From Pseudomonadota bacterium (GTDB lineage: Bacteria > Desulfobacterota > Desulfovibrionia > Desulfovibrionales > Desulfovibrionaceae), in assembly GCA_018817515.1 (NCBI GenBank), contig JAHIUD010000091.1, positions 1 to 36,596 on the forward strand: DNA of 36,596 nucleotides, written 5' to 3'. How positions within the stretch are numbered: the first letter of the stretch is position 1; every line of letters begins with the position of its first letter. The position numbers and the translations under genes are program-made. Positions 1 to 36,596 of the stretch are shown in pieces. The notes beneath the pieces were generated by a model. That model did no database searches and had not been told where the DNA came from. It saw only the letters and a list, made by a program, of their open reading frames with translations.

Positions 1-657
1 CGCGCGCCAGTATGCCTGCACGGAAGCCTGGCCGTTCTCCCAGACCAGGCTGTGCCCGGCCGGGAGCTGGCGGATCTGCGCGAAGATGCTCCTCGGGGCG
101 CTGGTGTTTTTGAGCCCCAGGTACTGGAACAGGGCCGCCGGGTCCAGGCCGCGCCCGACTTCCGGGCACAAGAGCAGGCTCTTGATCTCCGAGGCGAAGT
201 ACAGCTGTCCGCCTGTGATGGCGTAGTACAGCGGCTTCTTGCCCACACGGTCGCGACTGAGGGTAAGGCGCTGCCTGGGGGCGTCCCAGATGGCCGTGGC
301 GAACATGCCGTTGGCGCCCTCGGGCCAGTCTGCGCCGCGCTCCTCGTAGAGGTGCACGATGGTCTCGGTGTCGGAATGGTCGGTGCGGAACAGGTGCCCA
401 CGCGTGACGAGCCCGCGCCGCAGCTCCATGTGGTTGTAAATCTCGCCGTTGAAGACGAGGTGCACATCCCGGCCCTCGTTGGCCACGGGCTGGCGGCCGC
501 CGGAGAGGTCAACGATGGACAGCCTGCGCATGGCCATGTTGATGCCAGGGGCTTCGAAGAAGCCATCCTCATCCGGACCGCGGTGGGTGATGGCCCAGCT
601 CATGGCCCGCAAGAGCTCAGGCCGGGCCGGGCCGGTGAAACCAACGATGCCGCACAT
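1..657 (-). CDS. asnB: Asparagine synthase (glutamine-hydrolysing), N-terminal part; runs off the window
   Basis: The first 219 codons are present. The protein starts Met-Cys-Gly-Ile-Val-Gly, so Cys2 is exposed as the class II glutamine amidotransferase nucleophile after Met removal. Further family marks are THRGPDEDG, RRLSIVDLSGGRQP, FNGEIYN and SRDRVGKKPLYY. By family it moves glutamine amide nitrogen to aspartate, using ATP in the C-terminal synthetase domain, which lies outside the window. The start at 657 has a GAGG ribosome site 7 bases upstream. It lies 33 bases downstream of the wHTH/nucleotidyltransferase gene on the same strand and may share its promoter. AsnB paralogues often sit in surface-polysaccharide loci, where they may amidate sugars, so a role outside asparagine supply is possible. 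Confidence 0.93.
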   Translation of the reverse strand, partial: MCGIVGFTGPARPELLRAMSWAITHRGPDEDGFFEAPGINMAMRRLSIVDLSGGRQPVANEGRDVHLVFNGEIYNHMELRRGLVTRGHLFRTDHSDTETIVHLYEERGADWPEGANGMFATAIWDAPRQRLTLSRDRVGKKPLYYAITGGQLYFASEIKSLLLCPEVGRGLDPAALFQYLGLKNTSAPRSIFAQIRQLPAGHSLVWENGQASVQAYWRA

Positions 658-690
658 GTCATGCCTCGATTGTTCTCATATTGCTCAGGA

Positions 691-1215
691 TTAAAGCAAT
701 TTCCAATGAGGCCGTTTGAGGAAGATATCTCGGTTGAGCTCAAAATCTTCTGATAAAAGGGAGATGAGGCGCACCTTGCGTTTGATTTTGCTTTCTGCAA
801 TGCGCGCCAATTCATCCAGACGGGTGCGGTCCACTTCGCCAACCACTAGTAGGTCGATTAACCCAGTGTCTTTTCCGAGTGCGTAATCGTCAAGGATGTA
901 AACGGCCTCAACTTTGCCCAAGCTCGCAATGACCTCTTCCACCAGCTTGTCAATGCCGATGGTCTTGCGCACGATGGAACTGATTTCCGGGTAAAAGGGA
1001 TGGTTGGTGTTGGCCCGAAAATACGCGCTGCGGCCATTTTGTTCACGCTCAAGGTACCCGGCCTGGCTCAGGCTGTCGAGTTCCTCTTTGAGGGCGTTGG
1101 GCGAGAGTGCGAATTCCTTGGCCAGTTCCCGCAGGTAGCAGGATACTCCAGGGTTCAGAAATAGCTTCAGGAGAAGTTTGATGCGCGTCTTGGATGTGAA
1201 TAGCTGTGTGAGCAT
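691..1215 (-). CDS. Winged-helix DNA-binding / nucleotidyltransferase-fold protein
   Basis: The protein has 174 residues. Residues about 8-75 look like an ArsR-type winged helix (KLFLNPGVSCYLRELAKEF, then SPNALKEELDSL and a REQNGRSAYFRAN wing). Residues about 95-165 resemble a minimal nucleotidyltransferase fold (VEAVYILDDYALGKD, then GLIDLLVVGEVD). The usual GS motif and paired Asp residues are not clear, so catalysis is doubtful. The reading frame is open further upstream, but the wHTH fold begins at once after Met at 1215, and a good promoter lies directly before it. Two 60-base rows sampled by eye were 47% and 53% GC, below the neighbours, which suggests acquisition by transfer. Such proteins are known near polysaccharide clusters. 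A local regulator is my inference; the target is unknown. Confidence 0.8.
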   Translation of the reverse strand: MLTQLFTSKTRIKLLLKLFLNPGVSCYLRELAKEFALSPNALKEELDSLSQAGYLEREQNGRSAYFRANTNHPFYPEISSIVRKTIGIDKLVEEVIASLGKVEAVYILDDYALGKDTGLIDLLVVGEVDRTRLDELARIAESKIKRKVRLISLLSEDFELNRDIFLKRPHWKLL

Positions 1216-1221
1216 CTTGAG

Positions 1222-1250
1222 TTTGTACAGAAAAACAGGACAACAGTCAA
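1222..1250 (-). promoter_or_regulatory. Sigma-70-type promoter placed for a leaderless mRNA
   Basis: On the minus strand TTGACT (1245-1250) is followed by a 17-base spacer and TACAAA (1222-1227). Only six bases (CTCAAG) separate the -10 box from the ATG at 1215. A normal transcription start would fall at or within a base or two of the start codon, and no Shine-Dalgarno sequence is present. The gene is therefore predicted to be translated from a leaderless transcript. Confidence 0.65.
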
Positions 1251-1333
1251 CGGGGATTATCCTGAAATAGCATCTTGTCCCCTGGCCCTCCGCCCCTTGC
1301 CTCTTGCCCCGCGCAGGCGTACTCCCACTGTCC

Positions 1334-2074
1334 ATGCGCATCAAGCTGATGATTCCGTGTTTGGTTGAGGACTGCCTGCCCGAGATCGGCCTGGCCGTGG
1401 TCTCCGTGCTGGAGCGCCTGGGTTGCGGTGTCGGCCACCCAAAGGGCCAGACCTGCTGCGGCCAGATGGCCTTCAAGACCGGCGATGCGGCGGGCGCCCG
1501 CGCCCAGGCCCTGCGTTCGCTGGACGTATTCGCCGGACCGGAGCCTGTGGTCTGTCCGTCCGGCTCCTGCGCCAAGATGCTGCGCACCTACCCGCAGCTC
1601 TTTGAGCCCGGCACCCCGGACCACGCCCGCGCGCTTGCTCTGGCCGGGCGTGTCGTTGAGTTCTGCGAGTTCGTGCTTACGCTGCCGGGCGCGCCGGACT
1701 TTGGGGCCAGGCTCACGGCCCGGGCGGCCTTGCACCGTTCCTGCCAGCTCGATGGCTCTGACGCGCCGCAGCGCCTGCTCGCCGCCGTGCATGGCCTGAC
1801 CCTGCTTGAGCCCGAGCGCCCGGAGCGTTGCTGCGGCTTCGGCGGACTGTTCAGCCTGCAATTTCCCGCCGTGTCCGAGTCGCTGGTGGAGGACAAGGCC
1901 CGCGAGCTCCTGGCCCTGAACCCGGACATCCTGGTCAGCGCCGAGCCCAGCTGCCTCATGAACATCAGCGGGTATCTCTCTCGCAGCGGCAGCCCTGTGC
2001 GCACCCTGCACGCGGCACAGCTTCTTGACCTCGCCTTGAATGGAGCCCTGACCGGAGGTGTGTCGTGGTCCTGA
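1334..2074 (+). CDS. lutA: LutA/LldE-type (Fe-S)-binding subunit of the lactate utilization complex
   Basis: This 246-residue protein carries two CCG-type cysteine domains. The first holds IPCLVEDC, TCCGQMAF and CPSGSCAKM; the second holds HRSCQL, CCGFGGLF and PSCLMN. This is the LutA/LldE (YkgE) family, which with LutB and LutC oxidises L-lactate to pyruvate in the cytoplasm or at the membrane. The start at 1334 (MRIKLMIPC) matches the family N-terminus; a TTG at 1304 would only add ten atypical residues. No strong ribosome site is seen before it. It overlaps lutB by ten bases. In lactate-oxidising sulfate reducers this complex feeds electrons to sulfate reduction. No lactate permease or flavin dehydrogenase gene lies in the window. 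Confidence 0.9.
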   Translation: MRIKLMIPCLVEDCLPEIGLAVVSVLERLGCGVGHPKGQTCCGQMAFKTGDAAGARAQALRSLDVFAGPEPVVCPSGSCAKMLRTYPQLFEPGTPDHARALALAGRVVEFCEFVLTLPGAPDFGARLTARAALHRSCQLDGSDAPQRLLAAVHGLTLLEPERPERCCGFGGLFSLQFPAVSESLVEDKARELLALNPDILVSAEPSCLMNISGYLSRSGSPVRTLHAAQLLDLALNGALTGGVSWS

Positions 2075-3507
2075 CCTCCACCTTCACCCCGCGCAACTTT
2101 CGCGAGCAGAGCGAAAAGGCCTGCCACGACGCCACCCTGCGCGCCGTGCTGGACCACGCCACCCGCTATTTCATGGGCAAGCGCGGGGTCGCGCTGGAGG
2201 CCTTTGCCGACCGCGACACGCATTTCGCCCGTGCCCGCGCCGCCCGCCTGACAGCCCTCTCGCGCCTGCCGGACCTGCTGGAGCAGCTGGAGCAGCGCGC
2301 CACCGCCGCCGGAACCAAGGTCCACTGGGCGCATGACGCGGCCCAGGCCCGCGAGATCGTGGCGGGCATCGCCCGGGGCTGCGGGGCCAAGGTTGTGGTC
2401 AAGGGCAAGAGCATGGTCACGGAAGAGATCGCGCTCAATCCCGCGCTGGAAGCGGACGGAATCGAGGTCTGGGAGACGGACCTGGGCGAGTTCATCGTGC
2501 AGTTGGCCGAGGAGCCGCCCTCGCACATCATCGCGCCCTGCATCCACAAGTCCCGCGCTGATGTGGCCGCGCTGTTCCGCGAGAAGCTCGGCCTGGCCGG
2601 ATTGTCGGGTCAGGAGGACCTGGAGGACTCGGCCAGCATCCCGGAGCTGACGCTGCTCGCCCGCCGCGCCCTGCGCGAGAAGTTTCTGGCCGCGGACCTG
2701 GGCGTCACCGGGGTCAACATCGCCGTGGCCGAGACCGGCAGCGTGATTTTGGTGGAGAACGAGGGCAACATCCGCATGTCCACCACCTGCCCGCCGGTGC
2801 ACGTGGCCATCATGAGCCTGGAGAAGGTCGCGGCCAGCCTTGAGGACGCGGCGGACATCCTGCGCGTGCTGCCCCGCAGCGCCACGGGCCAGAAGATGTC
2901 CTCCTACGTGTCCGTGCTCACCGGGCCGCGTCGCAGCGGTGAGCTGGATGGCGCGCGCGAGACGCACCTTGTGATCCTGGACAACGGCCGTTCCGAGATC
3001 CTGGCCGATGCCGTGCTGCGCGAGGCGCTGTTGTGCTTCCGCTGCGGTGCCTGTCTCAATTCCTGCCCGGTGTACCAGACCATCGGCGGGCACGCCTACG
3101 GCTCGGTATACTCCGGCCCCATCGGCACGCTCTTGTCGAGCCTGCTGCTGCCCGCAAAGGACACCCGCGACCTGCCCTTTGGCTGCACGCTCTGCGGTGC
3201 CTGCAAGAAGACCTGCCCGCTGGGCATCGACCATCCGAAATTGATGCTGCGCCTGCGCGAAAGGGTGTGCGCGGGCAGCCCTGGCCTGGCCAGCGCGGCC
3301 CACACCTTCCTGGCCCTGCATCCGCTGGCCTACCGCCTGGTCATGGGCGCGGCCCGGGCCGTGGATCCGCACCTGAACCTGTTGCCGCGCCTGCCGGGCC
3401 TGCCCTCGGGCCTGGCCAGCTTCGTGGACTCGCGCCAGCCGCCGGAACTCAAGAAACCGTTCACCGCGCAGCTGCGCAATGCTCGCAAGAAGCGGGGGGG
3501 AGCATGA
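2065..3507 (+). CDS. lutB: LutB/LldF-type ferredoxin-like subunit of the lactate utilization complex
   Basis: This 480-residue protein has an N-terminal LUD domain (VVKGKSMVTEEIALN, then GVNIAVAETGSVILVENEGN) and two 4Fe-4S motifs near residues 325-385 (CFRCGACLNSCPVY and CTLCGACKKTCPL). A C-terminal LutB region follows. It passes electrons from lactate oxidation onward together with LutA and LutC. The GTG start at 2065 has GGAGG at 2054-2058, six bases upstream, inside the end of lutA; the stop overlaps the lutC start as ATGA. The three genes are therefore translationally coupled. Confidence 0.93.
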   Translation: MVLTSTFTPRNFREQSEKACHDATLRAVLDHATRYFMGKRGVALEAFADRDTHFARARAARLTALSRLPDLLEQLEQRATAAGTKVHWAHDAAQAREIVAGIARGCGAKVVVKGKSMVTEEIALNPALEADGIEVWETDLGEFIVQLAEEPPSHIIAPCIHKSRADVAALFREKLGLAGLSGQEDLEDSASIPELTLLARRALREKFLAADLGVTGVNIAVAETGSVILVENEGNIRMSTTCPPVHVAIMSLEKVAASLEDAADILRVLPRSATGQKMSSYVSVLTGPRRSGELDGARETHLVILDNGRSEILADAVLREALLCFRCGACLNSCPVYQTIGGHAYGSVYSGPIGTLLSSLLLPAKDTRDLPFGCTLCGACKKTCPLGIDHPKLMLRLRERVCAGSPGLASAAHTFLALHPLAYRLVMGAARAVDPHLNLLPRLPGLPSGLASFVDSRQPPELKKPFTAQLRNARKKRGGA

Positions 3508-4178
3508 TGAGCGTCGATGCCCGCCAGCGGATTCTCGACACCCTGCGCGCCGGTCTTGCGACCGCGCCCCTGACCGTGCCCGCGCCGCCTGCCCGGCCTG
3601 CCTCTTTGCCCGTGGGCCCGGACGCCTGGGCGCTCCTGGCCGAGGTGCTCGCGCCGCTGGACGTGCGCGTGCGCCTGGCCAAAACACCCGCCGAGGCCGC
3701 AAACCACGTGGCGGACATCGCCCGCGAGCGCGGCGCGCAAAGCTACGCCCGCTGGGAGCACATGCCCCCGGCTTTGGACATGGACGATGCCCTGGCTGGG
3801 CTCTCCCGCGTGCTTCCGGACTGCTGCCAGACCCTGGCTCATGTCGACATCGGCCTGACCTTTGCCCAGGCCGCGCTTATCGATTCCGGCAGCCTGGTGC
3901 TGGTGGCCGGGCGAGAGCGCCCGCGCGCAGTGTCGCTTTTGCCGCCCACCCATGTCTGCCTGGTGCCGCGCTCGGCCCTGGCGCCGGATGTCTCGGCCCT
4001 GCCGGAGCTCTTGCGCGCCCACGCCGATGCTTCCCCCTCGCTGCCCGCTGGCAAGCTCCCCTCCTGCCTGAATCTGGTCACCGGCCCGTCCAGCACTGCG
4101 GACATCGAGCTGGTGCTGGTGCGCGGGGTGCACGGCCCCGGCGCGCTGGACATCGTCGGGCTGGACTGGGACATCTAG
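3504..4178 (+). CDS. lutC: LutC/LldG-type LUD-domain subunit of the lactate utilization complex
   Basis: The product has 224 residues. The LUD domain is recognised by LTFAQAALIDSGSLVLVAG and the closing stretch LNLVTGPSSTADIELVLVRG, followed by HGPGALDIV. It is the third subunit of the LutABC lactate oxidation complex. Two adjacent ATG codons (3504 and 3507) can serve as start; the first overlaps the lutB stop as ATGA, and the purine-rich stretch GGGGGGGAGC lies just upstream. Residues about 20-35 are Pro/Ala-rich, probably a linker. No terminator is visible in the 135 bases before the next gene, but a candidate promoter lies there. Confidence 0.92.
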   Translation: MMSVDARQRILDTLRAGLATAPLTVPAPPARPASLPVGPDAWALLAEVLAPLDVRVRLAKTPAEAANHVADIARERGAQSYARWEHMPPALDMDDALAGLSRVLPDCCQTLAHVDIGLTFAQAALIDSGSLVLVAGRERPRAVSLLPPTHVCLVPRSALAPDVSALPELLRAHADASPSLPAGKLPSCLNLVTGPSSTADIELVLVRGVHGPGALDIVGLDWDI

Positions 4179-4228
4179 CGGCAAGAACTCCCCCCGGCCT
4201 GCCAACAGCGAATCGCGCCAGTTTTTCC

Positions 4229-4258
4229 TTGAACGCGTCCCGCGCCTGATGCTATGCC
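4229..4258 (+). promoter_or_regulatory. Candidate promoter for the C69 dipeptidase gene
   Basis: TTGAAC (4229-4234), an 18-base spacer and TATGCC (4253-4258) lie 55 bases before the ATG at 4314. The boxes are a moderate match to a sigma-70 promoter. Read-through from lutC is equally possible. Confidence 0.35.
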
Positions 4259-4313
4259 TTGGGGCTGATAGTCCCCGCATCTGTTCCCCGCATCTGTATT
4301 CAAGGAGGTTCGC

Positions 4314-6056
4314 ATGAAACGCGCAACCGGGCTCCTGGCCCTTTTGCTTTGCCTCGCCTTGGCCGCTGTCGCCGCATCCGTAGCCTTGGCCTGCACCACC
4401 ACCATCGTCGGCAAGAAGGCTTCGGCCGACGGCTCGGTCATGGTCTCGCATTCCGACGACGGCCTGAGCGACGCCCGGCTCGTCTACGTGCCCGCCAAGG
4501 ACCACAAGCCCGGCTCCATGCGCCCGGTGTACTACTCGCACTGCGCGCTGGACTTCAAGCCGCAGTGGGGCGGCACGGTCAGCCACCGCATCGTGGACGC
4601 CAAGCGCGCGCCCCTCTACGGCACCAAGGGCGACCCCAAGAGCGTGCCCCTGGGCTTCATCCCGCAGGTGGCGCACACCTACGCGTACTTCGACGCTAAC
4701 TACGGCATCATGAACGAGCACCAGCTGTCCATCGGCGAGTGCACGGACAAGGCCAAGGTCGAGCCTGAGCCGCAGCCGGGCAAGCGCATCTTCTACTCCG
4801 CCGAGCTCTCCCGCGTGGCCCTGGAACGCTGCAAGACCGCCCGCGAGGCCATCACGCTCATGGGCGCGCTCATCGACAAGTACGGCTACTACGGCACCGG
4901 CGAAACCCTCACCGTGGCCGACGCCAACGAAGGCTGGGTCTTTGAGATGGCAGGCTACGACAAGGACGGCACCGACGGCGTCTGGGTGGCCCAGCGCGTG
5001 CCCGACGACGGCTTCTTCGTGTCCTCCAACCAGTTCCGCATCCGCGACATCAAGACCAATGACCCGGACCAGATGCACTCGGCCAACATCTTCGACGCCG
5101 CCAAGAAAAACGGTTGGTGGAAGCCCTCCGACGGTCCGCTGGACTGGACCCGGGTCTACGGCGACGGCGAGTTCCACCACCCGTACTATTCGCTCAGGCG
5201 CGTGTGGCGCGCGCAGTCCCTGGCCGCGCCGTCCTTGAATCTCCCGGCCTGGGTCCAGGGCCCGTTCACCCGTGTCTATCCCTTTACCATCAAGCCCGAC
5301 CAGAAACTCGCCGTGGCCGACATCTTCGCCATCCACCGCGACAACTACGAGGGCACCGAGTTTGACCTGACCAAGGGCCTGGCCGCCGGTCCCTTCGGCG
5401 ATCCCAACCGCTACGAGGGCGGGGCCGAGTCCGCAGGCGACAGCCCGCTCTCCACCGTCAAGGGCAACTTCGAGCGCCCGCTGAACATCTACCGCTGCGT
5501 CTACGCCTATGTGAACCAGTCGCGCTCCTGGCTGCCCCCGGCCATCGGCGGTCTCACCTGGTTCGGCCCGGACCGCCCGGCCACCTCCACGCTCATGCCC
5601 TTCTACGCCGGGGCCAACGACCTGCCAAAGCCCATCCAGACCAGCGACATCCTGAAGTATGATCGCGGCAGCATGTGGACGGCCTTCAACTACGTGGCCA
5701 ACCAGGTCGAGCTCAAGTACTCCTTCATGATCAAGGACCTGCGCGCCGTGCGCGATCCCTTCGAGAGCCGTTTCTTCGGCCTGCAGAAGGACCTTGAGGC
5801 CAAGGCCCTGGCCCTGTGGACCAAGGGCGACGAGAAGGGCGCCAAGGCCCTCTTGACCAAGCACTCCGACAAGCAGGCCGCCGATGTGCTCAAGAGCTGG
5901 TGGACCCTGTCCGAACAGCTCTACGTGCGCTACAACGACGGCTACCGCAACGACAAGGACGGCATCGCCCAGCCCGTGTTCTATCCCGCGTGGTGGCTCA
6001 AGCTCGTGGGCTACGAGCAGGGCCCCCTGAGCTACCAGAAGCCCGCGCCCAAGTAA
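4314..6056 (+). CDS. Exported C69-family dipeptidase
   Basis: The 580-residue protein begins with a signal peptide (KR, a hydrophobic run to about residue 24, then ALA). Cleavage after Ala26 exposes Cys27 in ACTTTIVGKKASADGS, the N-terminal nucleophile of peptidase family C69 (U34). ANYGIMNEHQLSIGECTD and ETLTVADANEGWVFEM are also typical of the family. It should cleave dipeptides outside the cytoplasm, probably in the periplasm. The start is fixed by AAGGAGG at 4302-4308. A hairpin follows the gene. The exact substrate cannot be read from the sequence. Confidence 0.92.
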   Translation: MKRATGLLALLLCLALAAVAASVALACTTTIVGKKASADGSVMVSHSDDGLSDARLVYVPAKDHKPGSMRPVYYSHCALDFKPQWGGTVSHRIVDAKRAPLYGTKGDPKSVPLGFIPQVAHTYAYFDANYGIMNEHQLSIGECTDKAKVEPEPQPGKRIFYSAELSRVALERCKTAREAITLMGALIDKYGYYGTGETLTVADANEGWVFEMAGYDKDGTDGVWVAQRVPDDGFFVSSNQFRIRDIKTNDPDQMHSANIFDAAKKNGWWKPSDGPLDWTRVYGDGEFHHPYYSLRRVWRAQSLAAPSLNLPAWVQGPFTRVYPFTIKPDQKLAVADIFAIHRDNYEGTEFDLTKGLAAGPFGDPNRYEGGAESAGDSPLSTVKGNFERPLNIYRCVYAYVNQSRSWLPPAIGGLTWFGPDRPATSTLMPFYAGANDLPKPIQTSDILKYDRGSMWTAFNYVANQVELKYSFMIKDLRAVRDPFESRFFGLQKDLEAKALALWTKGDEKGAKALLTKHSDKQAADVLKSWWTLSEQLYVRYNDGYRNDKDGIAQPVFYPAWWLKLVGYEQGPLSYQKPAPK

Positions 6057-6080
6057 CGCGGCCAGTCAATTGACAGGGGT

Positions 6081-6125
6081 CGGCCCCGGAGCGATGGTCA
6101 TTTGAACCCGCTCCGGGGCCGCTTT
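6081..6125 (+). terminator. Hairpin between the dipeptidase and hydrolase genes
   Basis: A perfect 13-bp stem (CGGCCCCGGAGCG at 6081-6093 with its complement at 6109-6121) encloses a 15-base loop. Only CTTTG follows, so it is a weak intrinsic terminator or an mRNA 3'-end stabiliser. It lies 25 bases after the dipeptidase stop. Confidence 0.6.
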
Positions 6126-6160
6126 GCCTGCAGGCGGCCACAGCACACACAGGAGAACGC

Positions 6161-7123
6161 ATGCGCCGATCCGCCCCGACCGCCGTCGCCATCCTCTGCC
6201 TGCTCAGCCTTTCTCTGTCGCTCTGCGGCTGCGCGCCGAAAACCACAGCCACGCCCGAGCCCGCAACCCCCAGCGTCCAGAGCGTGCGCGTGGGCGACAC
6301 AATGCTCGACTACCGCGACCTGGGCGGCACGGGTCGACCATTGCTGCTCGTCACAGGTTTCGCCGCGACCATGGACATGTGGGACCCGGCGTTTGTGCGC
6401 AGCCTTGCCGCCAACCATAGGGTAATTCTCATGGACAACCGGGGCATGGGCGTGTCCAAGGCGCCAGACGGACCCCTCAGCATCAACCAGATGGCCCGGG
6501 ACGCCATCGGCCTGCTGGACGCGCTTGGCATCGCCCGGGCCGATGTGCTGGGCTGGTCCATGGGCGGCTGCATCGCCCAGGAAATGGCCCTGGCCAGGCC
6601 AAACCTCGTGGCCTCGCTGATCCTCTACTCCACCATGGGAGACAGTACCGGCATCCTGCCCGTGCTCGACCGCATGGCCGCCATGACGCCTGCTCAACTG
6701 CAACAGGCCCTGTTTCCCAAAGCCTGGGCCGATGCGCATCCCGACGTGTTCGCGCGTCTGCCTGCCCGCACCCGGCCGCCGGACATGAACATCATCGCCC
6801 GGCAATACGCGGCCATCGGCCAATGGCGCGGCGCCCTGCGCGACCTCCCGAGCCTGCGCTGCCCCGTGTTGCTTTTGGGCGGCCTCGACGACTGGGTCAC
6901 CCCGCCCGAACGGCTCCGGCAACTGGCCCAGGCCATCCCCGGCGCACAACTCGAAATGCTGCCCCAGTCCGGACACTGGATGATGCATCAGTACCCGCAG
7001 CAAATGGCCTGGCTCATCAATGCGTTCCTGACGCGCACCGCCCTCGCCGGATCGCACGAGCCAGTCACGCACCTCGCCTTGCCGGGTGCCGGGGTTCGTG
7101 CGGAGATGGCCCCTGGGGCCTGA
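6161..7123 (+). CDS. Alpha/beta-hydrolase lipoprotein
   Basis: The protein has 320 residues. A lipoprotein signal ends in the lipobox LCGC with Cys24 as the lipidation site. The rest is an alpha/beta-hydrolase: oxyanion region VTGFAATMDMWD, MDNRGMGVSK, nucleophile elbow GWSMGG (Ser133), acid in GGLDDWVTP and catalytic His in SGHWMMH. The substrate is unknown; esterase or peroxidase-like hydrolase activity is a family-level guess. The start follows CACAGGAG, about 8 bases upstream. The last 25 or so residues after AFLTRTAL lie beyond the fold, and the TGA stop at 7121 lies inside the first unit of a tandem repeat. The C-terminus may have been altered by the repeat. Confidence 0.85.
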   Translation: MRRSAPTAVAILCLLSLSLSLCGCAPKTTATPEPATPSVQSVRVGDTMLDYRDLGGTGRPLLLVTGFAATMDMWDPAFVRSLAANHRVILMDNRGMGVSKAPDGPLSINQMARDAIGLLDALGIARADVLGWSMGGCIAQEMALARPNLVASLILYSTMGDSTGILPVLDRMAAMTPAQLQQALFPKAWADAHPDVFARLPARTRPPDMNIIARQYAAIGQWRGALRDLPSLRCPVLLLGGLDDWVTPPERLRQLAQAIPGAQLEMLPQSGHWMMHQYPQQMAWLINAFLTRTALAGSHEPVTHLALPGAGVRAEMAPGA

Positions 7124-7257
7124 GCCACGAGGCTCCGGCGGCCTGAGCCAAGAGCCTCCGGCGGCCTGAGCCAAGAGCCTCCGGCGGCCTGAGCCACGAG
7201 GCTCCGGCGGCCTGAGCCAAGAGCCTCCGGCGGCCTGAGCCAAGAGCCTCCGGCGGC
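7120..7257 (+). repeat. Six tandem 23-bp repeats in a BAABAA pattern
   Basis: Six contiguous 23-bp units begin CTGAGCCA and end CTCCGGCGGC. Two variants exist: type A carries AAGAGCCT in the middle and type B carries CGAGGCT at the same place. The order is B-A-A-B-A-A, so a 69-bp unit was itself duplicated. Units directly abut, so this is not a CRISPR array. The array begins at the hydrolase stop codon and runs into the dispersed element that follows; its CTCCGGCGGC end is shared with the start of that element. Confidence 0.92.
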
Positions 7258-7410
7258 CAAAGGGCCTGAGGCCCTCTGGACTCCCCATAGGGCCTGGGCC
7301 GGGGGTGGTCGGGGCAGAGGCGTTGGCTGGGCTTGGCCCTGGCAATGTGCGCGAGTTTTGGAGCGAAGACGCTCAAAAACTCGCGCACGGTTGGCCCCCC
7401 TTCCGGGGGA
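7247..7410 (+). repeat. Dispersed 3'-end repeat element, copy A, with long hairpin
   Basis: The element starts with CCTCCGGCGGCC, then a small hairpin (AGGGCC-TGA-GGCCCT), then GGGCCTGGGC, a conserved block ending TTGGCCCTGGCAATGTGCGCG, and a long hairpin. That hairpin has 19-base arms (7347-7365 and 7370-7388), one G-A mismatch and loop AAGA; TTTT lies in the left arm and AAAAA in the right. The tail CGGTTGGCCCC is also conserved. Related copies lie at 10511, 19661 and, partly and inverted, 7512. The following 7411-7511 shows no gene; it holds only low-complexity G/C stretches. Confidence 0.8.
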
Positions 7411-7511
7411 GGAGTGCCGGGGCAGGGCCGGTAGTATTGGTGAGCACTGCTGTGGAGCAGGAGAGTGCGCTTTCTAAGAATCTTTCCATGACCACCCAAA
7501 GCGACAGGAAC

Positions 7512-7564
7512 CCTTCGCGTACTGGGGGGGCTGGGGGGCCTCAGGCCCCACAGCCGCCGGAGGC
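7512..7564 (-). repeat. Dispersed 3'-end repeat element, partial copy D (inverted)
   Basis: Read on the minus strand, the sequence GCCTCCGGCGGC starts at the stop codon of the glycosyltransferase gene and is followed by a perfect hairpin GGGGCC-TGA-GGCCCC. This is the first third of the element seen in copies A, B and C. The remainder is absent. As in the other copies, it directly follows a stop codon in the sense of transcription. Confidence 0.7.
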
Positions 7565-8601
7565 TATCCTTTCTCTTTCTCTTGCCCCACGCCCAGAGCT
7601 GCCCACAGGTTGGGGGTTTGGGCGGCGAGGCTGAAGCGTTGTTCAGCGGTTTGGCGTGCGGCCCAGGCCATGCGTTCCAGCAGGTCCTGGTCGCTGGCCA
7701 GGCGCAGGATGTATTTGGCCCAGTCGCCGGGCTGACGGACGAGAAAGCCGTCCATGCCGTGGTGGATGATCTCTTTGTTGAAGCCCACGGCCGAGGCTAT
7801 GGGAACGACGCCGGTGGCCATGTATTGCAGGATTTTGAAGCCGCATTTGCCGCGCGTGTATTCGTCGTCGGTGAGCGGCATGAGCCCGCACTGGAAGCCG
7901 CGCAGCTGGTCGGGCTCCAGAGTGGGGCTCCAACGTTCGAAGCGCACCAGTTCTTCTAGTTCGCCCTGATAGGGCTTGTCGGCCACCACGCGGATGTCCA
8001 GGCCATCCTGGTGCGGTGCGAGTTCGCGCAGGACTTCCGGCAAAAACCAGAGGTTGCCGGAGGTGCCCATCCAGCCCACGCGGAAGGGCGGCACGTTGGC
8101 TGCGTCGGGCGGGGCCGGGGTGTATTTGCGGGTGTCGATGAGCGTAGGCAGGATGAAGATGTTTGGCTGGTGCTCGCGGGCGCGCTCGGCCAGGTAGTTG
8201 TTCCCGGCGACGACGAGGTCCACGCGCGCGCAGGTTTCGGCGAAGCGCCGGGCGATCTTGGCCGACTTTTCGGCCATGCCGGGCTGGCCGATCTCCGCCG
8301 GGTGCAGGGCCCAGAGCGCGTCGTCCACGTCGTAGGCCAGGCGCTGGCAGCGGCGGCGGATGAGCGCGAGTTCGAACGGCGCGAAGAGCTTCTGCTGGAT
8401 GACGATGACCCGGGCGCGCGGCAGGGTCAGCAGGAACAGCAGGCGCTTGTGGATGGCCTTGGGCGCGCGCCTCCAGCCGATGGCCAGGCCCGTCTCCCGG
8501 CCCGCCTCCACAAAGGGCAGCACGCGGAAGCGCACGCTGGGCAGGGTCTCGCCCGAGGGTGTGAGGAAGAGGACGTCGAGGATGTTTTCTGGCGTGCTCA
8601 C
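7564..8601 (-). CDS. Glycosyltransferase, GT4-like
   Basis: This 345-residue protein has a GT-B fold. Its C-terminal half shows VGWMGTSGNLWFLP and the sugar-nucleotide-binding region LTDDEYTRGKCGFKILQYMA, then GVVPIASAVGFNKEIIHHG. The N-terminal half carries YDVDDALWALHPAE, typical of one group of GT4-like enzymes in polysaccharide loci. The GTG start at 8601 overlaps the preceding glycosyltransferase stop as GTGA, so the two are coupled. It probably adds a sugar to a surface polysaccharide or glycolipid at the cytoplasmic face of the membrane; donor and acceptor are unknown. Reading further upstream in this frame only shadows the other gene. Confidence 0.88.
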   Translation of the reverse strand: MSTPENILDVLFLTPSGETLPSVRFRVLPFVEAGRETGLAIGWRRAPKAIHKRLLFLLTLPRARVIVIQQKLFAPFELALIRRRCQRLAYDVDDALWALHPAEIGQPGMAEKSAKIARRFAETCARVDLVVAGNNYLAERAREHQPNIFILPTLIDTRKYTPAPPDAANVPPFRVGWMGTSGNLWFLPEVLRELAPHQDGLDIRVVADKPYQGELEELVRFERWSPTLEPDQLRGFQCGLMPLTDDEYTRGKCGFKILQYMATGVVPIASAVGFNKEIIHHGMDGFLVRQPGDWAKYILRLASDQDLLERMAWAARQTAEQRFSLAAQTPNLWAALGVGQEKEKG

Positions 8602-9755
8602 GGGCGAATCCCTTTTTGGGTCAGCAGGTCGCGCACCATGTCGAGGTATGGCGCAAGCCCGCAGGGCCGGTCCTCGGGCCAGACAAACGTTGGGCGGCCT
8701 GCCGCGTGGGTCGGTTCGGCGGCGGCATCCTGGATGAGCCGGGCCAGACCCTCGGCGTCGGCCGGGTCGGCCAAAATGTGGCGGGGCGGCACGAATACGG
8801 CGCTGCCGTTGCGCGAGCTGGAGATGGACGGCAGGCCGCAGGCCAGGGCCTCCAGCACGGCGTTGGAGCAGGCGTCGTAGTAGGTCGGCAGGGCGAAGAC
8901 GTCCGCCGCGCCGTAGAAGCCCTGCATGTCGCTGACCTTGCCCGCGAAGCGCACGCGGTTCGCAACGCCGAGCTCCCGCGCACACGCCAGCCAGCGCTCC
9001 GGCCCGCGCCCACCGGCCACGGCCAGCCGGAAGTTCGGCGGCAACAGCGTCAGCGCCCGGATGAGCGTGCCCACGCCTTTCAGGGCGAAATTCGTGCCGG
9101 CGGTGCAGACCACAACATCCGAGTCCGCGAGGCCCTGCCCGGCGCGCAGTTCGGCCCGGCGCTCGGGCGCTAGAGGCGCGAAGCGCGTCAGGTCCGGGCG
9201 GTTGTAGACCACGCTGACCCGCGCGGGATCAAGCGCCGGGTGGGCCTCAAGCAGCCAGTCGCGCACCAGGTCCGACACGCAGACCACCTGCTGGTTGCGG
9301 CTTTCGGGCGCGTCGAACTGGCGGGCTTCCAGCCAGGAGATCACGGCGGAGGAGGGCGAAAGGGCGCGGCGCAGGCGCTTGAAGGACCGGGCGAGGCCGT
9401 CCCCGTAGGCCGCCTCGGTGAGGCGGTTGAACACCGTCTGCGGCCCGCCGCCCACGCGCAGAATGTCCTGGCGCCAGGTGCGGCCCAGGCCGATGACCAC
9501 ATCATACCCCTCGCGCTCCAGCCGCCTGTCCACGGCCCAGGCGTACCAGAGGTTTTTGAGTGCGCGGCCCAGCGGCGGGCGGCCCAGCACCACCGGGGTC
9601 ACCCCGGCCGGAGGCGTGCCCTCGGCGCGGCCGCAGAGGAAGTCCACGCTGTGGCCCTGGGCGGCCAGGGCCTCGGCCAGACGCCAGCCAAAGCCCTCGG
9701 CGCCTCCGTAGAGGCCCAGGCGGGGCATGGTCAGGGCGATTCGGGCCTTGGGCAT
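8598..9755 (-). CDS. Glycosyltransferase family 4 protein, WaaG-like
   Basis: The product has 385 residues. The N-terminal domain begins ARIALTMPRLGLYGGAEGFG. The C-terminal domain has VVCTAGTNFALKGVGTLIRA and the GT4 signature ALPTYYDACSNAVLEALACG, in which the EX7E-type acidic residues fall. The overall pattern resembles lipopolysaccharide core glucosyltransferase WaaG/RfaG. The start is the ATG at 9755, preceded by CTGGAGAA. The downstream gene overlaps by four bases. Together the two genes suggest lipid A-core or surface-glycan assembly; the sugar specificity cannot be read. Confidence 0.88.
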   Translation of the reverse strand: MPKARIALTMPRLGLYGGAEGFGWRLAEALAAQGHSVDFLCGRAEGTPPAGVTPVVLGRPPLGRALKNLWYAWAVDRRLEREGYDVVIGLGRTWRQDILRVGGGPQTVFNRLTEAAYGDGLARSFKRLRRALSPSSAVISWLEARQFDAPESRNQQVVCVSDLVRDWLLEAHPALDPARVSVVYNRPDLTRFAPLAPERRAELRAGQGLADSDVVVCTAGTNFALKGVGTLIRALTLLPPNFRLAVAGGRGPERWLACARELGVANRVRFAGKVSDMQGFYGAADVFALPTYYDACSNAVLEALACGLPSISSSRNGSAVFVPPRHILADPADAEGLARLIQDAAAEPTHAAGRPTFVWPEDRPCGLAPYLDMVRDLLTQKGIRP

Positions 9756-9810
9756 GTGCGCAATTCTCCAGAAGGTCGGGTGGCCGCAGTCTTGAACGAA
9801 ATCGCCGCCT

Positions 9811-9839
9811 TTGACAAGCCGCGCACGGCTGGGGCATAG
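9811..9839 (+). promoter_or_regulatory. Candidate promoter for the PAP2 gene
   Basis: A consensus TTGACA (9811-9816) is followed at 17 bases by GCATAG, or at 18 bases by CATAGC. The -10 is poor, but the -35 is perfect and the position, about 55 bases before the ATG, is normal. It lies in the divergent region between the glycosyltransferase and PAP2 genes. Confidence 0.4.
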
Positions 9840-9893
9840 CCGGGGGGAGCCTGCTCGCATACGGCCCGCGCGCCAGGGCACAAGGAGTCCATC

Positions 9894-10502
9894 ATGTTTC
9901 TGACCCTTCCGGCAGACCACGCCCTGCTCCTTCTGCTGAACCAGGACTGGCGCGCGCCTGTGCTCGACCTGCTGCTGCCGGTGTTCTCCCTGCGCTCGGC
10001 GCTCTTCGCCCTCCTTTCCGTGCTCATGTTCTGGCGCTGCCGCAAGCTCGGCAAAAGCCAGACCCTGTACTTCATGCTGATGGTGCTGGCCATGGGAGTC
10101 ACCGATCTGGCCACAAACCAGGTCAAGCACGCCGTGGGCCGCCTGCGCCCGGAAAACGCCGTGGGCGGCACCTACCGCATGGAGTCTGAGCAGTGGCTGC
10201 GCCTGCCCGCCGACATGGCCCCGGACCGCGAACGCGGCACCAGCTTCCCCTCGGCCCACGCCGCCAACTCCGCCGCCCTGGCGTTCATGGCCGCCATGCT
10301 CTGGCCCCGCCTGCGCAAAGGCATCTGGGCGCTGCCTGTCCTCGTCGGCTGGTCGCGCATCTACCTTGGCAAGCACTACCCCACCGACGTCCTCGGCGGT
10401 TGGCTGCTCGGACTGCTCATGGGTTGGCTGTTCTGGCGGCTCTGGCAAGAAGTGGCCAGACGCTGGTGCCTGCAATTGCGCGCCGAACCGGCGGAAGAGT
10501 AG
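9894..10502 (+). CDS. PAP2-superfamily membrane phosphatase
   Basis: This 202-residue protein has about five membrane segments and all three acid-phosphatase motifs: KHAVGRLRP (Lys78, Arg85), SFPSAH (His122) and SRIYLGKHYPTD (Arg155, His161, Asp165). It should dephosphorylate a lipid phosphate such as undecaprenyl pyrophosphate or a lipid A phosphate, with the active site on the outer face of the inner membrane. AAGGAG at 9882-9887 fixes the start. Neighbouring glycosyltransferases support an envelope-glycan role; the exact lipid is unknown. Confidence 0.9.
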   Translation: MFLTLPADHALLLLLNQDWRAPVLDLLLPVFSLRSALFALLSVLMFWRCRKLGKSQTLYFMLMVLAMGVTDLATNQVKHAVGRLRPENAVGGTYRMESEQWLRLPADMAPDRERGTSFPSAHAANSAALAFMAAMLWPRLRKGIWALPVLVGWSRIYLGKHYPTDVLGGWLLGLLMGWLFWRLWQEVARRWCLQLRAEPAEE

Positions 10503-10510
10503 GGGAGCTG

Positions 10511-10658
10511 CCTCCGGCGGCCTGGGGCGCTGCCCCTTGGACCCCGCCGTGGGCCTGGGCTAGGGCGGCGAGCGCGAATGCGTCGGCTTGGCTTGGCCTT
10601 GGCAATGCACGCGGGTTTTCCGAGGGGGGACCCTCGAAAAGGCCGCGCGCGGTTGGCC
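10511..10658 (+). repeat. Dispersed 3'-end repeat element, copy B
   Basis: It starts eight bases after the PAP2 stop with CCTCCGGCGGCC, followed by a GGGGC-GCT-GCCCC hairpin, GACCCC, GGGCCTGGGC and the block GGCTTGGCCTTGGCAATGCA. The long hairpin is imperfect here (arms about 10607-10627 and 10631-10650) but keeps the TTTT/AAAA positions. The conserved tail GGTTGGCCC runs into TTTTTT, so this copy could end transcription. Confidence 0.75.
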
Positions 10659-10702
10659 CTTTTTTGAGCCTTGGCCAAGAACCCAAGGTGCTCTCCCATG
10701 AT

Positions 10703-10763
10703 CCCCACAAGCCGAAAGGGCTGTTTCAGCAGGGACCCGAAACAGCCCTTTCGGCTTGTGGGG
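10703..10763. terminator. Perfect 25-bp hairpin between convergent genes
   Basis: The arms 10703-10727 and 10739-10763 are fully complementary and enclose an 11-base loop. The core reads GCCGAAAGGGCTGTTTC. It sits between the PAP2 gene (plus) and the DegT-family gene (minus, ending at 10774), so it would fold in transcripts from either side. No U-tract follows on either strand. A sister hairpin with compensatory changes lies at 19842-19886. Confidence 0.75.
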
Positions 10764-10773
10764 GCTAAGAGAA

Positions 10774-11946
10774 TTAACCGAGCGCCTGGGCAATGAGGCC
10801 GCAGATGCGGTCCTGGTCCTGTGCCTCCAGATAGGGATGGAAGGGCAGGCTCAGCACCCGCTGGCAGAGGTCGACGGTCACGGGCAGGTCCGCAGCCTGA
10901 TAGCCCAGCTTCCGGAAGGCCGCTTGGGTGTGCAGCGGTCGGGGGTAGTAGATGGCTGTGGGCACGCCAGCCTCCTTGAGATGCGCGGCTACGGCATCCC
11001 GCCGGGCGTTGTCATCGAAGCGGAGTGTGTACTGCGCCCAGGCGCTGAGCACATTGGCTGCCACCTTGGGCGCGGTGACGCCGGAAGGGGCCTCCAAGCC
11101 CTGGGCATAGCGCGCGGCTATGCGTTGGCGTGCTTCGATTTCCGCAGGCAACGCGAGCGCCTTGGGCAGCATGATGGCCGCCTGGAGGGTATCCATGCGT
11201 GCGTTGAGTCCGATGCGCACGTTCTCGTACTTGTCGTCGCCTTTGCCGTGCACACGCACGGAGCGCAGCTTCTCGGCCAGGTCGTCGTCATCGGTGAACA
11301 CGGCCCCACCGTCGCCGTAGCAGCCCAGCGGCTTGGCCGGGAAAAAGCTGGTGGCCGCCACATCGCAGCCCAATCCGCACACCGGCTTGCCGTGGTACGA
11401 ACCGCCGAAGGCCTGCGCCGCGTCCTCCAGCACCAGCAGCCCGTGCTTATGCGCGAGGGGCAGAATGGCGTTGTAGTCCGCAGCGGCACCAAAAAGATCC
11501 ACCGGAATAACTGCGCGGGGCTTGAGCCGACCCTCGTGCGCGTGGCGTGGCAGGGGGTGCAGGGTCGGGTTCGAGGTTAGCACGGCCTGAATGGCGCGCT
11601 TAAGCGCTGCCGGGTCCATGTTGAACGTGACCGGGTCGCAGTCCACGAACACTGGTGTGGCGTGGGTGAGGGCGACCACCTCTGCCGTTGCGAAAAAGGT
11701 GAAGGAAGGCACGAACACGGCGTCGCCGGGGCCGATGTTCCAGGCCATAAGTGGCATGAGCAGGGCGTCCGTGCCGGACGAGCAGGTGATGCAGTGCCGG
11801 GCCTGGGCCTGCGCCGCCAGGATGGCCTCCAGTTCTGCGACTTCCGGCCCCATGATGAATTTGCCATGGGCCAGGACCGCATCGATGCGCTGGCGGATGG
11901 CGGGTTCAAGCAAGCGGTATTGGGCTTCAAGGTCGATGAATTTCAT
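10774..11946 (-). CDS. DegT/DnrJ/EryC1/StrS sugar aminotransferase, WbpE-like
   Basis: The 390-residue protein is a PLP-dependent sugar aminotransferase. It shows GKFIMGPEVAELE, CSSGTDALLMPLMA, the PLP-binding LLVLEDAAQAFG, and the Schiff-base lysine in SFFPAKPLGCYGDGG (Lys205). The overall pattern closely follows Pseudomonas WbpE as I recall it, which aminates a UDP-3-oxo-N-acetylglucosaminuronate to build a diacetamido-uronic acid for O-antigen. No partner dehydrogenase or acetyltransferase of that pathway is in the window, so the substrate is inferred. The start at 11946 follows a GGGTGG stretch. The 85 bases upstream to the next gene show no clear promoter. Confidence 0.88.
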   Translation of the reverse strand: MKFIDLEAQYRLLEPAIRQRIDAVLAHGKFIMGPEVAELEAILAAQAQARHCITCSSGTDALLMPLMAWNIGPGDAVFVPSFTFFATAEVVALTHATPVFVDCDPVTFNMDPAALKRAIQAVLTSNPTLHPLPRHAHEGRLKPRAVIPVDLFGAAADYNAILPLAHKHGLLVLEDAAQAFGGSYHGKPVCGLGCDVAATSFFPAKPLGCYGDGGAVFTDDDDLAEKLRSVRVHGKGDDKYENVRIGLNARMDTLQAAIMLPKALALPAEIEARQRIAARYAQGLEAPSGVTAPKVAANVLSAWAQYTLRFDDNARRDAVAAHLKEAGVPTAIYYPRPLHTQAAFRKLGYQAADLPVTVDLCQRVLSLPFHPYLEAQDQDRICGLIAQALG

Positions 11947-12031
11947 GTGACCACCCGATATTGTTGATGGTGTCATGTGCCAAGGTGGGGATTCTCGTAC
12001 TCAGCCAAGGTCGATGCCCTGCCACCGGAGG

Positions 12032-12733
12032 TTATCCCTCTTCCGCTTCTTCCAGGTCCATGCCTTCGCGTTTGTAGGCGCGGTACACGGACATGCCGAG
12101 CCAGGCCGAGGCGGCCAGCAGGGTCACGCTGACGCCGATGGACAGGACGCGGCCCAGGGTTGATTCCGCGCCCAGGCCAGCGCCGAAGATGGCGAACACG
12201 AGGCTTTGCGGCAGGTAGCCCAGGGCCGAGCCCAGGATGAAGTAGCGCGCCGGGATGCTGGTGACGCCCGCAGCGATGCTGGTGAGCAGGTTGTGCCCCA
12301 CGGGCAGCAGGCGGATGGCCAGCGAGGTGCGGACGGGGCCGGTGCGCAGGAAGGCGTCGAGCTTGGCGGCGCGTTTGCCGAAGCGCGCCAGCACGAAGTC
12401 GCGGCCCAGGTAGCGGGCCACGCTGAAGTCCAGGGCGCAGCCAAGCGCGGTGCCCAGCGTGGCCAGAAGCGTGCCCCAGAACCAGCCGAAGGCGTAGCCG
12501 CCGAGGAAGGCCGTGAGCTGCCGGGGAACGCCCAGGCTGGTGGCCAGGCCCGTGACGCCGAGGAAGAAAAGCACTCCGGCGATGCCGTTGCCCTGCACCT
12601 GGGCCAGGATCCACTGGCGGTCGGTGAGGTGTTGCTCCAGGCCCAGGTTGCGCGCCAGCAGGATGAGTCCGCCGAAGACAGCCAGCATGGCCAGGCCCTT
12701 GAGCACGGGCTTGAGGCCGCTTGGGTTACTCAC
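12032..12733 (-). CDS. TVP38/TMEM64 (VTT/DedA-type) membrane protein
   Basis: The 233-residue protein has five or six membrane segments and the VTT-domain pattern: GVPRQLTAFLGGYAFGWFWG, a GCALDFSVARYLGRDFV helix, then AIRLLPVGHNLLTSIAAGVT and FILGSALGYLPQSLVFAIFG. This superfamily is linked to lipid translocation across membranes; the specific role here is unknown. It starts with GTG at 12733, eight bases inside the end of the preceding gene, so the two are co-translated. The acidic tail EEAEEG is cytoplasmic by charge. Confidence 0.85.
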   Translation of the reverse strand: MSNPSGLKPVLKGLAMLAVFGGLILLARNLGLEQHLTDRQWILAQVQGNGIAGVLFFLGVTGLATSLGVPRQLTAFLGGYAFGWFWGTLLATLGTALGCALDFSVARYLGRDFVLARFGKRAAKLDAFLRTGPVRTSLAIRLLPVGHNLLTSIAAGVTSIPARYFILGSALGYLPQSLVFAIFGAGLGAESTLGRVLSIGVSVTLLAASAWLGMSVYRAYKREGMDLEEAEEG

Positions 12734-13100
12734 CTGTGGCGTCCCCGCGTTTGGCCGCGCGTTTGGCCGCGCGCCGTTCGCGTCTGCTCAGGCCGGCCAG
12801 GTCCGGGTCCTCGGAGTCGGGGCCTTGATTCCCACGGGTGCTGGTGATGAGGCAGTAGCCCAGGAACAGAGCCAGGCCTTGCGCCACGCCGAAGACCAGG
12901 TCCAGCTGGATGTAGGCGTACCAGACGCCTGCCCCGGTACCCAGGAGCAGCGGGATGAGTGGCCAGCGCGGGCGGCGCGTGCTGATCTGCGGCAGGCCGA
13001 AGAGTCCCCGCCAGAGCACGGCCATGACGGCCACGAGCTGCATGAGCACGGCAAAGGAGATCAGCTGCGTGGGCAAGGGCACGTAGACGGTGTTGGGCAT
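12726..13100 (-). CDS. Small integral membrane protein, possibly LABN-like
   Basis: The product has 124 residues with three predicted membrane segments: LISFAVLMQLVAVMAVLW, LIPLLLGTGAGVWYAYIQ and LVFGVAQGLALFLGYCLI. A basic cytoplasmic tail follows (SRRERRAAKRAAKR). The last two segments recall the lipid A biosynthesis N-terminal (LABN) domain, but this is a weak resemblance and I do not assign a function. The ATG at 13100 has AAGGAG six bases upstream. It precedes and overlaps the VTT-protein gene, so both may act in the envelope. Confidence 0.75.
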   Translation of the reverse strand: MPNTVYVPLPTQLISFAVLMQLVAVMAVLWRGLFGLPQISTRRPRWPLIPLLLGTGAGVWYAYIQLDLVFGVAQGLALFLGYCLITSTRGNQGPDSEDPDLAGLSRRERRAAKRAAKRGDATGE

Positions 13101-13126
13101 GGTGACTCCTTGGCGGGGGGGCGGTG

Positions 13127-15700
13127 TCAGGCGCGGCTGCGCGCCTCGGCCTTGAGCGCGTCTTCGTGGCGGCCCTGGCGGTTCAGCGAAAGCACGAGGG
13201 TATCCCAGAATTCCTGGCGTTCGGGCATGAGGGCTGCGGCTTGGCGGGCCAGCACCTCGGCGATCTGCGGATCTTCGGTGCCGTCCAGGTACAGCCGCGC
13301 CAGCATGTGCAGGGCGTGGGCGTCGTTGTGGTTGGCCGAGAGCGCCAGGTGCAGGCATTCGCGGGCGCGCGCCGCATCGCCCTGGGCCAGGGCCACGCGG
13401 GCCAGGGGGCGCAGGGCTGCGGCCTCGGTGCCGGGCATTTCCAGGGCCTTCTGGTAGAGGTCCTCGGCGGAGGACAGGTCCCCCGCGGCCTCGGCCAGGG
13501 TGCCCAGGCGCACCAGGCTGAAGCCGTGGCCGGGGTCAAGGGAGAGGCAGCGCTCGTAGGCCTTGCGGGCGCAGGAGGTCTCGCCCAGGCGCTGGCAGGC
13601 CCAGCCCAGGTTGTAGTGGGCCATGACGTTGTCGTCCTCTGCGGCCACCACCTGCTCGAACTCACGCCGGGCCAGGTCGGCCTTGCCCATCTGGGCGTAG
13701 CAGATGCCGAGTGAGTTGCGCGCCAGGGCGTTGTCCGGATCGGCCAGGAGCGCCAGCTTGAACTCCTCCACGGCGGCGTAGAGGTCGCCCTCCACGAACA
13801 GGCGGTCGGCGGAGACGTTGAGCGAGAGGCTGTCGAACATGGCCACGCGCGGGGCGGGCAGCAAGAGGGCGTGCTCCAGGCCCTTGCGCGCGCAGTCCAG
13901 CGCGTCGGCCTTGGCCAGGTGCAGAAAGGGGTGCCGGGCCAGACCCACGGCCAGGTCCAGGCCAAGCTCGGCCGAGGCCTGGCGGCAGAGCTCCAGGGCG
14001 CGCCGCTCCATCTCCGCCGGGTCGACGCTAGGCAAAAAGTGCGCCAGTCCGCCCAGGCCGAAGCGCCCGCCAGCGGCCCGAGCGGGCTTGTCGCCTTGGC
14101 GTGCGGGCTTGTCGCCTTGGAGTGCGGGCTTCGCGTCCGAATCTGCCAGAAAGATGCGTTCGGCCAGGGCGGCCACCTGGGCCACCTGCGCGTCCAGGCG
14201 CTGCTGGAGCCCGCCGGCGCGCGCCCCCAGGCCTTCGCCCGGCTGTTCCGGGTGCGCCTCGGTGTGCCCCGTTCCCTGTGTCGGCCCCTGCGCGCCCCCC
14301 TGTGACGACCCCTGCGAGGGCAGAATGCGCGTGAGCGCCACGCAGAAGTTGTCCGAGCGGGCGCGGGCGCGGGCGAAGAAGGCGAGAAAGTCGCGGTAGC
14401 CGTAGAGCCCGGTGAGCAGGTCGCGGCTGGCCGCGGCCAGGCCGTCGCAGGCGGACTCGGAGGCGAAGAGGCTGTCGCGCTCCTGGATCAGGGTCAGCCG
14501 GTCTCCGGGCTGGGGAACCCAGGTGGGGTCGCCAGCGTGAAGCACCTCGGCGAAGGCCATGTCCTCCTGCACCTCGGAGAGCACGATCTCGCCCTTGTAC
14601 AGGGTGGGCGAGCGGCCAAGCAGGCGCTCGTCCTCGGACAGGTGGGCCTCGATGGTGCGCTCCTGGCGGGGCGACCAGATCAGGTAGCGCAGACCCTCCT
14701 GGGCGCCCACGCTGCGGCCCAGGCCCACGGCCAGGCGCTGCATGGGCAGCACTTCGAGGATGCGCCCGCCGGTCTTGACGATGTCGCCGAAATTGAAGAC
14801 GCGGTTGCGGCCATGGTCCTTGCTGGTGGCCACGGCCTTGCCCGCCGCGCGCAGGAGGATGCGCGCCTGTTCGCGCGGTGTGCGCTGGAACTGGCGGCCG
14901 CGCAGGCTCTGGGGATAGTTGGCGAAGCCCAGGCTGGCCGAGACGCTGATGTTGTCGCCGGTGACCTCGTCCTGGAAGCTCAAGGCGGCGATGGCCTTGC
15001 GCACGGTTTCCGCCAGCTCCAGGCAGGTCTTTGGGCTGGCGTCGGGCACGAGCAGGGCGAAGGTGTCGTTGTGGATGCGCGCGCTGGTGACGTGGCGCGG
15101 GCAGGTGGCGGCGATGGCCCGGCCCACCTGGGCGTTGATATGATCGCCCACGAGGTAGCCGTAGCGCTCGTTGATCCACTGGAAGGAGTCGAGGTCGAGC
15201 AGGATGACGCCCAGCGACGCGCTGAAGCCCTGCAGCTCCGGGTCGGAGCGCCCCCCTGTGGTGGCCTGCAGGCTGTGCTGGATGAGGTCGATCTCCTGGG
15301 CCAGGCTGCCCACGAAATGGTCGCGGCTGGACAGCCCGGTGAGGGCGTCGGTGACGCTGCGCTTGTAGAGCAGGAGTTTCTCCAGTACGCAGGTGGCCAG
15401 ATGCTGGAGCAGGGGCGGCAGGGCCTTTGGCGCGCGGAGGCGCACCCCGCGCCCCACGAACACGCCCAGGGTCTCGCCGTGCAGGATGAGCGGCAGCACC
15501 AGCTCGCGGGCCTTGTGGTCGTAGCTCAGCGCCGGGCAGCCTTCGTCCCCGCGCGGGAAGAACAGCGAGTATGACGCGAAGGCCAAAAACTCGTTGATGC
15601 CCTCCTTGAGGGCGTGCTCCAGGTCGATCAAGTCCTGCCGGGTCAGGCTTACGGCCCTGTCGGCTGCGGTGGGGGCGAAGATGTTGGCTGGCGAGCGCAT
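13127..15700 (-). CDS. Large GGDEF-like/TPR protein with degenerate cyclase motif
   Basis: The protein has 857 residues if it starts at ATG 15700; longer versions would run antisense into panC. An N-terminal GAF-like region (about 15-110) precedes a GGDEF-type domain: DALTGLSSRDHF, LLDLDSFQWINERYG, and at 210-214 HNDTF where GGDEF is expected. Three of the five signature residues are changed, so diguanylate cyclase activity is unlikely. A second cyclase-like start, DLLTGLYGYRDFLAFFARA, follows near residue 430 and is broken by a Gln/Gly-rich linker with a small QGDKPAR repeat. The C-terminal third holds about five TPRs. It probably acts as a c-di-GMP effector or scaffold; this is inference. 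Confidence 0.82.
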   Translation of the reverse strand: MRSPANIFAPTAADRAVSLTRQDLIDLEHALKEGINEFLAFASYSLFFPRGDEGCPALSYDHKARELVLPLILHGETLGVFVGRGVRLRAPKALPPLLQHLATCVLEKLLLYKRSVTDALTGLSSRDHFVGSLAQEIDLIQHSLQATTGGRSDPELQGFSASLGVILLDLDSFQWINERYGYLVGDHINAQVGRAIAATCPRHVTSARIHNDTFALLVPDASPKTCLELAETVRKAIAALSFQDEVTGDNISVSASLGFANYPQSLRGRQFQRTPREQARILLRAAGKAVATSKDHGRNRVFNFGDIVKTGGRILEVLPMQRLAVGLGRSVGAQEGLRYLIWSPRQERTIEAHLSEDERLLGRSPTLYKGEIVLSEVQEDMAFAEVLHAGDPTWVPQPGDRLTLIQERDSLFASESACDGLAAASRDLLTGLYGYRDFLAFFARARARSDNFCVALTRILPSQGSSQGGAQGPTQGTGHTEAHPEQPGEGLGARAGGLQQRLDAQVAQVAALAERIFLADSDAKPALQGDKPARQGDKPARAAGGRFGLGGLAHFLPSVDPAEMERRALELCRQASAELGLDLAVGLARHPFLHLAKADALDCARKGLEHALLLPAPRVAMFDSLSLNVSADRLFVEGDLYAAVEEFKLALLADPDNALARNSLGICYAQMGKADLARREFEQVVAAEDDNVMAHYNLGWACQRLGETSCARKAYERCLSLDPGHGFSLVRLGTLAEAAGDLSSAEDLYQKALEMPGTEAAALRPLARVALAQGDAARARECLHLALSANHNDAHALHMLARLYLDGTEDPQIAEVLARQAAALMPERQEFWDTLVLSLNRQGRHEDALKAEARSRA

Positions 15701-15824
15701 GTGCGGTTGTCTACCCCGTGGCGGGCCGCAGCACAAGAGGTTGCCCGCCCGGCACCGGAAAAATCTGTGGACAGCGCCTGGCCTTCGTGCCATGCCTGAC
15801 TTCCCAAACGAGACCGAGAACCAT

Positions 15825-16673
15825 ATGGACCTCCTCAGCGACCCTACTCTCCTCAGACAGCACTGCCAGAAGTGGCATTCACAGGGCCTCAGCGTCGCCC
15901 TGGTGCCGACCATGGGCTTCCTGCACGCCGGGCACACCTCGCTTCTGGACCACGCGCGCACCCGCGCCGACAAGCTGGTGCTGAGCATCTTCGTCAATCC
16001 CACCCAGTTCGGCCCCAATGAAGACCTGGACCGCTACCCGCGCGACCTGCCCCGCGACCTGGAGCTGGCCCGCGCCCACGGCGTGGACCTGGCCTTCACG
16101 CCCGAGCCCCAGGCCATGTACCAGCCGGACCACGCCACCTGGGTAGACGTGCCGGAGCTGGGCCAGGGCCTGTGCGGGGCCTCCCGGCCCGGCCACTTCC
16201 GGGGCGTGTGCACGGTGGTGACGAAACTATTCGGCCTGGTCCGGCCCGATGTGGCCGTGTTCGGCCAGAAGGACTGGCAGCAGCTGGCCATCCTCCGGCG
16301 CATGACGCGCGACCTGGACCTGGGCGTGGACATTGTCGGTCGGCCCATCTTCCGCGAGGCCGACGGCCTGGCCCTGAGTTCCCGCAACGTCTACCTGACC
16401 CCGGAGGAGCGCGCCCAGGCCCCGGCCATCCACGAGGGGCTCGCCCTTGTGCAGGGCGCCGTGCGCGCGGGCGAGCGCGATGTCGAGCGTCTGGGGCTTA
16501 TGTTTCGCGCACATCTGGCCGAAAAGCTCACTGGAGCAAGCGTCGACTACGCCGACTTCGTGCACCCGGTGGCCATGAGCCCCGTGGCCTGCGTGGAGGC
16601 TCCGACCCTGTTCGCAGTGGCCGTGTTCCTAAGCCGGGTGCGCCTTATAGACAACATCCTGCTGGAGGTATAA
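15825..16673 (+). CDS. panC: Pantothenate synthetase (pantoate-beta-alanine ligase)
   Basis: This 282-residue protein, the usual length, shows the nucleotidyl-binding VPTMGFLHAGHTSLL (HxGH), FVNPTQFGPNEDLDRYPRD, FGQKDWQQLAILRRM and ALSSRNVYL. It joins pantoate and beta-alanine with ATP in the cytoplasm, the last step of pantothenate synthesis. I chose ATG 15825 because the family begins just before the first helix. An in-frame ATG at 15792 would add eleven residues, and neither has a strong ribosome site. The next gene, panD, makes its substrate beta-alanine and starts seven bases after its stop. Confidence 0.94.
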   Translation: MDLLSDPTLLRQHCQKWHSQGLSVALVPTMGFLHAGHTSLLDHARTRADKLVLSIFVNPTQFGPNEDLDRYPRDLPRDLELARAHGVDLAFTPEPQAMYQPDHATWVDVPELGQGLCGASRPGHFRGVCTVVTKLFGLVRPDVAVFGQKDWQQLAILRRMTRDLDLGVDIVGRPIFREADGLALSSRNVYLTPEERAQAPAIHEGLALVQGAVRAGERDVERLGLMFRAHLAEKLTGASVDYADFVHPVAMSPVACVEAPTLFAVAVFLSRVRLIDNILLEV

Positions 16674-16679
16674 GAGCAA

Positions 16680-17033
16680 GTGCCCAGACGGACCTTTTTA
16701 AGCGCAAAGATCCATGGCGCCACCCTCACCACGGTGAATCTGGATTACGAGGGCAGCATCTCCGTGGACACTGCGCTGCTTGAAGCGGTGGGGATCCTGC
16801 CCTTTGAGCGCATAGACGTTTACAACCTGACCAACGGGGAGCGGCTGACCACCTACGCCATTCCCGGCGGGCCAGGCGAGATCTGCCTGAACGGCGCGGC
16901 CGCCCACAAGGGCGAGATCGGCCAGAAGGTCATATTAGCGACATACCTGGAGCTTGAACCGGAGGAGATCCCCGGACACAAGCCCAGGGTGATACGTGTG
17001 GATGCCGCCAACAGGCCCGAGGCGGCACACTGA
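16680..17033 (+). CDS. panD: Aspartate 1-decarboxylase proenzyme
   Basis: The product has 117 residues. RTFLSAKIHGATLTTVNLDYEGSISVD contains the self-cleavage site Gly-Ser (EGS), at which Ser becomes the pyruvoyl cofactor; YNLTNGERLTTYA and NGAAAHKGEIGQKVILATY are also typical. It makes beta-alanine from aspartate for panC. The start is GTG at 16680 with GGAGG at 16664-16668, within the end of panC, so the two genes are coupled. Confidence 0.94.
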   Translation: MPRRTFLSAKIHGATLTTVNLDYEGSISVDTALLEAVGILPFERIDVYNLTNGERLTTYAIPGGPGEICLNGAAAHKGEIGQKVILATYLELEPEEIPGHKPRVIRVDAANRPEAAH

Positions 17034-17067
17034 TTCAAATCTTACCTGATATACTGGAGGACTTTGC

Positions 17068-18237
17068 ATGATTTCACCGAAAAGCCGTTACATGTTCACG
17101 TCCGAGTCCGTCACCGAGGGACACCCGGACAAGGTGGCCGACGCCATCTCCGATGCCGTGCTTGATGCCCTCATCGGCCCGGACCCGACCTCGCGCGTTG
17201 CCTGCGAGACCCTCGTGACCACCGGCATGGCCTTCATCGCCGGCGAGATCACCACCAAGGCCTACGCCGACCTGCCGACCATCGTGCGCGAGACCGTGAA
17301 GGAAATCGGCTACAACAGCTCCGAGATGGGCTATGACTACGCAACCTGCGCGGTCATGTCCTCCATCGACAAGCAGAGCGCCGACATCGCCCAGGGCGTT
17401 GACCGTGTGAAGCCCGAAGACCAGGGCGCCGGCGACCAGGGCATGATGTTCGGTTTCGCCAGCAACGAAACCCCCACGCTGATGCCCGCGCCCATCTACT
17501 ACGCGCACCAGCTCTCCCAGCGCCTGACCAAGGTCCGCAAGGACGGCGTGCTCAAGTTCCTGCGCCCCGACGGCAAGACCCAGGTGGCCGTGGAGTACGA
17601 GGCTGGCAAGCCCGTGCGCATCGACAACGTGGTCGTCTCCGCCCAGCACGACGAGAGCATCGCCCACGGCGATCTGGTCGAGGCCATCAAGAAAGAGGTC
17701 ATCTACGCCACGCTGCCGCAGAACCTCATCGACGACAAACTGAAGATCTACGTGAACCCCACCGGCCGCTTCGTCATCGGCGGACCCGTGGGCGACTGCG
17801 GCCTCACCGGCCGCAAGATCATCCAGGACACCTACGGCGGCGCTGGCGCCCACGGCGGCGGAGCCTTCTCCGGCAAAGACCCCTCCAAGGTCGACCGCTC
17901 GGGAGCCTACATGGCGCGCTACGTGGCCAAGAACATCGTGGCCGCAGGCCTGGGCGACATCGCCGAGGTCCAGATCGCCTACGCCATCGGCGTGGCCGAG
18001 CCCGTCAGCGTGGTCTGCACCACCCACGGCACCGGCAAGGTTGAGGACGACGTGCTGACCAAGGCCGTGCGCGAAGTGTTCGACCTCAGGCCCTACTTCA
18101 TCCTGAAGCGCCTGGACCTGCGCCGCCCCATCTACAAGCTGACCACCAACTACGGCCACTTCGGCCGCGAACTGCCCGAGTTCACCTGGGAAGCCACCGA
18201 CGCCGCCGCCGACCTGAAGACGGCCTGCAAGGTCTAG
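17068..18237 (+). CDS. metK: S-adenosylmethionine synthetase
   Basis: The 389-residue protein has the full set of family motifs: [28 protein letters not shown], the phosphate loop [16 protein letters not shown], and the C-terminal [16 protein letters not shown]. It makes S-adenosylmethionine from methionine and ATP in the cytoplasm. The ATG at 17068 follows CTGGAGG at the right distance, 34 bases after panD, so it may be in the same transcript. I see no SAM riboswitch in the short gap. A clear terminator follows at 18260. Confidence 0.97.
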
Positions 18238-18259
18238 CCTAGAGACACCATGGAACGCC

Positions 18260-18302
18260 AGCGGGGCGGGGAGTTTGTAAGCTCCTCGCCCCGCTTTTAT
18301 TT
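18260..18302 (+). terminator. Rho-independent terminator after metK
   Basis: A 14-bp stem (18260-18273 with 18282-18295, one G-T wobble) with loop TTTGTAAG is followed directly by TTTATTT. It should end the panC-panD-metK transcript. Confidence 0.9.
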
Positions 18303-18329
18303 GGGCGCGGCCTGGGTTATGAGGTGCGG

Positions 18330-19658
18330 ATGACACAGCTCGCCAGCCCTGCCGACCCGAGTCTCACCGCCCTGTACCGCAAGGTCGACCTGCGCCTTTT
18401 GCCCTACCTGTTCCTGCTCTATGTGGTGGCCTACCTGGACCGCGTCAACGTAAGCTTCGCCGCGCCGAGCTTAAGCCTGGAGCTGGGCTTTTCCAGCTCC
18501 GTGTTCGGCCTGGGCGCGGGCATGTTCTTTGCTGGCTACGTGCTCTGCGAGGTGCCGAGCAACCTCATTCTGCGCCGGGTGGGCGCGCGGCTGTGGATCG
18601 CCCGGATCATGGTCACTTGGGGGCTGTGCGCCTGCGCCATGGCCCTGGTGCACGCGCCCTGGTCCTTCCACGCGCTGCGCTTCCTGCTCGGCGTGGCCGA
18701 GGCGGGCTTTTTGCCCGGCATCATCTACTACCTGACCCTCTGGTACCCCGCGCCCAGGCGCGCCCGGGCCGTGGCCCTGTTCATGGCCGCGACACCGGTG
18801 GCGGGCATCGTGGGCGGGCCGGTCTCGGGCCTGCTCCTTGAGATGCACGGCGCGCTCGGCATGTCGGGCTGGCGCTGGCTGTTCTTGCTGGAGGGCGTGC
18901 CCGCAGTGCTGCTGGGCTTCTCGGTGCTGCGGTACCTGGCGGACGGCCCGGCGCATGCCCCCTGGCTCGACCCTGCCGAGCGCGAGGCCCTGGCAGGCGA
19001 GCTGGCAGCCGAACAGGCTGCGGACACTGTGTCAGAGGGCGCGCGCCACGGCCTGTGGACCGTGCTGCTCACCCTGGCGCGCGACGGGCGGGTCTGGCTG
19101 CTCAGCCTGGGCTATTTCGCGCTGTGCGTGGGCATGTACGGGCTGGTCATGTGGATGCCGACGCTCATCGGCGAGATTTTGGGCCCTGGCGCGAGCCCGG
19201 AGCGCGTGGGCCTGCTCTCGGCCATCCCGTACCTGGGCGGGGTGGTGGGCATGGTGCTCATCGGGCGGCACTCGGACCGCACGGGTGAGCGGCGCTGGCA
19301 CACTGCCGGGCCGCTGTTCGTCAGCGCGGCGGGGTTCGTGCTGGCGCTGTGGCCGGGCGGCGTTGCCCTGACTGGCCCGTGGTGGAGCCTGGGTTGCTTC
19401 ACCATCGCCACCATCGGGCTGTGGGGCATGCTGGGGCCGTTCTGGACCATCCCCACGGGCTTTCTCTCCGGTGCTGCCGCTGCTGGCGGGGTGGCGCTCA
19501 TCAACTCCGTGGGCAATGCGGGCGGCTTTGTGGGGCCGACCCTCGTGGGCTACGTGCGCGACCTGATGGGCAGCCACGTCATGAGCTTTCTGTCCATCGC
19601 CGCCATCATGGTGCTGGGCGGGTGTTCGATTTTGTGGGTCACGCGCAGGCGGGGGTGA
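18330..19658 (+). CDS. MFS transporter, anion:cation symporter (ACS)-like
   Basis: The protein has 442 residues and twelve predicted membrane helices. Typical ACS-family stretches are LPYLFLLYVVAYLDRVNVSF, GAGMFFAGYVLCEVPSNL, FLLGVAEAGFLPGIIYYLT and, after helix 8, GRHSDRTGERRWH. The family moves organic anions such as tartrate, glucarate or phthalate with protons across the inner membrane; the substrate is not readable. The ATG at 18330 has GAGG at 18321-18324; a GTG at 18324 would leave no room for a ribosome site. No regulator or catabolic gene accompanies it. Confidence 0.88.
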   Translation: MTQLASPADPSLTALYRKVDLRLLPYLFLLYVVAYLDRVNVSFAAPSLSLELGFSSSVFGLGAGMFFAGYVLCEVPSNLILRRVGARLWIARIMVTWGLCACAMALVHAPWSFHALRFLLGVAEAGFLPGIIYYLTLWYPAPRRARAVALFMAATPVAGIVGGPVSGLLLEMHGALGMSGWRWLFLLEGVPAVLLGFSVLRYLADGPAHAPWLDPAEREALAGELAAEQAADTVSEGARHGLWTVLLTLARDGRVWLLSLGYFALCVGMYGLVMWMPTLIGEILGPGASPERVGLLSAIPYLGGVVGMVLIGRHSDRTGERRWHTAGPLFVSAAGFVLALWPGGVALTGPWWSLGCFTIATIGLWGMLGPFWTIPTGFLSGAAAAGGVALINSVGNAGGFVGPTLVGYVRDLMGSHVMSFLSIAAIMVLGGCSILWVTRRRG

Positions 19659-19660
19659 TT

Positions 19661-19780
19661 GCCTCCGGCGGCCGGGGACCTGAGGCCCCGGACCCCCCAG
19701 CATTGGCCTGGGGCAGGGGTGCCCTGGGCAAAGGCCTCGGCTGGGCTGGGCGCTGGCAATGTGCGCGGGGCTGGCCCTAT
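19661..19780 (+). repeat. Dispersed 3'-end repeat element, copy C (hairpin lost)
   Basis: Two bases after the MFS stop, CCTCCGGCGGCC appears, then GGGG-ACC-TGA-GG-CCCC, GACCCCCC, GGCCTGGGGC and the conserved block GGCTGGGCGCTGGCAATGTG. The long hairpin of copies A and B is missing: the sequence goes from GCGCGGGG straight to CTGGCCC. It thus looks like a copy that deleted its hairpin core. The rest of 19781-19841 has no gene or motif I recognise. Confidence 0.7.
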
Positions 19781-19841
19781 TTAAGAGGGTTGGTGAATAG
19801 ATAAAGGCCCCCCTCAGCGGGTTTCCCTTGATCCTTACAAA

Positions 19842-19886
19842 GCCGAGCGGGCTGTTTCAGGTCCCTCCTGAAACAGCCCGCTCGGC
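19842..19886. terminator. Perfect 20-bp hairpin downstream of the trpA-tail copy
   Basis: Arms 19842-19861 and 19867-19886 are fully complementary around loop TCCCT. The core GCCGAGCGGGCTGTTTC differs from the hairpin at 10703 by two bases, each matched in the opposite arm. It lies between convergent genes. The right arm is partly repeated, without its left arm, just before the other trpA-tail copy near 21526. Confidence 0.75.
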
Positions 19887-20037
19887 GCAATGTGGGGGTC
19901 TGGGGGACTTCAAGTCCCCCAGAAAAACTCCCTCGATTTATCTTATTTACACACCTGCATGAAGCCCTTGCTGTCCCCGCCTGCGTCGATGTGCCGGATG
20001 AGCGCGCTGCCGAACACGGCGGCGTCCACCAGGCCGT
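19883..20037 (+). repeat. 155-bp direct repeat, left copy (trpA 3' end plus flank)
   Basis: This copy matches 21535-21689 without gaps, with 7 differences in 155 bases by direct reading. It holds the last part of trpA, its stop and the downstream palindrome at 19900-19922 (CTGGGGGACTT, C, and the mirror arm). The sequence diverges from the other copy right after CCAGGCCGT. Together the two copies flank the membrane-protein gene and a short non-coding stretch. Confidence 0.93.
19943..20037 (-). pseudogene. trpA 3'-end fragment (second tail)
   Basis: On the minus strand the frame gives GLVDAAVFGSALIRHIDAGG, then DSKGFMQVCK and stop, the C-terminus of TrpA with one change (penultimate Trp to Cys). 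The Ser-Ala codons in GSAL are AGC-GCG here and TCA-GCA in the intact gene, so they differ yet encode the same residues. It has no start and is only a tail. It is separated from the intact gene by the 419-residue membrane-protein gene. Confidence 0.9.
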
Positions 20038-20042
20038 TCCCC

Positions 20043-21302
20043 CTATCGTGCGGTATTGTCGAGTTTCTCTTGTCTTTGGAGACTGGCACCCAATGCCGCG
20101 ACCCAGGCAAGGAGCGGGTACTCAAGCGGAAATACATAGCGATTATCCAGAGTGACCAGGAGCAGATAGGGCAGGATGCCCATGGCAGTTCCGAACACTA
20201 CCAGGCCCATGAACCTGCCCTGCCAGGTGTTTGTGCGGTTGGAGTGGATCAGGCCGAGTGCCAGAAGCACGGCGATAAGACTGTAGAACAGCGGCTGAGA
20301 GTCGTATACCTTTCGAAACAACAAGTTGAGGTACTCCGGCGTGCGCTTATTCAGCAGGGTCAACCCCATCTTCAAGGCCAGTCCGTCTGCCGAGTCCTCG
20401 CCACCTTCTGAAACACGCGCTAGCTCACTGCACAGAGGGACAACTGCCTCGGTGTAGATCCTGTTGATGCTCATGGGAATGTGGGAGGCGGTTTTGTCCC
20501 ACTTCCTTTGTGTGTAGCCTTTTTCCTCCGCTAGCTGGAGAGCTTTTTGAAAGAGTGTGCGTTGGCCACTGTCGCTAAACATGGCTGCGTCCTCAGGGTG
20601 TGCGACATACAGCATATTCGTCAATACGTGCCTGCCGAGAGTTGAGGCGATGTGGGAACTGCCTGTGAGTCGGACCAAGATATGATTCTGGACAGTGTTG
20701 GCCGCAACAAGAGAGACGAGCAGAAATACTAAGGTGCCGACATGAATAAGTTGCTGGCGCCGAGCGAATTGCCAAAGCTCGATCATCCCGAAAAAGACTG
20801 CAAGGGGGAGTAGTTGAGGCCGGAAAATGACGAGCAGGGCGCAGAAAAAGGCAAGGCTCAGAGCGCGCCAGATTCCAGGGGCAAGGTAGTATTCAAGGAA
20901 GCATACCCAAAAGAGGCTGACTCCAGCATACAGCAATGGCTCGGTCAGGATATTACCGGCAAAAAATAGCCCCGGTAGTGAGATCAACAGAAACAGAAAA
21001 TATCGCCAAGCCCTGTCCAGGTTCAGGATATGCCCGATGCGCAAGGCGAAAAAGGCGGCGGTGGTTGCAATGCAAGCGCCCTGGAATCGGGCGACCCAGT
21101 TCAGAAAGGAGTCTGCTGGGGCAGCGTGGCGGAAGAGGTCCAGCAGCAGCGGATAGATGACGCCCCGTTGTGGGTCGAACGCTAGATAGGTCGCTGTGTC
21201 AGGCTGGATGCCGGGGGTGACAGTCAGCAGGGCCAGGATGGTTGCCACAGAGCATACCACGAGCAAGAGGTGGGATGTGGGAATGCTCTTGATCCAACTC
21301 AT
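20043..21302 (-). CDS. Multi-pass membrane protein of lower GC, possibly GT-C glycosyltransferase-like
   Basis: The protein has 419 residues with about nine to eleven membrane helices. An early luminal-type loop holds TVTPGIQPDTATYLAFDPQRG, with an Asp after the first helix as in GT-C enzymes that use lipid-linked sugars. A soluble stretch lies around residues 215-320, followed by LLVTLDNRYVFPLEYPLLAW. A GT-C transferase is a structural guess only. TGGAGG lies about ten bases before ATG 21302. Four 60-base rows read by eye gave 50-60% GC, below the trp genes. The stop lies five bases from the left direct repeat, so this gene is the cargo of the inserted segment. Confidence 0.75.
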   Translation of the reverse strand: MSWIKSIPTSHLLLVVCSVATILALLTVTPGIQPDTATYLAFDPQRGVIYPLLLDLFRHAAPADSFLNWVARFQGACIATTAAFFALRIGHILNLDRAWRYFLFLLISLPGLFFAGNILTEPLLYAGVSLFWVCFLEYYLAPGIWRALSLAFFCALLVIFRPQLLPLAVFFGMIELWQFARRQQLIHVGTLVFLLVSLVAANTVQNHILVRLTGSSHIASTLGRHVLTNMLYVAHPEDAAMFSDSGQRTLFQKALQLAEEKGYTQRKWDKTASHIPMSINRIYTEAVVPLCSELARVSEGGEDSADGLALKMGLTLLNKRTPEYLNLLFRKVYDSQPLFYSLIAVLLALGLIHSNRTNTWQGRFMGLVVFGTAMGILPYLLLVTLDNRYVFPLEYPLLAWVAALGASLQRQEKLDNTAR

Positions 21303-21478
21303 CCAGATATGACCTCCATTGACAGCGTCCTCCCTCGGCTTGTAGCCATAGTCGTCAAAAAATCGGTTTTGCTCCTGCGCAGTATCGTGAGCGGCGAGGA
21401 TCTGGCGTATGCTTCGCCCAGTGTGCCAGCGGTGTCAATGATCTCCCTCTGCTCGTGCTGTTGCTTCGGGTTTGGCAT
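21299..21478 (-). other. Doubtful 59-codon ORF / possible gene remnant upstream of the membrane protein
   Basis: An ORF reading MPNPKQQHEQREIIDTAG ends with a TGA that overlaps the ATG of the membrane gene as ATGA, which would suit coupling. It has no ribosome site. In the frame of the membrane gene, the sequence FFDDYGYKPREDAVNGGHIW precedes the ATG and also looks coding-like, after a stop. The stretch may be a decayed, frameshifted gene end carried in with the insertion. I recognise no family. The remaining bases to 21525 hold nothing I can name. Confidence 0.25.
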
Positions 21479-21534
21479 TCATGCATTGGCCGTTGAATTC
21501 GCCACAAAGAAGATTTCAGGGGCCTCAGCCCTTC

Positions 21535-21689
21535 CGGCGCAATGTGGGGGTCTGGGGGACTTCAAGTCCCCCAGAAAAGCTCCCCCGATTTATCTTATTT
21601 CCACACCTGCATGAAGCCCTTGCTGTCCCCGCCTGCGTCGATGTGCCGGATGAGTGCTGAGCCGAACACGGCGGCGTCCACCAGGCCGT
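21535..21689 (+). repeat. 155-bp direct repeat, right copy (within and beyond the trpA 3' end)
   Basis: This is the partner of 19883-20037. It covers the last 95 bases of the intact trpA and 60 bases beyond it, including the perfect palindrome at 21552-21574 that could form a hairpin in the trp mRNA. Weaker similarity continues to about 21526 (CAGCCC, then CGGCGCAATG), corresponding to one arm of the hairpin that precedes the left copy. The left arm of that hairpin is missing here, so the insertion edge lies inside it. Confidence 0.93.
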
Positions 21690-22374
21690 CGAGCGCCTTC
21701 AGCTGGTCCGGGTGCTTGAGCCCGAAGCCCAGCGCCACCGGGATGTCGAAGGCGGTCTTGGCCTTTTCCAGTCCGGCGCGGATGTTGGCGGGCAAGCCGG
21801 TGTCGAAGCCAGCTTGCACGCCGGTGGTGCCCAGCACGGACACGAAGTAGGCGAAGCCCTTGCCGCCCTTGGCGTAGAGCGCCATGCGCTCCGGCGTGGT
21901 ATTCAGACCGACAAGCGGGATCAGCACCAGGCCCTGCGGGTCAAAGGCCGCGTGGATGGGCCCGGCTTCCTCGAAGGGCACGTCGGCCAGGATGATGCCG
22001 TGCACCCCGGCAGAGGCGGCGTCGTGCGCGAAGCGGGTGAGGCCATACTGCAGCACCGGGTTCAGGTAGCCCATGAGCACCAGTCCGGCCTTGTAGCGGC
22101 CTTTGCGCGCGGCCAGCTCGCCCAAGATCCAGGCGAGGTTCACGCCCGCGTCCAGGCATTTGAGGGAGGCGTGCTCCACCACGGGTCCGTCGGCCACGGG
22201 GTCGGAGAAGGGCATGCCGATCTCGATGATGTCGGCCCCGGCCTCGTCGAGCTGGTCGATCTCGGTCCAGAAGCGGGCCTTGTCCGGGTAGCCTGCGGGC
22301 AGGAAGGGAATCAGGCCCAGGCGGCCTTTGGCCCGGGCGTCGGCAATGCGTTTGGTCAGTATGTTGGTGCTCAC
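21595..22374 (-). CDS. trpA: Tryptophan synthase alpha chain
   Basis: This 259-residue protein is the intact copy. It has LIPFLPAGYPD, the catalytic Glu in ADIIEIGMPFSDPVADGP, GYLNPVLQYG, the catalytic Asp in GIILADVPFEE, and FVSVLGTTGVQ and ALGFGLKHPDQ. It cleaves indole-3-glycerol phosphate and passes indole to TrpB. It starts with GTG at 22374, nine bases after the trpB stop, with a G-rich ribosome site. It is the last gene of the supraoperon. Its 3' end is duplicated at 19883-20037. Confidence 0.96.
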   Translation of the reverse strand: MSTNILTKRIADARAKGRLGLIPFLPAGYPDKARFWTEIDQLDEAGADIIEIGMPFSDPVADGPVVEHASLKCLDAGVNLAWILGELAARKGRYKAGLVLMGYLNPVLQYGLTRFAHDAASAGVHGIILADVPFEEAGPIHAAFDPQGLVLIPLVGLNTTPERMALYAKGGKGFAYFVSVLGTTGVQAGFDTGLPANIRAGLEKAKTAFDIPVALGFGLKHPDQLKALDGLVDAAVFGSALIRHIDAGGDSKGFMQVWK

Positions 22375-22383
22375 GTGCGCCCC

Positions 22384-23562
22384 CTAGGCCTTTGCGGCGA
22401 GGTAGTCGTTGACGATGTCCAGGTCCTTGTCGCCCCGGCCCGACAGGCAGACCACGACATTGCTGCCGGGTTGCATGTCCTTGGCGTTTCGCAGCACCCA
22501 GCCCAGCGCGTGCGAGCTCTCCAGCGCGGGCATGATGCCCTCATGCCGCGAGAGCTCGATAAAGGCGTCGAGCGCCACGTCGTCGGTGACGGACACGTAT
22601 GTCGCACGGCCCGAGGCCTGGTGCGCCGCATGCTCCGGGCCCACGCCGGGATAGTCCAGGCCGGGGGCGATGGAATGCGAGGGCAGGATCTGGCCCTCAG
22701 GCGTCTGGATGAGCTGGGTGTGCATGCCGTGCAACACGCCGGGCGAGCCAGCCAGCGACAGCGGGGCCGAGTGCCAGTCGCCGGGCTTGCCCGAGCCTGC
22801 GGCCTCCACGCCGATGAGGTTCACCGAGGCGTCGCCCACGAACTCGTGGAACGCGCCGATGGCGTTGGACCCGCCGCCCACGCAGGCCACCACGTAGTCG
22901 GGCAGCTTGCCCGCCTGGGCGAGCATCTGGCTCCTGGCCTCGCGGCTGATGCAGGATTGCAACTCGCGCACGAGCAGCGGGAAGGGGTGCGGCCCGGCAG
23001 CGGTGCCGAAGCAGTAGTGGGTGGTCTCCTGCTCGGCGATCCAGGCGCGCAGGGCGGCGTTGATGGCGTCCTTCAGGGTTTTCGTGCCGGACTCCACGGG
23101 GACGACCGTTGCGCCGAAGAGCTTCATGCGGCGCACGTTGAGGCTCTGGCGCTCCACGTCGGTCGCGCCCATGTAGATGACGCACTCGAGGTTGAAGCGC
23201 GCGGCCGCCAGGGCCGTGGCCACGCCGTGCTGGCCCGCGCCGGTCTCGGCCAAGAGCTTGGTCTTGCCGAGCTTCTTGGTCAGCAGGGCCTGGCCGATGG
23301 TGTTGTTGACCTTGTGCGCGCCGCCGTGGGCCAAATCCTCGCGCTTGAGCCAGAGCCTCACGCCCAGCTTGGCCGAGAGGTTGGGGCAGAAGGTCAGCGC
23401 CGTGGGCCGGCCCACGAAGTGCGTCAGCTCGCTCTGCAGCTCGTCCTGGAACTCCTTGGAGGGCAGGATGCGGGCCATGGCCTCCTCCAGTTCGAGCAGC
23501 GGGGGCATGAGCAGTTCGGGCACATACTGCCCGCCGAAATCACCGAAATAGCCTTTGTTCAC
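22384..23562 (-). CDS. trpB: Tryptophan synthase beta chain
   Basis: The 392-residue protein has the PLP lysine in the HGGAHKVNNTIGQAL motif, LLAETGAGQHGVATA, and the phosphate-binding CVGGGSNAIGAFHEF. It starts MNKGYFGDFGGQYVPE as in TrpB1. It joins indole and serine to tryptophan. The start is GTG at 23562, overlapping the trpF stop as GTGA. Reading further upstream in the same frame only shadows trpF. Confidence 0.97.
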   Translation of the reverse strand: MNKGYFGDFGGQYVPELLMPPLLELEEAMARILPSKEFQDELQSELTHFVGRPTALTFCPNLSAKLGVRLWLKREDLAHGGAHKVNNTIGQALLTKKLGKTKLLAETGAGQHGVATALAAARFNLECVIYMGATDVERQSLNVRRMKLFGATVVPVESGTKTLKDAINAALRAWIAEQETTHYCFGTAAGPHPFPLLVRELQSCISREARSQMLAQAGKLPDYVVACVGGGSNAIGAFHEFVGDASVNLIGVEAAGSGKPGDWHSAPLSLAGSPGVLHGMHTQLIQTPEGQILPSHSIAPGLDYPGVGPEHAAHQASGRATYVSVTDDVALDAFIELSRHEGIMPALESSHALGWVLRNAKDMQPGSNVVVCLSGRGDKDLDIVNDYLAAKA

Positions 23563-24302
23563 GGGGTCACCCCTTGCGTTTGAGCCGCGCTGGCCGCCTT
23601 GATTGCAGCAAAGGCCGCGCGCAGCAGTGTTTCGTCCTTGAAGCCGGGCGCATATTCCACGCCCGAGTTGATATCCACGCCAGCCAGCCCGTTTCCTTGC
23701 GCAGGCAGGGCAGGCGAGCGGTACCGGGAAATCAGGCCGGGGGCGTTGTCTGCGTTGAGGCCCCCGGCCAAAAGCCATGGTCGCGGAAAGTTCGCGCCCG
23801 CCAGGATCTCCGCAGCCTTGCCGCCGTCTCCAGAGGCCTCAGCGGCACCGATGGCCCGGCCATGCCCGCCGCCGCCTTTGCCCGCGTCCACGAGCATCAT
23901 GCCGCAGTAGGGCGCATAGCGGTCCAGCTCGGCCTGGAAGGCCTCAAGGCTGGCGGCTTTTTCCGGCCAGAAGACCTTGATGATGCGCGAGGGCCCCATG
24001 CGCTCGGCCAGCACCGCGCAGAAGGACTCGGTCTGGCCGCCGTGGAGCTGCGCCAGGTCCAGCCGTCCTTCGGCCATGAGGCCCAGCGCCTCCATGGGCT
24101 TCTGGTCGACGAACAGGCCGACCTTGCGCACGCCGGGAAGACGCAGGCCCGCCGGGAACTCCGGCGTGGTGTTGCGCGGGCTGCCCGGGTGGAAGATGAA
24201 GCCCAGCAGGTCGGCGCCAAGCTCGGCGCAGAGCAGCGCATCCTCCTCGCGGGTCATGCCGCAAACCTTGACCAGCAGTCCGTTCGTCGCCATCTTCGTC
24301 AT
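23559..24302 (-). CDS. trpF: Phosphoribosylanthranilate isomerase
   Basis: The product has 247 residues, longer than the usual 200-220. It shows VKVCGMTREEDA with the catalytic Cys, ADLLGFIFHPGSPRN, VGLFVDQ, LAQLHGGQ, and the catalytic Asp in MMLVDAGKGGGGHGRAIG. An extra segment after that (EASGDGGKAAEILAGANF) and a longer C-terminal tail account for the length. PWLLAGGLNADN and GVDINSGVEYAPGFKD close the phosphate site. The ATG at 24302 overlaps the trpC stop as ATGA. Confidence 0.95.
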   Translation of the reverse strand: MTKMATNGLLVKVCGMTREEDALLCAELGADLLGFIFHPGSPRNTTPEFPAGLRLPGVRKVGLFVDQKPMEALGLMAEGRLDLAQLHGGQTESFCAVLAERMGPSRIIKVFWPEKAASLEAFQAELDRYAPYCGMMLVDAGKGGGGHGRAIGAAEASGDGGKAAEILAGANFPRPWLLAGGLNADNAPGLISRYRSPALPAQGNGLAGVDINSGVEYAPGFKDETLLRAAFAAIKAASAAQTQGVTP

Positions 24303-25108
24303 CGGGCGTTCCTTGTTTTGGCCACGGCGGAGAGCCTTCTGAGCGCCTCGCCGGGATTCGTCTGGCTCATGAGCGAGGTGCCGATGAGCACGGCGTCAAA
24401 GCCCAGGTCGGCCATTTCTTCGAGTTGTTCCGGCGCGTCCAGGCCCGAGGCGCTGATCCACAGCTCGCCCGCCTGCTTGCGCGGGGCCAGGCGGCGCGAG
24501 GTGCCGAGGTCCGTGGTAAGCCGGTCCAGGTCGCGGTTGTTGACCTGGATGATCTCGGCCCCGGCCTCCCGCGCGAGGTCGAGGTCGGCCTCGTCGAACA
24601 CCTCGCACACGGCCTCCAGTTCATACTGGCGGCAGGCGTCGAGCATCTCGCGCACCGGGCCTGAGCCCTTGAACATGCGCATGATGAGCAAAAGCGCCGA
24701 GGCTGGCGTGGCGGCGGTCTCGACAACCTGCAGCGGGTCCAGCAGGAAGTCCTTGCGCAGCATGGGCCTGTCCGCAAAGGCCATTTCCGCCAGGAAGCGC
24801 AGGTCGCCCTGGAAGTGCGCGCGCTCCGTGAGCACGGAGAAGCAGGCGGCCCCGCCATCGGCGTACATGCGGGCCGCGTCCGCGGGCGTCAGGTCCAGGT
24901 TGATGACCCCGCGCGAGGGCGAGGCGCGCTTGTACTCGGCGATGACCGCCGGGGCTCCGGCTGTGCGCAGGGCCGCGGCAAAGCCCGGCCGCGCGTTGAT
25001 CTCCGAGAAGTTCCAGGGCGTGGGCAGCTGGCCTTCTTCGGCCTGCCTGCGCAAGAGCGCGATGGATCCGGCCTGGGCGGCCCGGAAGCGGTCAAGCATG
25101 TTGCTCAC
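24299..25108 (-). CDS. trpC: Indole-3-glycerol phosphate synthase
   Basis: The 269-residue protein has the family pattern VIAEYKRASPSRGVIN (catalytic Glu and Lys), ACFSVLTERAHFQGDLRFL, RPMLRKDFLLDPLQV, CEVFDEADLDLA, IIQVNNRDLDRL and DAVLIGTSLM. It closes the indole ring from carboxyphenylaminodeoxyribulose phosphate. It is separate from trpF, unlike the enterobacterial fusion. The start is GTG at 25108, overlapping the trpD stop as GTGA; an ATG nine bases later is an alternative. Confidence 0.96.
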   Translation of the reverse strand: MSNMLDRFRAAQAGSIALLRRQAEEGQLPTPWNFSEINARPGFAAALRTAGAPAVIAEYKRASPSRGVINLDLTPADAARMYADGGAACFSVLTERAHFQGDLRFLAEMAFADRPMLRKDFLLDPLQVVETAATPASALLLIMRMFKGSGPVREMLDACRQYELEAVCEVFDEADLDLAREAGAEIIQVNNRDLDRLTTDLGTSRRLAPRKQAGELWISASGLDAPEQLEEMADLGFDAVLIGTSLMSQTNPGEALRRLSAVAKTRNAR

Positions 25109-26148
25109 TGGCCCGGCCCTCCGGCGAAGCGGCTGGCGGCGCCGTCGGCCACGGCCTGCCTGGCCTCGCGCATGCAATCGGCCAGGGCCTTGCCCGTGGC
25201 CAGGTGCAGGGCCGCGCCCAGGTTCAGCGCGGTCATGTCCTGCATTGCGGCGCCCGCCTTGCCGGTGAGCACGTCCCGGATGGCCGTAAGGGCGGCGGCC
25301 TTGTCGGCCACGCGCACCTCGTCGGGGTTGTGGACGGGGATGCCGAACTCGCGCGGGTCAAGGCTGAAGGGGGTAACGCGGCCCCGGTCCAGGGCGAAGC
25401 CCAACGCCAGGCCAAAGGGCGTCAGTTCGTCGAAGCCGCCCGCCTTGCCTGCGCCGTCATAGCCCACCTGTCCGTGGATGACGAAGGCGGTGAGGCCCGG
25501 CGCGGTGAGGGCCAGGGTCTCGGCCATGAGCTTGAGCGCGCGCTCCTGCCCCACGCCCAGGAGCTGGTGCGAGGGCCGGGCGGGGTTCAACAGCGGCCCC
25601 ATGAGGTTGAACAGGGTGCGCACGCCGAGCTCCCGGCGCACGGGGGCGATGTGCGCAAACGATGGGTGGTAGCCCGGCGCGAAGAGGAACACGAAGTTGT
25701 CGCGGGCCAGCTCGCCCGCCACCTCGTCCGGCCCGGTGTCGAGCCGGATGCCCAGGCCTTCCAGGGCGTCGGCGCTGCCGCTGGAGGATGACACGGCGCG
25801 GTTGCCGTGCTTGACCACCCGGTGGCCCAGGGCCGCCAGGTACAGCGAAACCGCCGTGGAGCAGTTGAAGCTGTTGGAGAGGTCGCCGCCGGTGCCCACG
25901 ATGTCCAGGATGGGCCGGTCTGTGGGCAGGCCGGTGACCAGGCGGGCGCGCTCCAAACCGGCGCGCGCGGCGGCGGCCAGTTCGAGCGGGGTCTCGCCCT
26001 TGGCCCGCAGGCCCATGAGCAGTGCTCCGGCCTGGGCCGGGGAGAGCAGGCCCTCGAAGAGTTCGCGGAAGGCGAAGGCCGCCTGCTCCGGGGTCAGGTC
26101 GACGCCGTTGCCGAGGGCGTCCAGGATGTCGCGCATGGAGTAGCTCAT
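25105..26148 (-). CDS. trpD: Anthranilate phosphoribosyltransferase
   Basis: This 347-residue protein shows DIVGTGGDLSNSFNCSTAVS, the PRPP-binding VKHGNRAVSSSSGSADALE, FAPGYHPSFAHIAPVRRELG and TLFNLMGPLLNPARP. It transfers phosphoribose to anthranilate. The ATG at 26148 has GGAGG seven bases upstream, fourteen bases after the trpG stop. It is not fused to TrpG, unlike in E. coli. Confidence 0.96.
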   Translation of the reverse strand: MSYSMRDILDALGNGVDLTPEQAAFAFRELFEGLLSPAQAGALLMGLRAKGETPLELAAAARAGLERARLVTGLPTDRPILDIVGTGGDLSNSFNCSTAVSLYLAALGHRVVKHGNRAVSSSSGSADALEGLGIRLDTGPDEVAGELARDNFVFLFAPGYHPSFAHIAPVRRELGVRTLFNLMGPLLNPARPSHQLLGVGQERALKLMAETLALTAPGLTAFVIHGQVGYDGAGKAGGFDELTPFGLALGFALDRGRVTPFSLDPREFGIPVHNPDEVRVADKAAALTAIRDVLTGKAGAAMQDMTALNLGAALHLATGKALADCMREARQAVADGAASRFAGGPGQ

Positions 26149-26162
26149 GTGTCCTCCCGGCC

Positions 26163-26753
26163 TTAGGCGGCCTGTTTGCTGCGTTTGAGGAAGTTGGCCA
26201 GAAGCTTGGGCCCGTCCGGGGTCAGGATGGACTCCGGGTGGAACTGCACGCCGCTCCAGGGCCGGTCGGTATAACACATGCCCATGACTTCACCCTCCTT
26301 GGTCTTGGCCGTCACGCGCAGCTTTTCCGGCGCCTCGTGGGCCAGCACCAAGAGCGAATGGTAGCGGCAGACCTCGAACGGGTTGTCCAGGCCCTCGAAG
26401 ACATCCGTGCCGTCGTGCTCCACCGGGCTCGTCTTGCCGTGCATGATGCGGTCCGCCCGGACAACGCTGGCCCCGGCGAAGTGGCCCAGGGTCTGGTGGC
26501 CCAGGCACACGCCCAGGGTGGGCACGGCCATGCCGGTCTTCTCCAGCAGGGCCAGGAACTTCAGGCAGTTGCCCGCGTTCTCCGGGCGGCTGGGTCCGGG
26601 CGAGAGGCACACGCGGGAGAGGCCCGCCACGAAGGCCGGGTCGAGCAGCTCGGCGCGGTCGTTTCGCAGCACCACGGGGTCGGCCCCGAGCTGCTGGAAG
26701 GCCTGCACCAGATTGAAGGTGAAGGAGTCGAAGTTATCGATCAGCAAAAACAT
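26163..26753 (-). CDS. trpG: Anthranilate synthase glutamine amidotransferase subunit
   Basis: The protein has 196 residues. MFLLIDNFDSFTFNLVQ, the oxyanion SPGPSRPENAG, the nucleophile elbow GVCLGHQTLGH (Cys) and the His-Glu pair in VQFHPESILT mark a class I amidotransferase. It supplies ammonia to TrpE. The ATG at 26753 is preceded by AAGGGGG; a TTG two codons upstream is less likely. The gene starts 20 bases inside the end of trpE, so the two subunits are translationally coupled, which suits a 1:1 complex. Confidence 0.95.
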   Translation of the reverse strand: MFLLIDNFDSFTFNLVQAFQQLGADPVVLRNDRAELLDPAFVAGLSRVCLSPGPSRPENAGNCLKFLALLEKTGMAVPTLGVCLGHQTLGHFAGASVVRADRIMHGKTSPVEHDGTDVFEGLDNPFEVCRYHSLLVLAHEAPEKLRVTAKTKEGEVMGMCYTDRPWSGVQFHPESILTPDGPKLLANFLKRSKQAA

Positions 26754-28161
26754 CGCCAACCCCCTTGGAGGATAAAATCTCGCGGATGATGCGGGCCTTG
26801 TTGTTGCATTCCAGCCATTCCATTTCCGGGTCGGAGTCGTACACCAGCCCGGCCCCGGCCTGCCAGTTGCACACGCCGTCGCGCATCCACATGCTGCGGA
26901 TGGTGATGCCCGTGCCCACGTTGACCGGGCCCTTGCCCACGCCCAGCCAGCCCATGGCCCCGGCGTAGGGGCCGCGCTCGCGCTGCTCCACCCGGGCGAT
27001 GGTCTCCATGGCCCAGATCTTGGGCGCGCCCGCCACGGTGCCCGCCGGGAAGGTGGACTGGAGCACGTCGATGGCGTCCAGGCCGTCCTTCAGGTCGGCC
27101 TCCACGTAGCTTGTCAGGTGCATGACGTGGGAGAAGCGCTCCACGCACATGAACTTGACCACCTCAACGCTGCCCGGCGTGGCGATGCGGCCCAGGTCGT
27201 TGCGGCCCAGGTCCACCAGCATGACGTGCTCGGCGCGCTCCTTGGGATCGGCCAGAAGCTCCTTCTCGAAGGTCGCGTCCTGGGCCTCTGTTGCGCCGCG
27301 CGGACGTGTTCCGGCGATGGGCCGGACTTCCAGCCTGCCCGCCTCGCACTTGACCATCATCTCCGGCGAGCTGCCCACCAGGGTCTCGTCCTCGAAGCGC
27401 ATGAAGAACATGAAGGGCGAGGGGTTGGCCTGCTTGAGCCGCCGGTAGACCCCGAAAGGCTCGCCGGAGAACGGGGTGGCGAAGCGCACCGAGAACACGA
27501 GCTGGATGCCCTCGCCCTCGGTGATCAGGCGCTTGGCCTCGCGCACCTGCTCCATGTAGGCCTCGCGCCCGGGCGTTGCGGTGGGCTCCTCGGTCTTGAG
27601 CTCAAAGCCGCTGGACTTGCCCAGCTTTGCGGGCTTGGGCCCGCCCCTGCCGTCGCTGCCCTTTTCGTCCAGGGAGAGGTAGCAGCAGCGCGCGCGCAGG
27701 TGGTCGTAGAGCACCACCTGGCCGGGCAGCACCAGGCGCGCCTCGGCCTTTTCCGGGGGCATGCAGGCGGCCAGCTTGGGCTCCAGCATGCCGCCCACGG
27801 AGTAGCCCAGGTAGCCCAGCATGGAGCGGGTGATGGCGGGCAGGGGCTCCTTCAGCGCGGGCTGGTCGATCTCGATGGCGCGCAGAAGTCCGCGCACGCC
27901 TTCCATGTAGTCGCGGCCCTCAAACTCGCGCAGGGACTCCAGGCGCGGATCGCGGATGTTGAGCGCGAGCTTGCCGTCCTTGGGCTCGGCCAGGAGGCGG
28001 AAGTCCCAGGCGATGAGGCTGTAGCGTCCCAGGCGGCCGTCCACTTCGGCGCTTTCCAGCAGGATGCCGGGCTCGTCGCCCACCAGGCCCAGGTACAGGC
28101 TGATGGGCGTCTGCACGTCGGCCGGGAGCCATTTCCCGTAATGCTTCAGGCGAATTTCCAT
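26734..28161 (-). CDS. trpE: Anthranilate synthase component I
   Basis: This 475-residue protein has the chorismate-binding core RPIAGTRPRGAT, LLADPKERAEHVMLVDLGRN, TFPAGTVAGAPKIWAME and GAGLVYDSDPEMEW. The N-terminal LLESAEVDGRLGRYSLI stretch matches the usual Trp feedback site (LLES), so product inhibition is likely. It converts chorismate to anthranilate with TrpG. The ATG at 28161 has GGAGG six bases upstream. The 92 bases before it contain the attenuator described separately. Confidence 0.97.
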   Translation of the reverse strand: MEIRLKHYGKWLPADVQTPISLYLGLVGDEPGILLESAEVDGRLGRYSLIAWDFRLLAEPKDGKLALNIRDPRLESLREFEGRDYMEGVRGLLRAIEIDQPALKEPLPAITRSMLGYLGYSVGGMLEPKLAACMPPEKAEARLVLPGQVVLYDHLRARCCYLSLDEKGSDGRGGPKPAKLGKSSGFELKTEEPTATPGREAYMEQVREAKRLITEGEGIQLVFSVRFATPFSGEPFGVYRRLKQANPSPFMFFMRFEDETLVGSSPEMMVKCEAGRLEVRPIAGTRPRGATEAQDATFEKELLADPKERAEHVMLVDLGRNDLGRIATPGSVEVVKFMCVERFSHVMHLTSYVEADLKDGLDAIDVLQSTFPAGTVAGAPKIWAMETIARVEQRERGPYAGAMGWLGVGKGPVNVGTGITIRSMWMRDGVCNWQAGAGLVYDSDPEMEWLECNNKARIIREILSSKGVGDVFADR

Positions 28162-28179
28162 TGTTTCCTCCGTATCTAG

Positions 28180-28277
28180 AAAAAAAGCCGCGACCCAGTG
28201 CGGGACGCGGCATACACTTCGTCAAACTTCGCCCCAGGGCGAAAGCCGCGTCCCTATGCCTTGTCGCGCCACCACCA
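28180..28277 (-). promoter_or_regulatory. Tryptophan attenuator with the tyrA 3' end as leader peptide
   Basis: On the minus strand three Trp codons (28277-28269) are followed by Arg-Asp-Lys-Ala and TAG (28256-28254). GGGACGCGGC begins at the last base of that stop (28254-28245) and is fully complementary to GCCGCGTCCC at 28211-28202. The same segment can instead pair with GGGTCGCGGC (28196-28187; nine of ten pairs, loop GCACT), followed by seven Ts (28186-28180). The first pairing is an antiterminator and the second an intrinsic terminator; they exclude each other. A small hairpin (TTCGCC-CTGG-GGCGAA) lies between the arms. A ribosome at the stop would cover the first arm; one stalled at the Trp codons would not. 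Confidence 0.85.
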
Positions 28278-29039
28278 GGAGGCCCTGGCGGAGAGCAGGT
28301 CGAGATCGCCCCCGGCGGCGATGTCCAGGTAGGCCGTGAACTGCCGCACGGTCTCCTGCATGAAGGGGTTGTCCTCGCTGATGAGCTGGAAGAGCTCACG
28401 GTCTTGGGTGAGCATCTTGCGCGCGGCTTCGAGCCTGCGCTCAAAGGACGGGGTGAGGAATTTCTCGATGCCCGGCACCTGGCGCGCCGCTGCCAGGTAG
28501 GCCACGGTGGTGATGAAATTCAGGCCCTGCACGCAGGCCATGGCCCGGTCATGCTCCTCGGCGGTGCTGTCAAAGGGCGAGAACCCGGCGCGGGCGAACA
28601 AGCGCGACACGGCCCCGGCGGCATCGCCGTTGGCGTTTTCGCGCCCCGGAGTCACGGCCACCCTGGGCTCGAAGCCGTCCGGGATCACCGGGCCGAAAAG
28701 CGGATGCGTGCCCACCACGGGCCCTGCGTACGCGCCGAGCATCTGGCCCAGCGGGTGCACCTTGACCGAGCAGACGTCGGCCAGGATGGCGCCCGGCTCC
28801 AGGGCGGGGGCCAGGGTCCGGGCCACGTCGCCCATGGCCGTCACCGGCACGGACAAAATGACCAGTTGGGCTCCGGCAAGGGCCGCCTTGATGGCGTCGC
28901 CCGTGGCGTCCGGGTCGTAGGGCCGGTCCAGGGTGGCCACGTCGAGCCCGGCCTTGTGGAAGGCGCGCACGAAGAGCGCCCCCATCTGGCCCCGCGCGCC
29001 CACGATGGCGACCCGCGTTATGTCCTGCCCTGGCTTCAT
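28254..29039 (-). CDS. tyrA: Prephenate dehydrogenase ending in Trp-Trp-Trp
   Basis: The product has 261 residues. The NAD-binding start VAIVGARGQMGALFVRAF, LVILSVPVTAMGDVA, ILADVCSVKVHPL and GTHPLFGPVIPDGFE fit a TyrA of the prephenate-dehydrogenase type, which makes 4-hydroxyphenylpyruvate for tyrosine. ATG 29039 follows AAGGA, five bases after the aroA stop. The C-terminus reads SARASWWWRDKA. The three Trp codons lie exactly where a leader-peptide stall site is expected for the trpE attenuator. They may be there for regulation rather than catalysis, which is my inference. Confidence 0.93.
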   Translation of the reverse strand: MKPGQDITRVAIVGARGQMGALFVRAFHKAGLDVATLDRPYDPDATGDAIKAALAGAQLVILSVPVTAMGDVARTLAPALEPGAILADVCSVKVHPLGQMLGAYAGPVVGTHPLFGPVIPDGFEPRVAVTPGRENANGDAAGAVSRLFARAGFSPFDSTAEEHDRAMACVQGLNFITTVAYLAAARQVPGIEKFLTPSFERRLEAARKMLTQDRELFQLISEDNPFMQETVRQFTAYLDIAAGGDLDLLSARASWWWRDKA

Positions 29040-29044
29040 GTTCC

Positions 29045-30427
29045 TTACGCCTTCGCCGCGCCAGCGAGCACAGCGCCGAAGCGCTCCCAGAAGTCCGGGA
29101 AGCTCTTGGACACGCAGCCGGGGTTGTCGAACTGGGCGTCCACGCCACCCAGGGCGAAGAGGGCCGGGCCCATGACCATGCGGTGGTCCCCGCGCGATTC
29201 GAAGAGGATGCGCTGGCCCTTGGTCAGGGGCGCGGGCGTGATGGTCAGGGTGTCCTCGGTCATGGCGGCAAGGCAGCCGGTCTTGGCGATCTCCGTGGCC
29301 AGGGTCGCCAGGCGGTCGCACTCCTTGATGCGCAGGTGCGCCACGTTGCGGATGGTGGTAGGGCTCTTGGCGAAGCAGGCCGTCACGGCCACGGTGGGCA
29401 CCAGGTCCGGGCAGGCGCCCATGTCCACGTCCACGCCGCGCAGGCCGCCCGCGGGCGCCAGCACGGTGACTTCGTCGCCGCCCTCACGGCCATGCGAACC
29501 GCTGGTCCAGGCCATGCGCGCGCCCATGGCCGCCAGGATGTCCAGGATGGCGCGGTCGCCCTGGAGGGAATCGCGCGAGAGGCCGCGCACGGTGACCGGG
29601 TGGCTGCCCACGGCCCCGGCGGCCAGGAAATAGGAGGCGTTGCTCCAGTCGCCCTCCACGCACAGGCTGCGCGGCTGGTAGGTTCCGGGCTCCACCAGGA
29701 AGCGCAGCTTGCCGGGCTCGGCGCGGGTGACGCTCTCCTGCTCCACGGCGGTGAACCGGCCGCCCTTCAGCACCTCCACCACCACGGGCACGCCGAAGTC
29801 GCGCATGGTTTGCAGGGTGAGCGAAACATAGGGCCAGCTCACGGCCTTGTCGCCGGAGATGGTCATGGTCATGGCGCTTTTGGCCAGGGGCGCGGCCAGC
29901 AGGATGCCCGACAGGTACTGGCTGCTCTCCTCCAGGCGCACGTCGATGGCGCCGCCGGGCAGGCCGGAGGTCGCAATGGTCACGGGCGGGTAGCCGGGCT
30001 TGCCCTCCCAGTGGAAGACAACGCCCTGGGAGGCAAGGGCCCGCGCGGGCTCGCCCAGGGGCCGCTCGTGCATGCGCGGCGCGCCGTGGATGTAAAAGCG
30101 CCCGCGCCCGCTGGTGACGACCCCGGCCAGCAGGCGGCAGGTGGTGCCGGACTCGGCGACATCGAGATCAGCCACGCCTTCGCCGCCCCCCTCCTGGGAA
30201 GTCGGGCCGTGGTGCATCCCCTGGACCAGATACTCACCCTCACTGAGACGGGCGAAGCCCGCGCCGCAGGCCGTGAGGCAGCCCATGGTGTGGGTGGTGT
30301 CCACGCTCTCCAGCACGCCGGTGAGGCGGGACTCGCCCGGGGCCAGGGCCGCGCCGATGAGCGCGCGGTGCGACATGGACTTGGAGGCCGGGGCGGTGAC
30401 CAGGATGTGGCTTGAGGTGGTGCTCAT
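29045..30427 (-). CDS. aroA: 3-Phosphoshikimate 1-carboxyvinyltransferase (EPSP synthase)
   Basis: The 460-residue protein has the substrate-binding PASKSMSHRALIGAALAPG, the AESGTTCRLLAGV loop, RMHERPLGEPARAL, ESSQYLSGILLAAPLA, RIKECDRLATLATE, and SRGDHRMVMGPALFAL. It joins shikimate 3-phosphate and phosphoenolpyruvate. It is somewhat longer than the typical 430, with an insertion near residues 65-85 (MHHGPTSQEGGGEGVADL). ATG 30427 overlaps the pheA stop as ATGA. Confidence 0.95.
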   Translation of the reverse strand: MSTTSSHILVTAPASKSMSHRALIGAALAPGESRLTGVLESVDTTHTMGCLTACGAGFARLSEGEYLVQGMHHGPTSQEGGGEGVADLDVAESGTTCRLLAGVVTSGRGRFYIHGAPRMHERPLGEPARALASQGVVFHWEGKPGYPPVTIATSGLPGGAIDVRLEESSQYLSGILLAAPLAKSAMTMTISGDKAVSWPYVSLTLQTMRDFGVPVVVEVLKGGRFTAVEQESVTRAEPGKLRFLVEPGTYQPRSLCVEGDWSNASYFLAAGAVGSHPVTVRGLSRDSLQGDRAILDILAAMGARMAWTSGSHGREGGDEVTVLAPAGGLRGVDVDMGACPDLVPTVAVTACFAKSPTTIRNVAHLRIKECDRLATLATEIAKTGCLAAMTEDTLTITPAPLTKGQRILFESRGDHRMVMGPALFALGGVDAQFDNPGCVSKSFPDFWERFGAVLAGAAKA

Positions 30428-31539
30428 GAGCGCCCTCCAGCGTCGAGGTGCGGGCCCGTGGGGTAGGACCCGAGGATGCGCAGGGTGTGGCAGCGCTCGC
30501 GCAGGGATGCCAGGAAGCTCTCGTATTCCATGTGCGAGAGGTCGCATTCCAGGTCGGCGAAGAACACGTACTTCCACTTCTCGCCGCGCAGGGGGCGGCT
30601 CTCCAGCTTGGTCAGGTTGATGGCGCGGCCCGCGAACGAGTCCAGCACCTCGGCCAGCGCGCCGGGCTTGTCCGGCACGGTGAAGAGGATGGAGGTCTTG
30701 TCGCGCTGGGCCTCGGTGCCGGGCCGGGGGCCGATGACCAGAAACCGCGTCCAGTTGTCGGGCAGGTCCTCGATGTGCGCGGCCAGGACGTTCAGGCCGT
30801 AGCGGTCGGCCAGGCGGATGTGGCCCACGGTGGCCACGGTTGCCCCGCGGGCCGCCGCGATCTCTGCCGCCGCCGCGGTGCTGCTCTCGGGCACCAGGGT
30901 GCGGCCGGGCATGTTGTCCCGAAGCCAGCCGCCGCACTGGTCCAGCGGCTGCGGGTGCGAGTGGATCTCCGTGATCTCTGCGGCGGAGGCGGCCTTGCCC
31001 ATGAGGAAATGGGTGATGCGGCTGTAGAGTTCGGCGTGGATGTGCACCGGGAAGAGCATGAACAGGTCCACCACCTGGCCCACGGTACCCTGGAGCGAGT
31101 TCTCCAGCGGGATGACGCCGAGCTCGGCCTCGCCGTCGGCCACGGCGCGGAAGATCTCCTCGAAATTGGCCTTGGGCGTCAGCTCCGCGCTGCGGCCCAT
31201 GTACTCCAGGCCCGCGAAGTAGCTGAAGGTGCCCTCCGGCCCCAGGTAGACCACCCGCTCCGGTCTTTGCAGCCGGCGGGAGCTGGACATGATCTCCCGG
31301 TAGATGGCCTGCAGGTGGCTTTCGGGCAGGGGGCCGGGATTGTTCTTGGCCAGGCGCTCCATGACCTCCTTCTCGCGGAAGGGCTTGAACACCGTATCTT
31401 TTGATCCCTGCTTGGTGCGGCCCACGCCTATGCTGATGGCCGCGCGGCGGTTCAGGAGGTCGACGATGCCGTCGTCCAGGGCGTCGATCTCGGTCCGCAG
31501 CGCGGCCAGATCCAGCTTCTTGTCGTCGTTCTCCGCCAC
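30424..31539 (-). CDS. pheA: Bifunctional chorismate mutase / prephenate dehydratase
   Basis: The protein has 371 residues and three modules: an AroQ chorismate mutase (about 8-90; LAALRTEIDALDDGIVDLLNRR), a prephenate dehydratase (about 95-270; YLGPEGTFSYFA, VIPLENSLQGTVGQVVDL, NWTRFLVIG) and an ACT domain (TSILFTVPDKPGALAEVLD, then NLTKLESRPLRGEKWKYVFF). The ESRP motif of the ACT domain normally binds phenylalanine as feedback inhibitor. The start is GTG at 31539 with AAGGAGG across the end of the preceding gene. It makes phenylpyruvate. Confidence 0.95.
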   Translation of the reverse strand: MAENDDKKLDLAALRTEIDALDDGIVDLLNRRAAISIGVGRTKQGSKDTVFKPFREKEVMERLAKNNPGPLPESHLQAIYREIMSSSRRLQRPERVVYLGPEGTFSYFAGLEYMGRSAELTPKANFEEIFRAVADGEAELGVIPLENSLQGTVGQVVDLFMLFPVHIHAELYSRITHFLMGKAASAAEITEIHSHPQPLDQCGGWLRDNMPGRTLVPESSTAAAAEIAAARGATVATVGHIRLADRYGLNVLAAHIEDLPDNWTRFLVIGPRPGTEAQRDKTSILFTVPDKPGALAEVLDSFAGRAINLTKLESRPLRGEKWKYVFFADLECDLSHMEYESFLASLRERCHTLRILGSYPTGPHLDAGGRS

Positions 31540-31541
31540 GC

Positions 31542-32543
31542 CTAGCCCTCCTTGATGTCCTCTTTGATGCGCATGCCGAAATGCCTGCCGGCCGCGTCCG
31601 TGCGGCAGAGGATCTCGTCTCCGGGCTTGAGGTTGACCACGCTGATGGGCGTGCCGTCAACTCCCGTGACGCGGATGGTCTCGGCATTTTGCAGGAACAC
31701 CTGGCCGGAAACCTCGGCGCCGCCCTTGTCCGCACCCTCCGGGGCAAGGACCTTTGCGGTGATCTTGAGCATGGGCCGGACCTCGATCTTCACGCGGCCC
31801 ACGGTGGCCAGGCTGGTCTGTCCGTCGGCCCCGACCACCAGCACCTCGCGCCCGGCGGAGAGCTCCTCCAGGTAGCAGGTCTTGTCGCCGGGCAGCACTG
31901 CGTAGGCGTGCACCGCACCCGCGTTGATGCGGAACGGCCGGGCGGCCACGTAGGGGTTGCTCTCGGTCTCTGCGTGCACCAGGAAGGTGAAGGCGCTGGA
32001 GTTGCCCACCAGCATGCCCTGGCCGCGCCGGAGCATGGAGATGGTGTCCACGCAGACGCGGTGGCCAAGGCCGGCGGGGACGATCTCCGTCACCACGGCG
32101 TGCTCCAGGGCCATCTGCCCCTGGGAGAGCTTGAGCTCGGCCACGATGGCCTTGAGCTCGCCTGCGGCCTCGGGCAGGACCACGATCATGTCCGCCCCGC
32201 GCTCCAGGATGCCTGCGGCCAGCACGGCGCGGTCAAAGCTCTCGCACTCCAGCCCCAGGCCCGTGGTCTGGGCCAGGATGTTCTCCACCGGGATGATCTC
32301 CCAGCCCTTGGCCAGGGACGCCTGCTGCCCGGTCTTGAGCAGGGCCGTGGCGGCCTCTTCGTCGGCCTTGGAGCCAAGGGGCAGAGTGGGCAGCTCGGCC
32401 TCGGTGAGCACGGTGACGCGGCCCAGGGCGCGCACGCTGTCGGCCTTGGCGGCTTCGGTGAGGATGGCGTCCACCCCGGATTCCAGAGCCAGCGTCACGA
32501 GCTTTTTCTGGAAGGGGATGGCCTTGAAGATGATCTGTTTCAT
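31542..32543 (-). CDS. 3-Dehydroquinate synthase II (archaeal type)
   Basis: This 333-residue protein is unrelated to the usual AroB. GNSSAFTFLVHAETESNPYV, AARPFRINAGAVHAY, GDKTCYLEEL and KIEVRPMLKI match the archaeal AroB' family (as MJ1249). That enzyme makes 3-dehydroquinate by oxidative deamination and cyclisation of the amino-dideoxy-heptulosonate formed by the preceding gene, with NAD. ATG 32543 is 12 bases after the preceding stop, with only a weak ribosome site. The pairing with the gene at 32556-33359 supports the assignment. Confidence 0.92.
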   Translation of the reverse strand: MKQIIFKAIPFQKKLVTLALESGVDAILTEAAKADSVRALGRVTVLTEAELPTLPLGSKADEEAATALLKTGQQASLAKGWEIIPVENILAQTTGLGLECESFDRAVLAAGILERGADMIVVLPEAAGELKAIVAELKLSQGQMALEHAVVTEIVPAGLGHRVCVDTISMLRRGQGMLVGNSSAFTFLVHAETESNPYVAARPFRINAGAVHAYAVLPGDKTCYLEELSAGREVLVVGADGQTSLATVGRVKIEVRPMLKITAKVLAPEGADKGGAEVSGQVFLQNAETIRVTGVDGTPISVVNLKPGDEILCRTDAAGRHFGMRIKEDIKEG

Positions 32544-32555
32544 GATGTCGCTCGC

Positions 32556-33359
32556 CTATTCCTTGCCCTTGAGCATTTCCATGACCTCGTCCACGTCCAT
32601 GTCGTCATGCACGACCTTGGACAGGGCCTGGGTCAACAGCGCCGGGTTCTTGTGCTGGAAGATGTTGCGGCCGACGGACAGGCCCGCGCCGCCCGCGCTG
32701 ATGGAGTCGTGGACCATCTGCAGGAATGCCTTGGTGCTGTCGAGCTTGGGGCCGCCGGCGATGACCACGGGCACGCAGCAGGCGTCGACCACATGGCCGA
32801 AGGTGTCGATGTCGCCGGTGTAGGGCACCTTGACCACGTCCGCGCCGAGTTCCACGCCCACGCGGGCGCAGTGGGCCACGATCTCGGCGTCGAACTCGCT
32901 TTTGACCTTGGGGCCGCGGGCGTAGACCATGGCCAGCACCGGAATGCCCCAGCTCTGGGCGATGCTCGTCACCTGGCCGAAGTCGGTGAGCATCTTGGCC
33001 TCGCTCTCGTCGCCCAGGTTCACGTGCACGCTCACTGCGTCCGCGCCGAGGCGGATGGCGTCTTCAACAGTTCCGACGAGGGTCTTGGCGTTGGGGAAGG
33101 GGGAGAGGGTGGTGCTGGCGGAGAGGTGGACGATAAGCCCGATGTCTTTGCCCTGTGTGCGGTGTCCGCATCTGACCAGGCCCTTGTGCATGAGCACTGC
33201 GTTGGCGCCGCCCTCGACCACCGCGCCCACGGCCTCGCGCATGTCCACGATGCCTGCGATGGGCCCCACTGTGGTGCCGTGGTCCATGGGCACGATGACG
33301 GTGCGTTTTGTGTTGCGGTTGAAGATGCGTTCGAGCCGGATGGCTTTTCCAAGATGCAT
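32556..33359 (-). CDS. 2-Amino-3,7-dideoxy-D-threo-hept-6-ulosonate synthase (ADH synthase)
   Basis: The 267-residue protein has the class I aldolase pattern of the AroA'/DhnA family: [57 protein letters not shown], and the likely Schiff-base lysine in [12 protein letters not shown], then VVIAGGPK. It opens the alternative, DAHP-independent route into the shikimate pathway described in methanogens and, from memory, in Desulfovibrio. ATG 33359 has AAGGAGA eight bases upstream; extensions upstream would run into the leader. It is the first structural gene of the supraoperon. Confidence 0.93.
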
Positions 33360-33425
33360 GGTGTCTCTCCTTGTCGTCGGTGCGGTTGCGCCTCCTGGCG
33401 GCTTTGGGCTTTCTTCCGGCGGTGG

Positions 33426-33517
33426 AAACAAAAGAAGGGCCGCCGGCTTTCGCCTGCGGCCCTTCCTGAAGAGGCTTTGGTTAACGCTTGGTCGTCAACA
33501 AACCTCTCCCCGGCCGC
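33426..33517 (-). promoter_or_regulatory. Attenuator (terminator/antiterminator) of the aromatic supraoperon
   Basis: The terminator has GAAGGGCCGC (33465-33456) paired with GCGGCCCTTC (33443-33434), an inner GGC-GAAA-GCC, then TTTTGTTT (33433-33426). The competing structure pairs GCGGCC (33517-33512) with GGCCGC (33461-33456) and AGAGGTTTG (33507-33499) with CAAAGCCTCT (33479-33470, one bulge). The second pairing takes away the left arm of the terminator. Its 5' side lies in the leader ORF just after the aromatic codons. This is a classical leader-peptide attenuator by layout. Confidence 0.85.
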
Positions 33518-33584
33518 AAGCGCAGCTAAACCAATAATACCAGTACTGGCAAAAAGAGGTATTGTTGGCGGCGAGTAGGTTCAT
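33495..33584 (-). CDS. Aromatic leader peptide (29 codons)
   Basis: A short ORF encodes a 29-residue peptide whose middle reads SFCQYWYYWFSCAC. Seven of nine residues from Phe11 to Phe19 are Phe, Tyr or Trp (two Phe, three Tyr, two Trp). It starts at ATG 33584, within two or three bases of the predicted transcription start, and lacks a Shine-Dalgarno site, so the mRNA may be leaderless. Its stop (33497-33495) lies between the two strands of the antiterminator. Scarcity of any of the three aromatic amino acids should stall the ribosome and allow read-through. Confidence 0.87.
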   Translation of the reverse strand: MNLLAANNTSFCQYWYYWFSCACGRGEVC

Positions 33585-33592
33585 GGGTTGAG

Positions 33593-33621
33593 TCTTTACC
33601 CGCGCTCCCGGTGTCTGTCAA
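33593..33621 (-). promoter_or_regulatory. Promoter of the aromatic supraoperon
   Basis: A perfect TTGACA (33616-33621) is followed at 17 bases by TAAAGA (33593-33598). The start codon of the leader peptide comes eight bases after the -10 box, so the 5' untranslated region is at most a few bases. No operator-like inverted repeat overlaps it. Confidence 0.7.
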
Positions 33622-33687
33622 CGATAAATTTGGAAAATACCAGCAAGACTAAGCTTTGCTGTTTTTGTTAAACCTGACGCACGCCGG

Positions 33688-33716
33688 TGGACAATACTGT
33701 AGAGTATTTGTATTAC
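33688..33716 (+). promoter_or_regulatory. Promoter of the EAL gene with a palindrome in the spacer
   Basis: TGGACA (33688-33693), a 17-base spacer and TATTAC (33711-33716) lie in an AT-rich stretch about 120 bases before the ATG. The spacer contains the inverted repeat AATACT-GTAG-AGTATT (33693-33708), between the boxes, where a repressor would block polymerase. The rest of the 5' region (33717-33837) shows no gene. Confidence 0.5.
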
Positions 33717-33837
33717 ATTCCAGGTGTCGCCAGCAATTTTTTGTTATATTCCAGCTAAATAATGCAGTGGCCCACGTCTTGCACATCTCTATGTTTCCGT
33801 CGGGGCATCTCCCCCCAGATCATCGCCCAGAGGGACC

Positions 33838-35064
33838 ATGTTCGAAACCGCCGAAGCCATCACCATTGAGGAGATCCTGGAGAAGGAGTGGATATCCACC
33901 GCCTTCCAGCCCCTGATCTCCATCAAGCGCAAGGCCCTGCTCGGGGTTGAGGCTTTGGCGCGGTGCACGGCCCCCGGCGAGGACATCCCACCCACGGAGA
34001 TGTTCCGCCTGGCGGCCGAGGCGGGCAAACTGCTCGAACTGGACCGCATGTGCCGCAAGAAGGCCCTGGAAGCCTTTGCCCCCATCCATGTCCAGAACAG
34101 GGGCCTCATAGTGTCCATCAACGTCGACGGGTACGCCATCGACTCCGACGTGGTGGGCTCCGGCACGCTGATCCACCAGGTCAAGGCGCTGGGCATCAGT
34201 CCCAACAACGTGCTCATTGAGATTGTGGAGTCCCGCGCCAAGGACTCCCAGGCCTTGGAGGATTTCGTCAGCTCCTACCGCAAGAACGGCTTCCTCATCG
34301 CCCTGGACGACATGGGGACCGGGCACTCCAACCTGGACCGCATCCCGCTGCTCAAGCCCGATGTGCTCAAGCTGGACCGTTCGCTTGTGTCCGGGGTGGC
34401 CGGGCACATGACCAGGCTTGAGGTGGTCAAGAGCTTCGTGCAGATGGCCTCGCGCCTGGGTTCCCTGGCCCTGGCCGAGGGGGTGGAACGCCAGGAGGAC
34501 ATCCTGTGCCTGCTGGAGATCGGCGTTGACGTGTTCCAGGGCTACTATTTCGGCCGACCGGCCATGCGCATGGCCAGGGATGAAATTGTGGCCGAGCGCA
34601 TCGACCTCTTGGCGGCCAAGTTCAAGGAGACCGCCACCGAACGCTTCACCGCCCAAAAAGAGCTCTACGCCAGCCATGACGCCCTGGTGCTTGGGCTGTG
34701 CAAGCGTCTTGCGGACGTGAGCACGGTGGGACTGGACCGAACGCTGACATGCTTCATCGATGAAAGCGACAACATCGAGTGTCTGTATGTGCTCAACGCA
34801 AGCGGGGTGCAGATCTCGGACACCGTGTGCAACCCGGCCAAGCTGCGCAAACGCAAACGCTTCATCTACGAACCCGCCCGCCTGGGCGCCGACCACTCGC
34901 TCAAGGAATACTTCCTGCCCTTGCGCGCGGGCCTGCCCAAGTTTACCACCCAGCCCTACATCTCTCTGGCCTCCGGCAACCGCTGCATCACCCTCTCGGC
35001 CCGTTATCAGGCCCCGGACGGGCGCTCCTGCATCCTCTGCGCGGATATCGACCACAAAGACTGA
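33838..35064 (+). CDS. EAL-domain cyclic di-GMP phosphodiesterase with C-terminal sensor-like domain
   Basis: The protein has 408 residues. The EAL domain (about 8-255) keeps the active-site set: EAL at 38-40, Asn95 (INVDG), EIVES around 128-132, Asp157-Asp158 (LDDMGTG), Lys178 (LKLD), Glu214 and Glu217 (LAEGVE) and Gln234 (FQGYYFG). It should therefore hydrolyse c-di-GMP. The C-terminal part (about 270-408), ending YISLASGNRCITLSARYQA, resembles a PDC/Cache-type fold found after EAL domains; no membrane helix is seen, so it is cytoplasmic. AGAGGGA lies just before ATG 33838. A decayed copy of the 3' end follows the gene. Confidence 0.9.
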   Translation: MFETAEAITIEEILEKEWISTAFQPLISIKRKALLGVEALARCTAPGEDIPPTEMFRLAAEAGKLLELDRMCRKKALEAFAPIHVQNRGLIVSINVDGYAIDSDVVGSGTLIHQVKALGISPNNVLIEIVESRAKDSQALEDFVSSYRKNGFLIALDDMGTGHSNLDRIPLLKPDVLKLDRSLVSGVAGHMTRLEVVKSFVQMASRLGSLALAEGVERQEDILCLLEIGVDVFQGYYFGRPAMRMARDEIVAERIDLLAAKFKETATERFTAQKELYASHDALVLGLCKRLADVSTVGLDRTLTCFIDESDNIECLYVLNASGVQISDTVCNPAKLRKRKRFIYEPARLGADHSLKEYFLPLRAGLPKFTTQPYISLASGNRCITLSARYQAPDGRSCILCADIDHKD

Positions 35065-35109
35065 CTGGCCATTATGCCAAAAACGGCATACGCGATCGGC
35101 TCGACTGAT

Positions 35110-35250
35110 TGCGCATCCGCGCGCGGGCCCGCGCGAGTTCACCGACCTGCCGAGCATCCCTCTTGCCTCAGACCTCGGATGCATCACCCTTTCGGCCCGC
35201 TATCAGGCCCTGGGCAGGCGCCCGCATCCTTTGCGCTGCTGTCGGCCTGA
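35110..35250 (+). pseudogene. Decayed duplicate of the EAL gene 3' end
   Basis: One frame reads EFTDLPSIPLASDLGCITLS and continues ARYQA, matching KFTTQPYISLASGNRCITLS and ARYQA of the intact gene. The match starts near the GCGCGCGGGCC shared by both and continues, after a one-base shift, as ILCA in place of ILCAD. The copy lacks a start and its upstream four-fifths. It looks like an old tandem duplication or the tail of a lost paralogue. Confidence 0.75.
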
Positions 35251-35315
35251 GGCGTGGCCTATTCCCATCCCAAATGCGGCATAGAAAGTTGTGTCGAAAA
35301 TGCGCGCTCTTTCAC

Positions 35316-35343
35316 TTTACAATCGGTGCACATGTGGTAACAT
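35316..35343 (+). promoter_or_regulatory. Candidate promoter of the chemoreceptor gene
   Basis: TTTACA (35316-35321), a 16-base spacer and TAACAT (35338-35343) lie about 90 bases before ATG 35431. The palindrome CACATGTG (35329-35336) sits inside the spacer. The match is moderate, and no sigma-28 or sigma-54 site was found. Confidence 0.35.
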
Positions 35344-35430
35344 AGGTATTGTGTAAGCCCTCACTTGCAAGCGGCGTCCCGAGGCGTCGGCTCGACGAGT
35401 GCCAACCGGTTGTTACTGAAGAGGTGCGCC

Positions 35431-36596
35431 ATGACAATGAGAGACATGACCATACGGGCGAGGATTGTCCTTCTCATCTCCATCGCCGTGGCCTTCGCCG
35501 CGATAGTGGGCGGCGGATTCTACTACAAGATGCAGCAGCTCCGGCAATATTCCATCAATCAGACCCAAGGGACCATGCTTGAGGGCGTGAAGGACAAGTT
35601 GAAGCTTGTCGTGGACGCCCTCGCGGTGGCGACAGCCGAGGAGATCAAGGGCCTGCCTCAGGACAAGGAGACCATTGTGGCCGCCGTCCGCAAGATCTCC
35701 GCATCCGTTCGCTACGAGGACGACAACTCCGGCTACATCTTCGTGTATGAAGGCACGACGAACGTATCCTTCCCGGTCAAGCTGGAGAACCAGGGCAAGG
35801 ACCTGGGGGGGCTTGTCGACAAGAACGGCGTCTATATGATCAAGGCTCTGCATGACGCGGCCGCCAAGGGCGGCGGATTCGTCGAATACGTCTTCGAAAA
35901 GCCCGGCAAGGGCCTGCAGCCCAAGATCAGCTACTCCACGCTCATACCCGGCACCCAGATGTGGATCGGCACCGGCGTCTACATCGACAACATCGACGCC
36001 GAAAAGGCCAAGATCGACGCGGCCATCTCCGGCATGGTGCACACAGCCAGCATGACCATCGCGGGCGTTGTCCTGGCCCTGCTCATCCTGGGTGTGCTGC
36101 CCCTGTCGCTGGTCATCTTCCGCAGCATCGTGCGCCCGCTCAACGCCGCCTCCAAGGCCGCCGAGGATGTTGCCAACGGCAACCTCTGCGTGGACCTGGA
36201 GGTGCGCGGCAACGACGAAATCACCGTCCTGGAGAAGGCGCTGTGCACCATGGTGTCCACCTTGACCACCAACCTTGAGCAGATCACGGCCAAGACCAAG
36301 GAGGCCGAAGACAAGGCCCACGCCGCGGAGCTGGCCACCATCGAGGCCAACGAGGCCAAGGCCCAGGCCATCCGCGCCCGCTCCGAGGGCCTTTTGGCCG
36401 CGGCGGGCCGCCTGGAGAGCGTGGTCGAGCGGCTGTCCTCAGCCTCGGAGGAGATCGCCGGGCAGGCCGAGAACATCGGCCGCTCCACCGACGTTCAGAA
36501 GGGCCGCATCACCGAGACGGCCACGGCCATGGAAGAGATGAACGCCACCGTGCTTGAGGTGGCCAAGAACGCCTCCCGCGCCGCCGAGGGCGCGGA
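35431..36596 (+). CDS. Methyl-accepting chemotaxis protein, N-terminal part; runs off the window
   Basis: The first 388 residues are present. A first membrane helix (about 11-31) is followed by a periplasmic single-Cache-type domain (about 40-190; SGYIFVYEGTTNVSFPVKLE, MWIGTGVYIDNIDAEKAKID), a second helix (about 206-230), a HAMP domain (FRSIVRPLNAASKAAEDVAN, then NDEITVLEKAL) and the beginning of the methylated coiled coil. The signalling hairpin tip is outside the window. The Cache type (sCache_2-like) often binds small carboxylates; the ligand is not known. ATG 35431 follows GAAGAGG at normal spacing. An EAL protein lies just upstream on the same strand. Confidence 0.92.
   Translation, partial: MTMRDMTIRARIVLLISIAVAFAAIVGGGFYYKMQQLRQYSINQTQGTMLEGVKDKLKLVVDALAVATAEEIKGLPQDKETIVAAVRKISASVRYEDDNSGYIFVYEGTTNVSFPVKLENQGKDLGGLVDKNGVYMIKALHDAAAKGGGFVEYVFEKPGKGLQPKISYSTLIPGTQMWIGTGVYIDNIDAEKAKIDAAISGMVHTASMTIAGVVLALLILGVLPLSLVIFRSIVRPLNAASKAAEDVANGNLCVDLEVRGNDEITVLEKALCTMVSTLTTNLEQITAKTKEAEDKAHAAELATIEANEAKAQAIRARSEGLLAAAGRLESVVERLSSASEEIAGQAENIGRSTDVQKGRITETATAMEEMNATVLEVAKNASRAAEGA

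Follow-up and report, generated by a model that had tools for sequence, protein, structure and literature searches.

The 3' end of tyrA as a probable leader for attenuation of the trp genes in Desulfovibrionales

The junction between tyrA and trpE in Desulfovibrionales is very probably a ribosome-mediated transcription attenuator, in which the 3' end of the full-length tyrA gene plays the part of the leader peptide. The earlier note on the DNA studied here had proposed this role for the complete TyrA frame. Comparison of sequences supports it through the anatomy of the junction, the conservation of its geometry across the order, the covariation of its arms, a constant spacing between the Trp codons and the first arm, and short Trp-rich leaders found where trpE is detached from tyrA.

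The switch would work as follows. With ample Trp-tRNA, the ribosome translating tyrA would reach the stop codon and cover arm 1. Arm 2 would then be left to arm 3, the terminator would form and RNA polymerase would halt before trpE. With scarce Trp-tRNA, the ribosome would come to a halt at the Trp codons, some 15 nt short of arm 1. The latter, being free, would capture arm 2 once it is made, and the polymerase would continue into trpE and the following trp genes. We infer the ribosome stalling, the kinetic capture, the Trp-specific response and also the working of a first, aromatic tier that is described below.

Anatomy of the junction in the window

The window, by which we mean the whole stretch of DNA analysed (36,596 nucleotides), carries on its minus strand an operon with Pfam matches for aldolase, dehydroquinate synthase II, pheA, aroA, tyrA, trpE, trpD, trpC, trpF, trpB and trpA; a PALP match is taken as trpB. 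The closest named relative as judged by TyrA is Humidesulfovibrio sp. Ess09-03 (L035), with 89% identity. The features of the junction are these:

28254..29039, minus strand: tyrA (prephenate dehydrogenase, 261 aa), the proposed leader reading frame, by family match
28277..28269, minus strand: three tandem Trp codons TGG TGG TGG, the proposed sensing codons, by direct reading and conservation
28254..28245, minus strand: arm 1 GGGACGCGGC, left arm of the antiterminator, sharing the last base of the tyrA stop, by reading and by covariation with arm 2
28227..28244, minus strand: small hairpin UUUCGCC-CUGG-GGCGAAG between arms 1 and 2, by folding
28211..28202, minus strand: arm 2 GCCGCGTCCC, partner of arm 1 (antiterminator) or of arm 3 (terminator), by reading and covariation
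28201..28197, minus strand: terminator loop, by reading
28196..28187, minus strand: arm 3 GGGTCGCGGC of the terminator, by reading and covariation
28186..28180, minus strand: seven-T run of the intrinsic terminator, by reading
28171..28167, minus strand: trpE ribosome-binding site GGAGG, 8 nt past the T run, by reading
26734..28161, minus strand: trpE (ATG 28161..28159), first of the regulated tryptophan genes, by Pfam

Direct reading confirms the TGG run, the arms, the seven Ts, the GGAGG and the trpE start just where the earlier note had placed them. Behind the Trp run tyrA continues CGC GAC AAG GCA TAG (stop at 28256..28254), so that the protein ends in WWWRDKA, and 14 nt separate the last Trp codon from arm 1. 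The arm at the stop codon had been called fully complementary to the left arm of the terminator, and the pairing of arms 1 and 2 is indeed Watson-Crick at all ten positions; arms 2 and 3 pair at 9 of 10, with a single T.T mismatch. In a comparison with 200 dinucleotide shuffles, the fold of 28290..28162 beats 199 (z -3.4). The small hairpin is possibly a pause hairpin for RNA polymerase.

A more ordinary device might be considered, namely an intrinsic terminator that lowers trp expression or simply ends the tyrA transcript, with trpE having a promoter of its own and arm 1 being incidental. In favour of this are the strength of the terminator and generic scans in which the region does not stand out (the junction terminator is absent from the 14 matches of a generic terminator scan of the window); besides, some Pseudodesulfovibrio have up to 864 nt between the two genes, which would be room enough for a promoter. 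In the window, however, only 25 nt lie between the terminator stem and the trpE start, which leaves little room for a separate trp promoter. Together with the compensatory changes in arm 1 and the rarity of such an arm at control terminators, both given in the next section, this makes the ordinary terminator highly improbable.

Tryptophan operons elsewhere use a TRAP-like protein, a T-box or a Trp riboswitch, and one of these trans-acting sensors could in principle control the terminator. A TRAP-regulated leader has about 11 G/UAG repeats near its terminator. We give this explanation hardly any credence: a search with 4227 Rfam models, leader and T-box families among them, gave no match in the window at the gathering score, and the spacing rule described below refers to the Trp codons.

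Conservation, spacing and covariation

We searched 199 genomes of the family, 176 of which gave a TyrA match, and 150 of the order (TyrA in 139). The 174 tyrA loci that were read come from 130 of the 176 family genomes, from 40 of the 50 genomes with a match in five further families and from four named contigs; 16 named contigs resembling copies of genomes already read and 14 loci from outside the order were left out before counting. In these six families of Desulfovibrionales, trpE begins within 900 nt after tyrA in 149 of the 174 loci, and a terminator lies between the tyrA stop and trpE in 112 of the 149. A script found 110 of these terminators; two were recognized by eye, one with a poor T run (L025) and one with an imperfect stem (L027).

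The longest Trp run within the last 50 residues of TyrA is three in 105 of the 112 terminator-bearing loci, four in five and two in two. The 37 adjacent loci that have no terminator show runs of three (11 loci), two (25) and zero (one), and the 25 loci in which tyrA and trpE are not adjacent have runs of three (16), two (5) and one (4). In matching genomes of the phylum outside the order, the TyrA match extends no further than about residue 239, and residue 236 is the last one covered by the two best curated TyrA models. Hence the Trp-bearing tail looks specific to Desulfovibrionales.

The duplex of arm 1 and arm 2 was found with RNAduplex and compared with dinucleotide shuffles in 108 distinct junction sequences. 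It reaches p<0.05 in 95 of them and p<0.1 in 104. For calibration we took 78 other strong terminators in the same loci, some of which are reverse strands of junction hairpins; 16 of them belong to aromatic leaders, and 3 of the remaining 62 reach p<0.05. The earlier note had asked for an alignment of related junctions, and had named relatives that keep the terminator but lack the Trp codons or the arm as the cases that would speak against it. Trp codons, complementary arm and terminator turn out to co-occur across the order: none of the 112 junction terminators stands without a Trp run of at least two, and the arm beats 90% of shuffles in 104 of the 108 distinct junctions.

Where arm 1 lies is informative. 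Its distance from the Trp run averages 15.0 nt (SD 2.7, range 7-22) over the 108 distinct sequences, as against -8.4 nt (SD 8.7, range -27 to +10) from the stop codon; between groups, the SD of the distance is 1.7 nt to the Trp codons versus 7.7 nt to the stop. In many species arm 1 is within tyrA, before the stop; the genus of the window, genus g8 and most of genus g5 have it at or after the stop. A device that depends on the stop codon alone would be expected to keep its distance from the stop, and the junction is unlike this in having arm 1 fixed to the Trp run.

Both pairings covary. Among 31 aligned sequences, 96.1% of the cells in the pairing of arms 1 and 2 are paired, with two-sided changes at 5 of 10 pairs; the corresponding values for arms 2 and 3 are 91.3% and 4 of 10. 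None of 500 shuffles, in which relatedness remains, reaches the covariation score for either pairing. When the pairing partners are slid in the same alignment, the paired share falls to 38-50%.

On the tree, WWW changes in the same direction as the attenuator in 2.5 of four supported pairs on average and in the opposite direction in none, the four pairs being too few independent contrasts for significance.

Tryptophan codons, enzyme and ribosome

The Trp residues have a role in the protein as well. In the window they are the only three Trp codons among the 261 of tyrA, all at its 3' end. All of 60 selected TyrA proteins have W256, and W257 is conserved in at least 90% of them; of the 174 TyrA, 169 carry two or more Trp in a row. 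In a structure predicted by AlphaFold2 (mean pLDDT 95) a confidently modelled helix ends with WWW, and the terminal Trp residues are probably structural. Since WW is conserved as protein and WWW is kept also where there is no attenuator, the codons were probably co-opted. We think that the enzyme had its Trp residues first, that the RNA switch was built behind them, and that regulation has kept the third Trp and the spacing. The idea of the earlier note that these codons are a regulatory sensor stands in so far as arm 1 keeps its distance from them; that they exist for regulation alone does not agree with the invariant W256 and with WWW in loci that have no attenuator.

The position of the ribosome was modelled by folding for the 108 distinct junctions, on the assumption that its footprint covers 13 nt counted from the A-site codon. 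Before arm 3 is made, arm 2 is predicted to be paired upstream at a mean of 78% when the ribosome is at the third Trp codon and 33% when it is at the stop; with no ribosome near, the value is 77%. The shift exceeds 0.2 in the predicted direction in 102 junctions and in the opposite direction in none. The model, with its assumed footprint, thus agrees with the geometry proposed earlier, in which a ribosome at the stop masks arm 1 and a ribosome at the Trp codons does not. At equilibrium, the predicted probability of the terminator in the window is 0.14 with the ribosome at the Trp codons and 0.85 at the stop; the means over the 108 junctions are 0.81 and 0.94. Since equilibrium generally favours the terminator at either ribosome position, the choice would have to be kinetic and fall during transcription.

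A pairing of arm 1 with upstream sequence, of the kind that protects the terminator when no ribosome is near, reaches p<0.05 in only 5 of the 108 junctions. Hence a ribosome stalled further upstream in tyrA, or absent from there, should also open the operon, unless Rho intervenes. It is for this reason that we infer, rather than read off, the specificity for Trp.

This brings us to an alternative in which attenuation is coupled to translation with no regard to the amino acid: trpE would open whenever the ribosome, for whatever cause, lags behind RNA polymerase at the tyrA 3' end, and the Trp run would be a feature of the protein only. E. coli rph-pyrE is a system of this type. There, too, a full-length enzyme gene acts as the 'leader' and its translation controls an intercistronic terminator; its attenuator, the precedent for a full-length gene in this role, was reportedly the subject of a paper by Bonekamp in 1984. 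What rph-pyrE senses is UTP, via the movement of the polymerase, and not an amino acid via codons of the upstream gene. The conservation of WW as protein and the presence of WWW in loci that have no attenuator would suit such a device, as would the missing protector hairpin, which by RNA alone lets arm 2 pair upstream in the 77% of the model with no ribosome nearby. Against it, the spacing of arm 1 is constant relative to the Trp run but not relative to the stop, and the short leader frames of detached trpE genes, described below, again share a Trp run. A further point is that the approximately 225 codons before the run are free of Trp in 102 of the 112 attenuator-bearing tyrA versus 18 of the 62 others; this depletion has the expected direction on average and, with few independent events, is not significant on the tree. 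On balance we regard attenuation blind to the amino acid as unlikely.

Two proposed tiers, detached trpE genes and related systems

The earlier note had expected the common-pathway genes upstream to stay expressed during regulation of the trp genes. This is incomplete, as a Phe/Tyr/Trp-rich leader of their own precedes them:

33495..33584, minus strand: aromatic leader peptide MNLLAANNTSFCQYWYYWFSCACGRGEVC, ahead of the whole operon, the proposed first attenuation tier, by reading
33430..33464, minus strand: intrinsic terminator of the first (aromatic) attenuator, by terminator scan

The mechanically called frame of the aldolase gene (33431..33359 region, minus strand) begins within this terminator; its start is likely the ATG at 33359 on the minus strand (MHLGKAIRL).

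A short frame rich in Phe, Tyr and Trp (FYFWYWF and similar) precedes the aro-phe-tyr-trp operon in all 14 other operons read (L283-L296), 12 of which are from genera that have no junction attenuator; the leader of g42 (L295) lacks Trp. For 14 of the 16 aromatic leaders in the terminator scan, a complementary arm reaches p<0.05. With such a leader ahead of the whole operon, attenuation looks two-tiered, and the simplest reading of the sequences would be a gate for aromatics in general, followed by one for tryptophan. The first would control the common, phe and tyr genes, and the tail of tyrA would control the trp genes alone. Such a two-tier logic would suit a branching pathway encoded in one long operon, where all aromatics are weighed first and Trp second.

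Published data touch on this arrangement at two points. A 2005 study of TyrA tabulates a putative attenuator for the supraoperon of D. vulgaris, which it does not place at the tyrA-trpE junction (PMC1173090). According to tabulated RNA-seq of Desulfovibrio hydrothermalis (now Maridesulfovibrio hydrothermalis), trpE, trpG and trpD are down at 10 versus 0.1 MPa (log2 -2.7, -2.7 and -2.6), there is no entry for the genes from aldolase to tyrA or for trpC and trpF, a blank meaning not significant, and at 26 versus 0.1 MPa the decrease extends over the cluster from aldolase to trpF (PMC4162548). The decrease of trpEGD would fit a breakpoint between tyrA and trpE, if this species has the same junction; the stimulus was pressure and not Trp.

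The junction resembles E. coli trpL in its tandem Trp codons in a translated frame, in mutually exclusive antiterminator and terminator, in the U run and in having trpE next. The placement of the first arm is alike too, as in trpL it is about 14-15 nt behind the Trp codons. The E. coli leader is a dedicated short peptide behind a promoter; in Desulfovibrionales, by contrast, the leader frame is a complete tyrA (261 codons in the window) inside an operon, no protector (1:2) pairing was found at the junction, and the junction is a second tier behind an aromatic leader. In the E. coli trp operon the ribosome may leave the stop codon before the terminator has been completed, and this causes a basal read-through of 10-15% (PMC1183508). 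Hence a leaky gate may be expected at the tyrA-trpE junction as well.

In Chlamydia trachomatis, three Trp codons within the full-length protein YtgCR make downstream transcription responsive to Trp (PMC7755916). There, stalling promotes termination within a repressor gene and affects the trp genes in trans, whereas stalling in tyrA would prevent termination in cis. The repressor TrpR is, according to one comparative study, conserved in gammaproteobacteria and absent in other classes (PMC5343134). Among titles and opening parts of abstracts in the open-licence literature we found no description of an attenuator at a tyrA-trpE junction.

What happens when trpE is not behind tyrA? We read 420 nt before trpE in 24 loci in which the two genes are apart, or not known to be together, and for which the DNA examined contains no tyrA; L263, a control with adjacent tyrA, is not among them. 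In 22 of the 24 a short frame with WW or WWW, followed by a terminator, lies 144-339 nt before trpE. Within the 420 nt, L281 has no such frame and L276 has only a doubtful one at -402. Arm 1 reaches p<0.05 in 16 of the 22 and falls short of significance in L274, L279, L280 (g20), L269, L277 and L240. The distance from Trp codons to arm averages 13.2 nt (SD 3.0, range 4-16), with outliers at 4 nt (L264) and 7 nt (L279) behind the W run. Thus a switch of apparently the same kind comes with a classical leader where trpE is on its own.

L237 is an example in which the likeness to the junction is close. Its leader MNVFSNTISNSFKGWWWRIQLRGGDVRA has WWW, arm 1 at 15 nt, a terminator and then trpE. It differs, as do other short leaders of Desulfovibrio and relatives, in being a classical-looking short frame with tyrA elsewhere; in L237 a promoter-like TTGACA lies upstream. 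A strict pattern for the short-leader motif is found in 13 of 61 genomes of genus g40.

The short leaders may be cut-off ends of tyrA. In a FastTree tree of TyrA, g40, g27, g42, g13, g7 and g4 share a clade (local support 99) with the attenuator-bearing groups g22 and g38, and the TyrA tails of these two groups are like WWWRSHTERGGVRPS; the short leader of L268 ends in YRWWWRVVDVKGGVRPA. When the DNA of eight leaders was compared with the best tyrA tail, L269, L270 and L239 scored above all 60 shuffles and L268, L237, L240, L278 and L265 did not. This is no more than suggestive of a descent of the short leaders from tyrA tails.

Textbook attenuation relies on a dispensable short peptide for sensing. 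Here, a needed enzyme would carry the sensing codons, and its tail would be partly written by RNA pairing, so that one sequence is under selection both as protein and as RNA. With slightly more confidence than doubt, we propose that throughout the order the trp operon has its tryptophan sensor in the tail of a biosynthetic enzyme and not in a leader peptide, with a general aromatic attenuator ahead of it in which it is nested; that the RNA switch shapes the tail of the enzyme; and that the classical-looking short trp leaders found in Desulfovibrio and its relatives derive from tyrA ends that were cut off, a route by which leader peptides are born. Short leader peptides may have originated in this way. 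A further implication is that attenuators at gene junctions are probably missed when leaders are sought only behind promoters.

Some genomes gave no trpE match at the threshold of the respective search, 1e-30 or 1e-60: G012 (g13), G042 (g42), G240 and G230 (f4), G003 (g4), G008 (g9), and G039 and G086 (g39). They may belong to tryptophan auxotrophs, and some of the genomes are incomplete. One in-frame TGA lies inside the trpE match of L273 (G063, g34).

A separate observation concerns the interval between tyrA and trpE. In genus g5 the stretch from the tyrA stop to trpE is enlarged to 531-864 nt in L021, L023 and L070. A conserved frame of 25 codons lies between terminator and trpE in 12 of the 16 loci read from genus g5 and named Pseudodesulfovibrio (L017, L018, L022, L024, L026, L027, L028, L031, L032, L048, L073 and L074). 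It has a ribosome site of its own and an in-frame UGA at codon 5, and reads M-x-x-T-UGA-[KR]-x-x-EN[RQ]KKxKGWxVIP... Beyond the UGA, synonymous codon differences prevail (505 versus 285 over pairs; 236/148/644 by codon position). One of the peptides, searched against NCBIfam, gave no match. A tRNA-Sec match above the cut-off was present in all 12 genomes searched for these loci versus 5 of 14 control genomes. Judging from the sequence, the frame is possibly a tiny selenoprotein, or a UGA-controlled peptide that would be produced only upon read-through into trp.
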